From Candidatus Bathyarchaeota archaeon (GTDB lineage: Archaea; Thermoproteota; Bathyarchaeia; Bathyarchaeales; Bathycorpusculaceae), in the NCBI GenBank assembly GCA_903901015.1, contig CAIUPH010000066.1, forward strand, positions 1 to 64,000: a DNA stretch of 64,000 bases, written 5' to 3'. A model generated the notes under the pieces. The model was not told where the DNA came from. It saw nothing but the letters and a program-made list of their open reading frames with translations, and did no database searches. Shown piece after piece: positions 1 to 64,000 of this stretch (positions are counted from its first letter, which is position 1; the number at the start of each line of letters is the position of its first letter). The translations under genes and the position numbers were made by a program.

Positions 1-181
1 CCCAGCCCCAGCCGAAGGCTCCTGTGTCGTATGTGTAGTAGTCAGAGTATGTGTTGACTGCTGAGTACGCGAGTGCGCCAAGGGCAAGGAATGCAATTGA
101 AATTAATAGCCCGAATATTCCGCCTAGCAATGATAGAACGTATGCTGCTGTTGGTTTGTTTTGAACTTGGTTTTGGTACAT
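1..181 (-). CDS. Partial small membrane protein (N-terminus only; runs off the window)
   Basis: Minus strand from 181 reads MYQNQVQNKPTAAYVLSLLGGIFGLLISIAFLALGALAYSAVNTYSDYYTYDTGAFGWGW; hydrophobic helix, open to window edge. Confidence 0.6.
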   Translation of the reverse strand, partial: MYQNQVQNKPTAAYVLSLLGGIFGLLISIAFLALGALAYSAVNTYSDYYTYDTGAFGWGW

Positions 182-295
182 TTTTTTCTTTTTTCTCCTC
201 TAAATTGAAACATTTCTTTGTGTGCAAGGTGTATAAAACGTTTTTGCGCTTGCTTGCGATGCAAGAAAACGACAAGTATATTTTGACATTTTCAC

Positions 296-1033
296 TCAAG
301 AAAACTTGTTCAGGTTCTGAGAAATCGTTTTCAGGTCTTTTGCAATGCAATCTGGCTCTTGCTTGCTTTCTTGGAGGTCTTTTAGGCTGTTGAACTGCGA
401 GGGCACAAACACCGTTTTTAGTCCTGCCGCTTTGGCGCCTTTGATGTCTTCAATTGGGCTGTCGCCGATGTAGATGGCTTCGCTGGATTGGATTTTGAGG
501 CAGTTTAGGGTGTGTTGGAATATGTGGCTGCTGGGTTTTCTCCAGCCAACTTCCTCCGAAACCACTACAGCATTGAAGAACTCGTTTATTCCCACTTTTC
601 TTAGGCTCTTGTAGATGACGGGTGCATAAGTAAAGTTTGAAATCAACGCCGTCTTACCCTGCTGCTGGGCTTGGCGAAGCAGTTTTTTGGCGCCTTCCCT
701 CAGCTCGAGGGTGTCGATGAAGTCTTGGAAGAAAACGTTGAGTGCCGCTTTGATTCGAGGGTCATCAGCCGTGACGGTGAAGCTCAGGTTGCACAACGCC
801 TCCGCCACCCAGACCGCGTTGGTTACTTCCCTCAGCTCCTCGTAACGCACCTTGCGGTATTTCTCATGCGTCAAACTGTAAGCAGATAAAAATTTGTCTT
901 TGTCAACTCCGAATCCCTCAGCCACAAGTGCACTGTAGAGGTTCAGTTTTGATGCTTCCATGCTGTAGTTTCTGCAGTTAACCAACGTGCCGATGTAATC
1001 AAAAGTTACCGCTTTACAGGGCATGGGAGTCAC
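296..1033 (-). CDS. HAD superfamily hydrolase
   Basis: VTFDYIGTLVN motif I variant, ALISNFT, KPSSHIF, YIGDSPIEDIKGAKAAG motif IV. Confidence 0.85.
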   Translation of the reverse strand: MTPMPCKAVTFDYIGTLVNCRNYSMEASKLNLYSALVAEGFGVDKDKFLSAYSLTHEKYRKVRYEELREVTNAVWVAEALCNLSFTVTADDPRIKAALNVFFQDFIDTLELREGAKKLLRQAQQQGKTALISNFTYAPVIYKSLRKVGINEFFNAVVVSEEVGWRKPSSHIFQHTLNCLKIQSSEAIYIGDSPIEDIKGAKAAGLKTVFVPSQFNSLKDLQESKQEPDCIAKDLKTISQNLNKFS

Positions 1034-1800
1034 TTTTTGTGTTTTGCCGCTTTTTTGATTTGCGCCATTGATTTGCCGACCGCGGTTTCCAGCAATTTCT
1101 CTGGGCTGCCGATTGCCTCTTCCACTGTTGTGTCAAACGGGATTGCGCCAAGGTACCTTAAACCCAGCTTCTCCGAGGCCAATTCAACCGCGTTTGACTT
1201 GTCCATCTTCATGTTTTCAACAACGCCCACTATGGGCATCTTTAGTTCGCAGAGCAGCGTAACCTGTTTTTTGACAACTTCAAAAGCCAGAAGCGACGGC
1301 GTGGTAATTATTAGGAATTCTATGCGGTCAACCAACCGCACCAAATCGAGGACGGCATCGCCGATTCCGGGCGGCATGTCAATTATCAAATAATCCAACG
1401 TACCCCACTGGGTGACGGCTAGGAGTTCGATAAGTGCGTTTGAGACGTCTGCGCCGCGTAGGGGTGCAGGGTTGTCGCCCACGAAGTACACCAGCGACAT
1501 GTACTCTACGCCCATAAATGCGGGTGGAACTAAGCCCTTGTCTTCTTTGGGCTGCACACTTGAGGGCACCCCGAGGATTATGTGGGTTGAGGGACCCGTG
1601 AAATCCACGTCGAATAAACCGACTCTGCAGCCTTCTTTGGCGAGGGACAGCGCCAATGCGGTTGCAACCATGCTTTTGCCAACGCCACCTTTGCCGCTGG
1701 AAACAGCGATTATTCTGCCGATTTTTGCTAACCGCTGGTTAATCACGCTTATCCGCGGGTCAACCACGCTTATTTGGCTCCTTTTATGTCTTGAAGCCAA
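1030..1800 (-). CDS. hypB: Mrp/MinD-type P-loop ATPase, probable archaeal HypB-type nickel insertion ATPase
   Basis: SSGKGGVGKS deviant Walker A, DVDFTGPSTHIILG, IIDMPPGIGD; overlaps hypA. Confidence 0.7.
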   Translation of the reverse strand: MASRHKRSQISVVDPRISVINQRLAKIGRIIAVSSGKGGVGKSMVATALALSLAKEGCRVGLFDVDFTGPSTHIILGVPSSVQPKEDKGLVPPAFMGVEYMSLVYFVGDNPAPLRGADVSNALIELLAVTQWGTLDYLIIDMPPGIGDAVLDLVRLVDRIEFLIITTPSLLAFEVVKKQVTLLCELKMPIVGVVENMKMDKSNAVELASEKLGLRYLGAIPFDTTVEEAIGSPEKLLETAVGKSMAQIKKAAKHKK

Positions 1801-2174
1801 ACACCGCGTCCGCTGACGATTTCAAAGTCTGGACTGCCACATTTGGGGCACTTAACAAAAGTGTGTGCAACTTCGGGAACAAAATGGATAGCTTCAGCAG
1901 TGGTTTTATCGAGTTTTTTTAGGTTAAACTGCCAAGTGGTCGCGCAAACTCTACATGTGAGCGTTGACTTTGCTTTAAGGATGTGGAATTTGGCGTTTTT
2001 GAAAAGGTCTGTTTCAGTTTTCATCTGAGAGAGGGCAAATCGCAGAATCGGCGGTTCAGCCTGCTGGAGCTCACCCACTTTTATGGTGACTTCTGTGACT
2101 TCCTTGAGGTTTTCCTGCTCCGCAACCCGCTTGGCAGATGCGAGGATTGCTTCAGCCAATGCCCATTCATGCAT
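1770..2174 (-). CDS. hypA: Hydrogenase/urease nickel incorporation protein HypA
   Basis: MHEWALAEAI N-terminus, CRVC...CPKC zinc site. Confidence 0.92.
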   Translation of the reverse strand: MHEWALAEAILASAKRVAEQENLKEVTEVTIKVGELQQAEPPILRFALSQMKTETDLFKNAKFHILKAKSTLTCRVCATTWQFNLKKLDKTTAEAIHFVPEVAHTFVKCPKCGSPDFEIVSGRGVWLQDIKGAK

Positions 2175-2395
2175 AACTTAACCTAACTTGCGGGACAATA
2201 AAAAAATATTGCGGATATCACGAACCTATTTGCATCCTAATATCATATCATTGCAGAACCTATAGAGGGGTAGGTCGGTATTTGCGATTATTAGCTCCAA
2301 TAATAAAATAACCCAACCTCACAATTAGTTAAGCGGGTCAGCAAGTTTAAATCCGCTTGGTTGATTAACCCTAAATTGTATTGAGGGGGTTTTTA

Positions 2396-2956
2396 ATGTC
2401 CGAGAAAATTAAGGTCTTGGCTTTCGCGGGAAGCCTACGTAAAGGCTCATTTAACAAAGCGTTAATTCGCGCTGCTGTGGATGTGGCGCCTGAAAATGTT
2501 GCGATTGAGGTTTTCGATTTGGAGGGTATGCCACTTTTCAACCAGGATTTAGAAGCCACTCCACCTCAGAAGGTCAAGGAATTCAAGGAAAAAATCAGAG
2601 CCGCCGACGCGCTATTGATAGCCACTCCTGAATACAACTTTTCCATCCCGGGCGTCCTCAAAAACGCCATCGACTGCGCCTCAAGACCCAAAACCGACAC
2701 ACCCTTGGAGGGCAAACCAGTCGCCATCATGAGCGCATCCACAGGAAGGTTCGGAGGCGCCAGAGCACAGTACCAACTGCGGCAATCATTTATTTTCCTC
2801 AACATGCAACCAGTTAACCGCCCCGAAGTCATGCTCTCCGACGCATCGCATAACATAGATGCAGACGGAAACATAACTAACGAGCAAACCCGCCAACTCA
2901 TCCGCCAACTACTCGAAGCCCTTGCAGCATTGACAATCAAGCTCAAACAACAATAA
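2396..2956 (+). CDS. NAD(P)H-dependent FMN reductase
   Basis: LAFAGSLRKGSFNKAL flavin phosphate loop, TPEYNFSIPGVLKNAIDCASRP. Confidence 0.92.
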   Translation: MSEKIKVLAFAGSLRKGSFNKALIRAAVDVAPENVAIEVFDLEGMPLFNQDLEATPPQKVKEFKEKIRAADALLIATPEYNFSIPGVLKNAIDCASRPKTDTPLEGKPVAIMSASTGRFGGARAQYQLRQSFIFLNMQPVNRPEVMLSDASHNIDADGNITNEQTRQLIRQLLEALAALTIKLKQQ

Positions 2957-3036
2957 ACTAACTTCACCAGTTTCAACGCTGACACAGCAAAGCCTTAAAA
3001 TCTTCAGGGTGCCACGTTAGGGATTGGCGATTCAAC

Positions 3037-4335
3037 ATGAGAGTCATAGCTGACCTGCACATTCATGGGCGTTACAGCCGAGCTACAAGCGAGCAAATGA
3101 GCATCGCTGAAATCGGGAAATGGGCGAAGATTAAGGGTTTGAACCTTGTGGGCACCGGCGATTTTACGCATCCAGATTGGCTCAAAGAAGTCAAGGACAC
3201 ACTTGCGCCCGATGGGGATTCGGGACTTTTCAAACTTGCCAGCGGAAACTCTCCCATACGCTTCATACTTACAACCGAAGTCTGTACAATCTTTGATTAC
3301 AAGGGCGAATCAAAGAAGGTTCATCACGTCATTCTGACTCCGTGGCTTGAAATCGCCGAGCAAATCAACGAGCGACTACAGAGTTTTGGCAGCTTAAGTA
3401 GCGACGGCAGACCAATCCTTAGCGTCTCCGCATCGCAGCTCGTCGAGGAAGTTATGGCGGTTTCAGGCGAAAACATGATTTTTCCAGCTCACGCTTGGAC
3501 GCCTTGGTTTAGCATCTTTGGCGCGTTTAGCGGTTTCGACACCGTGGAAGACTGCTATCAAGACATGACCAAGCACATCCACGCACTCGAAACGGGTTTA
3601 AGCAGTGACCCCGCGATGAACTGGCGCCTTAGCAAACTCGACAAGTACACATTGGTTTCGAACAGTGACTGCCACAGTTTCTGGCCTTGGCGCATCGGCA
3701 GGGAAGCCAACGTGTTTGAACTCGAAAAATTCAGCTACAGCGAAGTCACCGGCGCCATAATCGCCAATGACTCCGCGCGTTTCAAATTCACCATCGAAAC
3801 CGACCCCGCTTACGGCAAATACCACTGGACGGGACATCGAAACTGCAACGTCTCCCTTTCGCCCGCCGAAGCTATAAAATTCGGCAACATCTGCCCAGTC
3901 TGCAGAAGACCCCTCACCAAGGGCGTTGAGCAGCGGGTTGAGGAACTCGCGGACCGCCCAGCAACTTTTAGGCGTGAGGGGGCTCCTGGTTTTATGCGGC
4001 TTCTTCCGTTATCCGAAATCATCGCGACGGTGCTTGGGTCTGGTTCGCCTTCGACGCAGGCGGTTTGGAAAAATTTTAATTTGTTGGTTGAGAGATTCGG
4101 CGACGAATACGCGGTGCTGATTGACGCGCCCTTAGACGATATGGCAAAAGTGGTGGATGCACCCATTGCACAGGCGGTAGTGAAGGTTAGGGAAGGCAAC
4201 GCGAAAGTAACGCCTGGATACGACGGCGTGTACGGGCAGTTGGTCTTAGGCATCCAAGCACCGCCAACGGTTAAACTTAAACCCAAACTAATCCAGCCTA
4301 CCGTTAAGCAGAAGAGCATGACTGACTTCTGGTAA
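3037..4335 (+). CDS. nucQ: Endonuclease Q family protein (PHP-type)
   Basis: DLHIHGRYSRATS PHP motif, GTGDFTHP, SNSDCHSFWPWRIGREAN, CPVCRRPL zinc motif, C-terminal QKSMTDFW. Confidence 0.88.
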   Translation: MRVIADLHIHGRYSRATSEQMSIAEIGKWAKIKGLNLVGTGDFTHPDWLKEVKDTLAPDGDSGLFKLASGNSPIRFILTTEVCTIFDYKGESKKVHHVILTPWLEIAEQINERLQSFGSLSSDGRPILSVSASQLVEEVMAVSGENMIFPAHAWTPWFSIFGAFSGFDTVEDCYQDMTKHIHALETGLSSDPAMNWRLSKLDKYTLVSNSDCHSFWPWRIGREANVFELEKFSYSEVTGAIIANDSARFKFTIETDPAYGKYHWTGHRNCNVSLSPAEAIKFGNICPVCRRPLTKGVEQRVEELADRPATFRREGAPGFMRLLPLSEIIATVLGSGSPSTQAVWKNFNLLVERFGDEYAVLIDAPLDDMAKVVDAPIAQAVVKVREGNAKVTPGYDGVYGQLVLGIQAPPTVKLKPKLIQPTVKQKSMTDFW

Positions 4336-4402
4336 GCATCCTTCGAAATCAAATCGTTTAATTCCCCCAAACAAATCTAGCTTAACAAAGGACAGTTACT
4401 GC

Positions 4403-5788
4403 TTGAAAGACCTTATAGCAAAAATCACTAACACAGCCACCCAAAAGTTCGGGGCAAAATATGCTGAAGCCCGAGCGCAAAAACTCTACAAAACCAGTCT
4501 CACCCTCAAAGAGGAACGCGTAGAAGCAGCCAAACAAGGCATTGAAAACGGCGTTGCAATCCGCGTGCTGGTTAATGGCGCGTGGGGTTTTGCGTCTGTT
4601 GGCTCTTTTGACGACGCCATTTTGGAGAGTGCGGTTTCAGATGCGTGCAGAATGGCGAAACTGGCGAGTGCACGGTTGAAAACTCCGATTAAACTCGCGA
4701 ATACCAAAGTTGTTAACGACCGAGTTATATCCAAGCCAAAGAAGAATCCAGCGGACATCCAGATGGAAGAAAAAATAAAAACCGCCCTATCCATAAACAA
4801 GGCAAGCTTGGGTTTCGATAAACGGATTAAAAGTTGCTCAGTGGATTACTTTGATTTGACGGGCACCAGCACCTTCGCGAACAGCGAAGGCACGTTTATC
4901 GAGCAGGATAAACTGTATGTTTGGTCAAGAATAACCGCTTCAGCCGCCAGCGAAGGCGTTTTCACTTTTAGCCGCGAAGAAATCGGTTCCACCGCAGGCT
5001 ACGAACTGTTCGATACGCAGGTGCCTGAGGTTCTGGGCGTGAAGGTGGCGAAACTCGCGATTGAACAGCTAAACGCCAAATCCCCAAAGGGCGGAAAATT
5101 CCCAGTGGTTTTGGGTCCCAACGTGGTGGGGGTGTTTGTGCATGAGGCGTTTGGGCATTTGGCGGAGGCGGATTTGGCTTTGTCAGGCGGCGTACTAGAT
5201 AGTAATCTTGGCAAGAAAATCGGTTCAGATTTAGTAACGTTCTACGATGATGGCACCATCGAGGGCGCGTTTGGCGCGTTCAAGTATGACGACGAAGGCG
5301 TCCCATCGCATAAAACGCTGCTCATAAAAGACGGCGTCGTAACGGGTTTGATGCATAACCGAGAAACCGCACAGAAATTCAACGCCCAGCCCACTGGCAA
5401 CGCTCGGGCAGAAGACTTTCGCGTGGAACCTATCATACGAATGCGGTGCACGTACATGGCGCCAAAAGACCAATCATTTGAGGAACTAGTCAAAGGCGTC
5501 AAAGCGGGTTATTACTTTAAGAGTTTCAGGGGTGGACAAGCCAACCTTGATGGCACCTTCCAAGTGGGAATTCAGGAAGGATACGAAATCGTGAACGGCG
5601 AACTCGGCAGCGCAGTCCGCAACGCATCCATAAGCGGCAGCACATTGGAAACATTGCATAAGGTGGATGGTGTGGGAAAAGACTTCATGCTGGACCCTGG
5701 CAGATGCGGGAAGGGTCAAACAGCATTTATCAGTGACGGTGGACCGCACATACGAATCAGCGAGGTGGTTGTCGGTGGCAGTGCTTGA
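4403..5788 (+). CDS. TldD/PmbA family metallopeptidase subunit (TldD-like)
   Basis: [11 protein letters not shown] (HExxxH-like) motif, [29 protein letters not shown]. Confidence 0.9.
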
Positions 5789-7139
5789 AAAAAACACGAT
5801 GATCAGTTTGGCAGAGGACGCTGTTAAGGCAGCACTTAAGCAGGGCGCTCAGGACGCGGAAGCTTACGTTTACGAGGGGCAAGCTTCAAACATAGGTATT
5901 GAACTGGGGCAAATCAGCAAGACCAACCGAATAATCGACCGTGGCATAGGAATAAGAGTAGCCGCCAACAAAGCCATCGGTTTTGCGTATACAAACATCG
6001 TTGAAGACCAAAAAGCCATCGAGAAAGCTGTCTCCGGCGCTTTGAGCGCAGCAAGAGCCAGCAAACCCGACCCAGACTGGAACGGACTCCCGCAAAAGAA
6101 AAACTACTCTGAAACCCATAAGACTTATGACAAAAAAATCTTGGCGCTCACATCAGAAGAACTCGTGAACATAGCTGCAACTATGCTGGATGCTGCGGGG
6201 CAAGTGGATAAGCGTGTGTTTCCAATCGAGGGCGGTATAGGAAGCGCCTACATCGCAAACGCCATCGCCAACTCAAACGGCGTCACAGGCTTTGACAGGG
6301 GAACAGTGATTGAATGCAGCGTAGCAACCTTGGCAAAGGAAGGCAACTCGGTTACGCCAGTGTGTTTTGAGTTCAACGCTGGAAGAACCTACAATCTTGA
6401 CCCCGCATGGATTGGAAGGGAAGCCGCAAAACTGGCGGTTTCAGCCCTCAAAACCAAGCCCGTTGAAACCAAATCAGGCAAAGTAATCCTCACACAGTTC
6501 GCTCTCCAAGACCTATTATCTTACACGTTAATCAACGCCATCCGAGCCGACAGCGTCCAACGTGACCAGTCACCGTTCAAGGGTAAACTCGGAGAAAAAG
6601 TCGCCTCAGAAAACCTCACAATCTACGACGACGGATTGTTCGCGGGTGGACTGCACACTTGGGCTTTCGACGGCGAAGGAGCCCCACACCAGAAAACCCC
6701 AGTCATAGAGAAAGGCATCCTCAAAAACTTCCTCTACGACAACTACTCAGCCAGAAAAGATGGCAAAGAAAGCACGGGCAACGCTTCACGGGCAGGGTAC
6801 CTATCAACGCCTGGAATCGATACTACAAACTTCCACATAATGCCAGGAACCAAAACCGCCCAGGAAATGCTGAGCGAAGTGGACGACGGCTTAATCATCT
6901 ACTACCTCCAAGGTGCCCACAGCAGCAACCCAGTCAGCGGCGAATTCTCGGTTGTTGCAACGCCAGCGTGGAAAATCAAGAACGGAGAAATAACCCATTG
7001 TTCACGCGGCGTTATGTTGGCGGGCAACATCTTTGAACTGCTCAAAAATATCAGCGTCGTCGGCGGCAACGAGCGGCAGATGGGGCAATTGATTGCGCCG
7101 TGGATTCAAGTTGAAAACGTCAGGGTAATCGGGCAGTAA
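5775..7139 (+). CDS. TldD/PmbA family protein (TldE-like partner)
   Basis: PmbA-like fold signature; likely GTG 5775/5781 or ATG 5799 start rather than ORF-track 5667; overlaps upstream TldD. Confidence 0.88.
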
Positions 7140-7141
7140 AC

Positions 7142-8353
7142 TCAGGTTGCTTTAGCCCAGAAGCTCTTGTGGTACTCGCCCAAGACGCCTTCGTAGATGC
7201 TTTTGGTTTGTTTGGCGATTTTTTCCCAATCGTACTTTTCCTGAACTCGCCGATACGCGTTTTCCTTTATGTATCTGGCGTAGTTTGCATCGAGCAGAAC
7301 CTTTGATATGCCCCAAGCCAGCGAATCGGGGTTGTTAGGGTAAACTTTTACGCCTGTGACATCGTGCTCGATGATTTCGGATAAGCCGCCTGTGTCAGAT
7401 GCAACCACGGGGCTCCTTGCCGCCATAGCTTCCAAAGCTACGATGCCGAAGGGTTCAAAGAGCGAGGGCACAACAGACACGTCCGCTACCTGTTGCAGTT
7501 TAAGCAATGTAGGCTCGTCCATGAAGCCTTCGAAGAGCACCTTATGTTCCAAGCCCATGCTGCGAACGATGTTTAGGAGCTGCTCTTTCATGTAGCCGCT
7601 GCCGACGATTATGAATTTAGCGTTTACTTTGCTGAGGATTTTGGGCACTGCGTTGATGAGTACGTGGATGCCTTTCTCATAGACCAACCGCCCCACGAAG
7701 AGCACGATTTTTTCTTCAGGCAAAGCAAACTTGCTTCTGAACTCCCTAAAGTCGCCGTTGACGTAATAGTTGTAGATGTTTACTCCGTTTGGCACCATGA
7801 CCAGTTTGTCGCTGGGTAAACCGTAAGCGTATTTCACGTGGGAAATCATGTAGTCGCTGCAGCAGATTACTTTCCAAGCCTCATACGTGAGCCACGCTTC
7901 GGTTTCATGAATCATCTTCTCCGTTGCGGAGTGCAAGCCGTCTCTTCTGCCAAGCTCAGTCGAATGCATAGTTACCAAGAGGGGTTTTCGGAAAACATGT
8001 TTTAAGCCGATGCCAGCGTTTGCCACGAGCCAATCGTGGGCGTGGAAAACGTCGATTTTATCGGCGATTTTCCGTGTGAGCGCAGCGGTTTCCCGTTGCA
8101 TGTTCATGTTCATCAGGTAAACCCATGTGGCGAAGTCAGGCGACGGATTCTTGTAGGAGTCGATTCGGTAGATTTCTACGTCGTCAATTACTTCGTGGGC
8201 TGGTGCCCCTGGGAAATCGCAGGTTACCACGTAGACTTTCACGCCTTGTTTGGCTAAGTGTTTGGATAAGAAGTAGATGTGGGGGGATATGCCTCCGATG
8301 ACTCTTGGCGGATACTCCCAGCTGAGCATCATGACGGTTAATTTGTCTTTCAT
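7142..8353 (-). CDS. Glycosyltransferase family 4 / glycogen synthase-like
   Basis: LSWEYPPRVIGGISPHIYFLS N-terminus and PSLFEPFGIVALEAMAARSPVVASDTGGLSEII C-terminal signature. Confidence 0.9.
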   Translation of the reverse strand: MKDKLTVMMLSWEYPPRVIGGISPHIYFLSKHLAKQGVKVYVVTCDFPGAPAHEVIDDVEIYRIDSYKNPSPDFATWVYLMNMNMQRETAALTRKIADKIDVFHAHDWLVANAGIGLKHVFRKPLLVTMHSTELGRRDGLHSATEKMIHETEAWLTYEAWKVICCSDYMISHVKYAYGLPSDKLVMVPNGVNIYNYYVNGDFREFRSKFALPEEKIVLFVGRLVYEKGIHVLINAVPKILSKVNAKFIIVGSGYMKEQLLNIVRSMGLEHKVLFEGFMDEPTLLKLQQVADVSVVPSLFEPFGIVALEAMAARSPVVASDTGGLSEIIEHDVTGVKVYPNNPDSLAWGISKVLLDANYARYIKENAYRRVQEKYDWEKIAKQTKSIYEGVLGEYHKSFWAKAT

Positions 8354-8970
8354 TCTTCCGCCTCCGCCATGCTTCCGTAGAGTTTTAGTATTTCTTCTAT
8401 CCAGACGCTGGGGTCAGTGGATATGACGGTTATTTTTTCTTTGGGAACCTTGTAGATTCTGTTGACTTCGTCTTTCATCCATTCGGATTTTACGCTTATC
8501 CGTTTTGCCTCATAGAAACCCAGCCACTCGATGCTCTTTATCGCCATGTTGTATGATGCGTTGGCGTTTGGTGAACGCTGGTCCTCCAAGCTTTCAACGG
8601 AAAAAATAAACGGGATGCCCAAACCGTTTTTTAAGGTTACGGCGGCTGGGATAAAATGCCAGTCGTGCACATCGATTAAGTCCACCTGCTTGTTTGATTC
8701 GTAGTAGATGTCGGCGGCTGCCCGCTCGATTTCCTGATTTAAAGTTAAAACCCACGTCAACACGCCGATGTGGTTTCGAACGGGGTTAGCTACTCTGAAA
8801 GTTTTTACCCCGCTGGGCTCCGTGGTTTGCCCCGTAGCCGAATCATCGTATGTTACGATGTTAACTTCCACTTTGTTTTGGGCAAGCTGAGTTGACATGG
8901 CGCTTATGTACCCTGAAAGTTGACCGACCACCCTAGGCGGATACTCCCAAGAAAAAATGATAGCCCGCAT
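8350..8970 (-). CDS. GT-B N-terminal-domain-only glycosyltransferase-like protein
   Basis: FSWEYPPRVVGQLSGYISAMSTQLA resembles the GT4 neighbour but ends after 206 aa without the nucleotide-sugar domain; 4-bp overlap with downstream GT. Confidence 0.75.
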   Translation of the reverse strand: MRAIIFSWEYPPRVVGQLSGYISAMSTQLAQNKVEVNIVTYDDSATGQTTEPSGVKTFRVANPVRNHIGVLTWVLTLNQEIERAAADIYYESNKQVDLIDVHDWHFIPAAVTLKNGLGIPFIFSVESLEDQRSPNANASYNMAIKSIEWLGFYEAKRISVKSEWMKDEVNRIYKVPKEKITVISTDPSVWIEEILKLYGSMAEAEE

Positions 8971-8977
8971 GTTTCCA

Positions 8978-9229
8978 CTACGTGAAGAGTGAACAGACCT
9001 TGATTATTCCTCGTCCATTTAGGTAGTACCGTTTCTTGCCTTCGCTATCATAGAAGCTTTCTGCAAAACCTTCGGTTTTGTACTTGTCCAGAATGCTTTC
9101 AATCTCGGCTGGGTCTCTTTGCAGAAGCCGTGCTACTTCCTCGCCTCTCCGTGCTAAATCGGCGGCGGTAGCGCACAAGTTGTGGAGTGTCTGCAAGACT
9201 TTATCGGGAAACGGAAGCTCTTCTCTCAT
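8978..9229 (-). CDS. Small winged-helix-like protein
   Basis: 83-aa ORF in operon order; AEIESILDKYKTEGFAESFYDSEGKKRYYLNGRG resembles a wHTH. Confidence 0.55.
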   Translation of the reverse strand: MREELPFPDKVLQTLHNLCATAADLARRGEEVARLLQRDPAEIESILDKYKTEGFAESFYDSEGKKRYYLNGRGIIKVCSLFT

Positions 9230-9297
9230 TTCTATTGCACCGTGCTACCTGACATTTACGGCGGCTTAGCTAATAAACGCATTCGAACCAGTTTTTC

Positions 9298-10845
9298 CTA
9301 GAAAAGCTGGGATGCACCCTGTAACGCTTTGATTTGGGCAGCGTAACGTTTTGATGCTGCTTCAAGGAGGGCTTTTCGTAGTTTCTCACCCTTTTCCTCT
9401 GAAGCCTTAAGCTGTTTGATGGTGGATGCCAGATTCTTGTCTTTGAGTGAGCTTTGCGCCCAGCTTTCAAAGTCGCCGTTTCCAACGTGGAACTCTACGG
9501 CTTTAACGGGGACTTCTTTGAGGGCTTTGATGAAGCCTTTCAGGCTCCAAGCCATGGTGCCAGTGTAGTATTCTTTTCCTACGTCAGTGTAGAACAGGAA
9601 GGGCTCGTTGGCGGTTAAGACTGCAAGTCTTACTCTGGCTTCAAAATCGTTAAGCAACGTCTGAGCAGCAACGAACGCATCCATGGGTGATTCGTAGGGG
9701 CTAAAGTACGAGTGGACTTCTCCTGGACCGCCTCCTGCCGTGAACATGTAGTAGAGGTGGTCGCTTGTTTGGAAGTCGCGCCACAGCTTTAGGAACTCGG
9801 GGTCTTCGGATTCTTTTACCAATGGTTCCAGCCTGCGCAATGTAGTGTAGTACGCCCACTGCATGATGTTGCCAAGCCACCCAGACTGGTCCCGTTTAAT
9901 GTCAGCCCAAGAAACCGTGCCCTCAGCCTCTGGCACATCAACTTCCCCAGCTGAAGCATGCTTATCCACCACTTCAGAAGGAGTAACCATCTGGAGATGG
10001 TCAAACTTGAGAATTTCATCGGGAAGATGCTGCAGGAAACTGTGGATGCCGGTTTCGGGCCAGTGGTGTTCGCCGAAGGTTTCATAATCGGGGAAGATGC
10101 TGATGCATTCGCCCTTGGTTTCGGATAGCCACTTCGCGTATTTGTCAGCGGTAAGGGGCCATTCGGGCCAAAACCGAGAGGAAAACCGAAAGCCGATGTC
10201 GTCGGTTAACTTGTAGTTGCGTAGGAATACACGGATTTTTTTGGCGCCTTTAGGAGTGTAGATGTAGTTGGGCGATTTTTCTCCAAGAATCTTCTCCACG
10301 CCCTCCGTGTAGATGCCTTTGTAGCCCATGTCCTCGACGGTTTTGGCGATGGTGTTGTTGTAGAGCAACTCGGTGTTCTCAAAAACCTTTGGCGTGTAGC
10401 CCAGTAGGTCCTTGACGGTTTGCTTGTGCATTCTGGCTTGGTCTATGAATTCTTCTTTTTCGGGGTAGAGGCTGGCGATGGAGTGGTAGTAGGTTTGGTT
10501 TAGGAACTCTACGTTTCCCGTAGCTGAGAGCTGACGAAATGATTCAAGCAGGTCTTTGTCGAACATTTCGCATTGCTCGAAGAAAACGCCTGAAACACTA
10601 AACGAGAACTTAGCCTGCTTCTGTTCGTGTTTGCGTTTGTCTATAACGTCTAGAATTATCTGGTTTGAGGGGAAATAGCATTTTCGTGCGGCACGCTTAA
10701 AGATTTCCCTGTCAGCCTCATTGTCAAAGTAGTAATCGAACAATTCAGCCTTAGACAGCCGCCTGAAGATTTTACCTTCCCAGAACAGGTTTCGCCGTAG
10801 CCTATGTGGCTGGTGAACTTCAAAGACAAACACAACATCAGTCAT
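9298..10845 (-). CDS. Glycoside hydrolase family 57 (alpha-amylase type)
   Basis: VVFVFEVHQPHRLRRNLFWEG GH57 N-terminus, FPDYETFGEHHW; start MTDVV at 10845 preferred over 10872. Confidence 0.92.
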   Translation of the reverse strand: MTDVVFVFEVHQPHRLRRNLFWEGKIFRRLSKAELFDYYFDNEADREIFKRAARKCYFPSNQIILDVIDKRKHEQKQAKFSFSVSGVFFEQCEMFDKDLLESFRQLSATGNVEFLNQTYYHSIASLYPEKEEFIDQARMHKQTVKDLLGYTPKVFENTELLYNNTIAKTVEDMGYKGIYTEGVEKILGEKSPNYIYTPKGAKKIRVFLRNYKLTDDIGFRFSSRFWPEWPLTADKYAKWLSETKGECISIFPDYETFGEHHWPETGIHSFLQHLPDEILKFDHLQMVTPSEVVDKHASAGEVDVPEAEGTVSWADIKRDQSGWLGNIMQWAYYTTLRRLEPLVKESEDPEFLKLWRDFQTSDHLYYMFTAGGGPGEVHSYFSPYESPMDAFVAAQTLLNDFEARVRLAVLTANEPFLFYTDVGKEYYTGTMAWSLKGFIKALKEVPVKAVEFHVGNGDFESWAQSSLKDKNLASTIKQLKASEEKGEKLRKALLEAASKRYAAQIKALQGASQLF

Positions 10846-11006
10846 AACACATGTGCCTCTAAACCAAAACATATCTGAAGCTACAGTTATTTCTAACTTA
10901 CCCTCAACCCCGTCTGCTCAGAAACCGCAGAGATTAAATTTTGCAGAGCATATTGAAAAAAGCTTTAATGCAGTTACATAACAAAGGTGTATCGCGGTAG
11001 AGAAGG

Positions 11007-11552
11007 GTGTCTGAGGGTAAAGAAGAAATCTACTCAATCATGTTTTGCTCTCTTAAGCATCCTATCCGCCGCAAGGTGCTTTGGATTTTAGCTGATAAGC
11101 CTTTGTCTTTTTCTGAAATGCTCGATTTACTCGGGGGTATCCATCTCAAACTTAACTTATCACCTTGAAAGCCTTGGTGAATTGGTAACTAAAAACGAGA
11201 ACGGCACCTATCGGCTGTCGACTTTTGGTTTGGCGTCGGTTAGCACCATGAAAATCGTGGAGGAAGCACCGTCGTCAACGTATCCAACGACAAAGCAGTT
11301 GAAATAGCAACGAACGCACTGGACAGCTACAGCTTCTCCGTCAACGGCACCACCATCTCCCACTTCAACGTGCTACCGCAAGCTACCACGGTTGTTTTTC
11401 ATCCGAACACCAAAAACGGGTTGGCGCTGTACCCTCAGTACACGGTTACGTTTTACCTCGACAAGGTTTACGGGGGTAACGTGAACAGCATCTCGGTTGA
11501 AGTATTGGCAGATGAGGGCGACGTGACGCAGATAAAAACGCAGAACAGCTAA
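11007..11552 (+). pseudogene. Disrupted ArsR-like HTH regulator fused to PepSY-like C-terminal domain
   Basis: VSEGKEEIYSIMFCSLKHPIRRKVLWILADKPLSFSEMLDLLG then frame change at GGGGG (11133-11137) to VSTSNLTYHLESLGELVTKNENGTYRLSTFG, then return to the first frame for VNVSNDKAVEIATNALDSYSFSVNG... Confidence 0.75.
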
Positions 11553-11697
11553 CCGAATTAATTTTTCAGCTTCTAAATAGAGGGGGAGGTGACAGTGAGC
11601 AACAGGTTTTTACATTAAACTTGCTAAAGGTTCTAAAAACTCTGAAAACTTGGAATCTGGGAAAAATCTTATATGAAAAGCCGTTGACTACTCACAC

Positions 11698-12369
11698 ATG
11701 TCTCCAAATAAGAATACTAACCGCTCCAAGAAAAAATCCAACAAAACACTATTCCTCGCAATCGGCATAGTCGCTATCATCCTCGTCGGCGTTGCCGCTT
11801 ACGTTTTGGGTGGGCAACCAGGTAGTCCCGCGAGTACAGTGACTCCTTCACCAACTCCGTCGCCAGTCCCCTCGCCAAATGCCTCACCGACTCGGGTTCT
11901 GCTCCAAACCACAGCTGGAAACATAACACTCGAATTACGAACAGATAAACCCATAACAACAACCAACTTCGTAAACCTCATTAAAGAAGGACTGTACGAT
12001 GGCACTATTTTCCACCGCGTCATGACGGGCTTCATGATTCAAGGCGGGAAAAACGACAGCGCAACTGTTGCAACAATCCCTGACGAAATCGGCACCAACA
12101 ATCGCAACACAGCATACACCATTGCCATGGCTAAAACCAGCGCCCCCAACTCAGCCACAAGCCAATTCTTCATAAACGTTGCAGACAATGGGCAAAAGTG
12201 CGCGCCGAGCTTCGATGCAACCTACACCGTGTTTGGACAAATCATATCAGGAAAAGACGTGGTGGATGCAATTGCTAACGCGTCAGCTACAGCAAATCCG
12301 TACAATCCCAGTGAAATAAGTGTTCCAGTGCACCCCGTAACCGTCATAAAAGCCACAGTTCTGACTTAA
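11698..12369 (+). CDS. Membrane-anchored/exported cyclophilin-type peptidyl-prolyl isomerase
   Basis: N-terminal TM helix, P/S/T linker, cyclophilin motifs FHRVMTGFMIQGG, SATSQFFINV. Confidence 0.93.
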   Translation: MSPNKNTNRSKKKSNKTLFLAIGIVAIILVGVAAYVLGGQPGSPASTVTPSPTPSPVPSPNASPTRVLLQTTAGNITLELRTDKPITTTNFVNLIKEGLYDGTIFHRVMTGFMIQGGKNDSATVATIPDEIGTNNRNTAYTIAMAKTSAPNSATSQFFINVADNGQKCAPSFDATYTVFGQIISGKDVVDAIANASATANPYNPSEISVPVHPVTVIKATVLT

Positions 12370-12483
12370 GCAAGATTGAAAAATCGGATTGGCTGCTCTA
12401 TTTTTCTTTCTTTCTAATTAGCGGCAGTTCCACCTGCAATAGCCATAATAGCCAAGGTTCCAATTGATATTCGGGATTAAACT

Positions 12484-12969
12484 ATGTCAAAACAACCAGC
12501 AAGTCAACCTGAAACCAAAGTCCTATTACACACTAGCATGGGTGACATAACCATTGCATTACGCAGTGATATGCCCATAACCACTGGCAACTTCAAAAAA
12601 CTGGTAGAGAAAGGAACCTTCAACGGCACCATCTTCCACCGAGTCATACCCGGATTTATGATTCAAGGCGGCGACCCAACAGGAACCGGCTACGGAGACC
12701 CATCCATACCCGAAATAAAAGATGAGTTCACACGCACCAACCGCAACGACAAAGGCACAATCGCTATGGCGAATGCAGGTCCAAACACAGGCAGCAGCCA
12801 ATTTTTCATAAACCAAGCCAACAACAATTTCCTTGACGATAAGCATCCTGCGTTTGGAAAAGTCACAGCTGGAATGGACGTGGTGGACAAAATCGCTAAA
12901 GTGCCAAGAAACTCAAACGATAAACCGAAAACAAACGTAACGATAATCAGCGCGTCAATAGTGCCTTAA
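12484..12969 (+). CDS. Cytoplasmic cyclophilin-type peptidyl-prolyl isomerase
   Basis: FHRVIPGFMIQGGDPTGTGYG, NTGSSQFFINQANNNFLD. Confidence 0.95.
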   Translation: MSKQPASQPETKVLLHTSMGDITIALRSDMPITTGNFKKLVEKGTFNGTIFHRVIPGFMIQGGDPTGTGYGDPSIPEIKDEFTRTNRNDKGTIAMANAGPNTGSSQFFINQANNNFLDDKHPAFGKVTAGMDVVDKIAKVPRNSNDKPKTNVTIISASIVP

Positions 12970-12998
12970 GCAAAAACAAAAAAATAAAAAAAGTTAGC

Positions 12999-13202
12999 CT
13001 ATTTTTCTTTCTTTTCTTCTTTAGGTTTAGGCTTAGAGCCGATTTCTACGACTTGGATGCCTATCTGGTATCTTTTTCCGCCAGCCACCATCTTGCCCGT
13101 TCCATAGTACCCTTTGCTGCCTGTTTTGAAGTCTTTCTTGTCAAGGATGAAATTCTGTTTATCGCCACATAGTTGAATGGCTGCCATATTTACGTCGCTC
13201 AT
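12999..13202 (-). CDS. Conserved small hypothetical protein
   Basis: MSDVNMAAIQLCGDKQNFILDKKDFKTGSKGYYGTGKM...; lysine-rich tail; intergenic position, own start. Confidence 0.55.
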   Translation of the reverse strand: MSDVNMAAIQLCGDKQNFILDKKDFKTGSKGYYGTGKMVAGGKRYQIGIQVVEIGSKPKPKEEKKEK

Positions 13203-13291
13203 TTTCAAAGTTCACCTAAACGTTACTTCTTATTCAGTAGGCGTTGCTTTTCACCTTTTCGCTATTCCAAGCAGTCGTTTTGAGTTCGGGG

Positions 13292-13753
13292 TTACTTTTT
13301 TATTTTCATTAAACCCAAATCCACGGCTACCATGAAAATGAAGGGCAATGCAAGGTAGAAAAACGCGAAGAACACATTCCCGAATAGCATGTTGGATGGC
13401 TGCGAGAGAAAAATAGGGTTCGACAAGTCCAATCCGACAAGATGGAAAAGACCCAGCAAAGCTGAACCCGTGAGGGTTAAAGCTAAACTTACTAAGAATT
13501 GAACGGTGAGTCTTCTTTCTTTTCCGAACATGAAAATAGAGATTAGGGAAGATAAAACGAACATCCAGGCGAATGAACAAATGAAAATCGGTACGTTAGC
13601 GTTGGAGTTTATCCATGAAGCTAAAAGTGGAGCTGAACTGCCTACAGAGGATGCTACGGTGGTTAGGGCGGTTTGGGTGAAAATTTGGTAACTAACCATT
13701 AAAAGCCAAGCGAGAAACAGGTAGGTTATTTTCAGCGGAATAGATCTCGCCAT
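13292..13753 (-). CDS. Hypothetical multi-pass membrane protein
   Basis: About 4 hydrophobic segments; start MARSIPLK. Confidence 0.6.
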   Translation of the reverse strand: MARSIPLKITYLFLAWLLMVSYQIFTQTALTTVASSVGSSAPLLASWINSNANVPIFICSFAWMFVLSSLISIFMFGKERRLTVQFLVSLALTLTGSALLGLFHLVGLDLSNPIFLSQPSNMLFGNVFFAFFYLALPFIFMVAVDLGLMKIKK

Positions 13754-13903
13754 ACATTTCACCCAGCACAACTAGCATGGACTTGTTTTATAACAGTTCC
13801 CGTTCAAGCTGGTTCATTCAGCCGAGCCTCTCTTTCGGTGCTTTTTCGGGAAAAGCTTTTAACGCTGTACGGTCAGTTCAGATTCCATAAACAAGTGAGC
13901 ACC

Positions 13904-14254
13904 ATGCTTAAACCTGAAAAAATCATCGGTTACAGCCTACTAATCTTAGGCGTCATTTTGCTGCTTTTCTCAATCTATGAAATGGTAAACGTTTACACAG
14001 GAGCCACTGCAGCGCCAAACCTCTTCCATCTCTCAGACGTTTCGATGCCCACAGGCGAAAATGAAACGAACGTAACCTTGATTCAGGGTGCCCAGTTAAG
14101 TCAGGTGCCTAACTTGTTCGCTTGGTTTATCCTGATGGGGTTTGTTATGTTTGCAGCTGGAAAAATCGCTTCTATTGGCGTGAACATGATTAAAGACGTC
14201 AAAGTGGAAATCAAAGAAGCCGTTCAAGTTCCAAAAGAAATGGGCAAGCAGTAA
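13904..14254 (+). CDS. Hypothetical two-TM membrane protein
   Basis: KIIGYSLLILGVILLLFSIYEM ... LFAWFILMGFVMFAAGKIASIGVNMIK. Confidence 0.65.
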   Translation: MLKPEKIIGYSLLILGVILLLFSIYEMVNVYTGATAAPNLFHLSDVSMPTGENETNVTLIQGAQLSQVPNLFAWFILMGFVMFAAGKIASIGVNMIKDVKVEIKEAVQVPKEMGKQ

Positions 14255-14284
14255 CCCATAAACTGAACAGAAGCTGAGAATGCT

Positions 14285-14701
14285 ATGGACGCTACCATGT
14301 ACATTAAAATTGTTCTAGATGTCCTGGTAGCTGTAGTCATAACCGTAGTTTTGGTCTTCTTGGCGCGGCATGCACGAAAAGAGCAGACTTTCGTCGGATA
14401 CAAGGACAGGTCAACTGATGAAAAATACGTTGGGTACGGGCTTTTTGCGGTGGGCGTAATTTTGATTCTTGTATCGGCTTTTGAGTTGTTTCTGCTCTTA
14501 AACGGCGGGACATATTCTCGAACAGCCTTCAACTTATCCAGCATTTCAATAGGTGGACAGGTGATTTCTGGGCAGGTTTTGAGTTTAAGTTTAGCGGTTG
14601 ATTTCTGGCTTACAATCCTTGGCTATGGGGGAACAAAATTTGCTTCGCTTGGAATGGACATGCTGAAGGGCAAAACGGCAAAAGTGCAGTTCAAAAACTG
14701 A
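14285..14701 (+). CDS. Hypothetical membrane protein, paralogue of upstream gene
   Basis: KYVGYGLFAVGVILILVSAFELF ... ILGYGGTKFASLGMDMLK parallels the upstream ORF. Confidence 0.65.
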   Translation: MDATMYIKIVLDVLVAVVITVVLVFLARHARKEQTFVGYKDRSTDEKYVGYGLFAVGVILILVSAFELFLLLNGGTYSRTAFNLSSISIGGQVISGQVLSLSLAVDFWLTILGYGGTKFASLGMDMLKGKTAKVQFKN

Positions 14702-14965
14702 AAAACCTCGCTGTAGTGATGCTAAGTCCTAAACCAAACAAGACAACTGGCTTTATTGGCAAAAAGGGCATCATCTGCAGGAACTGTTTTTTTCTTTAGT
14801 AGAAGATAATGGCCCCCCTTTTACTCATCATCTACCAGCAGGCTTTTTGAGCAATTGCATTTTTGTGTCTGCCTCTGCTATGGGTTGCAGGCTGGTTGTG
14901 GAGACTTCTACAAGTAGTGCCGAGAACAAAATATACAGAGTTTCCTAAAGCAAAAGTAAAAGTGA

Positions 14966-15011
14966 TTGGTGCGGTCGCCGGGATTTGAACCCGGGATCAT
15001 TAGCTTGGAAG
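14966..15011 (-). repeat. attL: 46-bp direct repeat = 3' half of tRNA-Gly incl. CCA
   Basis: ttggtgcggtcgccgggatttgaacccgggatcattagcttggaag identical to 21289-21334. Confidence 0.95.
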
Positions 15012-15872
15012 AGCAATATTAAGCAAGAAGTAGATTGGAAAGACTTTCACAGTTGGATGCTGAAGACTTGCCGACCAGAACATTGCAGAGTTGTAGTTAC
15101 GCAAGCCAAGAAATACTGCCTATGTTTACTGAATCATGACTTCAGTGAAATAACTATCCTAAAAGAAACGACAAGACCGAACGCAATGAAATCTCTCTCG
15201 GCACTTTCAAAATACCTTGGTATGCATGAAGATTTCAAGTTGCTTGTCAAGAATTACAGTTTGAAGTGGACAGGTAGAAGTGCTGAAGATTTAATTGTTG
15301 ACAGAATTACTAAAGTTCAAAATTCAAATGAAATCTTTGAATGGATAAAACAAGTCAAGCATATTAGACCTGAATTGTGTGAGTTTATGGATTTTATGGC
15401 TATTACTGGATTAAGATTAGTTGAGGCGGTAGCCAGTTATAATCTGATAATTAAGCTAAGCAGAGAAGACAGATTAAACGAGTATTATGTCTATGAAAAA
15501 GGAGTTCTTGAGCATTTTAGGTTCAAAGAGGTTTTCTTTAGAAAAAGCAAAAAAGCTTTCCTCAGTTTTGTCTCAATAGATATGGTGCATAAAATTGGTG
15601 AGAAAAAACCATTTTCAAGTTGTTTTTATGTTCAAAATCTAATCAGAAACAAAGGTAAAGGATTAAAACTACACTTTGGAGACATAAGAGAAGTCAATGG
15701 AACATTGCTTACTAAATATCTGAAAGACAATGAAATCGACTTTTTACATGGTAGAGTAACGAGCAGTGTATTTATGAAAAATTACTTTAACCCTTCATTA
15801 ATTAGTGATTTGAAAGTGAGAGCCTTCAAAGCTTCTGACGAAATAGAAGCTAAAATTCAAGGAAATAGCTAA
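14985..15872 (+). CDS. Archaeal tyrosine integrase, C-terminal catalytic part int(C)
   Basis: AITGLRLVEAV (box I Arg), RKSKKAFLSF (Lys), DIREVNGTLLTKYL, HGRVTSSVFMKNYF (Tyr nucleophile region); frame opens from the att core. Confidence 0.9.
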   Translation: MNPGSLAWKSNIKQEVDWKDFHSWMLKTCRPEHCRVVVTQAKKYCLCLLNHDFSEITILKETTRPNAMKSLSALSKYLGMHEDFKLLVKNYSLKWTGRSAEDLIVDRITKVQNSNEIFEWIKQVKHIRPELCEFMDFMAITGLRLVEAVASYNLIIKLSREDRLNEYYVYEKGVLEHFRFKEVFFRKSKKAFLSFVSIDMVHKIGEKKPFSSCFYVQNLIRNKGKGLKLHFGDIREVNGTLLTKYLKDNEIDFLHGRVTSSVFMKNYFNPSLISDLKVRAFKASDEIEAKIQGNS

Positions 15873-15950
15873 ACAGTTGACTGTGATTTTGGTTGAAAAT
15901 GCATAAATATTCACACTAATTTTATATTCATCTCAAAATAGGTGTATTAA

Positions 15951-16139
15951 TTGGACAATCATCTAAAAGTAAATGTGCGAAAAAAAGAGATTTGGGTGCT
16001 ATGCAAAGAATATCAAAAGTTCACCCGAGAAGGCGGACAAATGACTCCAACGGAATGGAACCAGCAAAATTTAAAAAATTCTCACCAAAAAAATAGGGAA
16101 AAAAGTGAAAAATACCCCTGTTGGTTTAGCGAGTCCTAA
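15951..16139 (+). CDS. Small hypothetical protein of the element
   Basis: 62-aa TTG-start ORF, charged, just downstream of int(C). Confidence 0.35.
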   Translation: MDNHLKVNVRKKEIWVLCKEYQKFTREGGQMTPTEWNQQNLKNSHQKNREKSEKYPCWFSES

Positions 16140-16150
16140 GCCTAAAACTT

Positions 16151-16245
16151 CTTACGATACTTACGATAGTCACTATTTATCTATCCTCTATTTTTTTTAA
16201 AAATTACATTTCTTCTAATATCTTAAGCAGCGTAAGTCGCGTAAG
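16151..16245. repeat. Imperfect inverted repeat of tandem CTTACG/CGTAAG units
   Basis: CTTACGATACTTACG (16151-16165) vs CGTAAGTCGCGTAAG (16231-16245); 13/15 as inverted repeats around an AT-rich spacer. Confidence 0.7.
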
Positions 16246-17565
16246 CTAGTTGAGTCTCTCAATTTTGCGGTTTTTCTTTTCGCCGAACCTACGGATTTGT
16301 TTTTTGCTTTCTAAGGTTTCAGCAATTTTGCGGGCTGTGGCTATAGAACAAGGTGCAGACTTACATAGTGAACCATAGAATTCATTTATGTCAACAGCTT
16401 TGGCGATTTCAAGAATTTCGAGCGCGAGGTGTTCTTTATCGTTTGTGTCGGCGAGATTCCATCTTTCCACAAAGAAATCAAGCATTGATGTCCAAAGTTC
16501 TTTTAACAATTCAAATGCATACTCAACATCTCTTGGTTCAACTTTACTGCGTTCATCAAGCCATGCATGATGTGTCGCGAGCTTAACCATTAGCAAATCT
16601 CTTCTTATTGTGAAACTTTTAAGTCTGTTAACGTATTCAGCGCCTGCACCGAGAAGTATTTCATCTAAAGCCTCCGCCTTTGAACAAATTAACTTCTTAG
16701 TTTCTTCACTGTAGAGGAATTTGTCGATTAGCGGTTTCTTTTTTAAGATTGCCACCAGAGATTGAATATTCGATGATTCATCGATTTCTTCTCCAAGGTT
16801 TGAGATTATCTCGGTTCTGAGAGTTTGATATTCCGAAAAAGCAAAGACCTTGAAAACAGGAATGAATCGTTGTATGAGTCCGCTTCGGGTGACTAAAGTG
16901 CTTATGTTAGCAGGTGGAACAGTCCATAGTGACAGTACGGTTTTGCTTTTGAATTCTGGAATTTCTCCGTCTTTGAGTCGTCTGCTCATTCTGTTGTTTG
17001 TGTCTTGACTTTCGCAAATGTTTCTTAGCAGGTCATTACCCCATTGGTCGGGTTTGCATTCAAGTAGAGAACCTGCTTCTGAGACAGAGAGATAATCCAC
17101 GAGTTCCAAGTCACCTTTCACGGATACTTCTGTTGAGACTTTTTTTCCAGTATCGGGGTTTTCTACCGTTTCTGTTTTTAGCCCGCCCAATGCGCCTGGA
17201 CTTGTTAGCATGCTTCTGCGTTTGACAACATATTTGGGGAAAATACTTGCAACAACTGTCTCAGCAAATTCCATGGCTGGTTTTTTACCCGTGCCTGAAT
17301 CTTGAATTACTAAGAGGCTTGTTCTTAAATCGATATACTCTGCACCATAGTATATTTTCGTTTCCCGAAGAATTATCCCTATCACATTATGCATCGCTGG
17401 CAATGAAAGATGCGAATTCTGTTTACATTTTACAGAGAATCGGTTTTTCCATTGTTCAATGAATTCATCTGCTTTGGAGCCACTAAATGCATTTAGTGAT
17501 GCTTTGTTAGGCGCATCAAGTTTGATTTCAGCAAGACACAACAGACTCTCTAATGTTTCCGACAT
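16246..17565 (-). CDS. DUF3987-like / helicase-like replication ATPase of the element, with C-terminal HTH-like region
   Basis: LRTSLLVIQDSGTGKKPAMEFAETVV degenerate P-loop; ELVDYLSVSEAGSLLE; RNICESQDTNNRMSRRLKDG; start MSETLES at 17565 with GGAG upstream. Confidence 0.55.
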   Translation of the reverse strand: MSETLESLLCLAEIKLDAPNKASLNAFSGSKADEFIEQWKNRFSVKCKQNSHLSLPAMHNVIGIILRETKIYYGAEYIDLRTSLLVIQDSGTGKKPAMEFAETVVASIFPKYVVKRRSMLTSPGALGGLKTETVENPDTGKKVSTEVSVKGDLELVDYLSVSEAGSLLECKPDQWGNDLLRNICESQDTNNRMSRRLKDGEIPEFKSKTVLSLWTVPPANISTLVTRSGLIQRFIPVFKVFAFSEYQTLRTEIISNLGEEIDESSNIQSLVAILKKKPLIDKFLYSEETKKLICSKAEALDEILLGAGAEYVNRLKSFTIRRDLLMVKLATHHAWLDERSKVEPRDVEYAFELLKELWTSMLDFFVERWNLADTNDKEHLALEILEIAKAVDINEFYGSLCKSAPCSIATARKIAETLESKKQIRRFGEKKNRKIERLN

Positions 17566-17737
17566 TTTCTCCTCTCCTTGTTGGAAAATTCTCTTTGATT
17601 TCAAGTTTCATTGTTACAGGACATTTCTTAACGAAGATTAGCCTGTCAACTTTTGTTTTAATTTGAGCTTCAAGCTCTCGCCAGTTGTCTTCATCAAGTT
17701 GAACAATGAAGCCAGCGTTGATTTTATTTTTCTCCAT
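17528..17737 (-). CDS. Small hypothetical protein overlapping the ATPase start
   Basis: 69-aa ORF immediately upstream, translationally coupled arrangement. Confidence 0.5.
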   Translation of the reverse strand: MEKNKINAGFIVQLDEDNWRELEAQIKTKVDRLIFVKKCPVTMKLEIKENFPTRRGENVGNIRESVVSC

Positions 17738-18271
17738 TTTTATTCTATCTCCATTTCATACAGAAGTCACCAGAAGTCAAGCTTTGAAAAGTCAACTCAT
17801 GGTGACCTCTTCATAGATAACATTTTAGTTATGTTCAGGGAGCACATTTACTCCCTTACTATAGTATCAGCCCAGTTTAGAGCATGTGATTGCCTTTCAG
17901 CTTATGAAAATAGACTCCTAAAACAGTGAAAAAGCATCTGTAGAAGAGAAAAACTCTAGATACACGTAAGCAATTCTTTGGAGAAAGAGGTGCTATATCT
18001 CCCTGTACCACTCCGCTCTATAAAATTTGCAATATGACATAGAGCCAAAACATACATAGATTTTAAAAACTCCCTATTTCATCCGTAATTTGTGCAAATG
18101 AATATCAAACCACCTAAAATATCCATAAAAAATACCTTTAAAAAATTAATTTTGAGGGAAATACACAATAGATTCGACAATTATGCATCTACAAAAATCC
18201 AAAGGATTAAAGAATTATCAAGTTGAAAAATTTATAAGAATAGTGGGTTAATTAAGAGATGAGGTTAGATA

Positions 18272-20083
18272 TTGGCTAAGCGTTCTCTTGGCATAATCCT
18301 GATAGCAGTTTTGTGTCTTTCGATTGTTTATAGCTTCAATATTAGCACAGCAACTTCAACTGACTCTTATTTTGACGATTTCAATGGAGCACAACTCTCG
18401 ACAGGATGGAAGGTTGAGAATGGAATAGGAGATTACACTCTTAACAATGGAATAATGACATTGTCTTCCTCTACGTCTAGCGGAGGCGAAGCTGTTACTA
18501 TTTATAGAGATTATATGCCTCAAACTGACGAATTCACTGTTTCGGCTAGAGTAAGTTCTGATAGGTTGGCTGGTTTTGCTTTGAGAATTCAAGCTGGGCC
18601 TCTTCCTATCTTTGGGAGTACACAAGGTGCCCAACTGGAAATTGACAATGGTGTAGAAAACAAAAATTTTATGGCTTCATGGAATGCAGGTAGTTGGACT
18701 TGGACTAATGTTTACAGCCCAGTTGCAACCAATGTTTGGTTTATACTGGAGATGCAAGTTCAAAGGAACCCTTTCACAATCACCTACAACGTTTACAGTG
18801 ATTCAGGAACCTTGCTTGGAACACTTTCAACGAATAACATAGGTTTTAGTTATGACAGCATTAACTACATCTGCTTAGAAGCATGGACAAGTCCGACGGC
18901 TTATAATATTGACTGGGTTAGAGTAGAATCGGCTCTTACACAAACTCCGCTTACACCAATTCCAACTTCAATTTCAACAGGTCCAACAGCTACTTTTATA
19001 CCTACTACAACACCAGTTTTCAATTCTGGAATCACAATTTTTAATTTGAACCCTGCAATATTTATATCAATTTTACTTGCCGCGTTCTTCATTATTTTAC
19101 TGGGCTATCTATTGATTATGGGAGACAAGAAAAAGAATTGGAAATTGTCTAAGGAAAAACTTGCAGAGTTAATAAAAATCAATGGTCGAATTGAATTAGC
19201 AGAAGCTTCCAAAGTGACAGGCGTAAAAGCATCTAAAATTAAGAAGTTATTTTCTGAGTTATTTGACGAAAATTCAGTAGCTCAAGGTTTCTTTGTTAAT
19301 GATGACAAAGAATTCGTTACTGAGTCGCTTCTGGTAAATTGGGTATCGAAAACGGGAAAGTTCAGTTTTGCAGATTTTGGGTTAACTTTTGGTCTCGTGG
19401 AATCTGAGGCTAAAGAGATAATTCAAGATTTGTTTAATGAGAAGAAGCTGAAAGGCGCTTTCACGTTAGATGCACAAGGTTTCGTTACCGAAGATAGACT
19501 TATAGGAGAAATAGGAAAGGACATGCAAAGTTCAAATTCAGAGCATGCGAATTCAAGTAATAATTGGGTCAATAACCCCGAGACAAACCAAAAATCAGAA
19601 ATTAAACCTGAAAATCCTCCTGCAAAATCCGATGAAACTAACTCAAATTCTGATGCCAACTCTAATGCAAAAAATTTACCAAAATTCTCTCTTCTAGAAT
19701 CGGAAGAAATAGAGCTGGAACTTGAAAATGATTGGCAGGTTATTCAACATGGTGAGAGTTTTGAATGGTCAAAGTCCATGTTTCATTTTGAATTATTGAG
19801 AAAACCTTTACTGACAAATAAGCGAATAGTTTTACTAAAGGACAACGAAATAGACTTTGAACTTCCTATTGATTTATTAAATAGTGTTGAAGTTAAGGCA
19901 TTATTTTCAGGAAACTCTTACTTGAAACTTCATTTAAAAAATGGCGATGTGACTTCTTTTATGTTTGTCTGTACAGGTGCAAAAATGTTTTTGGGAACAT
20001 TTTATTTAGCTGGAAAATACCGGACTATACTGAATCAATGGGTAGAGTCTATAAACAGACTGATAATTGCTAAAAAGAATTGA
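18272..20083 (+). CDS. Membrane protein: signal peptide, concanavalin/LamG-like ectodomain, TM helix, cytosolic winged-helix repeats, C-terminal PH/GRAM-like domain
   Basis: MAKRSLGIILIAVLCLSIVYSF; YFDDFNGAQLSTGWKVENGIGDYTLNNGIMTLSS; TM IFISILLAAFFIILLGYLLIMG; wH-like repeats; KPLLTNKRIVLLKDNEIDFELPIDLLNSVEVK. Confidence 0.75.
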   Translation: MAKRSLGIILIAVLCLSIVYSFNISTATSTDSYFDDFNGAQLSTGWKVENGIGDYTLNNGIMTLSSSTSSGGEAVTIYRDYMPQTDEFTVSARVSSDRLAGFALRIQAGPLPIFGSTQGAQLEIDNGVENKNFMASWNAGSWTWTNVYSPVATNVWFILEMQVQRNPFTITYNVYSDSGTLLGTLSTNNIGFSYDSINYICLEAWTSPTAYNIDWVRVESALTQTPLTPIPTSISTGPTATFIPTTTPVFNSGITIFNLNPAIFISILLAAFFIILLGYLLIMGDKKKNWKLSKEKLAELIKINGRIELAEASKVTGVKASKIKKLFSELFDENSVAQGFFVNDDKEFVTESLLVNWVSKTGKFSFADFGLTFGLVESEAKEIIQDLFNEKKLKGAFTLDAQGFVTEDRLIGEIGKDMQSSNSEHANSSNNWVNNPETNQKSEIKPENPPAKSDETNSNSDANSNAKNLPKFSLLESEEIELELENDWQVIQHGESFEWSKSMFHFELLRKPLLTNKRIVLLKDNEIDFELPIDLLNSVEVKALFSGNSYLKLHLKNGDVTSFMFVCTGAKMFLGTFYLAGKYRTILNQWVESINRLIIAKKN

Positions 20084-20973
20084 TTGAGGCGAGAATGATG
20101 AATGTAACTAAATTCAGTGAAGAGGCAGTAAGACTCAATGTCTCAATCCAAGATGTTAGAAGTATTTATGAAAAATCGCTAAGTGACGGAAAGATTAAGG
20201 GTCTAATTGTCCCTAAGAAGGATGAGATTATTCGTTTTAGCGATGAAGAAATAGATGTTTTAGCCACAAAATTAGATGCTGGCAAAGTCTCTCTGGGTAT
20301 TCTTACTACAGAATTAAATTTGATGCCCTACCAAGTACGCACAATTTTTGATTATTTGCTGAAGAAGAACAAAATTAATGGGGTTTTAACTGATGATGAC
20401 ATTTTTATTTCAAATAGTGTTTTAAGGAAAGAAATAATTAATGAAGCCGAAAAAAATGAAAGTATAGACGCGCATGTTCTTTCCAGCAAATTGACTACCA
20501 CTGAGAAATCAATTAACTCAATAATGGATAACTTATCTTATCAAATTTTATCATCTGTTTCAACTTATAGTAAAATAGGATTTGCAGATTTAGCTCGCGA
20601 AGCCAATCTGCCAGAAAACGTAACTAAACTTTTTTTGAAAAAACTTATTCAAGATGAAAAACTCGTTGGACAACTTGACATGGTTAACAATGTTTTAACG
20701 TTGGAAAAAGTGAAACCATCGAGTAGACCAATAGAGGATAATCAGAGCACCCTCTATTCAAGACCTTTAAGTAATCCACCTTCTGATGCGTGGTATATTG
20801 TTCCATTATTTTTTGGTTTTTTGGGTGGTTTGATTAGTTATTTCATTGTTGACAATGATGACCACGGAAAAGCAGTAAATCTATTCTGGTTTGGAGTAAT
20901 AATGTCAGTTATAGATGCCTTAATAGCTTGGGCTTATTGGTCATGGGTTATGTCACTTTTCCATTTTATTTGA
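20080..20973 (+). CDS. Winged-helix-repeat protein with C-terminal TM segments
   Basis: Repeated wH-like blocks (VSLGILTTELNLMPYQVRTIFDYLLKKNKINGVL; IGFADLAREANLPENVTKLFLKKLIQDEKLVG) then two TM helices; 4-bp overlap with upstream gene. Confidence 0.75.
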   Translation: MIEARMMNVTKFSEEAVRLNVSIQDVRSIYEKSLSDGKIKGLIVPKKDEIIRFSDEEIDVLATKLDAGKVSLGILTTELNLMPYQVRTIFDYLLKKNKINGVLTDDDIFISNSVLRKEIINEAEKNESIDAHVLSSKLTTTEKSINSIMDNLSYQILSSVSTYSKIGFADLAREANLPENVTKLFLKKLIQDEKLVGQLDMVNNVLTLEKVKPSSRPIEDNQSTLYSRPLSNPPSDAWYIVPLFFGFLGGLISYFIVDNDDHGKAVNLFWFGVIMSVIDALIAWAYWSWVMSLFHFI

Positions 20974-21022
20974 ACAATATTATTCATTTTGTCTCTGAAA
21001 AGCTTTTTAAGCTCAAAGTATG

Positions 21023-21032
21023 CTTATATTTT
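21023..21032 (+). promoter_or_regulatory. TATA-like box for int(N)
   Basis: CTTATATTTT about 25-30 nt upstream of ATG 21053, preceded by AAGCTTTTTAAGCTC. Confidence 0.5.
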
Positions 21033-21052
21033 AAAATAAGGCTTGAAAATAA

Positions 21053-21334
21053 ATGCTTAGCCTAAAAGAGACAGAATTCCTTAGAAATCCCGAAAACTTC
21101 AACGTCAATTACCAATATTTCTTGAAGCATCAAATAAAAACAAAAGTTAAAGCTTTGTCAAGTGAACTCGAGCTCCTCAGTAATGCAGGATTCTTGAATA
21201 ATCTTAGTGAAAAATCTAAGACTCTTAGAGATTTCAATAAGAATCAAGAAAATGAAAAAAGCTCAAATCAAGCTTCTTTAAGAGAAAGTTGGTGCGGTCG
21301 CCGGGATTTGAACCCGGGATCATTAGCTTGGAAG
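21053..21334 (+). CDS. Archaeal tyrosine integrase, N-terminal part int(N) (ORF reads on into tRNA antisense to 21397)
   Basis: Frame ASLRESWCGRRDLNPGSLAWK continues in frame into int(C) SNIKQEVDWKDFH when the att core is joined. Confidence 0.9.
21289..21334 (-). repeat. attR: 46-bp direct repeat
   Basis: Identical to 14966-15011. Confidence 0.95.
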
Positions 21335-21368
21335 GCTAAAGTCCTAAACCAGACTAGACGACGGCCGC
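21290..21368 (-). tRNA. tRNA-Gly(UCC), CCA encoded
   Basis: RC: GCGGCCG TC GTCT..GGAC T TTAGC CTTCCAA GCTAA TGATC CCGGG TTCAAAT CCCGG CGACCGC A CCA; anticodon TCC. Confidence 0.95.
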
Positions 21369-21546
21369 GCAAGATAAGCCATTATTCCCAGGCTTAATTT
21401 AAGTTTATCTGGGCTAATACCTGATGCGAACGCTGTGTTCTTGTGTGTTGATTAGGTTTTGAGTTTGACAGGTGAAAATTCCTTCTTTGCAGGGAAGCCT
21501 ATATCTTAGTCACGTCACATGGATAAGGTAGTTTAGGTTGGACAAG

Positions 21547-21849
21547 ATGAGCACAGGAAAGGATAGGCATAAAATTCCCGGCAGCCGCATGAAAATATTA
21601 ACAAAAGATGCGAAGCAAATGGTGAATGGACCATACTACTGCCCTAAATGCCGAAAAGAACTGCTGAATATTTGTGTTAACCTTAAAACCAAAGAAGTCT
21701 ACGCCGTGTGCAAATGCGAGCTTGAGTGGCCGTTGACTTACGCGCCTGTTTTTCAACCCGTAGATTACTACAACAAGTTCAGAGATGCATGGAAAAAGCA
21801 AAGCTACGGAATAATCAAGCCACCGTCAGAACCTGTAAAGCAGAAGTAA
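21547..21849 (+). CDS. Elf1-like zinc-ribbon protein
   Basis: YYCPKCRKELLNICVNLKTKEVYAVCKCELEWPLTYAPVFQPVDYYNKFRDAWKK resembles Elf1 layout. Confidence 0.55.
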   Translation: MSTGKDRHKIPGSRMKILTKDAKQMVNGPYYCPKCRKELLNICVNLKTKEVYAVCKCELEWPLTYAPVFQPVDYYNKFRDAWKKQSYGIIKPPSEPVKQK

Positions 21850-21939
21850 CCATTTATTCTGTAGAGCAAATAGACGCCATTTCAAAAACAAACTGTCTAT
21901 AAGCAGGAACTCTTCACACTATAAAATGGAGCAAACGCT

Positions 21940-22436
21940 TTGACTGAAGAAAAACTTGACTTCCCCCGTAAACTGCTCGTTTTAGGAAACCTTGGGCTTC
22001 TAGGGTGGGTTCTTCTAGCCTCGTTAGTGTGCTACTGTATAATTGGCTCTATGGCGTGCTCTTCTTTGTATTTTTAGCCTTCATGGTTTACGGTGTTCTG
22101 CGCAGAATCGGATGCGGCAGCTGCTACTTGTGCAAGTCGTACACGAGCGGTTTTGGCAGACTATCAGGGGTTTTCTTTGGCAGAGGATTTGTGAAGAAGG
22201 GAAGCGTAGGTTACAGGCTTGGAGTAGTGGTGTTCATCTATTTCCTGTTGCTACCGATGCCTGTTGGGCTTCTTGCAATTTCGTTGTTAGGCGCATTTTC
22301 TTTCGTTAAGGTTTTGGTGCTTGTTTGTCTTTTGGCGGAGGCAATTTACAGTTTAACCACTTGGTACAACAGTTCGACAGCAACCAAAAAGCGTGATTTG
22401 GGAGAAGGTTTTAAACGGTTGAACATAAAGTATTAG
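21940..22436 (+). pseudogene. Frameshifted small membrane protein
   Basis: LTEEKLDFPRKLLVLGNLGLLGWVLLAS in one frame, then LLYNWLYGVLFFVFLAFMVYGVLRRIGCGSCYLCKSYTSGFGRL in another. Confidence 0.6.
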
Positions 22437-22446
22437 TGACATCGAA

Positions 22447-23607
22447 ATGGTCAAAATGGGTTGGCTCTCGCTGAAACAAAAACCATTCAGATTCTCAGTC
22501 ATCATACTTTTAGCGCTGATTGTTCTGTCTCCAATGGTGGCTGTCCATCCAGCGTTGGCACAAACTAACGGATACTACTACAAATCGTTCTCTTGGGATT
22601 ATAACGGAAGACATTGGAACTGGAACTTAACTATCCCGCAAGATCTCTACAACGCTTACAAAGCGGTTCCAGTTTCAACTCGAACCCGAGATGGACCTGC
22701 AGGCTACGGTTTCTGCACTACAACCAAGGATTCTTACATTCAGAACTTGGCTATGGAACTGAACAGCACTGCAAACCAGCAGGGGTACAATTCCTACGAT
22801 AAAGTCAGCTTTGTTTTAGCGTTTGTTCAAAGTTTACCCTACACTTCGGATAAGGTGACCACTGGATATGATGAGTATCCACGGTTTCCGATAGAAACTT
22901 TGGTTGATGACGGCGGAGACTGCGAAGACACCTCGATTCTTTTTGCCACGTTAACTCTCATAATGGGTTACGGCACAGTTTACATTAATCCGCCAAACCA
23001 TTACGCCGTTGGCATCTTGGGCAACGATATACAAGGCACCTCCTGGACCTATCCAAAAGGATCCAACAACACCTATTATTACTGTGAAACCACAGGCGAC
23101 GGCTTCACGATTGGACAGTTACCCGATGAATTTCAGGGGCAAAGCGCCTACATTTACCCCATAGACGAAGACAAACAGTTCGTTCCTGAAGGAGTATCTC
23201 TAACTACTCCTCAACCCAGCCCAACATATTCAGGCTTAGGCAACCAACCGACTCCAATACAAAACGGTCAACCAACGCCAACTGGCTCCGCTTCATCCAA
23301 CGGTCCAGGACCAAGCGCTCAAAATCCTATGCCGTTATCGTTTAACCTAATCGAAGACAACCCGCTTTTGTTCATAATCATCGCGTTCGCCATCGTTGTT
23401 TCAATCGTCCTCACCATTTGGTCCGTGAGAAAAACAAAGATCATCCCGCAGGAGCAAATACCTGTGTCTCCCGAACCAGTCACACCGCAGGCTCCAAGCA
23501 CTGATTCAGACTCCAACAAATTCTGCATTTTCTGCGGGTCAAGCAACAAAACGTATGCTGCGTACTGCGAGAAATGCGGCAAACAAATAGGGCAGCAATC
23601 AGCTTAA
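22447..23607 (+). CDS. Exported transglutaminase-like protein with TM helix and C-terminal zinc ribbon
   Basis: Signal peptide; DDGGDCEDTSILFATL Cys region and NHYAVGI His region; TM; FCIFCGSSNKTYAAYCEKCGKQI. Confidence 0.75.
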   Translation: MVKMGWLSLKQKPFRFSVIILLALIVLSPMVAVHPALAQTNGYYYKSFSWDYNGRHWNWNLTIPQDLYNAYKAVPVSTRTRDGPAGYGFCTTTKDSYIQNLAMELNSTANQQGYNSYDKVSFVLAFVQSLPYTSDKVTTGYDEYPRFPIETLVDDGGDCEDTSILFATLTLIMGYGTVYINPPNHYAVGILGNDIQGTSWTYPKGSNNTYYYCETTGDGFTIGQLPDEFQGQSAYIYPIDEDKQFVPEGVSLTTPQPSPTYSGLGNQPTPIQNGQPTPTGSASSNGPGPSAQNPMPLSFNLIEDNPLLFIIIAFAIVVSIVLTIWSVRKTKIIPQEQIPVSPEPVTPQAPSTDSDSNKFCIFCGSSNKTYAAYCEKCGKQIGQQSA

Positions 23608-24144
23608 CTGGTTTAATGTTTCTTTAGTGAACAAATCTATTTTTGAACGCGCATAGACTACAATCGCGGCTTCCAGCAGTATTACAATTGAAAGAAAAAC
23701 TGTTAAACCCCAAGTTAAGTTAATGAGTGAGTGGGCAGCGGTTAAATTCACGGTGTCGCCGTTGGAGATTAGCTCGCTCCAGAAGGTCGGGTTCCGCGTC
23801 GTGATGAATGCATTTAAGTCCGTAGCCATCCACACGCATACGCCTACGAGAACAAACGCGAAGGCGCAGCCGACCAGAGTAATGTTTTTCCAGTCTGAAG
23901 ATAGCAGGGAAGAAAATTTTACGCGGGTTCCAACTTCTGTGGGTTCTAAAGTTGCGGCGATGGTTTTTTTGGCTGTCTGAGGCGCAATTCCCCAAAGCGA
24001 CCCCTGCTTAAAACAGATTTTGCTTGGCGCTTCCTCAGAAATAACTTTGCAGCCTTTCTCTGTGAAGGCACCTTTCAGTTTTCGGTAGGCTTCGTTGATT
24101 TCTATGTTGAGCGTGCGTTCAAACATCAGGACACCGCAAGCCAC
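23599..24144 (-). CDS. Hypothetical two-TM membrane protein
   Basis: Two hydrophobic segments; N-terminal cytosolic domain. Confidence 0.55.
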   Translation of the reverse strand: MACGVLMFERTLNIEINEAYRKLKGAFTEKGCKVISEEAPSKICFKQGSLWGIAPQTAKKTIAATLEPTEVGTRVKFSSLLSSDWKNITLVGCAFAFVLVGVCVWMATDLNAFITTRNPTFWSELISNGDTVNLTAAHSLINLTWGLTVFLSIVILLEAAIVVYARSKIDLFTKETLNQLS

Positions 24145-24158
24145 TATGTGCTATGTTG

Positions 24159-24818
24159 CTATTTTGGTTTATCTTCGTTTCTGTAAAGCTGCTTCTGGTA
24201 CTGAGACGACTTAAATTTTAAGCCTGTAACGGGTTGGCGCGGCATGGCTCTTTGGCGCTCTAAGTTCTTGATTCTCGCGTAGAGTTTTGAGACTTTTGTG
24301 TTTGACGGAATCTTTGATTTGGGTCTGTGGACGGGCACGGGGGTGAACGGCTGGGTTATCTCCAGTTTTTTCTGCTTGGATTTCTTGAAGGCTACGTTGC
24401 TTGCTTTCTTGAATGTTACAGTGCCTTCTTTGAAGTTGACTTCCTGCACTTCCCAGCCTGCATCCAGCCACACCTTCGCATGAACACTCAAAGAAGCGTT
24501 GCTCCACCAAGCGGGGTCTTTGTAAGCTGCCATCGGAAGGTTGCTGCCGATTAACCCGTCAATCATCGCAAACTTTAGCGTAACCAGGTTCGTGAATGCG
24601 TCTCTAACTTTCAGGTGACTTTCAAGTCCAGCCCATTTTGAAATGGTCTTCGGCGAAACGATTCGGTGGGCACAGTGCAGGCAAAGCATCGCGTTTGGGT
24701 CGTCTGTGGCAACGTCGGGGGTCATGCAGTCTTTGCAGAACAGTTTCCTGCAGCGTTCACACTTTCGCATGTACGTTGTCCGCATAACTCTGCCGCAGAT
24801 TACACATTCATCCTTCAT
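24159..24818 (-). CDS. Treble-clef/RING-like zinc finger protein
   Basis: CVICG..CERCRKLFCKDC..CLHC, four CxxC-type pairs. Confidence 0.65.
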   Translation of the reverse strand: MKDECVICGRVMRTTYMRKCERCRKLFCKDCMTPDVATDDPNAMLCLHCAHRIVSPKTISKWAGLESHLKVRDAFTNLVTLKFAMIDGLIGSNLPMAAYKDPAWWSNASLSVHAKVWLDAGWEVQEVNFKEGTVTFKKASNVAFKKSKQKKLEITQPFTPVPVHRPKSKIPSNTKVSKLYARIKNLERQRAMPRQPVTGLKFKSSQYQKQLYRNEDKPK

Positions 24819-24878
24819 TGACTATACCTTCCACCGATACAAGAAATGCTTTACTCAAACATTGTTTATGAGAAGATA

Positions 24879-26417
24879 TTAATTTTCAGCTGTCAAACCT
24901 GCTTTTTCATCCTTAAAACCGTTTTTCGAAGTTAACTGCTTCAGGGTGCCCCTGATTTCTTCCCACACCAACCCAATCAGCTCTCTGGCTTGATGGTCAA
25001 TGAGCAGCAGCACACCAATGTAGAGTGCAAAGCCCCCGACGGCTTTCGCAATCGTATAGAGCAGCGTTGAAGTAGATGGAAGAAGGTAAAGTACGAATCC
25101 CATCAGTAACGCTGACAGGATGTATTTTGCGATGCTTTTCCACGCGACCGGTATTTTGATGGAGTGGCGCATGAAATAGTATAGTCCAAGCAGGGTTGAA
25201 ACGTGAACAGCCAAAAGAATCACAACAACCTCTACCGTTGCCTGCACAGAATCAGCACCAGGCAAACCCGTCAAAACAAAATATGCCAAAGGCACAGCAA
25301 TCGCCGCTTGAATGTAGGGGATGGTGAATACTTTGAAGATTTTGCTTCGGACAAGTTTGCGGAACGCGATTTTTCCTTCAGCGTCAAACCCCTCGACTCC
25401 CATTACGCAGTTGGAGTAAAACGCGGTAACCATCACGATTAAAGTGTCAACTGTTAATGCTATCAGCACTGGCCAGGCGACGCTGTAATCCATGTTTAGA
25501 ATCGTGAGGAAAGACATGGACATAACCATGGTGATGGCTGCAAAGGGAATCGCCAGCATCATGACTGTCCTGAACGAGACGCCGATTTGTTCATCGTTGC
25601 AGCTTTTAGCTAAAAGTTTAGGGTACAATGCGAACGCCAAAGAATTTGCGTAACTAATTATCACCGTGAAAGTGAGGGCAGCTTGATAGTACGCTCGTGC
25701 GCCTGACCCTCCGTACAGGAAAAGCAGGATAAACACAAAGGACAGCAATTGCCCGCCTACGGCGTTGTAAACTATTGCCGGTGACCCCTTAATCCATTCT
25801 TTAAGGTAGCCCCAATGCACTTTTTGTTTAAGGTAACTTCTTAGAATGTAAATGTAGAAGAATACCTGAACTACGCAGGACACTACTAAGCCCAGTATGG
25901 CGCCGAGGAACAATTGCTTAAAACCTAAAATCACGACCAAAGCAATACTAACCTTAACTATTTCCTCAATCATTAAGCCGTACCCAACAAACTGGGGCTT
26001 TACGCACTGCAGTATACTCTCAAAAATTGTGATTGAGTAAAAAGTCAAGATGTAGAAGCCTGCGATAAGGTAGATTGGCAGGTAACTGCTGGTTCCTATG
26101 GCGTTTGAAATCAGGAATATGACGGGGAAATAGATTATGGTTGATGCAAGAGCTATGGTCAGGTGGGCGGAAACGCTGGTTTTAACTGCGCCTTCTTTTC
26201 CCCGAGCCACAAACCTGGTTGCCCAGAACGGTATCACAGGGTTTAAAAGCATAAAGTAACCCGTGTAATCAAAAATGTTTGTCCAAACGTTAAATTGATC
26301 AGTGGTCATGTTTCTGGTTAGAAGGAGCGTAAATACAAGTCCAGTGATTAAGCTCAAGATTTGGGTTGTGAACACGACGAACCCGCTGTATCTTAGCCTG
26401 ACTTGATGGGTTTCCAC
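24879..26417 (-). CDS. Polysaccharide/lipid flippase (Wzx/MATE-like)
   Basis: 512 aa, multiple TM helices, LITGLVFTLLLTRNMTTDQFNVW N-terminus. Confidence 0.85.
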   Translation of the reverse strand: METHQVRLRYSGFVVFTTQILSLITGLVFTLLLTRNMTTDQFNVWTNIFDYTGYFMLLNPVIPFWATRFVARGKEGAVKTSVSAHLTIALASTIIYFPVIFLISNAIGTSSYLPIYLIAGFYILTFYSITIFESILQCVKPQFVGYGLMIEEIVKVSIALVVILGFKQLFLGAILGLVVSCVVQVFFYIYILRSYLKQKVHWGYLKEWIKGSPAIVYNAVGGQLLSFVFILLFLYGGSGARAYYQAALTFTVIISYANSLAFALYPKLLAKSCNDEQIGVSFRTVMMLAIPFAAITMVMSMSFLTILNMDYSVAWPVLIALTVDTLIVMVTAFYSNCVMGVEGFDAEGKIAFRKLVRSKIFKVFTIPYIQAAIAVPLAYFVLTGLPGADSVQATVEVVVILLAVHVSTLLGLYYFMRHSIKIPVAWKSIAKYILSALLMGFVLYLLPSTSTLLYTIAKAVGGFALYIGVLLLIDHQARELIGLVWEEIRGTLKQLTSKNGFKDEKAGLTAEN

Positions 26418-26526
26418 AAGTTTTCCTACTTTACGATGTTTTAAGTTCTAATGGATAAACAAAGCTTTAGATATACTATTTCCCAAATCAAAAAAAAGCC
26501 TGAAAAATAAGAAAAAGCGGCTGAAT

Positions 26527-28008
26527 TTACCCCTTCACAACCGCTAACGGAACAAGCCTTGCAACTTTGGTTGCAATCCCAACCTTGTCGCTCACATCCG
26601 CAACCATATCCACATTCTTGTAAGCTGGGTCAGCTTCTTCAGCTAAGACTGATGCGCTTTGCGCTCGAACCACGATGCCGCGTTTCTCCAAGGCTGATTT
26701 TATGTCTCCGCCCCAGAACTGGCGTTTGGCGGCTGAACGACTCATCATTCTGCCCGCGCCATGCGCTGTTGAGCCAAACGTCAAATCCATCGCTTTCTGC
26801 GAGCCGACCAGAACCCAGGAGCTTGTACCCATGCTTCCTGGGATAAGCACTGGTTGCCCTTCACTGCGGTAATCGTCTGGAACATCAGGGTGTCCTGCTG
26901 GGAAAGCGCGTGTTGCGCCTTTGCGGTGGACCCAAACTTTTTTCTTCACGCCATCGCCGACGTCGTGGGTTTCTAATTTAGCGATGTTGTGGGCGACGTC
27001 GTAAACGAGTTTTAATCCGAATTTTTCTGCGTCTTGACCGTAAATCTGCTGGAAACTCTGGCGAACCCAATGCATGATTGCCTGGCGGTTTGCGAACGCA
27101 TAGTTGACTGCGCAAGCCATGGCTTCGATGTAGTCTTTGGCTTCACTGCTGTTTCCTGGGGCACAGGATAGTTCGCGGTCGGGCAATGAGATTTTGTATT
27201 TCTGCACAGCATGCTCCATGACCCTGAGGTAGTCAGAGCACACTTGGTGACCGTAACCCCTTGAGCCACAATGGATCATAACCATAACTTGACCCTCATG
27301 GGTAATCCCGAAGGCTTTGGCGGTTTTCGAGTTGAAGATTTTGTCAACTTTTTGGATTTCAAGAAAATGGTTTCCTGAACCCAACGTGCCAATCTGGGTT
27401 AAGCCGCGGTTTTTCGCGGTGTTCGAAACCTTGTCTGGGTTAGCATTTTTCATACGACCATTTTCTTCACAGTGGTCTGCGTCTTCTGACCAGCCCAGTC
27501 CGCGGTCGATAAGCCACTGTACGCCTTCAGTGACTAGTTTTTCTAGGTCGCTGTTGGATATGGTGAAGTCTTTTCTGCGGCTGCCGAGTCCCGAGGGAAC
27601 GTTGCGGAAGATTGCTTCTGCCAGCGGCGCAAGTTTGGGACGCACATCTTTTTCTGACAGCGTGGTTGATAGGAGCCGTACGCCGCAGTTGATGTCGTAG
27701 CCGACTCCGCCTGGGCTGATGACGCCGTCTTCGTAGTCGGTTGCTGCTACGCCGCCGATGGGAAAACCATAGCCTTCATGACCATCGGGCAATGTAATTG
27801 CGTGTTTGTAGATACCTGGTAACTGGGAAACGTTTGAGCACTGCCAAAGTGTGCGGTCAGTCTGCATCTTCTCAAGAAGCGCCTGATTAGCAAAAACCAT
27901 GCCTGGAACCCTCATCTCAGGCTTGTACTGTGGAATTTTCCACATGTAATCATTAACTTTCTCTATTGGAACCCGTTCTGGAGCTGCCCTGCTTTCACTT
28001 TCGCCCAA
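26527..28008 (-). CDS. rtcB: tRNA-splicing ligase RtcB
   Basis: PDGHEGYGFPIGGVAATDYEDGVISPGGVGYDINCGVRLL; GTLGSGNHFLEIQ; HCGSRGYGHQ; HGAGRMMSR. Confidence 0.98.
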   Translation of the reverse strand: MGESESRAAPERVPIEKVNDYMWKIPQYKPEMRVPGMVFANQALLEKMQTDRTLWQCSNVSQLPGIYKHAITLPDGHEGYGFPIGGVAATDYEDGVISPGGVGYDINCGVRLLSTTLSEKDVRPKLAPLAEAIFRNVPSGLGSRRKDFTISNSDLEKLVTEGVQWLIDRGLGWSEDADHCEENGRMKNANPDKVSNTAKNRGLTQIGTLGSGNHFLEIQKVDKIFNSKTAKAFGITHEGQVMVMIHCGSRGYGHQVCSDYLRVMEHAVQKYKISLPDRELSCAPGNSSEAKDYIEAMACAVNYAFANRQAIMHWVRQSFQQIYGQDAEKFGLKLVYDVAHNIAKLETHDVGDGVKKKVWVHRKGATRAFPAGHPDVPDDYRSEGQPVLIPGSMGTSSWVLVGSQKAMDLTFGSTAHGAGRMMSRSAAKRQFWGGDIKSALEKRGIVVRAQSASVLAEEADPAYKNVDMVADVSDKVGIATKVARLVPLAVVKG

Positions 28009-28053
28009 AAATCTTCACCGTCACAACAAAAGAGGAAAGAGACTATAAAACGT

Positions 28054-28965
28054 TTATGAACCCTGTTTTTGCTTGGCGGCTTCAACAAAGCCTCTTACGC
28101 AGTTTTCCAACACGGTTTTTGAGTAAATGCGATGAGACTTCACGAAGTCTGCAACCAAACTCATTGCTTTGTCTTGGGCGATGATTTGGGCTTGAATCTG
28201 CTCGAAACTCCAGTTTTTCTTCACACCGTCTTCTGCGATTTCTGCCCAAAGTTGAAGCTGCAGCTTGTAGTCTTTGAGGTGCTGCACAGCGTCGCCAGCC
28301 TTTCCGAAATGGCTAAAATACAGCGCAGTAGGGTTTAGGTTAATCAGCTTGTATAGGGAAGCCAACGCGGCATCCATATAGAAGGGTGGCGGCGTAGTTG
28401 GAACCACAACGTCGAACTCTGGAAGATACGTGCCAGCGGCATCGCCCGGGAAGACTCCGCCATTGAACGATTCTTGGAAACTCAGGTTGTGCGAAGCATG
28501 ACCTACAGTTTCCGTGACAGTTAATTTTGCATCATCACCTAAATCAAACGTGCCTTCGGTCATGGGAATTATGCGGTCTTTGGATACGGGTTCGGGTTTG
28601 CCGAAGACTTCGCTCACGAACCCCAAGACTTTCTGGGAGGATGTCCAGAGCCGTTCGGGGTCAACCATGTGCGGCATTCCTCGGGGGTGCACGATGACTT
28701 TGGCGTTTGGCAGGAACTTTAGCAGTGTGCCTACGCCGCCGCCGTGGTCCAAGTGGATATGGGTGACAGCGACGTATTCCACGTCCTCAAACGGTACATT
28801 GAGCTCCCGTAAGCCAGCGAGCAGGTTTGGCACTGAATTAGTCGGGCCAGATTCCACGAGGAAGGGCTTTTTGCCTTTTATCACGTAGCTGCAGATGAGG
28901 TTTTTGAAGCCGCCAGTGTTGAGTTCGACTTGGTAGAGGTTTTTCCCAATTTCCTTGGTGTGCAA
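28054..28965 (-). CDS. Metallo-beta-lactamase fold hydrolase
   Basis: VTHIHLDHGGG, HASHNLSF, FPGDAAGTY, YFSHFG. Confidence 0.93.
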   Translation of the reverse strand: MHTKEIGKNLYQVELNTGGFKNLICSYVIKGKKPFLVESGPTNSVPNLLAGLRELNVPFEDVEYVAVTHIHLDHGGGVGTLLKFLPNAKVIVHPRGMPHMVDPERLWTSSQKVLGFVSEVFGKPEPVSKDRIIPMTEGTFDLGDDAKLTVTETVGHASHNLSFQESFNGGVFPGDAAGTYLPEFDVVVPTTPPPFYMDAALASLYKLINLNPTALYFSHFGKAGDAVQHLKDYKLQLQLWAEIAEDGVKKNWSFEQIQAQIIAQDKAMSLVADFVKSHRIYSKTVLENCVRGFVEAAKQKQGS

Positions 28966-29095
28966 ATGTTTCCCTCGATTTGATGATAATAGATGATTGG
29001 TTGAGGCATAAATATTTCCGATTAAGACACGATTTATGCCTGCTTTGCAAAGCTTAAATTCACATGACCAACAATCAGACTATGGAGGAATTAGG

Positions 29096-29191
29096 TTGCC
29101 GAAGAAAAAGGAAGTAGCTATTTCAAGTGAACCAGTCTACAAGAGTCCTCCTGCAAAGGTAATTAAGAATCCGAAAAAACCAGTAAAGTAA
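29096..29191 (+). CDS. Possible 31-aa lysine/proline-rich microprotein
   Basis: TTG start after GGAGGAATTAGG; LPKKKEVAISSEPVYKSPPAKVIKNPKKPVK; plausible SD. Confidence 0.3.
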   Translation: MPKKKEVAISSEPVYKSPPAKVIKNPKKPVK

Positions 29192-29742
29192 GGCGCTTAT
29201 GCGTTTAGTGCGTCAATTTACCTCTATTTTCTAAGGTCTATCTGCGTTATGGGCTGTATTGAATTAACACTACCTTTAATGCTACACACAATGGATATTT
29301 GAGTTTGCCGTTGTTGTTTTTCGCAAAACAATACAACTCGCGCCCCCTCAAACGCCTTAAACAAAGTGGCATGTCGGTCGTCTGTGGCGTGATTTTTCGG
29401 TTTGTTGTTTAGTTGGTGAGATATGGGTGAATTTTGTTGATTGGGCTATCTGGTGCCCGACTTGCATTGTGTGTTCTTTGCTGTTCAAGATTCTTGTGGA
29501 GAAAAAAACTGTCGATATGTTGCTTTCACAACCACACCGTGAGCGCTTCAACATAGAACCATGCAGAGCATGTGATAGAAAATGATTATCTCACATTGAA
29601 ACAGAAGCAGAAAAATGTTGCTAACACAAAACAGGATGCAGGTACCAAGCAGTCTTGTGGCACCCTCAAAATCGTCCCGCCCACATAAAGAATCTAAAAG
29701 AAGCTCAAGCAACGATAAAACTTAATTATCAATTGCTCATGT

Positions 29743-30426
29743 ATGAAAAGACATCTAAAGGTGAAATCAAAGTTGAAAGCTATTATCTTTGGTGCGCCAG
29801 GCGCAGGAAAAGGCACGTATTCCTCAAGGCTTCAAGCTAAACTTGGTGTCGACGTTATTGCAATGGGCGATATCTTCCGCGAATCCGTTAAACAAAACTC
29901 TGTGTTGGGCAAAAAAGTAAAGAGCTACGTTGAAAAAGGCGCTCTGGTGCCAGACGATGTCGTCGTTGAAGTGCTTAAAGACCGCTTAAACAAAGTTCCC
30001 AAAGGCAAAGGCTTCCTACTCGACGGTTTCCCACGCACGCTAGATCAGGCAAAAACCCTCGAAGGCATCACAGGCATCGACGTGATTCTGCTGCTCGATG
30101 TCCCAGACGAAATCATAATTCAAAGATTATCTTCACGGCGCATATGCAAGAAATGCGGAGACGTCTACAACATACGCTTCCTCAAATCCAAAGTGGAAGG
30201 CGTCTGCGACAAATGCGGCGGAGAACTCTACCAACGAGCCGACGACAACCCAGAAGTAATCAAAAACCGTCTGCAAGTCTACAAGAACCAAACCGAACCG
30301 CTAATCGCTTATTACACGAAAAAGAAGATACCCTTCGTCATCTCGGGCACAAAATCGCTCGATTCACCGCCAGACCCAATGGTCGCTAAAATGCTCGAGG
30401 ACCTAAAGAAGCTTAAACTTGCTTAG
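29743..30426 (+). CDS. adk: Adenylate kinase
   Basis: IIFGAPGAGKGTYSSRL, GFPRTLDQA, zinc LID CKKCGDVYN...CDKCGGELYQRADDNPEVIKNRL. Confidence 0.97.
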   Translation: MKRHLKVKSKLKAIIFGAPGAGKGTYSSRLQAKLGVDVIAMGDIFRESVKQNSVLGKKVKSYVEKGALVPDDVVVEVLKDRLNKVPKGKGFLLDGFPRTLDQAKTLEGITGIDVILLLDVPDEIIIQRLSSRRICKKCGDVYNIRFLKSKVEGVCDKCGGELYQRADDNPEVIKNRLQVYKNQTEPLIAYYTKKKIPFVISGTKSLDSPPDPMVAKMLEDLKKLKLA

Positions 30427-30872
30427 ATGTCGAGGATAAACTCCAAAATAACCCTGTCCGGTTCACGGATAATCACCATCAGGTGGTAAGTGATTGCTTT
30501 CACACCCACCTTTTGAGGGTGTTTTTTAGGGTCGTATTTTTCTCCCCAAATCTTCGCTTTTATTTTGAAGATATCAGCGGTTTCTTTCCAGCTGGTTATC
30601 TGGAATTTTGAGTAGAGCATGTTTTCGGTTTCAAACTTCACCAGCAACGCTTCAAGCCAGCTGTAGAGGAGCGCATATTGGTCTTCGGCTTCAACTTCGA
30701 GGGTTTCTTCTTGTGCCTGCGCGATTTTAGTGGTGTCAGTCATGGTTTCAAACATCGAGAGCGCTGCGTTTTCGTAGGCTTCCTCCATGTTTTTGCCGTG
30801 TGCTCGAACGTAGACGTCGGCTGTGTGTTCCAGAAATTCGAATCTTCCAGCGAATTTATCGGGTTTACTCAT
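30423..30872 (-). CDS. Archease
   Basis: FEFLEHTADVYVRAHGKNMEEAYENAALSMFE; VKAITYHLM. Confidence 0.96.
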   Translation of the reverse strand: MSKPDKFAGRFEFLEHTADVYVRAHGKNMEEAYENAALSMFETMTDTTKIAQAQEETLEVEAEDQYALLYSWLEALLVKFETENMLYSKFQITSWKETADIFKIKAKIWGEKYDPKKHPQKVGVKAITYHLMVIIREPDRVILEFILDI

Positions 30873-30929
30873 GTAAAGACCAACAATAGATAGAAGGGGA
30901 GAATAAAAAACAATTGCAATAAAGAGAGT

Positions 30930-31973
30930 TTAGAAGTATTCTTTGGCGTTTTGGATGGCGGCGGCTGTTAGTTTTGCGCAGTTCTCGATGTCTTTTAGGC
31001 TAAGCATTCCCACTGGGCTATGAATGTAGCGTGTGGCGATGGAGACGTTTCCGCTTGGGATACCCTGGCGGGTGATGGAGATTCTTGCTGCATCCGTGCT
31101 GCCAAGCAATCCTGATTCGAGTTGGAACGGGATTTTCTGTGTTTCCGCCGTTTCCATGAGCCACCGCAGAATCTTGGGGTGCGTGATTAATCCTGAGTCG
31201 GAAATGGTGAGTGCTGGTCCCTTGCCCATCTTTACGGTGGTGTCGAATTCCCGCACGCCCGGAACATCGCCTGCAATAGTAACGTCTAAGGCTATGGCGA
31301 GGTCTGGGTCAACACCGAAGGCCGCCGTAGCTGCACCGCGTAAACCGACTTCTTCCTGAACCGTGCCGACGGCGCAGACGGTGCAATCGGTTTTCTCGAG
31401 CAGTTTGAGAGTTTCAACCATAGTTAAGCATCCAGCGCGGTTATCAAATGCTTTGCCGATGGCTACGTCTTTGCCCAGGTTGACATATTTTATGTCGAAA
31501 GCCACTACATCCCCGATTGATATGCCCATTTTGGCGGCGTCTTCTTTGCTTTCTGCGCCAATGTCGATGAAGAGGTCGTCGTACGCGAGGATCTTTTTGC
31601 GTTCCTCTTCTTTCTGGATATGCGGCGGTTTAGAGCCAATTATCCCTGGCAACTGCCCTTTGCGAGTGTACACCATGACTTTTTGGGCTGGCAAAATGCG
31701 GTCGTCGATTCCGCCCATCTTGCTGAACTGGAGAAAACCGTCTTTCGTGATTGTCTTCACCATTAAGCCGACTTCATCCATGTGGGCTGCCAACATGATT
31801 TTTGGCGAGCCTGATTTGCCTTTTTTGATGGCTATGACGTTGTCCATCTTATCCACTTGGATTTCATCTGCGTATGGGGTCATGAGTTGAATCATCAAGT
31901 TTCTAACTTGTTCTTCTCTGCCTGTTACTCCACAGGCGTTTGAGAGTTTTTCTAAGTTTGTATTTATGGACAA
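30930..31973 (-). CDS. M42 family metallopeptidase
   Basis: NACGVTGREEQVRNLM; LAAHMDEVGLMV; GKAFDNRAGC; TVQEEVGLRGA; TTG 31973 start preferred, ORF opens to 32084. Confidence 0.95.
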   Translation of the reverse strand: MSINTNLEKLSNACGVTGREEQVRNLMIQLMTPYADEIQVDKMDNVIAIKKGKSGSPKIMLAAHMDEVGLMVKTITKDGFLQFSKMGGIDDRILPAQKVMVYTRKGQLPGIIGSKPPHIQKEEERKKILAYDDLFIDIGAESKEDAAKMGISIGDVVAFDIKYVNLGKDVAIGKAFDNRAGCLTMVETLKLLEKTDCTVCAVGTVQEEVGLRGAATAAFGVDPDLAIALDVTIAGDVPGVREFDTTVKMGKGPALTISDSGLITHPKILRWLMETAETQKIPFQLESGLLGSTDAARISITRQGIPSGNVSIATRYIHSPVGMLSLKDIENCAKLTAAAIQNAKEYF

Positions 31974-32149
31974 TGAGAACGCCTTCTTTGTGTTCGATAT
32001 GAATTCTGAGGGCGTGGTTAATAAACGGTTGCGGTTCAAATCGCCGTCATCAAACGACGTTTCTTTTCTGCAGAGCAATAACAACAGTTTCTAAGCAATG
32101 CAGATATAAGGAAGTCTAACAATATGAACGGCTAAGAAGTGTCACAGTT

Positions 32150-32329
32150 ATGTCAGAAAAATTGACTTTAACTACATGTACCAGTTGCGGTAAACCAATC
32201 CCACCAGGCAGCGAATCCACAAAGTTCTTGTGCCCAAACTGCGGAGACATCCAGATTAAACGCGACGGTAAATGCCGCAAATTCGGACGCCTCTACAAAT
32301 GCCCCAAATGCGGTTTTCAAGGACCATAA
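32150..32329 (+). CDS. Zinc-ribbon RNA-binding-type protein (59 aa, absent from ORF track)
   Basis: MSEKLTLTTCTSCGKPIPPGSESTKFLCPNCGDIQIKRDGKCRKFGRLYKCPKCGFQGP; directly upstream of aEF1-beta. Confidence 0.88.
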   Translation: MSEKLTLTTCTSCGKPIPPGSESTKFLCPNCGDIQIKRDGKCRKFGRLYKCPKCGFQGP

Positions 32330-32341
32330 AGGCGCATAGAA

Positions 32342-32620
32342 ATGGGCAGCGTACTAGTTACCTACAAAGTTTTTCCAGAAGATATCTTACCGAACTTCGA
32401 TGACCTTAAAACCAAAATCAAAGCCATCTTGCCTGAATTCGCAGGAATCGAAGGATGGGGCGAAGAACCAGTCGCATTCGGACTCGTAGCACTTCTAGTT
32501 CAAATCAAATATCCCGAGGACAAAACTGGACTCGTCGATGAATTCGAAGAAAAACTCTCAAAAATCCAGGGCGTCAGCCAAGCACAGACCTTCCAGATAC
32601 GCAGAACCAGCCGCGATTAA
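32342..32620 (+). CDS. Elongation factor 1-beta (archaeal)
   Basis: VTYKVFPEDILPNFDDLKTKIK; EPVAFGLVALLVQIKYPED. Confidence 0.95.
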   Translation: MGSVLVTYKVFPEDILPNFDDLKTKIKAILPEFAGIEGWGEEPVAFGLVALLVQIKYPEDKTGLVDEFEEKLSKIQGVSQAQTFQIRRTSRD

Positions 32621-32693
32621 ACGGCTAAACAATAAAAAACCCATCATTCATCTCTTTATTTGCAACTGAACGTCTTGGCGCTTACACTTTAAA

Positions 32694-32703
32694 GTTTATA
32701 TAG
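32694..32703 (+). promoter_or_regulatory. TATA-like box upstream of CDC48 gene
   Basis: aaagTTTATATAgg upstream of ATG 32769. Confidence 0.5.
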
Positions 32704-32768
32704 GAATAACCGCTTTTTCAAACACACATCCCCAATCAGAACTCAGGATTATTTAGGAGAAATTCTAC

Positions 32769-34940
32769 ATGAGCGAAGTACAACTACGCGTTGGAGACGC
32801 ACGGCAAAGAGATGTCGGCAGAGGAATCGCCCGCATTGACCAGCGAACCATGCAGAAGCTTGGCATAAGCGCTGGAGATGTAATTGAAATCGTGAATAAA
32901 CGCACCACCTCCGCCATTGCTTGGCCAGCCTACAGTGAAGACCAGAACCGCGACATCATCCGCATCGACGGCTTCACCCGCAAGAACAGCGGAGTCGCCA
33001 TAAACGAATACGTGGTCATACGCCCCGCAAAAGTCAAAACCGCACTTGCAATCACACTTGCACCCGTTGACATGCGCCTCAACGTAGACGAAGACTTCAC
33101 CAACTTCGTTAAAAACCGCCTCATGGAAAGAACCCTAGTTGAAGGCGACACAACCTTAGTCATGATGCTGGGACACGCCATACCATTCACAGTTTCAAAA
33201 ACCCGTCCGCACGGCATCATAAAAGTAACCGCTGAATCACGACTCACAATTCTAAACGAGCCAGCACCCGAAGGCAAAGGCTTACCACGAACAAACTACG
33301 AAGACATCGGAGGACTCCAAACGGAAATCCAGCGCGTCCGAGAAATGGTCGAGCTGCCTCTTCGTCACCCCGAACTCTTCCAGCGCCTAGGCATTGACCC
33401 GCCAAAGGGTGTGCTGCTTCACGGTCCACCTGGCTGCGGAAAAACCCTCTTAGCCCGAGCGGTCGCTAACGAGTCGGAAGCCAACTTCTACAGCATCAAC
33501 GGACCCGAAATCATGAGTAAATTCTACGGAGAATCCGAAGCGCGGCTCCGAGAGATTTTCCAGCAAGCCCAACAGAACGCTCCAAGCATCATCTTCGTTG
33601 ATGAACTAGACGCCATTGCACCTAAACGTGAAGAAGTCACGGGTGAAGTGGAAAGACGCGTTGTTGCACAGCTCCTCGCATTGATGGATGGCTTGTCGGG
33701 TAGAGGAAACGTCATAGTTATAGGCGCAACCAACAGACCGGGAGCACTTGACCCAGCGCTGCGTAGACCAGGACGATTTGACCGTGAAATAGAAATAGGT
33801 GTTCCAGACAAGAAAGGACGCTACGAAGTCCTCCAAATACACACACGCGGCATGCCATTATCTGAAGATGTTGATCTTCCGAAGCTCTCTGGCATGACTC
33901 ACGGCTACACAGGCGCTGACTTATCCGCGCTTGGCAGAGAAACCGCCATGAAAGCACTCCGCAGATACCTGCCACAGATCAATCTCGAAGAAGAACGCAT
34001 CCCGCCCGCAGTTCTTGAGAAAATGGAAGTTACAATGGATGATTTTCTAGGAGCCTACAAAGAAGTCACACCAACCGCAATGCGTGAAGTCTACATCGAA
34101 GTCACCACGGTTCACTGGGACGATGCAGGCGGACTTGACGACGTAAAACAGCGCCTCAAAGAAGCAGTAGAATGGCCCATCAAGAGCCCGGAAATATTCA
34201 CCAAACTCGGAATCAGACCGCCCAAAGGTATCCTGCTCTATGGTCCACCTGGCTGCGGAAAAACCCTCTTAGCCCGCGCCGTCGCAACCGAAAGCGAAGC
34301 CAACTTCATATCAATCAAAGGCCCCGAAGTGTTCAGCAAATGGGTCGGCGAATCAGAAAAAGCAATCCGCGAAGTATTCCGCAAAGCACGTATGGCTGCA
34401 CCAGCAGTAATATTCCTCGACGAAATCGACTCTCTTACGCCAAAACGCGGGATGGGTATGTCTGATAGCGGCGTTTCAGAACGCGTCATCAGCCAGCTGC
34501 TCACAGAAATGGATGGCATAACAACGCTCCAAGACATCGTGATTATCGCTGCCACTAACCGCCCTGACATGGTTGATTCCGCAGTGCTACGCCCTGGACG
34601 CTTTGACAGGTTAATCTATGTGCCTGAACCCGACGAGAAGAGCCGTATGCAAATCCTCAAAATATACACTAAATGCATGCCTATCTGCAAAGACGTCGAC
34701 TTAGCCCAGCTAACCACCGCGACCAAGTACTATTCTGGCGCTGACATAGAATCTCTCTGCCGAGAAGCCGCAATGCACGCACTAAGAAAAGATGTTAACT
34801 CCACTGAAGTCACGATGAAGGATTTCCAGGATGCATTAAAAGAGATGGGTCCATCGATTACGCCTGACATGGAAAAATGGTACAAGAGCTTCATGCAGCA
34901 AATCCGACAAGTACAAAAGCCACAAACCCCAGTTGCATAG
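32769..34940 (+). CDS. CDC48/VCP family AAA+ ATPase
   Basis: Two AAA modules each with [16 protein letters not shown]-domain. Confidence 0.98.
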
Positions 34941-34952
34941 GAAGGATGTTTT

Positions 34953-35189
34953 ATGCCGCAGATTAAAGTTTGGAAAACACGCCCAGCCTACTTCCAAATG
35001 CTGGAAGTCCTCACCAAGAAAGGCGACTTGACAGACGACGAACTGTTTGCTCAGCTGAAAGAGGAATTCGAGGATTTGGGATTCAAAGACTTCAACGACC
35101 TGTTGCTCAGGCTTGAGATAAGCGGCAAAATCCGCACTTCATCGATGTCCCGCGGCAAACGCCGAATCGAACTAATTCAGCCCCATTAG
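34953..35189 (+). CDS. Small winged-helix-like protein following CDC48
   Basis: MPQIKVWKTRPAYFQMLEVLTKKGDLTDDELFAQLKEEFEDLGFKDFNDLLLRLEISGKIR. Confidence 0.7.
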   Translation: MPQIKVWKTRPAYFQMLEVLTKKGDLTDDELFAQLKEEFEDLGFKDFNDLLLRLEISGKIRTSSMSRGKRRIELIQPH

Positions 35190-35379
35190 CAGACTTTTTC
35201 TGCTTTTATTCTAAATTTTTGTTGACCTGTTTGAAAGGAATTTAAGCCGATTTTAGGCGTTTCTGCACTATTTTAGACTCTACGCTGATAGTTCTGCGGC
35301 TGGTTTTCCAGCAAATCAAACATCTGGGATCGCAAAAAGATTCATCTGTGTATGCAGCAAATAGGTTAATGTTATAACC

Positions 35380-35631
35380 AAAACTATCTCAATCTATCAA
35401 GAAGCATACGACGCGTTGCTCCGCGAAAAAATCACTGGAGAAACCTTATCAGAAACCATCATGCGGATTACAAAAAAGTCACGCAAAATATCAGATTGCT
35501 TTGGAGCTTGGAAAATGACAGATAAAGAAGAGGAAGTCATCCGAAAAGAACTATCTGAGGATGGCACTTACAGACCTTTTAGTTTAAGTTCTTTTACTTT
35601 GCCAAAATGCGCATCTGTTGTAACGATGTAA
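35380..35631 (+). CDS. DUF217/VapB-type antitoxin-like ORF, start codon unclear
   Basis: Frame reads ITKTISIYQEAYDALLREKITGETLSETIMRITKKSRKISDCFGAW; no ATG/GTG/TTG upstream of TTG 35416 in frame. Confidence 0.5.
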   Translation, partial: KTISIYQEAYDALLREKITGETLSETIMRITKKSRKISDCFGAWKMTDKEEEVIRKELSEDGTYRPFSLSSFTLPKCASVVTM

Positions 35632-36002
35632 TCTACTTTTCCCGCTATGGCTGTCGCCGTATGGAGGGCATCTCTTGGTGCCAGATTATACTTCTTGATT
35701 ATCTTGATAGCCAATGTGGCTATTTCTTTGTCTGCAGATACAATTTCTAAGTTGGGAAAATTCAACATTGCCTCTGCTGTTTCCAGGGCTTTTTCTATTC
35801 CGCGATTCTTTTTTACTTCCCAAAATACTTCATCAAACGTCAGAGCTGAAGTGATTGCACGTTCTTCGCCTAATTGGATTTTCATAAGCAAAGCCACTGC
35901 CTTTGCTCCTTCCTTCTCTGTGTTTAAGGCTGCAAAAATGAAGATGTTAGCGTCTAGATAGAGCACGTTGGGTTCTCTCTTCCAGTTCTTCCTCGTATGC
36001 AT
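35568..36002 (-). CDS. PIN-domain toxin (VapC-like)
   Basis: VLYLDANIFIFAAL, TFDEVFWEV, PRDALHTATAI, DYIVTTDAHF. Confidence 0.9.
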   Translation of the reverse strand: MHTRKNWKREPNVLYLDANIFIFAALNTEKEGAKAVALLMKIQLGEERAITSALTFDEVFWEVKKNRGIEKALETAEAMLNFPNLEIVSADKEIATLAIKIIKKYNLAPRDALHTATAIAGKVDYIVTTDAHFGKVKELKLKGL

Positions 36003-36210
36003 GGGGATCTACTGTAGAAACTGACTTACCGCTTTTAGCTACTCTTTGGAAGACAGCAACGGCGTCGAATGCGGGCTTCTTCAGTATTATCTTATCATCA
36101 TCTAGCGTAAATTTGACTTTGGAGCCTGGTTCCATTTTGAGTGCTTTGCGCATTGCTCTTGGAATGACAACTTGCCCTTTTGGGCCTACTTTCATTTCTT
36201 CCTCAAACAT
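35947..36210 (-). CDS. AbrB/SpoVT-type antitoxin (VapB-like)
   Basis: VGPKGQVVIPRAMRKALKMEPGSKVKFTLDDDKIILKK; overlaps VapC start. Confidence 0.9.
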   Translation of the reverse strand: MFEEEMKVGPKGQVVIPRAMRKALKMEPGSKVKFTLDDDKIILKKPAFDAVAVFQRVAKSGKSVSTVDPHAYEEELEERTQRALSRR

Positions 36211-36613
36211 GTATAACCACAAGTTATACTAAAGTATAAACAATATTTATACTTTGAGTTATTTCGCATATTTATTAAGTTGGTTTCCAGCCTACTCTAC
36301 CTGTCGAATCGTTTTGGGCGTAAACTTACCAAAAAACTGTTAAATTTTAAAATTGGCATCTTGAAGAAGATTTTAACCGTCTGCAACTTTGTATGCTTGT
36401 TTTTCATTAGTAGTTGTAACAGAAAAGCCCCTATGCACAACAACCAGCGGGCTGCGTGGAACAACGATTTTTGTTTTCTGCGTCAGGTGCAGGTTGAGGA
36501 CTGGTTGTGAAACGCCACAAACAGAGGCACCGACAAGCCCCATAAAATATTGTTTTATTACTCGCAGCAAGTTTTATTATCAAAGGCATCACAATTATTC
36601 CAAAGGTGTCCTT

Positions 36614-37642
36614 TTGGGCGTAAACTTCAAAGACCTAATACCGAAAACTCAGGTTAAACTCGAAGACCTCAGCGGCAAAATCATAGCCATAGACGCATAC
36701 AACGCCATCTACCAGTTCCTCAGCATAATCCGCCAGCCAGACGGCACCCCGCTCAAGGACAGCTCGGGAAAAGTCACCAGCCACCTCAGCGGTTTATTCT
36801 ATCGCACAAGCAACCTAATCGAGATGGGCATTAAGCCAGTCTATGTTTTTGATGGTGAATCGCCAGCGTTGAAAGCGTCTGAAATCGAGCGGCGCAAACA
36901 AGTGAAAGTTATAGCGGTTGCCCACTATGAAAAAGCCGCGGCGAGTGGCGATACAGAAAAGATGCGTATGTACGCTCAGGCGTCGACCAGCATGAAGGAT
37001 TACATGTTGGGTGACAGCCAGAAACTCTTGGGGCTTATGGGTTTGCCGTGGGTTCAGGCGTCAAGTGAAGGCGAAGCCCAAGCAGCCTACATGAACAAAA
37101 AAGGCGACGCAGACTACTGTGCAAGCCAAGACTACGACAGCCTCCTTTTTGGGGCGTGTAAGCTGCTTAGGAACGTGACTATTTCTGGTCGAAGGCGAAG
37201 GGGCAAAGTTACGATTGAAGTGGTGCCTGAAGTTGTTGAGCTGCCTAAAACGCTTCATGAATGCGGTTTAACGCGTGAACAGCTCATCGACGTTGGCATA
37301 TTGATTGGCACCGACTTTAACCCTGATGGCGTGAAGGGGATAGGACCAAAAACCGCGCTCAAACTCATAAAACAATACGGCACATTAAAGAATGCTTTGC
37401 CCCATATAGAAAATGTAACCTTCGCTGACAAAATAGAAGAAATCCAGCAAATTTTCCTGCACCCAAAAGTCACCGACAACTACAAGTTAGAATGGAAAGA
37501 ACCCGACGAAGCAGGATTAATCGATTTTATGTCGCGGGAAAAAGAATTCGGTGAGGAACGCATCCGAAAATCCATTGAGAGGATGACTGCGGGCTCAAAG
37601 AAGCAGAAGGGGAAGGTTTCGCTGGAAAAATGGTTCGGATAA
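36614..37642 (+). CDS. fen: Flap endonuclease 1
   Basis: TTG start GVNFKDLIPKTQVKLEDLSGKIIAIDAYNAIYQFL; YVFDGESPALK; EGEAQAAYM; C-terminal KVSLEKWFG PIP-like motif; ORF track start 36389 too long. Confidence 0.96.
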   Translation: MGVNFKDLIPKTQVKLEDLSGKIIAIDAYNAIYQFLSIIRQPDGTPLKDSSGKVTSHLSGLFYRTSNLIEMGIKPVYVFDGESPALKASEIERRKQVKVIAVAHYEKAAASGDTEKMRMYAQASTSMKDYMLGDSQKLLGLMGLPWVQASSEGEAQAAYMNKKGDADYCASQDYDSLLFGACKLLRNVTISGRRRRGKVTIEVVPEVVELPKTLHECGLTREQLIDVGILIGTDFNPDGVKGIGPKTALKLIKQYGTLKNALPHIENVTFADKIEEIQQIFLHPKVTDNYKLEWKEPDEAGLIDFMSREKEFGEERIRKSIERMTAGSKKQKGKVSLEKWFG

Positions 37643-37654
37643 AAAAAAATAGGG

Positions 37655-39484
37655 TTACTTAACTGTAACCGACTTCGCGAGGTTTCTTGGCATGTCTGGG
37701 TTGTTGCCTTTCTCCAGAGATATATAGTACGCGAGCATCTGAAGCGGAACAGAGAACGGAATCGGCGAGAGCACACTTGGAATGCCCTTCGGAACCTCGA
37801 TGTATTCTTCAGCTAGCGATTTGATGTCGTCGTCTCCTTCTTCGATGACGGCAATTATGTGGGCACCCCGAGCTTTCATCTCCATGATGTTGCCAATCAA
37901 GGTTTTATGGCAGTCATCTCTTGGGCAGACGAAGACCACTGGGAAACCTTCTTCAATGAGGCTTATGGGTCCGTGTTTGCTTTCTCCCGCTGGAAACGCG
38001 ATGGATGGGATGTAGGCGATTTCCATGAGTTTGAGTCTGCCTTCAAACGCTGTGGCGGTGCTTATGCCCCTTCCAAGGAAGAAGAACACTTTGGAATCTT
38101 TGTATTTGTGGGCGATTTGCTTTACTTTTTCTTCTTGTGTGCGAATGATGATTTCTACGTCTTCAGGCATTTTCTTGAGGTTCACTTCAAGGCAGTCCAT
38201 TTCATCCTGGGAGATTTTTCCCCGTTTCTTTGACAATCTCAGTGCGAGTTGGGCTAATACGGAGAGTTGTGAAGTGAAGGTTTTGGTGGCTGCAACGCCG
38301 ATTTCTGGGCCTGCTTGGGTGCCGATGTAAACCCGTGAAACCCGTGTTAGCGTGGAGCCGATAACGTTGGTTAAGCCCAAAACTGTTGCGGCGCGTTGCT
38401 GAGCGCACATGACGGCTGACAATGTGTCTGCGGTTTCGCCCGATTGGCTCACGGCGAGTAGAGTGCTTTCGATGTTTACGGATTTGCCGTGTTGCTCCAC
38501 GAATTCTGAAGCGTACACTGGATAAGTTGGCAGGAACGCGAGTTTAGAGAACATGTATGAAGCCGCGAGGCAGGCGTGGTAGCTTGTTCCGCAGGCGACC
38601 AAGTATACTTCGTCGGCGCGGTCAAGAAAAGTCGTCATTAAATCAAGGTAGTGGTCTTGCATGCGTAGGGTGTTGCGGAGGACTTCGGGTTGCTCATGGA
38701 TTTCTTTAATCATGAAGTGAGGGTAACCCTGCTTCACCGCCATCTCCGAGGTCCACTCGATGGTGACTGGGTCGCGGGTGACAGTTGAGTAATCTTGGAT
38801 TTTGTGGATTTCGTATCCCTGTTGGGAGAGGATTACGATTTCGCCGTTGTTTATCATAACGGCTTTGTTGGTTATGGGTAGGAAAGCGGGGATGTCTGAA
38901 GCGCAGAATACGCCTGTGCCGTTGACTCCCAACACCAAGGGACTTTCGTTTCGGGCGCAGATTATCTTGTCGGGTTCACGTGTGGACATTATGGCGAATG
39001 CGTAGGAGCCTTCTATCCGTTTGAGGCTTTCCAACACAGCGTTGACAAAGGTGAGTTTGGGGTTTTGCTTTAAGGTTTCCTCGATTAAGTGGGGCATAAC
39101 TTCGGTGTCTGTTTTCGACACGAAAATGTGGCCTAAGTTCTGCAGTTCAGCTCGTAGCTCCATGAAGTTTTCGATGATGCCGTTGTGAACTACGACGATT
39201 TCACCTTTACAGTCCATATGGGGGTGGGAGTTGATTTTTAGGGGTGCGCCGTGGGTTGCCCAACGGGTGTGTCCGATGCCTATGTTGCCGGGCATGTCGT
39301 CGAGGTTGACTAATTTGTGGACTTCGTCGATTTTTCCAGAGTCCTTTTTCATAAAAATTTTTCCATCTGAAATCGTGGCTATGCCGACTGAGTCGTAGCC
39401 GCGGTATTCGAGACGTTTAAGTGATGAGTGTATGAGCGGTGCAGCGTTTCCTTCTTTTAAAATACAGCCAAAAATTCCACACAT
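37655..39484 (-). CDS. glmS: Glutamine-fructose-6-phosphate aminotransferase
   Basis: MCGIFGCI Cys-nucleophile N-terminus, RLEYRGYDSVGIA, two SIS domains. Confidence 0.98.
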   Translation of the reverse strand: MCGIFGCILKEGNAAPLIHSSLKRLEYRGYDSVGIATISDGKIFMKKDSGKIDEVHKLVNLDDMPGNIGIGHTRWATHGAPLKINSHPHMDCKGEIVVVHNGIIENFMELRAELQNLGHIFVSKTDTEVMPHLIEETLKQNPKLTFVNAVLESLKRIEGSYAFAIMSTREPDKIICARNESPLVLGVNGTGVFCASDIPAFLPITNKAVMINNGEIVILSQQGYEIHKIQDYSTVTRDPVTIEWTSEMAVKQGYPHFMIKEIHEQPEVLRNTLRMQDHYLDLMTTFLDRADEVYLVACGTSYHACLAASYMFSKLAFLPTYPVYASEFVEQHGKSVNIESTLLAVSQSGETADTLSAVMCAQQRAATVLGLTNVIGSTLTRVSRVYIGTQAGPEIGVAATKTFTSQLSVLAQLALRLSKKRGKISQDEMDCLEVNLKKMPEDVEIIIRTQEEKVKQIAHKYKDSKVFFFLGRGISTATAFEGRLKLMEIAYIPSIAFPAGESKHGPISLIEEGFPVVFVCPRDDCHKTLIGNIMEMKARGAHIIAVIEEGDDDIKSLAEEYIEVPKGIPSVLSPIPFSVPLQMLAYYISLEKGNNPDMPRNLAKSVTVK

Positions 39485-39706
39485 TTTTCTATGCCTTCGA
39501 TTCGTGTTAGATTGATAGCTTATTGGAGGTTGGGTTTGTTTATAAGTATTTTTAATATAAGAGTGTGACCGCTAACAAGTTTGTTTTAGAGGTTGCCTTC
39601 CAAATTGCTTTGAACTTCTACAAAAAACGGCAGGTTTTTCCCGAAGATTTTGAACCGTTATAAATAAATTTTTTATAGTCCCCCGCGTATCTGAATTAGA
39701 CCCCAC

Positions 39707-40672
39707 ATGGACAAAAAACTGCTCCTCCAAACCGACGGCAACACCCAGCAAGTAAAAGAAATCAGCATCCTCGCCGACCCCCAAAAACTAAAAATGATAA
39801 TGGGCAGCCTCAGCTGGAAAATCCTCACCCTGCTCACAAAAAAAGAAATGTACCCCATCGAAATCGCCAAGCAACTAGGTATGCACGAACAAAAAGTCTA
39901 CTACCACATAAGAAAACTCGCCAAAGCCGGAGCAATCACCGTTGTGCGGGAAGAAAAAAAGAAGGGCGCCACAGCAAAATACTACAAAACCGTCTCCCCA
40001 GCGTTTGGAATCGAGTTTCCCCAAGGCTACAAACCGATCCAGAACATCTGCACCCTAAGCATCGATGAGCCGCTGCAGAGTTTCTTCAAGGAATTCGTAG
40101 CCGACGGCGTTTTCGACGGAAAAATCGTGGTGGGGAGCCCGCAGCCGCATGGACCCTTCAAGACCAGTGCCCGAGACGGCCACTACGCAGCCCATTTAGC
40201 GCTGTTTTTGGGGCAATTTGCGAAGATGCCCACTGAATTTGCAGTAAAGTTGGATGTTGACGTGAAGGCGGAGAAAGAAGAGAAAAACAACCTCATCCTC
40301 GTCGGTGGACCAGGAACCAACCTGTTAACTCAGGAAATCAACGATTATCTCCCCATCAAATTCATCATGCAGTCGTCAGGGCAGGGTTTTTTGCTGGGCG
40401 GCTTATCATCCAAGAAGACTGGGCAAGTGTACACATCCGACGTTTCGGGTGTGGTTGCGAAAATCGTTAATCCATGGGACAGCACCAAACGCATCGTGGT
40501 CTTGGCTGGAAACAAGGCAGTGGGAACCAAAGCCTGCGTGCTGGCGTTGACGAATTTCTGGAAAAAAACCCTCGAGAAATACCATGGTGAAGACACGTTT
40601 GCGGTGGCTATTCACGGCTTCGATTTGGATGGCGACGGAAAAGTAGATTCAATCGAGGTAAACGAACAGTGA
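39707..40672 (+). CDS. wHTH regulator with S-layer-like C-terminal domain and EF-hand-like loop
   Basis: SWKILTLLTKKEMYPIEIAKQLGMHEQKVYYHIRKLAKAGAI; C-terminal DLDGDGKVDSIE. Confidence 0.8.
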   Translation: MDKKLLLQTDGNTQQVKEISILADPQKLKMIMGSLSWKILTLLTKKEMYPIEIAKQLGMHEQKVYYHIRKLAKAGAITVVREEKKKGATAKYYKTVSPAFGIEFPQGYKPIQNICTLSIDEPLQSFFKEFVADGVFDGKIVVGSPQPHGPFKTSARDGHYAAHLALFLGQFAKMPTEFAVKLDVDVKAEKEEKNNLILVGGPGTNLLTQEINDYLPIKFIMQSSGQGFLLGGLSSKKTGQVYTSDVSGVVAKIVNPWDSTKRIVVLAGNKAVGTKACVLALTNFWKKTLEKYHGEDTFAVAIHGFDLDGDGKVDSIEVNEQ

Positions 40673-41103
40673 GTTCGAAGGTAACCACGGAAGTTATCCA
40701 TGCATTTGGGCATGAAAACATCTTAGGCGTTCACCCCACGACGTTGATGTTCACCAAGGATGTTCATCTTTCTAAGAACGGCGACTGCATAGTTGCGATG
40801 TCAGCTGACAAATCGGTTGCAGATTTAAGCGTCGAGTTCAAGGAGGAACTCTGCAAACCAACCGCTAAGGTAACCATCACCATCGAAGCAGGCGGCTCCA
40901 GAGAAGAAATCAGGGCACTTGGCTCCCCCAAACTCTGCTTATGCCACCAAACCGACATCGTAATCAGGAAAAGCGACTATATCTGCCATAGAACCCTGGC
41001 GATTTGGGCTGATAAATCCGCGAATGATTTGCCAAGGGAACTTGTCGAGAAACTAAAAGACCCCAGACAAGAAATCAAAATTACCTTAACCGTTGAAAGC
41101 TAA
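40669..41103 (+). CDS. DUF371 family protein
   Basis: FGHENILGVHPTTLMFTKDVHLSKNGDCIVAMSADKSV. Confidence 0.85.
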   Translation: MSSKVTTEVIHAFGHENILGVHPTTLMFTKDVHLSKNGDCIVAMSADKSVADLSVEFKEELCKPTAKVTITIEAGGSREEIRALGSPKLCLCHQTDIVIRKSDYICHRTLAIWADKSANDLPRELVEKLKDPRQEIKITLTVES

Positions 41104-42170
41104 AGGATTTTTGCGTCAAGTGCAATCTGCGATTCAAACGGTGCAGTCTCTCGTATGCTCTTCGACGTGAGGAATGATTCGACTTTTCGCCCATTTTTCT
41201 CAACCCCCGATGAAAAGCGCTGTTCAAGGTTTTCTTTTGTGTCGGGTGAACGAACAAAACCGTAAAAATGTACGACCCCGCCTTCGGGCTTTACGACGTT
41301 GCAGGCGGCGTCGACGAAGTCTATGGCGGTTTCGGGTAGGTTCATGATTACTCGGTCTGCGGTGCCTTTGAGTTTGGCTGCGGCAATTTCCCGTGCGTCG
41401 GCAAGGATGGGGAAAACGCGGTTTTCAACCCTGTTAACTCGTACGTTCACTTTAAGCAACTCAACTGCATCAGGATTTAAGTCAACGGCGTAAACCTTAG
41501 CATGTGGACTTCGTTTGCCGATGAGCACTGAGAAGGGTCCGACGCCTGCAAACAAATCCACAACCACTTCGCCCTCCCGAACCAGCGACGCCACACGCTC
41601 ATGCTCATGGGAGAGCCGCGGCGAAAAATACGCCTTCGCAATGTCAACATGGTATTCGCAGCCGAATTCACGGTGAACGGTTTGGGTTTTGTGTTCTCCC
41701 GTGACGAAGTCGTAGTCGCGTACGCGGAAGACCCCGCTGATGTCGCCTGCTTTGGAAAGGACGGTTTTGACGTTTTTCTGCGTTTGCAACAATGCCTCGC
41801 CGATTACCGTCTGGTACGCTTTGATCTGGGGCGGGATGTCGATTACAACTATGTCACCGATGATGTCGAAGGCTTGGGGAACCTTCGCGAGCAAATCCGC
41901 TGGCAATTTATTCTGAAGCGCCTGCGTGAGAGTTTCGGTGGGAAGCTGCTTTTCGCTGAAAACAGCGGTTTGCAAAGTAAACTGAGGGATTTGGCTCCTG
42001 AGCGTCGCCAACTCGATGCCAGCTGGCTCCCTGACCAAAGGAATCCATAGCGATTCTTCGTTCCGCTGAATAACCAGCGCTTTGTCGGCGAGCCCAAGTT
42101 TCGTTGCTAACGCTATGGTTTTTTCGCCTTGGTTTTTCGGAACTTTGATGCAGGCAGAGGGTCTTGGCAT
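41100..42170 (-). CDS. tRNA (guanine(37)-N1)-methyltransferase, Trm5 family
   Basis: VVDLFAGVGPFSVLIGKRSPHAKVYAVDLNPDAVELL; VIMNLPETAIDFVDAA. Confidence 0.93.
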   Translation of the reverse strand: MPRPSACIKVPKNQGEKTIALATKLGLADKALVIQRNEESLWIPLVREPAGIELATLRSQIPQFTLQTAVFSEKQLPTETLTQALQNKLPADLLAKVPQAFDIIGDIVVIDIPPQIKAYQTVIGEALLQTQKNVKTVLSKAGDISGVFRVRDYDFVTGEHKTQTVHREFGCEYHVDIAKAYFSPRLSHEHERVASLVREGEVVVDLFAGVGPFSVLIGKRSPHAKVYAVDLNPDAVELLKVNVRVNRVENRVFPILADAREIAAAKLKGTADRVIMNLPETAIDFVDAACNVVKPEGGVVHFYGFVRSPDTKENLEQRFSSGVEKNGRKVESFLTSKSIRETAPFESQIALDAKIL

Positions 42171-42176
42171 GGGTGG

Positions 42177-43211
42177 TCAGCTTTTCTCTATTCGGTAGAG
42201 GTTGTTTACTTTTTCTATTTTGAATTTGACGTTTAACATTTTTTCTATGAGCCAAACGTTGGATTCGATGTGTTCGCTGATTGTTCGGGTGAGAAACACA
42301 GATTTGCCCTCTGAGAGCGCCATGTAGGGCAGAAGCATGTCTGCGAGGTGAACATCCACCGTCGATTCAACAGCCAACTCAACCGCAAGTTTCTCAGCGG
42401 CTTCTTTCCCAACTGCCTCGCTCATCTTGCACAATTCCCCAATTGCGTCGGCACCCAAGACGGCGCCTGTGCTGGTTTGTGCCCACAGAACAATCGAGCT
42501 GCCCTTCTGGATGGGGTTCGACTGGTCGTTTACAACTTGAATATCAACGTCGTAACCAATTTGGGATAGGTAGGTTTTGGCTGCTTTTGCCTGCCGCTCC
42601 GCTACATGCTTATCAGCTAAGAAAGTGCAGACTGAACCTCCCTTGACGCTTGTTAGCTTGCCAAAATTCTCCAGTGCAAAAGGTTTCAAGCGGAGATTCG
42701 GGTTAACCGTCAACGTGGCTTCTCCCATCCCCTTCGGGTAGTAACCATATTTTTGGACAGAGATTTCAGCTTCAACACCCATCTGCCTGAGTGCTGGAAT
42801 GAAAATGTACCGCAGATAGTTGATGGTTGGGGCGTGGATTGTGTCTGTTCCGCCCTTAGCAACATGGAGACGAATAGGCTTCTCGGCGAACAGGCAAATC
42901 GGCAGCACAGCCTGCAAGAGCATCGGGATACTGCCCGCCGTCTCGATTAAGGCTTCAATATTGCCGCCTTTAATCGTCTGGGGTGTAAACCAGAGCTCGC
43001 GTGAACCCAGCTTTGCTCCTTCCACTTTGGCACCGCAGAGCCTGCCAGCAGTCAATACCCCTTCGAGATGCTGAGGTTTCAAGCCTGGCTGCGGACGGTT
43101 CTGGCGGATGTTGGTAATGTGGAGCGGTTCTCCTTTAATCGCGGCTAACGCTATGGATAAACGCAGAATTGTGCCGCTTCCGCTCTTCTGGCTCCCATCA
43201 ATTTCAAACAT
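42177..43211 (-). CDS. rtcA: RNA 3'-terminal phosphate cyclase
   Basis: IDGSQKSGSGTILRLSIALAAIKGEPLHITNIR...RPQPGLKPQHL; active-site HxADMLLPYMAL. Confidence 0.96.
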   Translation of the reverse strand: MFEIDGSQKSGSGTILRLSIALAAIKGEPLHITNIRQNRPQPGLKPQHLEGVLTAGRLCGAKVEGAKLGSRELWFTPQTIKGGNIEALIETAGSIPMLLQAVLPICLFAEKPIRLHVAKGGTDTIHAPTINYLRYIFIPALRQMGVEAEISVQKYGYYPKGMGEATLTVNPNLRLKPFALENFGKLTSVKGGSVCTFLADKHVAERQAKAAKTYLSQIGYDVDIQVVNDQSNPIQKGSSIVLWAQTSTGAVLGADAIGELCKMSEAVGKEAAEKLAVELAVESTVDVHLADMLLPYMALSEGKSVFLTRTISEHIESNVWLIEKMLNVKFKIEKVNNLYRIEKS

Positions 43212-43376
43212 TCACTGCTTTCTATGTCATGTCAGTTTAAAAAACTAGATTAGCTGCTGAATCCCAAAAAAACAAAGCTCCGAAAAATAGCGGCTTTTCG
43301 CTCAAGAAAGCAGTTTGCTGCATGTAGACAGAATTCTTATATTTAACAATCACTAACAAAAATTCAGGTGAGTTTC

Positions 43377-43961
43377 ATGAAGAATTCTTTAGGAGCAAAC
43401 ACTATCGTACCAACGACACCCGTTTGGGTTGTAGGAACCTATAACCAAGAGGGAAAACCAAACGTTATGACTGCCGCCTGGGGAGGCGTTTGCTGCTCTC
43501 AGCCACCATGCATCTATGTATCCCTGAGAAAAGCAACCTGTACCTACAGCAACATTGTAGGGCGGAAAGCGTTTACAGTTAATATTCCATCCGAAGCCTA
43601 CGTTAAAGAGGCTGATTATTTTGGAATCGCTTCGGCAAAAAATGTGGACAAATTTTCAGTAACAGGGCTTACTCCAGAGAAAAGCAACCTTGTCGATGCA
43701 CCCTACGTGAAAGAGTTTCCGCTGGTTATAGAGTGCAAGGTTATCAAAATCGTTGAAATTGGATTACACACACAATTCATCGGTGAAATCATGGATGTCA
43801 AAGCAGACTCCACAGTGCTTAACGAAAAGAACCTTCCAGACATCGAAAAAGTGAAACCGATAATTTGGAATATTGCAGAAATGTCCTATCACGGTGTTGG
43901 TAAAGGTTTGGGGCAATCGTTCTCAATTGGAAAAGAGGTAAAGCCAAAAAAGCAAAAGTAA
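43377..43961 (+). CDS. Flavin reductase family protein
   Basis: [48 protein letters not shown]. Confidence 0.92.
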
Positions 43962-43991
43962 GTTAAGGGTCTAATTCAGGAATTCGAGGAG

Positions 43992-44135
43992 CCTATTTGG
44001 ATCTGAGGGGTGTGCAGTATTCTGTTTTTGGGTGGTTTGTTGCTTTTTTTCTGTTACTCTAAGTTGCCCGTTAGGAAAGTTAAACCGTAAAGAAAATACA
44101 AAACTGAATTGTGCACAGGGCTCAGATCCTATTAG
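43992..44135 (+). repeat. MITE-like repeat, copy A
   Basis: CCTATTTGGATCTGAGGGGTGTGCAGTATTCTG...GTGCACAGGGCTCAGATCCTATTAG. Confidence 0.85.
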
Positions 44136-44284
44136 TGGTTCTATGTTGAAACCTATAGGGGGTAGGCAAATCACTAAGGGGCAGGTCGGTATTGCCACTT
44201 TTTAAGGTCAATTACTAATGTTTCCGCTATAGAAAAAAGTAATAAGTCTCAAGGGGTTATTTAGGAGTTTAAGAGGGAGCATTC

Positions 44285-44734
44285 GTGAGCGCTGATAAAG
44301 AAAAACTTAATCAACTGTTGCAGAAAGTTGATGAAATCGCGTTGTCGGTTAATAAAATTTCTGAGGAACTGCGAACAGTTTCCGCTTCACTCAAGTCCCT
44401 TGCAGTTGGACAAATCACTCAGCAACCAACAGTTCATGTAACCCGAACTCCCACGCCGTCCTCAACACCAGCCCCCACACAATCGGCGCCTCCAGCGGCT
44501 CCACGCGAAACCCCACAGCAACGCTCACTCGACGACATCCGCATGTCCTTCCCCGAAGAACTCGAAGCCCGACTCAGCTTCGACGAAAAAGGCGACTACA
44601 TCATCATAAAACCCAAACAGTTCCTCGGGTCTGAGAACTTCGCTAAAATCGCTTCAGCCGTCCGCGGCATGGGTGGAGAATATATCAGCGCTGGAAAAGA
44701 CTCGCATTTCAGAGTGCCCAAGAAAAAAGCGTAA
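44285..44734 (+). CDS. Conserved hypothetical with coiled-coil N-terminus and P/T-rich linker
   Basis: LLQKVDEIALSVNKISEELRTVSASL; ordered C-terminal domain SFPEELEARLSFDEKGDYIIIKPKQFLGSENFAKIASAVRGMGGEYISAG. Confidence 0.65.
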   Translation: MSADKEKLNQLLQKVDEIALSVNKISEELRTVSASLKSLAVGQITQQPTVHVTRTPTPSSTPAPTQSAPPAAPRETPQQRSLDDIRMSFPEELEARLSFDEKGDYIIIKPKQFLGSENFAKIASAVRGMGGEYISAGKDSHFRVPKKKA

Positions 44735-44739
44735 AGAAA

Positions 44740-45012
44740 CTAAAGCACAACAAAATTTTTAAATTCACTCTTAAACGGTCCATAACTGACGTCCAGGTTG
44801 GTTACTTTTGCTTTAGGAGGACCCTCACGGCAATAGTTAACGAGCATCTTCACTGAGTGTTCTTCACCTTCAAAAACCGCTTCCACCCGCCCATCCATCG
44901 AGTTACGAACCCAACCCGTAACACCTAAGGCTTGCGCCTCAGAAAGAGTGCTTTGCCTAAAATAGACCCCCTGAACCCGCCCAGAAACCAACACATGCGC
45001 TCTAACTTTCAT
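44740..45012 (-). CDS. acyP: Acylphosphatase
   Basis: AHVLVSGRVQGVYFRQSTLSEAQALGVTGWVRNSMDGRVEAVFEGEE. Confidence 0.96.
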   Translation of the reverse strand: MKVRAHVLVSGRVQGVYFRQSTLSEAQALGVTGWVRNSMDGRVEAVFEGEEHSVKMLVNYCREGPPKAKVTNLDVSYGPFKSEFKNFVVL

Positions 45013-45279
45013 ACAGCATTCTTCGAATTAAAAGAAGAGATGGGGTTTAAAAATATGATTTATACAAAAAAAGGAAAAAAGGGCTGTTTACCATGGATCG
45101 ATTTTTTCGCCTCTCTAGAAAATGGTTTTCTATATGCGATTTAAGCCGTTGTGGTTGCCCGTACACAGCAGCAATCCGCTAACAAATTCACTTTCACTTA
45201 TCCCTCCGCTGCAGGAACCCGTCGGCGGCGGCTTTAATTTAAAAGAGTTTTTTGCCGATTAGCATGTTGGAGACTTAAA

Positions 45280-45618
45280 ATGTTTACGGGGAACTGTGGG
45301 AAACTGATGGTTTATGCGTCAACCGGGGTTTTAGGTAGGGAACGGTTGGAATCAGTGAGGGCTGCTGCGAAGGAAACAGCTAAACGGTTGAACTTGGATT
45401 TTGAGATGGTGCGGTTTGAACGGGCATCTTCACCCATATACGTGTACTACGAAGAAAACAACTGTGAAGAACCCATACCATTATACTGCGACGAAGGCAA
45501 AATAACCAATTTAGAAGAAATCAGCAATAAAATAAGAAACATGATGTTTGTCCTGTCATTTCACCCTAAGCATCTTGCGCTAAGGGAAATGAGACAGGAA
45601 ATTCTCAAACTTTCCTAA
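45280..45618 (+). CDS. Hypothetical protein
   Basis: 112-aa ORF with clean start after intergenic region. Confidence 0.5.
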   Translation: MFTGNCGKLMVYASTGVLGRERLESVRAAAKETAKRLNLDFEMVRFERASSPIYVYYEENNCEEPIPLYCDEGKITNLEEISNKIRNMMFVLSFHPKHLALREMRQEILKLS

Positions 45619-45946
45619 AACGGATCGCTTGGTTCTCAAGCACAACCTCGTAAACCTGGTTAACGTCAAAGGTTATGCATAGGCTATCATATTCCTGCTC
45701 GGTTAAGAACAAAATTATTTTTGGAGTCGCCATCTGTGTGCGCTGAGGCAAAAACGGCATCTGTGTCTGAAGCGCTTGCATGATGTCCTGCGCCATTTTG
45801 GCTTCGTCTGATTGTGGTCTAACGATGTAAGGGTTGACTTCCCGTTCTTCAAGAAGCTCGATTCTTTTACCGAGGTTACCGTCTAAATCTTTAGTCGATT
45901 CAATTTTGTTAACTCTAACACGGAACAAGCGATTCACACTCTCCAT
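45605..45946 (-). CDS. Conserved hypothetical protein
   Basis: MESVNRLFRVRVNKIESTKDLDGNLGKRIELLEE..., 113 aa. Confidence 0.6.
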   Translation of the reverse strand: MESVNRLFRVRVNKIESTKDLDGNLGKRIELLEEREVNPYIVRPQSDEAKMAQDIMQALQTQMPFLPQRTQMATPKIILFLTEQEYDSLCITFDVNQVYEVVLENQAIRFRKV

Positions 45947-46038
45947 ATGGATTAGACAGTCACAGATTTAATTGTTTACACCCACCGCTGAGCAGTTTAC
46001 CCTTTAAAGGTGTTTTTCACTCAAGAAAGTTTGCCATG

Positions 46039-46638
46039 TTACTTGACTGATTTTTCAACGGTGGCATCCGGATTTGCCGTTTTCTTAATTTCAGCGATTC
46101 TCTTGTCGAGAACCCTTAGCTTGTCACGCATGGTTTTAACTGATTCAAAAAGGTGGTTTCGCTGGTGCTCAAGCTGTTTGAGGTTTTCTTCGCCGCCAGC
46201 TTTGTCCTCGAGAAAAGCCGAGAAAGGAGAATGAAAAGGAGGCATAGAAACGTCAGCTGCTTCGACGTTTAGGACGTCGCGGGAGAATTCGCGGAAGAGG
46301 CTGCCGATGTTGTTGAAGATTTCTGTTTGTTTGAGGATGGCGTGCCTGAGGATTAGTTCGCCTGATTGGGTGATTTTGTATACTTTTAATCTTCGGTTTT
46401 TCTGGGTTTCCCAGTGTCCTTTGATGTATCCTGATTTTTCTAGATCGCGAAGGATGGGGTAGACTCCGCCTGCGGTGGGTTGCCAGAAGCCTTTGGTGCG
46501 GCTGTTGATTTCTTTCATGATTTCGTAGCCGTGGGAGGGTTTTTTGTTGAGGAGGATGAGGACTCCCATTCGTATGTAGCCTTTTTGGGCTTCTTTCATC
46601 CAGCTAGCAGTTGTCTTGTCTTCGGAGTCTGTTGTCAT
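46039..46638 (-). CDS. PadR family transcriptional regulator
   Basis: ILLNKKPSHGYEIMKEINSRTKGFWQPTAGGVYPILRDLEKSGYIKG. Confidence 0.95.
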   Translation of the reverse strand: MTTDSEDKTTASWMKEAQKGYIRMGVLILLNKKPSHGYEIMKEINSRTKGFWQPTAGGVYPILRDLEKSGYIKGHWETQKNRRLKVYKITQSGELILRHAILKQTEIFNNIGSLFREFSRDVLNVEAADVSMPPFHSPFSAFLEDKAGGEENLKQLEHQRNHLFESVKTMRDKLRVLDKRIAEIKKTANPDATVEKSVK

Positions 46639-46729
46639 TAAGATTCAAAACTATATTGTAGTTGGGTAATACTTATATTTTACCGCAATATATTGCACTG
46701 AATACTATTGCAAGAATGTGAAATCCAAA

Positions 46730-47755
46730 ATGGCAAATGAATCTATAATCCAAGTTGACCATCTTACAAAGATGTTCAAAAAATTTACAGCCGTAGACGA
46801 CATCTCGTTCGACGTTAAAAAAGGTGAAATCTTCGGACTGCTGGGTCCAAACGGCGCAGGCAAAAGCACCACCCTGCGAATGCTCTCAACCTTGTCTAGA
46901 CCTACAAAGGGAACCGCCACCATCGGCGGGTTCGACACGGTAAAGAACGACACAGAAGTACGCAAACTAATCGGCATCGTATCTGAAAAAATGATTATTT
47001 ACAACCGCTTAACCGCAAAAGAGAACCTCTCGTTCTTTGGCAGCCTCTTCAACATCCCAAAAGACACGCTGAACAAAAGAATCGACGACTTACTTGAGCT
47101 TGTCCAATTGACCAAGTTCAAGGACGCTCAAGTCGGCACGTTCTCAACTGGCATGCGGCAAAGAATGAACGTGGTACGCGCCTTACTAAACATGCCCCAA
47201 GTCCTGTTTCTTGACGAGCCAACGCTGGGTTTAGACCCTCAGTCGTCAGTGGAAATCAGGGAATTCGTGAGAAAACTCAACCAGGAACAAGGAACCACCG
47301 TCATTATAACCACACACATGATGCTTGACGCTGACTTACTCTGCGACCGCATAGCTATCATCGACCACGGCAAAATCATCGCCCTTGACACTTCAACTAA
47401 CCTTAAAAAGATAATTTCAGGCGGAGACACCATGATAATAAAACTTGAAATAGCAAACCTAACCCCCACCATGGTAGCCACCGTAAAAGCACTCAGCTGC
47501 GCAGATGCGGTAACCCAGGAAAACTCCACAACCCTGCACGTTATAGTCCACGGCGAAGAAGCTTTCGACTCAATTATTGATTCAATCAGAAAAACAAATG
47601 GAAAGATAACTTCAATGGCGAATCTGCAGCCTTCCCTCGAAGACGTATTCCTGCACATTACTGGTCACGAAGTTAGAGACAGCGCAGACCAAAAAATCAA
47701 GCAGGAACATGGTCCCGGGAAACGGTTTGGTGCGGCGCCAAGCAGAGTTAGGTGA
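46730..47755 (+). CDS. ABC transporter ATP-binding protein
   Basis: LLGPNGAGKSTTLRML, FSTGMRQRMNVVRALLNMPQVLFLDEPTLGLDP. Confidence 0.97.
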   Translation: MANESIIQVDHLTKMFKKFTAVDDISFDVKKGEIFGLLGPNGAGKSTTLRMLSTLSRPTKGTATIGGFDTVKNDTEVRKLIGIVSEKMIIYNRLTAKENLSFFGSLFNIPKDTLNKRIDDLLELVQLTKFKDAQVGTFSTGMRQRMNVVRALLNMPQVLFLDEPTLGLDPQSSVEIREFVRKLNQEQGTTVIITTHMMLDADLLCDRIAIIDHGKIIALDTSTNLKKIISGGDTMIIKLEIANLTPTMVATVKALSCADAVTQENSTTLHVIVHGEEAFDSIIDSIRKTNGKITSMANLQPSLEDVFLHITGHEVRDSADQKIKQEHGPGKRFGAAPSRVR

Positions 47756-47761
47756 TAGAAC

Positions 47762-48946
47762 ATGACTGTACAAACTATTCTTCAACATAGCTTTAGAATC
47801 GCCCAAAAAGACTTAACTGAACTATTCCGAAACCGGCTCGGATTAGTGCTCTTAATCGTTATGCCGTTGTTCATGATGATTATGGTTGGCTTCATTTACC
47901 CGTCTAACGGCACAATCACGGGTTTGCAAGTTGGCGTAGTCAACGAAGACCAAGGTTATAACGGTAACACTAACGCAAGCTTAAGCTTCCTGATGGGTTT
48001 ACAAGGGATTAATAATCAAACACACATGCTTGTAATGACCAACGTATCCAGCTTAGCGGACCTTAAGGATCAGGTGCAAAGAGGCGCCATAGAAGGCGGT
48101 ATCATGATACCCGCCAACTTCAGCCAGAGCCTAATGAGCGGGCAGCAAGGCACAATAATCATCGTCAGTGACGAATCCAACCCTCAGATATCTGCCACAA
48201 TAAAAGGCGCTTTAACGGGAGTGTTCAACGTTATGAGCCAGCAGCTAGCCATTCACAACGTACGGCCATTGAACGCGACAAACTCGCTTGCAGTCGTACA
48301 GCCTTACAGCATACAATCTCAAGGTGTAGTTAACGGTAATCCAAGCTACTTTGACTTCATCGCGCCAGGCATCATGGCTATGACCGTGATGATGAGCGTT
48401 ATGACAGGCTTGCCAGTCGCTATCTCCCAGGAGAAAGAAGTCGGCACGATGGACGGCATGATGGTTGCGCCAGTAAACCGCCTCTCAATCCTGCTGGGCA
48501 AAACAATTGCGCAGACGGGCAGAGGCTTAATCCAAGGAGTCATAATCTTGGCATTAGCAATCGGCATATTCGGAGTCGCCATACAAGGAAGCATCCTGCT
48601 CGTGTTTGCGCTGCTGCTGCTGGGTGTGTTTAGCTTCGTGGGCTTAGGCATAGTCGTAACATCCTTCACCAAAGACCAGGAAACCGCACAGATGCTCATG
48701 ATGACACTGATGTTCCCAATGATGTTCCTTGGCGGAGTGTTCTTCCCGATACAGCAAATGCCATGGTATATGCAAGACATCTCAAAGTTCCTGCCGCTAA
48801 CCTATGCTTCAAGTGCTCTACGGAAAGTCATGGTGCTGGGCGCAGGCATACCGCAGATATCCACGGAACTCATCGTACTGATAGTGTTCGGCGTAGTCAT
48901 GATTGCCATTGCACTGCCAGTATTTAAGCGGATGATGATACGGTAG
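47762..48946 (+). CDS. ABC-2 type transporter permease
   Basis: Follows ATPase; N-terminal TM, large soluble loop, 5 C-terminal TMs, FPMMFLGGVFFPIQQMP. Confidence 0.93.
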   Translation: MTVQTILQHSFRIAQKDLTELFRNRLGLVLLIVMPLFMMIMVGFIYPSNGTITGLQVGVVNEDQGYNGNTNASLSFLMGLQGINNQTHMLVMTNVSSLADLKDQVQRGAIEGGIMIPANFSQSLMSGQQGTIIIVSDESNPQISATIKGALTGVFNVMSQQLAIHNVRPLNATNSLAVVQPYSIQSQGVVNGNPSYFDFIAPGIMAMTVMMSVMTGLPVAISQEKEVGTMDGMMVAPVNRLSILLGKTIAQTGRGLIQGVIILALAIGIFGVAIQGSILLVFALLLLGVFSFVGLGIVVTSFTKDQETAQMLMMTLMFPMMFLGGVFFPIQQMPWYMQDISKFLPLTYASSALRKVMVLGAGIPQISTELIVLIVFGVVMIAIALPVFKRMMIR

Positions 48947-48960
48947 GAACGAGAAACCTT

Positions 48961-49113
48961 GAGCACACTCTGTTCCAAATGCCCCTTTTTCCAGCTCGCG
49001 CCGCTTCTAAGGCGCAAAAACGCACGCAAACGCTGCCGCATCGAACCCCAACGCCAACTCCGAATCTACGAATGCAAAGACTACCCTGAAAAAAAGGGGC
49101 TCTTCCAAAAATA
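48961..49113 (+). CDS. Possible 50-aa Cys-containing small protein
   Basis: TTG start; LSTLCSKCPFFQLAPLLRRKNARKRCRIEPQRQLRIYECKDYPEKKGLFQK. Confidence 0.35.
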
Positions 49114-49270
49114 ATTTTTTTCTTTTTTGTTGACCTGTTGAAAATGGAATTTAAGCTTTTTTAGCCCTTTTCCCTGCACCCTTCTTTTCCAAAGTACTGA
49201 TTTTCAACATGCTAATGTGTTTGTTTTGAGCCAATACTGACCTACCCCCTATAGGTTTCAACATAGATAT

Positions 49271-49416
49271 CCTATTTGGATCTGAGGGGTGTGTAGTATT
49301 CTGTTTTTTGGTGGTTTGTTGCTTTTTTTCTGTTACTCTAAAGTTGCCCGTCAGGAAAGTTAAACAGTGAAGAAAACACAAAACCGAATTGTGCACAGAG
49401 CTCGGATCCAAATAGG
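49271..49416 (+). repeat. MITE-like repeat, copy B with 16-bp terminal inverted repeats
   Basis: CCTATTTGGATCTGAG (49271-49286) / CTCGGATCCAAATAGG (49401-49416), 15/16. Confidence 0.9.
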
Positions 49417-49535
49417 TTGGGCAGAATCTGCAATTTCAAGAAAAAACAATCGTATTTCGCTGTTTTTTTGTGATTAGTCCCGTTACGGTTTTATATTCTA
49501 CTATCAGCATAGAACAGGAAAAGAAGAGATTGCTC

Positions 49536-50978
49536 ATGTCTGATACTGGTGTAACCGTAAAGAAAAGCGAAGACTTCTCAGAATGGTATGTTCAAGTCGT
49601 TTTGAAAGCTGAACTTGCAGATTACGCGCCCGTGAAAGGCTGCATGATTATCCGCCCCGACGCCTACGCGGTCTGGGAGAAAATCCAAGAGGTTGTTAAC
49701 CAAAAAATCAAAGCCACTGGGCACAGCAACGTGTATTTCCCGATGTTTATCCCTGAGAGCTTCCTCAAAAAAGAAGCCGAACACTTCGCTGGCTTCACCC
49801 CCGAAGTTGCGTGGATTACTCAGGGTGGAGATACGCCGCTTGAAGAGAGGTTGGCGGTTCGACCTACCAGTGAAACCATCATGTACGCTATGTTTAGCAA
49901 ATGGATTCGCAGTTGGCGCGACTTGCCATTGAAGATTAACCAGTGGTGTAACATTGTGCGCTGGGAAACTAAGGCGACGAAGCTGTTTTTGCGTACACGC
50001 GAGTTTCTCTGGCAGGAAGGACACACTGCACACGCAACCGCGGAGGAAGCAGAGGCGGAAGTATTGTACGCACTCGGCGAATACAAGGACATAATGGAGA
50101 ATTACCTGGCTATTCCAGTAGTCGTTGGCACCAAGAGTGATAGCGAAAAATTCGCGGGAGCCCTCTATACCACCGCGCTCGAATCCATCATGCCCGACGG
50201 TAAAGCGTTGCAGATGGGAACCAGCCACAACCTCGGCCAGCACTTCGCCAAGGTGTTTGATGTGAAGTACATTGGTGAAGACAAGCAGGACCACTTTGTT
50301 TGGCAGACCAGCTGGGGCATCACCACAAGGCTCATCGGCGCCATGATTATGGTTCACGGCGACGACAAAGGCTTAGTGATGCCGCCGAAAGTTGCACCAA
50401 CACAGGTTGTCATCGTTCCAATTCCATTTAAGGGACTTGAAGCTGAAGCAATCGCGGCCAAAACCAAGGAAATCGCTGGAGCACTCAAAGCCAAAGGAGT
50501 CAGCGTTATTTTAGATGACCGCAACGAGTACACGCCAGGCTGGAAATTCCACCAGTGGGAACTCAAAGGCATCCCAATCCGCATCGAGCTGGGTCCACGA
50601 GACCTCAAAGCGGGCCAAGTGGTCATGGTTCGGCGGGACACTGGGCAGAAGACGCCGGTCGCTGAAGCAGACATCTCAACTACCGTGGAGAAACTGCTGC
50701 AGGAAATCCAAGATAATCTCTTCGCGAAAGCCAAAGCCATCCTCCAGGACAAGACCACTTCAGTGCAGAGCTATGACGAATTCAAGAAAGTGCTCGGAGA
50801 GAAAGGTGGATTCATCAAGGCAGCATGGTGCGGCAGCCCCGACTGCGAAGCCAAAGTAAAGGACCAAACAGGCGCCACCATCCGCGTGCGACCCTTCCAG
50901 AAAGAAGAACCGACCAGAGACTGCATCGTCTGCGGGCAGAAAGCCAAGGAAACCGTGTACTTCGCAAGGTCGTACTAA
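49536..50978 (+). CDS. proS: Prolyl-tRNA synthetase (archaeal/eukaryotic type)
   Basis: RPTSETIMYAMFSKWIRSWRDLPLKINQWCNIVRWE; LRTREFLWQEGHTAHA; QMGTSHNLGQHF. Confidence 0.97.
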   Translation: MSDTGVTVKKSEDFSEWYVQVVLKAELADYAPVKGCMIIRPDAYAVWEKIQEVVNQKIKATGHSNVYFPMFIPESFLKKEAEHFAGFTPEVAWITQGGDTPLEERLAVRPTSETIMYAMFSKWIRSWRDLPLKINQWCNIVRWETKATKLFLRTREFLWQEGHTAHATAEEAEAEVLYALGEYKDIMENYLAIPVVVGTKSDSEKFAGALYTTALESIMPDGKALQMGTSHNLGQHFAKVFDVKYIGEDKQDHFVWQTSWGITTRLIGAMIMVHGDDKGLVMPPKVAPTQVVIVPIPFKGLEAEAIAAKTKEIAGALKAKGVSVILDDRNEYTPGWKFHQWELKGIPIRIELGPRDLKAGQVVMVRRDTGQKTPVAEADISTTVEKLLQEIQDNLFAKAKAILQDKTTSVQSYDEFKKVLGEKGGFIKAAWCGSPDCEAKVKDQTGATIRVRPFQKEEPTRDCIVCGQKAKETVYFARSY

Positions 50979-51101
50979 ACTCCCAAAACTTTTCTTTTTT
51001 TTCCTTTCATTAAATTCTCAGCTTAAAACACGTGAATGTTGCATTTACATCAAAAATAAAGCATAATCTTTTCTTTAACCTTCCCAAATAAGGTTCAGAG
51101 A

Positions 51102-51887
51102 TTGCCTGCCCTGGCTATAGACAAGCAAACTAATGAACTGAAAAAGAAAATCTTCGAGTTTCACCAGAGTACACATGGCACATTAGCAAATAATCAGGCA
51201 ATCTCCGATCCAAAAGGCGACTATTTCCAGTATTCACGGTATCACGGTATACTGGAGGAATTCGGTAATCTTTCTTTTCAAAACTTTTTAGACGTGGGCT
51301 GCGCCGAAGGCATGTATCTTTTAGCCGTGAAAAACAGGTGGCGGCAATGCGATGTGTGTGGCGTCGATTTTTCTTCGGCTGGACTTAAAAAAGCGAAAGC
51401 TTAAAGCAATCACTCTGAGTCTTTGACCTGTGCGGATGCAGCGCATCTTCCGTTCAAAGACGGCTCTTTCGAGCTGGTACTGTGCTCGAAAACCCTTGAA
51501 CACATCGTCGATGATGGTGCAGCCATCAGGGAACTGAGAAGAATCTGCGGTAATGCATGCGTGATAACGGTTCCTTCTTTTAGCAGCCAAAGGGCGAAAA
51601 CACACTTTAAACCCGATGTAAACTGCACACGCGATTCCCACCTGCGCAAGTACCTTCGAAGCGACCTTGAGGACACGTTGGGCGGCTTGTTTGGAAAAGT
51701 CACTATCTGCGATTTATCCTCTTGGTATCTCTCATCCGCAGGTATACTCATGCACATGTTCCTTCCCAAACGTGTCGCTTCAGGATTCGGTTATTTCTTT
51801 AGCAAATTTGCAGCTCTCGACTACCGCTTAAGCAAGGCAGGAGCACATGGGTACTCGTTCATCTGCATCTGTAAAACTGCAACTTGA
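51102..51887 (+). pseudogene. Class I SAM-dependent methyltransferase interrupted by in-frame TAA (51402-51404)
   Basis: FLDVGCAEGMYLLAVKNRWRQCDVCGVDFSSAGLKKAKA * SNHSESLTCADAAHLPFKDGSFELVLCSKTLEHI, same frame. Confidence 0.85.
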
Positions 51888-51999
51888 CCAGCGAACGCAA
51901 CTGCGTCTATCTTTAGTGCATAGCGGTATGCTTGTGGGTTTCACGTTAGGAACGTTTATTTTTTGGGGACGCAAGTGTTCTGGTTACAGGTAAGCAGCT

Positions 52000-53232
52000 T
52001 TGGCGAACATTAAAGTCACAAAACGAGCAAGCGGCATCGAATACGCTATACGCGACGTCATAGTCCACACTAAAGACCTCATTAAAAACGGCAAAAAAAT
52101 CTATTACCTAAACATCGGCGACCCCGCGGCTTTTGACTTTAAGACTCCGCCAAGCCTCAAAGAAGCACTGTGCAACGCGATTGCCAAAGAAGACAATTAC
52201 TACTCGCCTTCTGAAGGTCTTCCTGAACTCAGGCAGGCTGTAGCAAATAAAGAGAAAAAAATCAACAACGTCGACATCACAGCCGACGATGTCCTCGTAA
52301 CTGAAGGCATCTCGGAGGGCATCCAAATGCTGTTGGGAGCCATCGTGGAGAAAGGCGACGAAATCCTCTTTCCAGGACCAACCTATCCACCCTACATTTC
52401 CTACACTAAATTCTTCGACGGCACCCCAGTCTCGTATGAAACCATCGAGAAAGAAAATTGGCGACCCAACATAGACGATTTACGCAGCAAAATAACATCT
52501 AAAACCCGCGCCATAGTCATCATCAACCCAAACAACCCCACTGGTTCAGTGTACGACCGAAAAACCCTCAAAGAAATGCTCGACATAGCCGGCGAACATG
52601 GCTTGCCAGTGTTCAGCGACGAAATCTACGACCAACTCACCTATGAGAAGCCGTTTGTAAGCGCTGCAAACGTGGCTAAGGATGTTCCTGTGGTTGGGTT
52701 AAACGGGTTCTCCAAAGTTTACCAGATGACGGGTTGGCGACTTGGTTACATGTACTTTAAGGGTGAAGGCAAAACGCTTGACGCACTCAAGGACGGCGTG
52801 GAGAAAGAATGCAGAATCCGCATCTGCGCCAACACACCCGTACAGATAGCTGCGACAGCTGCACTCAACGGTCCCCAAGACTTCGTCAAAGACATCGTTG
52901 AAAGACTCAGACAACGACGGGATTTCAGCTGGAAACGCCTAAACGAAATCGAAGGCATCAGCACAACCAAACCTGAAGGCGCCTTCTACATCTTCCCAAA
53001 AATCGAAGGCATAGGCACACGATGGAAAAACGACATGGACTTTGTGGTTTCACTGCTCAAAGAAACAGGCGTCCTCATCGTGAACGGCTCAGGATTCGAC
53101 CCAGTCTACGGCAAAGACCACGCACGCATAGTTTTCCTGCCGCCATGCGAAGAACTCGAAGAAGCCTACGCTGCACTGGAAAGATTTATGAAGAAAAAAC
53201 AGAAAGGCCGCGGCCACGTAGGCTACGGTTAA
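52000..53232 (+). CDS. Class I/II PLP-dependent aminotransferase
   Basis: LNIGDPAAFDFKTP; INPNNPTGSVY; LNGFSKVYQMTGWRLGYMY. Confidence 0.96.
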   Translation: MANIKVTKRASGIEYAIRDVIVHTKDLIKNGKKIYYLNIGDPAAFDFKTPPSLKEALCNAIAKEDNYYSPSEGLPELRQAVANKEKKINNVDITADDVLVTEGISEGIQMLLGAIVEKGDEILFPGPTYPPYISYTKFFDGTPVSYETIEKENWRPNIDDLRSKITSKTRAIVIINPNNPTGSVYDRKTLKEMLDIAGEHGLPVFSDEIYDQLTYEKPFVSAANVAKDVPVVGLNGFSKVYQMTGWRLGYMYFKGEGKTLDALKDGVEKECRIRICANTPVQIAATAALNGPQDFVKDIVERLRQRRDFSWKRLNEIEGISTTKPEGAFYIFPKIEGIGTRWKNDMDFVVSLLKETGVLIVNGSGFDPVYGKDHARIVFLPPCEELEEAYAALERFMKKKQKGRGHVGYG

Positions 53233-53244
53233 AAAAAATTCTTT

Positions 53245-54129
53245 TTAGATTTTTGTGCCCTGCGATGGGTCTTCGATTACTTTCTGGAACCCAACCATCA
53301 GTTTCTTTGTGACCGGTCCGGGTTTGCCATCGCCGATTGTGCGTTTGTTGACTTCGCGGATGGGAACCAATTCCATGGCTGTGCCCGTGAAGAATGCTTC
53401 GTCTGCAGTGAACATCATGAACGGGGTCAGGTTGGCAACTGTGAGTTTTAAGCCAAGTTCTATGCAGAGTTTTGAGACGACTTCGGCGGTGATTCCTGCT
53501 AAGGCTCCGGTGGATGTCGGTGGAGTGAGTAATTCGCCGTTTTTGACTATGAAGATGTTTTCGCCCACGCCCTCTGCGATGCAGCCACTCGGTTCAAGGC
53601 AGATGGCTTCATCCACACCGTTTGCGTTGGCTTCGATTTTGGCTAAAATGCTGTTTAGGTAGTTGAGCGATTTTATCTCGTGTGTCGTGGCGTCAACGGG
53701 GTTTCTGCGGACCCAGCTGAACATGGTTGTGATGCCTGTTTCTTTAGCGTTGCCTGCTCGGATGTTGATGGTGTCAGTTATGATTATGACTGTGGGTTTG
53801 GGGCATTTACGCGGATCCAAGCCGAGGTCGCCAAGACCTCGTGAAACGATCAGGCGGATGTAGCTGTCTTTCATCTTGTTCTTGCACAGGGTTTCAACAA
53901 CTGCTTTAACCATTTCCTGCTTTGTTAATGGAATTTGAAGCATTATGGCGTGTGCTGAACGGTAAAGGCGGTCAACATGCTCTTTTAGCTTGAAAACCGC
54001 GCCGTTGTACTCGCGGATTCCCTCGAAAACGCCATCGCCGTAGAGGAAGCCGTGGTCGTAGACGCTGATTTTAGCCTGGGATTTAGGGTAGTATTCGCCG
54101 TCTATGTAGACTTGTAATTCGTTGGTCAT
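53245..54129 (-). CDS. ilvE: Branched-chain amino acid aminotransferase (class IV)
   Basis: SVYDHGFLYGDGVFEGIREYNG; EIKSLNYLNSILAKIEAN; EGVGENIFIVK. Confidence 0.95.
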   Translation of the reverse strand: MTNELQVYIDGEYYPKSQAKISVYDHGFLYGDGVFEGIREYNGAVFKLKEHVDRLYRSAHAIMLQIPLTKQEMVKAVVETLCKNKMKDSYIRLIVSRGLGDLGLDPRKCPKPTVIIITDTINIRAGNAKETGITTMFSWVRRNPVDATTHEIKSLNYLNSILAKIEANANGVDEAICLEPSGCIAEGVGENIFIVKNGELLTPPTSTGALAGITAEVVSKLCIELGLKLTVANLTPFMMFTADEAFFTGTAMELVPIREVNKRTIGDGKPGPVTKKLMVGFQKVIEDPSQGTKI

Positions 54130-54223
54130 TTGTTTTCCACTTCTCGGATAGCTGTTTCATATTGTCCAATTGTTTGATATAGCTTACGTCAGTGATACAT
54201 ACGATTCGTTTACGGCGGCTTTA

Positions 54224-56134
54224 TTAACCGTGAAACTGCGGTCGCTTCGACAGAAGCATCGGCAGCGGTAGGGGCTTAGTGGGTTTGCCAGCGATTTTCT
54301 CTGAAACAGTCGCAATCAACTGTTCCGACGTCATGTTTTGCTGTTGACCCTTAAGTTCACGAACACGCACTGAAAGCATGCCTGATTCGATTTCTTTGTC
54401 ACCGACGACGATGATGTAGGGCACCCATTCCTGTTCGGCTTCACGGATTTTCTTCTGCAAAGTCGCTGCGGAGTCGTCTATGTCCACGCGGATGTCGTGG
54501 GCGCTGATTTGTGCCGCAAGTTGCTCGAGTTTGTCGAGGAATTTATCTGAGATTGGAATAAGCCGCATCTGGGTCGGTGAAAGCCACAGTGGCAGCATTG
54601 GGGCTTTGCCCGCCATCTGCTCTCGGTAAGCCTTCTCCAGCAGCGCGTAGATGTCTCGTTCGATGGCGCCGCTTGGACTGCAATGTAGAATCAACGGGTA
54701 CTGTTTCTCGCCTTTCTCGTCGACGAAGGTTATTTCGTAACGTTTCGCGTTTTCAACGTCGATTTGGTCAGTGCTAAGAGCCGCGGCTTTGTCCTGGTTG
54801 TCTATGAAGTTAAGGTCCCATTTCAATGCGAAGTAGAAGAATCGTTCATTCCAGACTTCAGCCAAGATGGGTTTGCCAAAGGCAGTTGCCAACTCTGCTA
54901 TGAAGTCTTTGTGTTCCGCGTAGAAGTCTTTGGTGAAACGCATGGCAATCTCGTAGTCGTCTTTCACTAAGCCAATGTTGCTGAGTACGTCGATGCAGAG
55001 GTTGAAGCGGACCATGAATTCTTTTTTGGCTTGTTCAATGTCAGTGCAGAATGCGTGGCAGTCGGGCATCGTGAATGCGCGGAGGCGTTTTAAGCCGACG
55101 ACTTCGCCGCTTTTTTCTCGGCGGAAGCTGTAGCGGGTGAGTTCGTAGAGTTTGATGGGCATTTGTTTGTAGCTGAACTGGGCGTCATGAGCCATGAGGA
55201 ATTGTCCGAAGCATGCGGCGAATCTTAGGAAGAGTTCTTTGTCTTCGGATTTGAGGACGTATTGGCGTGCTGGGAAACGGTTCAGGTAGCTTTTGAGGCT
55301 GGGATGGTTGAAATCGTACATTATGGGGGTTTCAACTTCCATGCCGCCGTACGCTTGCACTTTAGCTGTAACGTACTGTTCCAGAAGTGATTTTATCATG
55401 CGTCCCTTGGGGTACCAGCGGATGTTTCCGGGGTCGCTGCCAGGTTCGTAATCCGCGATTTCGAGGCGTTTCATGAGTGACACGTGGGGAGGCATTACCG
55501 TGACTGCGCGTGTCTTCTTTATCTCGTAATTGGAGAATTTCTGGAGGTTCGCGTGTCCTTTGAACTTGAAGTCTTCGATGGGCACGAGTGAACCGTCGGT
55601 TTGGAGGATGTGCCAGTAGGATTTCATGGTGTCTTCGGCTTTGAGGGCTGCAGAGACGGGTTGCTCTTCCTTTTTGGCTTCGCCTTCGCATGAAGCAGTC
55701 GTTTCTGTTGCTACGGCAACTGGCGCTGGGGCATAGCTGCGTGCCTGCTCGGCTAACGGGTGTCCTTTAATCGAGATTGTGAATTGTTTGTTCCAGCCAA
55801 ACGGGGCACAGTAGGTTTCGATGCCCTTGCTTTTCGCGTAGGCTTCCATTTCCTTGATTATATTTAGTGCCTCTTGGGGTTTTGAGAGGTTGCTGCTCAG
55901 GTGCGCGAAGGGGTAGACAAGGACGCGGTTAACCTTGAGTTTACCCAAAAAAGCGCGGACATCGTCGATGGCTTTGTGTGCCAAGGCGGAGTTGTCGCCT
56001 TCCTCGATGGCGGTGAATAAAACCACGACTTCTTCAACGCGACTCTCAACCTTCTCTGCTTCCTCAGCGATGTTGATTTCTTTTTCGACGGGTTTGAAAA
56101 CTATAAAGTTAGAGTGTAACTGTAAAATACGCAT
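54224..56134 (-). CDS. thrS: Threonyl-tRNA synthetase with archaeal N-terminal editing domain
   Basis: MRILQLHSNFIVFKPVEKEI; YELTRYSFRREKSGEVVGLKRLRAFTMPDCHAFC; PLILHCSPSGAIERDIYALLE. Confidence 0.97.
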   Translation of the reverse strand: MRILQLHSNFIVFKPVEKEINIAEEAEKVESRVEEVVVLFTAIEEGDNSALAHKAIDDVRAFLGKLKVNRVLVYPFAHLSSNLSKPQEALNIIKEMEAYAKSKGIETYCAPFGWNKQFTISIKGHPLAEQARSYAPAPVAVATETTASCEGEAKKEEQPVSAALKAEDTMKSYWHILQTDGSLVPIEDFKFKGHANLQKFSNYEIKKTRAVTVMPPHVSLMKRLEIADYEPGSDPGNIRWYPKGRMIKSLLEQYVTAKVQAYGGMEVETPIMYDFNHPSLKSYLNRFPARQYVLKSEDKELFLRFAACFGQFLMAHDAQFSYKQMPIKLYELTRYSFRREKSGEVVGLKRLRAFTMPDCHAFCTDIEQAKKEFMVRFNLCIDVLSNIGLVKDDYEIAMRFTKDFYAEHKDFIAELATAFGKPILAEVWNERFFYFALKWDLNFIDNQDKAAALSTDQIDVENAKRYEITFVDEKGEKQYPLILHCSPSGAIERDIYALLEKAYREQMAGKAPMLPLWLSPTQMRLIPISDKFLDKLEQLAAQISAHDIRVDIDDSAATLQKKIREAEQEWVPYIIVVGDKEIESGMLSVRVRELKGQQQNMTSEQLIATVSEKIAGKPTKPLPLPMLLSKRPQFHG

Positions 56135-56146
56135 AGAAAACGCCTC

Positions 56147-56347
56147 TTAACCGTAGCGCCACTTGTCAAGGGTCTTGTCTTTCTTGGTTTTCTTCTTGTA
56201 TTCTTTGTAGTGGTCTTTGCACAGGTACGCACGTTTATCTGCGCTGCCGATGCTTAATCCAGCAGCTTTAACTTTGTCAGCTGACAGTGAACGCTCAGCG
56301 ATTTTGCCGCAGACGCTGCATTTTTCTCCTTTGTCAATACGTCCCAT
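56147..56347 (-). CDS. Small Cys/His zinc-binding conserved protein
   Basis: MGRIDKGEKCSVCGKIAERSLS...AYLCKDHYKEYKKKTKKDKTLDKWRYG. Confidence 0.75.
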   Translation of the reverse strand: MGRIDKGEKCSVCGKIAERSLSADKVKAAGLSIGSADKRAYLCKDHYKEYKKKTKKDKTLDKWRYG

Positions 56348-56385
56348 ATTCTACGCCTTGTCAAGTTTAACTACGTACTATGCTG

Positions 56386-57312
56386 CTATTGCTTAAGTTT
56401 CTTTTCATACAGAGCGTTAGCTCTTTTGTAGATTTCTTCTTTTTTGCCAAAGTAAGTGGGACCTAAGCCTTCAACAACGCATGATGCTGCGGCGGAACCC
56501 ACGCTGGCGCACCATAGGGATTCTTTTTGGCGGAGGTATTCAGCTAAGAAGCCTGCGATGAACACGTCTCCTGCACCTGTTGGGTCAACTAGCACCTCTG
56601 AGGGGCATGCTTCAACGTTGTATTGGGCGCCTTCAACAGAGAGAACTGCGCCTTTTGCACCCATGGTTACGATGACGGTTTCCACGCCTACATCGTGAAT
56701 GGCTTTTATTGCGGGCTTCAACTCTGATTCGCCGGTTAATGCAAAGATTTCGTTTTGGGATGACTTGTAGATGTTGATTAAACCAAAGATTCGGTTGTCT
56801 ACGCAGGCGTTTTCAGCCACGTTTCCCGCTTCGTCGAAGGTTCGAAGCAAACCCTGTGGGTCAAGTGACAAGACGTCGGCGCAGCCTTTGAGGTGCTCGA
56901 CGAGTTCATAGGAGATTTCGTTTGCAATGGGGGCAAGGTGGATTGCTTTGGCATGGAAATCTTTGGGAACATCTTCGACGCATAACGCGGGTCCTTTGCT
57001 TTTGAGTTTTAATGTGCGTTCTGAGAGGTCTTGGCTGTAAGTCAGTTCGAAACAGGTTGAGGGTTCATCTGAGTGTTTGTGGACGCCTGATAAGTCGATG
57101 CCTTCTTGCTCAACCCACCACAAATAGGCTTCTGGAAAGTTGCCGCCGACCTTGGAGATAACCGCTGCAGAGGCATCCAAACTTCTGGCGGCAAATGACG
57201 AGTAGGTTGCGGCGCCGCCTAAAACCACAAATGGTTTGGGTCTGCTTGGCAGTATAATGGTATCGATTGAGAAGTGCCCGACTACTGCTATGTCACAATT
57301 TTTAGCAGCCAT
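56386..57312 (-). CDS. PfkB family carbohydrate kinase
   Basis: VVLGGAATYSSFAARSL; VTMGAKGAVLSVEG; VDPTGAGDVFIAGFLAEYL. Confidence 0.95.
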   Translation of the reverse strand: MAAKNCDIAVVGHFSIDTIILPSRPKPFVVLGGAATYSSFAARSLDASAAVISKVGGNFPEAYLWWVEQEGIDLSGVHKHSDEPSTCFELTYSQDLSERTLKLKSKGPALCVEDVPKDFHAKAIHLAPIANEISYELVEHLKGCADVLSLDPQGLLRTFDEAGNVAENACVDNRIFGLINIYKSSQNEIFALTGESELKPAIKAIHDVGVETVIVTMGAKGAVLSVEGAQYNVEACPSEVLVDPTGAGDVFIAGFLAEYLRQKESLWCASVGSAAASCVVEGLGPTYFGKKEEIYKRANALYEKKLKQ

Positions 57313-57449
57313 TTCTTATCCACTTTGAAATATTAAATCAAGTAATATATAGGATTAGCTCAAGGCTGAAACCAAACGGGTTATCGGAAGATTCCGTTTG
57401 TGTTTTTTAGCGGTAAAGCTTTAATATTTTATTTGCTGCAAACATGTTT

Positions 57450-57514
57450 GGCTATGGCATTAGCCGTGGCATGAGCCAGAACCGCAGCCGAGTGGATGCT
57501 GATAATGCCTACCT
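57450..57514 (+). promoter_or_regulatory. Fluoride riboswitch (crcB motif)
   Basis: GGCTATGGCATTAGCC...AGAACCGCAGCCGAGTGGATGCTGATAATGCCTACC; GGCT/AGCC and GGCAT/ATGCC pairings, conserved AACCGC and GCTGAT-ATGCCTAC; upstream of crcB. Confidence 0.9.
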
Positions 57515-57536
57515 ACACATGTTGGAAGGTAAGCAT

Positions 57537-57926
57537 ATGAAATGGATTGAAATTGGGTTGTTGGCAGTCGGCGCGGTAATCGGAGCATTTTTACGGTACA
57601 AACTCGTTGAATCGCCCGCGACGTTTTATTGTCTCCCAGTAAATGTCTTGTTTGTAAACGTGTTGGGCAGCTTCATATTGGGCGCGTTCTCAGTTTTATC
57701 CGTCGGACTCAACTTGGAACCTCAGTATACATTGCTCGTGGCAGTCGGGTTCTGCGGATCCTTCACCACCATGTCCTCCTTCGCATTGGAAACCAGCAAT
57801 TTAGCCGACGCAAACCGTTTTAGTCTCATGGCGCTAAACATACTAGCGAACGTCGGGTTGTCTTTGGGCGCGATATTTGGGGGAAGATTCGTGGGCGACG
57901 CTATAGTGGAGAGGTTTTTGCGTTGA
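57537..57926 (+). CDS. crcB: Fluoride ion channel CrcB/Fluc
   Basis: GAVIGAFLRY; NVLFVNVLGSFILGAF; GFCGSFTTMSSFALET; SD GGAAGG upstream. Confidence 0.96.
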   Translation: MKWIEIGLLAVGAVIGAFLRYKLVESPATFYCLPVNVLFVNVLGSFILGAFSVLSVGLNLEPQYTLLVAVGFCGSFTTMSSFALETSNLADANRFSLMALNILANVGLSLGAIFGGRFVGDAIVERFLR

Positions 57927-58234
57927 GACAGAAAATGTGGGATTTAACGATTCGGATAAAGAAGAACGATGAAGTCGAAGGCAAGCGGCTTCAAAACTTA
58001 ATCATGGATTGCCTCGTGAAAGCGGGAATTGAAGGCGCCACGGTTTGGACGGGCGTGAACGGGTTTGGCAAACGCGGAAAATCCACGCTGCACCTTGAAG
58101 GCGTAACCGTGAACATGCCCCTCATCATCGAAGTGGTGGATACACAGGAAAAACTTGAGCCGCTATTGCCCGACCTGAAACAAATTGTAGGCGACAACGG
58201 TTTAGTAACAATCCAAGAAACCTATGTAATCTAA
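57923..58234 (+). CDS. DUF190 family protein
   Basis: MWDLTIRIKKNDEVEGKRLQNLIMDCLVKAGIEGATVWTGVNGFGKRGK; overlaps crcB stop. Confidence 0.92.
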   Translation: MRQKMWDLTIRIKKNDEVEGKRLQNLIMDCLVKAGIEGATVWTGVNGFGKRGKSTLHLEGVTVNMPLIIEVVDTQEKLEPLLPDLKQIVGDNGLVTIQETYVI

Positions 58235-58309
58235 ACTCAAGTCACATGTTTTAACATGTTAATGGTCCTTGGGGACTCAGCCTACCCCATAGGTTTCTGC
58301 AATGAGTTT

Positions 58310-58457
58310 CTAATAGGCTCCGAGCTCTGTGCATAATTCGGTTTTGTGTTTTCTTTACTGTTTAACTTTCCTGATGGGCAACTTTAGAGTAACAGTAAAA
58401 AAGCAACAAACCACCCAAAAATAGAATACTGCACACCCCTCGGGGATCCAAATATGC
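58310..58457 (-). repeat. MITE-like repeat, copy C (inverted)
   Basis: RC matches copies A/B: ...GGGGTGTGCAGTATTCTATTTTTGGGTGGTTTGTTGC...GAATTATGCACAGAGCTCGGAGCCTATTAG. Confidence 0.85.
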
Positions 58458-58530
58458 CGCTCCAACAGCCGCAAGTTCAAAGAACCGCTCAACCCTGCCC
58501 TTTTGCTTATATACGATTTAGCTCCATTGC

Positions 58531-59787
58531 ATGTTTATGGCGGCGGTCAACACGCAAACATCGACAAACAATCCAGACGTTGTAGTTGTGGGAGGGGGAC
58601 CCGTAGGTTCATATGTAGCCCTACACTTGGCAAAGCTGGGCGTTAAAACCACCGTTTTCGAAGAGCACCATGCCATCGGTTTTCCTTCGCACTGCGCTGG
58701 GCACATCAGCATAAGAAGCCTAAGGGGCATGGGGCTGTATCCGCTTCCTCGGGGCATCGTGGAGAATACGTTTTGCACCGCCAACTTTTACTCGCCCGCC
58801 GGTACAAAGTTTTCGATTAATCTTTCCTGTCCCGTCACCGTCGTTTTGAACAGAGCACACTTTGACCAGTATTTGGCTGGGCAGGCGCAGGCGGCTGGGG
58901 CAAGTTTTGTTTTGGGTTCCCGCGTCCAATCACTCCTGAAGGAAGGCATCTCTGTGAGGGGTGTTGATGTCGTGCAGACCGACGGGGGTGACCAGAAAGT
59001 TTACTCTAAAATCGTGGTGGATGCCGAGGGCGTATCTTCGAGGCTTCTGCGCCAGGCTGGCTTATCCGCGCTTAAGCCCCGCGGTTTGGTCTACGCGGTG
59101 GAAGCCGAAATGGAAAACGTGCAAAACGTCGAGCCAAACGCGGTTGAAGTTTACTTCGGCAAATCCTATGCCCCAGGCTTCTACGGCTGGCTCATCCCAA
59201 GACCCGACAGCTCCGCCAAAGTCGGATTAGCGACGAACACGGGCAACCCGCAGGAATACCTAAAGCGGCTCATGACCAAGCATCCTGTTGCCTCAAAGCA
59301 GCTTGCTAAAGCAAAAATAACAAGCATAGGCTACCACGCTATCACGCTGGGGGGACCAATTAACCGCTCCTACGCGGATGGTTTTCTGGCTGTCGGTGAC
59401 TGCGCTTCACAGGTTAAGCCCACGACGGGCGGCGGGGTAATTTTTGGGTTAACTTGCGCTAAAACAGCCGCGGAGGTTGCAAGCCAGGCAATAGCGAAAG
59501 GAGACCTTTCCTCAAATATCCTGAAGAACTACCAAAAAAGATGCCATGACCAATTGAACTTCGATTTTCTCGTCATGCTTAGGCTGCGGCGGTTTCTGGA
59601 TTCCCTCTCGGACGAGCGGCTGGATGAGATGCTGCGGGTCTGCGGCAAACTCGGCGTCGACAAAGCATTACGCGATGTGGATGAGATTGATTTCCAAGGA
59701 AAAATGCTCCTCACAGCTGCGAGGAAACCAGCGATGGCGGCGGCACTGGCTTACTTTGGGCTGCTTTACCTGTCTGCAAACCCTTAA
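58531..59787 (+). CDS. Geranylgeranyl reductase family FAD-dependent oxidoreductase
   Basis: VVVVGGGPVGSYVALHLAKLGVKTTVFEEH; FPSHCAGHIS; GDCASQVKPTTGGGVIFGL. Confidence 0.94.
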   Translation: MFMAAVNTQTSTNNPDVVVVGGGPVGSYVALHLAKLGVKTTVFEEHHAIGFPSHCAGHISIRSLRGMGLYPLPRGIVENTFCTANFYSPAGTKFSINLSCPVTVVLNRAHFDQYLAGQAQAAGASFVLGSRVQSLLKEGISVRGVDVVQTDGGDQKVYSKIVVDAEGVSSRLLRQAGLSALKPRGLVYAVEAEMENVQNVEPNAVEVYFGKSYAPGFYGWLIPRPDSSAKVGLATNTGNPQEYLKRLMTKHPVASKQLAKAKITSIGYHAITLGGPINRSYADGFLAVGDCASQVKPTTGGGVIFGLTCAKTAAEVASQAIAKGDLSSNILKNYQKRCHDQLNFDFLVMLRLRRFLDSLSDERLDEMLRVCGKLGVDKALRDVDEIDFQGKMLLTAARKPAMAAALAYFGLLYLSANP

Positions 59788-59824
59788 AATCTCCAGCACC
59801 AACCTATAGACGGGATAACAGAAA

Positions 59825-60187
59825 ATGGTCGAATTCGAATACAAGCAAGTCCTCATTTTTCGCACTGACTTGCAGATGAGTAAGGGCAAGATTGCAGCGC
59901 AAGCGGGGCACGCCGCGGTTTCCTCCGCCCAAGACGCCTACACGCACCATAAGAAGTGGTGGGAGGCATGGATGTTTGAGGGGCAGAAGAAGGTGGCGGT
60001 TAAAGTTGCCGACGAAAAAGAGCTCGGTGACTTGGAGGAGGGCGCGGACGCGTTGGGTTTGCCACACGCACTCATCGTTGACAGGGGATTAACTGAGGTT
60101 CCTGAAGGCACAGTTACTTGCTTGGGGATTGGTCCTGCTCCAGCGGCGATGATTGACAGGTTAACTGGCAAACTAAAGTTGTTGTAG
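59825..60187 (+). CDS. pth2: Peptidyl-tRNA hydrolase 2
   Basis: KQVLIFRTDLQMSKGKIAAQAGHAAVSS; GLPHALIVDRGLTEVPEGTVTCLGIGPAP. Confidence 0.97.
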   Translation: MVEFEYKQVLIFRTDLQMSKGKIAAQAGHAAVSSAQDAYTHHKKWWEAWMFEGQKKVAVKVADEKELGDLEEGADALGLPHALIVDRGLTEVPEGTVTCLGIGPAPAAMIDRLTGKLKLL

Positions 60188-60195
60188 GCGGTTTT

Positions 60196-61569
60196 TTGGT
60201 GGTTCCCGAACTTGAAAAGCTCCTCGGCATCGAAGTCTACGCCTTCAAATCCGAGGGCATCGGCGGAGCTATTCGGGAGTCAGTTGACGATTTTGTGGTT
60301 GAAGAGGTTCTGGTGGATGGGTCCAAAGCCAGCGTGAACGGTGAGGTTCCAGCGAGGGTTTTGGGTTCAACCGTTCAGAAGCAGCGTTTTCTTTTGTGCG
60401 TTATGGTCAAGCGTAACTGGGACACATTCATCGCCGTCAAAAACATTGCTAAGTCACTGGGCATCGATCAGGCGCGGGTTCAGTTTGCAGGAATCAAAGA
60501 CGCCAAAGCCGTCACTGCCCAGCATATTTCCATAGAGAACATTTTATTGGAAGAAGCCGCGAAAATTGACGTTAAAGACATTTCTGTTCGCCCCATTGGC
60601 TATGTTCGGGAGATGCTTTCGCTATTCTATTTGCTTGGCAACAACTTTACATTAACCATCAAAGGCACACAAGGTTCAGAGGCAGAGGTTAAGGAAAACA
60701 TAATCCAAACAATGAAACAAATCGATGCAGTCGGTGGCATACCCAACTTTTTTGGGCACCAACGCTTCGGAACCACACGCCCCATCACGCACCTCGTCGG
60801 AAAAGCCATTATTCAGGGCAACTTCGAGGAGGCGGCGATGCTTTTTCTGGCTAAACCCAGCGCACATGAACACCCCGCTTCGAGGCAAGCACGCCAAGAC
60901 CTACAATCAACACGAGATTTCAAAGGGGCGAATGAGAATTTTCCTAAACAACTTCGTTTCGAACGAATAATGCTCAATCATCTAGCAGAAAACTCCAGCG
61001 ATTTCACTGGTGCATTCCAGTGTCTGCCGCTTAAGCTTCAAGCGCTCTTCGTCCAAGCCCACCAATCGTACCTGTTCAACCGTTTCCTCAGTGCACGCGC
61101 TGAACATGGGTTGCCCCTGAACGCGGCTTTGGAAGGGGACTACGTGGTCGGCGTGGAACGTTCTGGTTTACCCATGACCACCGTATCCAAAGTTGCAGCC
61201 GCCGAAAACCTCAATGAAGTCAATGCCCAAATCAAAACTGGGCGATTGCGGGTTGCATTGCCCATTTTCGGGGTGAAACAGAAGCTTTCCCAAGGCGTCA
61301 TGGGGCAGATTGAACGCGAAGTTCTCGAAAAAGAAGCAATCCCAATTGAGAATCTGTGTTTTAACGAGTTGTCACGGGTCGGCGGAAAAGGCGGCTTGCG
61401 AACAGCAGTTACCCCAGTCAAAGACTTTAAGTTGCAGAATGTTTCGGCGAACCCAGACGGCAGCGGATGCCAAGCAACAGTGAGTTTTATGCTTCTGCGC
61501 GGCTCCTACGCCACTGTGGTTTTGAGGGAAATAATGAAGCCGTCCGACCTGATTGCTGCTGGGTTTTAG
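60196..61569 (+). CDS. truD: tRNA pseudouridine(13) synthase TruD
   Basis: VQFAGIKDAKAVTAQHISIE; GGIPNFFGHQRFGTTRPITHLVG. Confidence 0.96.
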   Translation: MVVPELEKLLGIEVYAFKSEGIGGAIRESVDDFVVEEVLVDGSKASVNGEVPARVLGSTVQKQRFLLCVMVKRNWDTFIAVKNIAKSLGIDQARVQFAGIKDAKAVTAQHISIENILLEEAAKIDVKDISVRPIGYVREMLSLFYLLGNNFTLTIKGTQGSEAEVKENIIQTMKQIDAVGGIPNFFGHQRFGTTRPITHLVGKAIIQGNFEEAAMLFLAKPSAHEHPASRQARQDLQSTRDFKGANENFPKQLRFERIMLNHLAENSSDFTGAFQCLPLKLQALFVQAHQSYLFNRFLSARAEHGLPLNAALEGDYVVGVERSGLPMTTVSKVAAAENLNEVNAQIKTGRLRVALPIFGVKQKLSQGVMGQIEREVLEKEAIPIENLCFNELSRVGGKGGLRTAVTPVKDFKLQNVSANPDGSGCQATVSFMLLRGSYATVVLREIMKPSDLIAAGF

Positions 61570-61632
61570 CGAGCGGGCAAAAACGCTGATAAGGAAGAGG
61601 TTAATTCAGTATTTGTAGGGACGCTGCTTTTT

Positions 61633-62199
61633 ATGGAACCTCAAGCCCCTCCACGTCAGTGTGTTATTCCGCTTCATAAGCCAAGCTGGAAAGAACTCAT
61701 TTTCTTCTTTGCCTCTGGACTTCTGGTAAGTATTCCTTTTGCTGCTTTCTACGAGTCGCTGGTTCCATCGGCTGCTATCGCGCTTTTAGTCGTTGTTTTG
61801 GCTCCCTTCATAGAGGAACTCGCCAAGGTTTTCCCATTGTTCTACAGACATGGCGAAACAGAGCGGTCACTCGTCACTATGGGGCTTCTAATCGGAGTCG
61901 GATTTGGTTTAGCAGAGTTTTTCGAATACATTTTCCTCGCAAACACACCCATCGTCGCAGCCATACCCCACATCATCTTTCACGGTTCAAGCGCAACCAT
62001 AACCGCATACGGCATCGCAAAAAAGAACCCACTGCCCTACTACCTGATTGCCGTTTCGCTTCACATAATAAACAACTTTTTCGCTCTCTCAAACGACCTT
62101 TTCCTGGGGCTTTTAGCTGAACTGCTGGTTTTAATCACCGTTTACCTGTTGGCATGGCGATTCTACCATAAAACTTCGCCCGAGAAAATGGTTGTTTAA
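61633..62199 (+). CDS. PrsW-like intramembrane protease family protein
   Basis: APFIEELAKVFPLFY; GFGLAEFFEYI; PHIIFHGSSAT; SLHIINNFFAL. Confidence 0.8.
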   Translation: MEPQAPPRQCVIPLHKPSWKELIFFFASGLLVSIPFAAFYESLVPSAAIALLVVVLAPFIEELAKVFPLFYRHGETERSLVTMGLLIGVGFGLAEFFEYIFLANTPIVAAIPHIIFHGSSATITAYGIAKKNPLPYYLIAVSLHIINNFFALSNDLFLGLLAELLVLITVYLLAWRFYHKTSPEKMVV

Positions 62200-62723
62200 C
62201 TGCCCCTGTCGGTTCGAGCTAAATCCCGAAGTCTGTTAACACCATCTATTTCCAAGATGAAGTCAGCAACGCTCTTTGGCACAAGCGCCATCCAGCTGTC
62301 GTCTTTAACCATCTTTTCCCGCACGACGGTTGACATATAGAATTTTCTTTCAAACAATGGAATCGTGTTGACTTCGTAGCCTGCTTCCATAAACAGTCTC
62401 TTAGTCAACGGCTCATTAGCGTACAACGTGTGGAATTTTGGGGTGTACCCTTCAACGGCGCTGACCCAAAGCATGTGCAGATGAACGTCTGGGACAGGGA
62501 CAATCCACAACTTCGAATAATCCACGCCAGCCTCTTGCAAAGCGCGTCGAACCATAACGAGCCGCTCGCCTGCCGTGAACGGGTTGTTGGCGGTGTGGCT
62601 GTACTGGGCGCTGCCTATGACAATAATTAATTCATCTACTTTTTCAAGAGCGTATTTTATAGCGTCTAAATGCCCCAGATGAAAAGGCTGAAACCTGCCG
62701 ACGTAGAGGCCTCGTTTAACCAT
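62196..62723 (-). CDS. nadM: Nicotinamide-nucleotide adenylyltransferase (archaeal NadM type)
   Basis: RGLYVGRFQPFHLGHLDAIKYAL; NPFTAGERLVMVRRAL; MSTVVREKM. Confidence 0.95.
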   Translation of the reverse strand: MVKRGLYVGRFQPFHLGHLDAIKYALEKVDELIIVIGSAQYSHTANNPFTAGERLVMVRRALQEAGVDYSKLWIVPVPDVHLHMLWVSAVEGYTPKFHTLYANEPLTKRLFMEAGYEVNTIPLFERKFYMSTVVREKMVKDDSWMALVPKSVADFILEIDGVNRLRDLARTDRGS

Positions 62724-62779
62724 GGTGCTCACTTGCTCTGATTGGGGCATGCAGGCATTTATGATTTGCGTAAACCTGT

Positions 62780-63364
62780 TTAAGCAAAATTTCTAAGGAC
62801 GTACTCGACGGGGTAAACCTTCAGTTGCCTGCCTTCGACTTGGATTTCTTTGGAATTAGAAAACCCGCGTTTCTCCCTGCCCAAAAGTTGCATCTTAACT
62901 TTCAAACCGAAACCGTAGCCGCCCAACGTAAAATCAGCTTTAACAACCCTGTGGCATGGAACGATTGGCGCAAATGGATTTCCAGCCATGATGTTTCCGA
63001 CTGCTCGGGGTCCGCCGCCCACTGCTTTGGAGATTGCACCGTAGAAAGTTACATAGCCCAGCGGGATTTCGGAGGTTGCTTTGAGGACTTTTTTGGAGTA
63101 AGCTGGCAGATGCGATGTTGCTAACGGCAGGTTTGTGTTGGCGGTTTTTCCATCGTAGATGCATTTCAGCGTGTCAAGCGCGGTTTTGGCGTAGGCTGTG
63201 GGTTCATGGAAAACTTGGAAGGGCGCGTTGAAGGGTAAGTTGCCTAAAACGTTGCAAAGAGTTGTTTTTTGGTCTGTGCCGAAGGATGATGTTACGATTT
63301 GCTGCTCTTTGAGGGCGACTGCGAACCATGTGTCATCAATGTTTTGCAGGTAGATTTCAATCAT
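62780..63364 (-). CDS. ogt: Methylated-DNA--protein-cysteine methyltransferase
   Basis: VGNIMAGNPFAPIVPCHRVVKADFTLGGYGFGLKVKMQLLGREK. Confidence 0.95.
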   Translation of the reverse strand: MIEIYLQNIDDTWFAVALKEQQIVTSSFGTDQKTTLCNVLGNLPFNAPFQVFHEPTAYAKTALDTLKCIYDGKTANTNLPLATSHLPAYSKKVLKATSEIPLGYVTFYGAISKAVGGGPRAVGNIMAGNPFAPIVPCHRVVKADFTLGGYGFGLKVKMQLLGREKRGFSNSKEIQVEGRQLKVYPVEYVLRNFA

Positions 63365-63570
63365 CGGAGTTGCCTTCTCTCCTGAAAGTTTTTGTGCATG
63401 TTAAAAGTTTCTTCGGTAAAAACCCGTTCCCCCGAACATTCAGGGCACGCAGCAACCAGCTTCAAGTTATCCACGGAGGGTTTAGCTGTCGAGAAGTTTT
63501 TAGGGGCAACGGTCACGTAACCAAGGGATTTACCGCATTTCTGGCACCTTACCGGTTTCGAATCGCTCAT
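63361..63570 (-). CDS. Small zinc-binding hypothetical protein
   Basis: MSDSKPVRCQKCGKSLGY...CPECSGERVF; two CxxC pairs. Confidence 0.7.
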   Translation of the reverse strand: MSDSKPVRCQKCGKSLGYVTVAPKNFSTAKPSVDNLKLVAACPECSGERVFTEETFNMHKNFQERRQLR

Positions 63571-63651
63571 AAATGCAACTTCGCTATTTCTATAATGGTT
63601 ATAAGTAACCTTAATAATTTGTCTTGTGTATATCAAGAAAAGGCGAAAATT

Positions 63652-64000
63652 ATGGAAAGTTATGGACTACAATTACCAACTTTACCCAACATTCCACAAA
63701 TCCAGCTCATGCCGCAGGAACAGCAGCAAGCTCAAGGCAACCAAGCCCAAGGCGGCAACGTATGGATGCCCGGCGCAACCACAGTGGGCGCAATCTTCAA
63801 GGGCGGAGTAATCTTGGCTTCAGAAAAAAGAGTAACATACGGCAACTTCATAATGAGTAAAGGCGGAAAAAAAGTCTTCAAAGTAACAGACCAAATCGGC
63901 GTCGCATGCGCTGGCCTTATCGGCGACATGCAAATCCTCGCCAAAGAAATGCAGGCGCAAGCCAACCTCTACAGCATGGATGTTGGACGACCAATCAGCG
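63652..64000 (+). CDS. psmB: Proteasome beta subunit, partial (runs off window)
   Basis: MPGATTVGAIFKGGVILASEKRVTYGNFIMSKGGKKVFKVTDQIGVACAGLIGDMQ. Confidence 0.93.
   Translation, partial: MESYGLQLPTLPNIPQIQLMPQEQQQAQGNQAQGGNVWMPGATTVGAIFKGGVILASEKRVTYGNFIMSKGGKKVFKVTDQIGVACAGLIGDMQILAKEMQAQANLYSMDVGRPIS

Follow-up and report, generated by a model that had tools for sequence, protein, structure and literature searches.

Suicidal integrases, also called type I or partitioned, are archaeal tyrosine recombinases that carry attP inside their own gene, target tRNA genes, and leave that gene split in two upon integration. Recombination through an attP within the integrase gene has been described for the SSV and pTN3 integrases, suicidal integrases of the SSV, pTN3, and pT26-2 families are recognized by their Phage_integr_3 domain, and a related intact integrase can drive excision (PMC8371274). 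How does an integrase that destroys its own gene persist, and how does it switch targets? The problem is still open, and it has been studied mainly in the Sulfolobales and Thermococcales. Outside these orders, a thaumarchaeal element, NitEve-E3, was described as a single case in Nitrososphaera, likewise cryptic and integrated, in which a split SSV1-like integrase is the only viral gene (PMC6563490); by its description, it can be likened to the element presented here. The window (the whole 64-kb stretch of DNA that was analysed) most probably contains a small mobile element that has integrated into the genome of a Bathyarchaeia archaeon, resembles a plasmid or a satellite, and has split its own integrase gene at tRNA-Gly(UCC). 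We give this reading a probability of about 93%. It agrees with the first-pass annotation, which had proposed a small cryptic plasmid or virus integrated at tRNA-Gly with a split integrase, and it is supported by empty and occupied homologous sites in related genomes.

The tRNA-Gly site and its split integrase

The element is bounded by a perfect direct repeat of 46 bp, found exactly where it had been claimed, with attL at 14966-15011 and attR at 21289-21334. The two copies are spaced 6,323 bp apart, and both are interior to an 82-kb contig (C66) of a 2.05-Mb genome. The sole tRNA detected by ARAGORN in the window is tRNA-Gly(TCC), at 21290-21368 on the minus strand. The right repeat is made of the 3′ half of this tRNA, including its encoded CCA, and ends in the anticodon loop; the earlier reading of it as the 3′ half of an intact tRNA-Gly(UCC) is borne out, with one extra base past the end of the tRNA. 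The target gene is thus restored after integration, while attL is a duplicate of its 3′ half, in frame with the catalytic half of the integrase. The 6,323-bp element has a GC content of 35% vs. 47% in both flanks, and is the lowest-GC 6.3-kb stretch of the window. It is bordered on the left by a gene for a 138-aa protein (14285-14701, plus strand) and on the right by a gene for an Elf1-like zinc ribbon (21538-21849, plus strand), both of which adjoin the same tRNA in two MAGs of the same genus (G048 and G049). A probable relic of a tRNA-Gly 5′ half lies outside the element at 14720-14751 (minus strand; alignment score 40, against a maximum of 37 in 500 shuffles), just past the 138-aa gene, some 215 bp to the left of attL and at the place that corresponds to the start of the tRNA in G048. 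This relic suggests an earlier event at the same site; a tandem duplication was considered as its origin, but inspection by eye shows no evident matching flank.

The catalytic half of the integrase, int(C), occupies 14985-15872 on the plus strand, and consists of attL-derived codons followed by 286 residues encoded from position 15012. The N-terminal half, int(N), lies at 21053-21334 on the same strand and contributes 94 residues to the fused protein. When the sequence upstream of the right repeat is joined in silico to that downstream of the left one, a single open frame of exactly 380 aa results, as anticipated from the two ORFs that share a frame across the core. The int(N) ORF had been described as ending in the right repeat; it does run through the repeat, but in the integrated state its frame continues to 21397, so that the ORF at 21053-21397 encodes 114 aa with a tRNA-coded tail. 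Upstream of the core, the integrase frame of the window is open for 79 codons, whereas the two other frames stay open for 3 and 11. The same control was applied to 17 elements with tRNA repeats, all found by one script: at least 60 open codons precede the core in the integrase frame of 12 of the 17, compared with only 2 of 34 tests of the other frames (Fisher p = 2.7e-6).

The rebuilt protein has the hallmarks of a tyrosine recombinase. In an alignment of 16 sequences (the window and 15 relatives), residues R135, K180, R226, R248, and Y258, numbered from position 15012, are invariant, which agrees with the Arg and the C-terminal Tyr recognized in the first reading. The fused protein matches the integrase family phrog_5127 over residues 75-358, a match that spans the junction (E = 1.9e-8, vs. 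1.9e-6 for int(C) alone), and an AlphaFold model of int(C) (pLDDT 86) matches both an archaeal Xer (4a8e) and the SSV1 integrase (3vcf/3uxu) with a probability of 1.0. The possibility that the fused protein would prove unlike tyrosine recombinases is therefore dismissed. All 16 aligned sequences match PF16795 (Phage_integr_3), the best at 2.5e-11, but the window protein alone reaches 17.5-18.2 of the 27 bits of the Pfam cut-off, so that its family assignment rests on the relatives; the profile search that had been proposed was in this sense successful with PHROGs and short of the threshold with Pfam. Searches of PDB sequences with the fused integrase, the int(C) alignment, or the cargo protein ORF452 returned nothing apart from an autophagy coiled coil, hit by way of the alignment at E = 0.16 and attributed to chance.

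These features allow a scheme to be drawn for the life of the element. Its circular form would carry a complete gene for the tyrosine integrase of about 380 aa, with attP (a copy of the tRNA-Gly(UCC) 3′ half) inside the reading frame. The integrase, which we presume to be active, would recombine attP with the tRNA gene, the crossover probably taking place in or near the anticodon loop. The attP copy would restore the tRNA, and the integrase gene would be cut, leaving int(C) at the left end and int(N) at the right. Excision would then depend on a related element as the source of an intact integrase.

Empty and occupied sites in related genomes

In G048, the 138-aa gene, an uninterrupted tRNA-Gly, and the Elf1-like gene are consecutive, and the site is empty. 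In G049, an independent MAG, a 10.7-kb element with a 49-bp repeat sits in the same tRNA, between the same flanking genes. With both an empty and an occupied version of the homologous site, the repeat cannot be put down to assembly. The contig does come from a MAG, which might prompt the suspicion that an assembly duplication, or a chance repeat, has joined two ORFs; with a clean empty site in G048 and the same architecture recurring in independent MAGs, at the same tRNA as well as at 11 other tRNA species, this explanation keeps a next to negligible probability. The tRNA-Gly sites of related MAGs, which the first-pass annotation had suggested searching, yielded not only the element of G049 but also a third one at tRNA-Gly(TCC) in G055, whose integrase is distant from that of the window. 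Related elements carry tRNA repeats, contrary to a scenario in which relatives would hold the same genes without them.

Is the element still a working entity, or a dead remnant that has been trapped since the ancestor of G049 and the window genome (G000), immobile now and with its integrase halves decaying? The int(N) of the G049 element is indeed frameshifted, and the dS of int(C) between the two genomes (about 1.0) is similar to that of the host neighbour Elf1 (about 0.87), as expected of vertical inheritance. However, both halves are open in the window, and the element is absent from G048. Between the window and G049, the catalytic halves are 74% identical and the int(N) 79% identical over residues 1-57, with a dN/dS of about 0.15 for int(C) and about 0.10 for int(N) over the same 57 residues, rough values as synonymous sites are near saturation (dS of about 1 or above). 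This purifying selection indicates that, for the most part, int(C) and int(N) evolved within functional genes. Moreover, the integrase is the only gene that the two same-site elements have in common. A remnant thus appears improbable for the window, and we retain a mobile element. Some copies in relatives are probably stuck, as shown by decayed halves such as the frameshifted int(N) just mentioned and the int(C) of G163.

Cargo of the window element and of its relatives

Between the two integrase halves, the element carries a cryptic cargo. To the right of int(C) lies a small ORF of 62 aa (15951-16139, plus strand) that has no family match and may not be a gene. It is followed on the minus strand by ORF452 (16246-17604), a 452-aa AAA+-like ATPase and candidate replication helicase, the start of which is overlapped by a 69-aa ORF without match (17528-17737, minus strand). 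ORF452 gives a weak match to AAA_lid_2 (E = 0.0025, under the cut-off). It has a single homologue in the order, in G056, at 25-26% identity, and both proteins contain a Walker-A-like motif. An AlphaFold prediction of ORF452 from two sequences was discarded (pLDDT 38), and no match to ORF452 was found among the phage records. In the scheme outlined above, ORF452 would replicate the circle.

The two remaining genes are on the plus strand. ORF603 (18272-20083, 603 aa) has a signal-like N-terminus, a large outer domain, one hydrophobic segment, and winged-helix-like repeats; residues 375-420 match E3_UFM1_ligase at 25.2 bits, which we take as a winged helix. Its stop is overlapped by ORF297 (20080-20973, 297 aa), which also displays winged-helix-like repeats, with a PCI match at residues 155-209 (E = 1.3e-6), and has a hydrophobic C-terminus. 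ORF603 and ORF297 could be membrane-anchored sensors or regulators. The window cargo has no match to a defence or NCBI family, nor to a structural family in PHROGs, Pfam, or NCBIfam.

Related elements carry other cargo. At tRNA-Val in G149, AbiEi and AbiEii make up nearly the whole cargo of a 3-kb element (L049). The G049 element (L036) encodes a TIR protein along with an REase-like protein, and an element of G051 (L054) a CAP12-type TIR. This cargo looks like antiphage genes. An ATPase (phrog_1979, an nSTAND3-like P-loop protein) recurs in several elements with this type of integrase (L038 in G162, L037, and L051) and is absent from that of the window. Lastly, a 10-kb element at tRNA-Met in G077 (L046, contig C9) carries a major head protein (phrog_544, 1.7e-9), a tape-measure protein, and a D5-type primase-helicase. 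From its gene content, L046 would be a very small provirus or satellite.

The absence of a recognizable capsid gene, claimed for the window element, therefore stands for that element only, since head and tape-measure proteins are encoded by a relative whose integrase belongs to the same family. The G077 element also gives some weight to another reading, according to which the window element is not a plasmid but a provirus or a satellite of a virus, with ORF603 or ORF297 as structural proteins or with packaging by a helper. Satellites of SSV are known, pSSVi for example (PMC8371274). But the lack of any structural match in the window cargo argues against such an identity, as does the lack of any relative in IMG/VR, where int(C), the int(C) alignment, and ORF452 found no match, and we consider it unlikely. 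A small mobile element with cryptic cargo is preferred. What the comparison does bring out is that one type of integrase moves cryptic genes, antiphage-like genes, and capsid-encoding elements alike.

Targets, modules, and known integrase families

Relatives were sought in 165 genomes of the order and in one scan of 85,462 species genomes. They occur mostly in Bathyarchaeia MAGs, with a few in other archaeal MAGs (Culexarchaeota, Wolframiiraptoraceae, and Njordarchaeota). Isolated relatives are found in MAGs labelled as bacteria or Thermoplasmatota and may be binning errors; among them, L081 and L086 are closely related integrases from MAGs that bear the titles Thermodesulfovibrionales and Thermoplasmatota, for which such errors are likelier than transfer. 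Many weak matches of the order-wide search were tRNA genes matching the tRNA-coded peptide (residues 76-100), and these were not counted as integrases. In all, 18 integrated elements with flanking tRNA repeats were gathered (17 from the repeat survey, plus that of G107, which the survey had missed). They range from 3.0 to 13.2 kb and occupy 12 tRNA species by anticodon: Gly(TCC) three times, Gly(CCC), Gly(GCC), Pro, Glu, Ala(CGC) three times, Lys, Met, Val(TAC) twice, Val(CAC), Thr, and Arg(CCT). In 13 of the 18, joining the ends restores an uninterrupted integrase whose N-terminal half is full-length; the rest look mostly frameshifted or truncated.

Unsplit copies were also encountered. G076 encodes an unsplit integrase of 364 aa with an in-frame tRNA-Gly(GCC) core. 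An intact tRNA-Gly(GCC) in this MAG is identical to the core at 48 of 49 positions, and the 3.5 kb inspected around that tRNA contain no integrase gene. By these sequences, attP and attB are found together in one MAG. Integrases with a core resembling the 5′ half of tRNA-Arg(CCT) are present in G040 (L047, contig C27), G039 (L103), and G037 (contig C18), and are unsplit in the first two; as no tRNA-Arg(CCT) gene matching the core was found in these three genomes or their genus, those of G040 and G039 are counted only as possible free forms.

Three forms of the N-terminal half, unrelated to one another, occur in the group: a CcdA-like ribbon-helix-helix (RHH; PF07362, matched by two members at E = 3.1e-7 and 1.1e-4), a module of the CxxC type, and the type seen in the window. 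The RHH form is present at the 3′ end of L041, in L037 (10588-11679), in L043, and in L046; integration would free it as a separate small protein. On the integrase tree, these types change 4 times, between a minimum of 2 and the at least 5 changes of shuffled labels, which points to descent plus exchange of modules. Outside the sister element in G049, the best match of the window int(N) is that of the G055 element at the same tRNA-Gly (score 130, shuffled maximum 54), yet the catalytic halves of the two are only 22% identical. A similar case is the tRNA-Val element of G051 (score 75, shuffled maximum 45; catalytic halves 31% identical). Conversely, the catalytic half in G076 is 54% identical to that of the window, yet its int(N) is of the unrelated RHH form. 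The two halves of the integrase thus appear to be mixed and matched within the group. For pT26-2 integrases, exchange of int(N) and int(C) through inversions has been proposed (PMC8371274). Here, a more tentative idea, to which we give somewhat less than even odds, is that the tRNA core itself serves as a swap joint, through which elements located at the same tRNA site would swap int(N) and int(C). If two elements integrated in tandem at one tRNA, the int(N) of one, the core, and the int(C) of the other would form one open gene, a complete hybrid integrase. If true, this would explain how self-splitting integrases recover excision and switch partner modules and targets.

Where, then, does this integrase stand among those already described? 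It shares with the suicidal integrases an attP within the coding sequence, the fold and catalytic residues of tyrosine recombinases, PF16795 (via its relatives), and a restored tRNA target, which places it in that mechanistic class. The label “SSV-type” holds for the mechanism, since the gene is split, but not for the integrase family. Box II has no KxxR, the position of the K being S, G, P, R, A, N, or C across the 16-sequence alignment (G in the window), and identity is low. By the published criterion, members of the SSV family share 30% identity or more across 60% of the protein (PMC8371274). Among 50,697 phage records, the only named virus matched by the fused integrase is Thermococcus prieurii virus 1, at 25.6% identity with 74% covered (E = 5e-3). 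For these reasons, namely the missing KxxR and the low identity, we do not call it an SSV integrase. The 21.6-kb virus has an SSV1-type integrase, and no further gene was found in common with the window element. Nor is the window element a fusellovirus: with PHROGs and Pfam, no match to a structural family, such as the spindle-virus capsid genes (VP1/VP3), was found in its cargo. No plasmid of PLSDB was matched by the integrase or by ORF452. In the open-access literature, we found no report of split integrases in Bathyarchaeia, and on this scope their novelty is provisional.

Taken together, the comparisons by sequence place the integrase in a Bathyarchaeia-centred group within the Phage_integr_3 superfamily. 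Bathyarchaeia are an abundant class, for which these elements provide natural att sites. The group is also a natural data set, in another lineage, for the problem of self-splitting integrases, with its 18 elements, 12 tRNA species, shifts between 5′ and 3′ halves, and exchanged N-terminal modules. Use of the 5′ half was described as unique to pTN3-like integrases (PMC8371274). As in these integrases of Thermococcales, the 5′ half is used by some relatives (at tRNA-Lys, Met, Arg, Gly-GCC, and Val-CAC), whereas the window element and other relatives use the 3′ half as attB; in total, 13 elements target the 3′ half and 5 the 5′ half. On the integrase tree, the half used shifts 4 or more times (3 once two rows with an unpaired attP and one row on a long branch are removed), which is near the median of 5 obtained with shuffled labels. 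As read from these sequences, the targeting of both tRNA halves within one family extends the known pattern, as does the shuffling of the three N-terminal modules relative to the catalytic half. The group thus differs from the SSV, pTN3, and pT26-2 families by an identity of about 25% or less to the named members found and by a box II without KxxR, as well as by its Bathyarchaeia hosts, its three types of N-terminal module, and its use of both tRNA halves.
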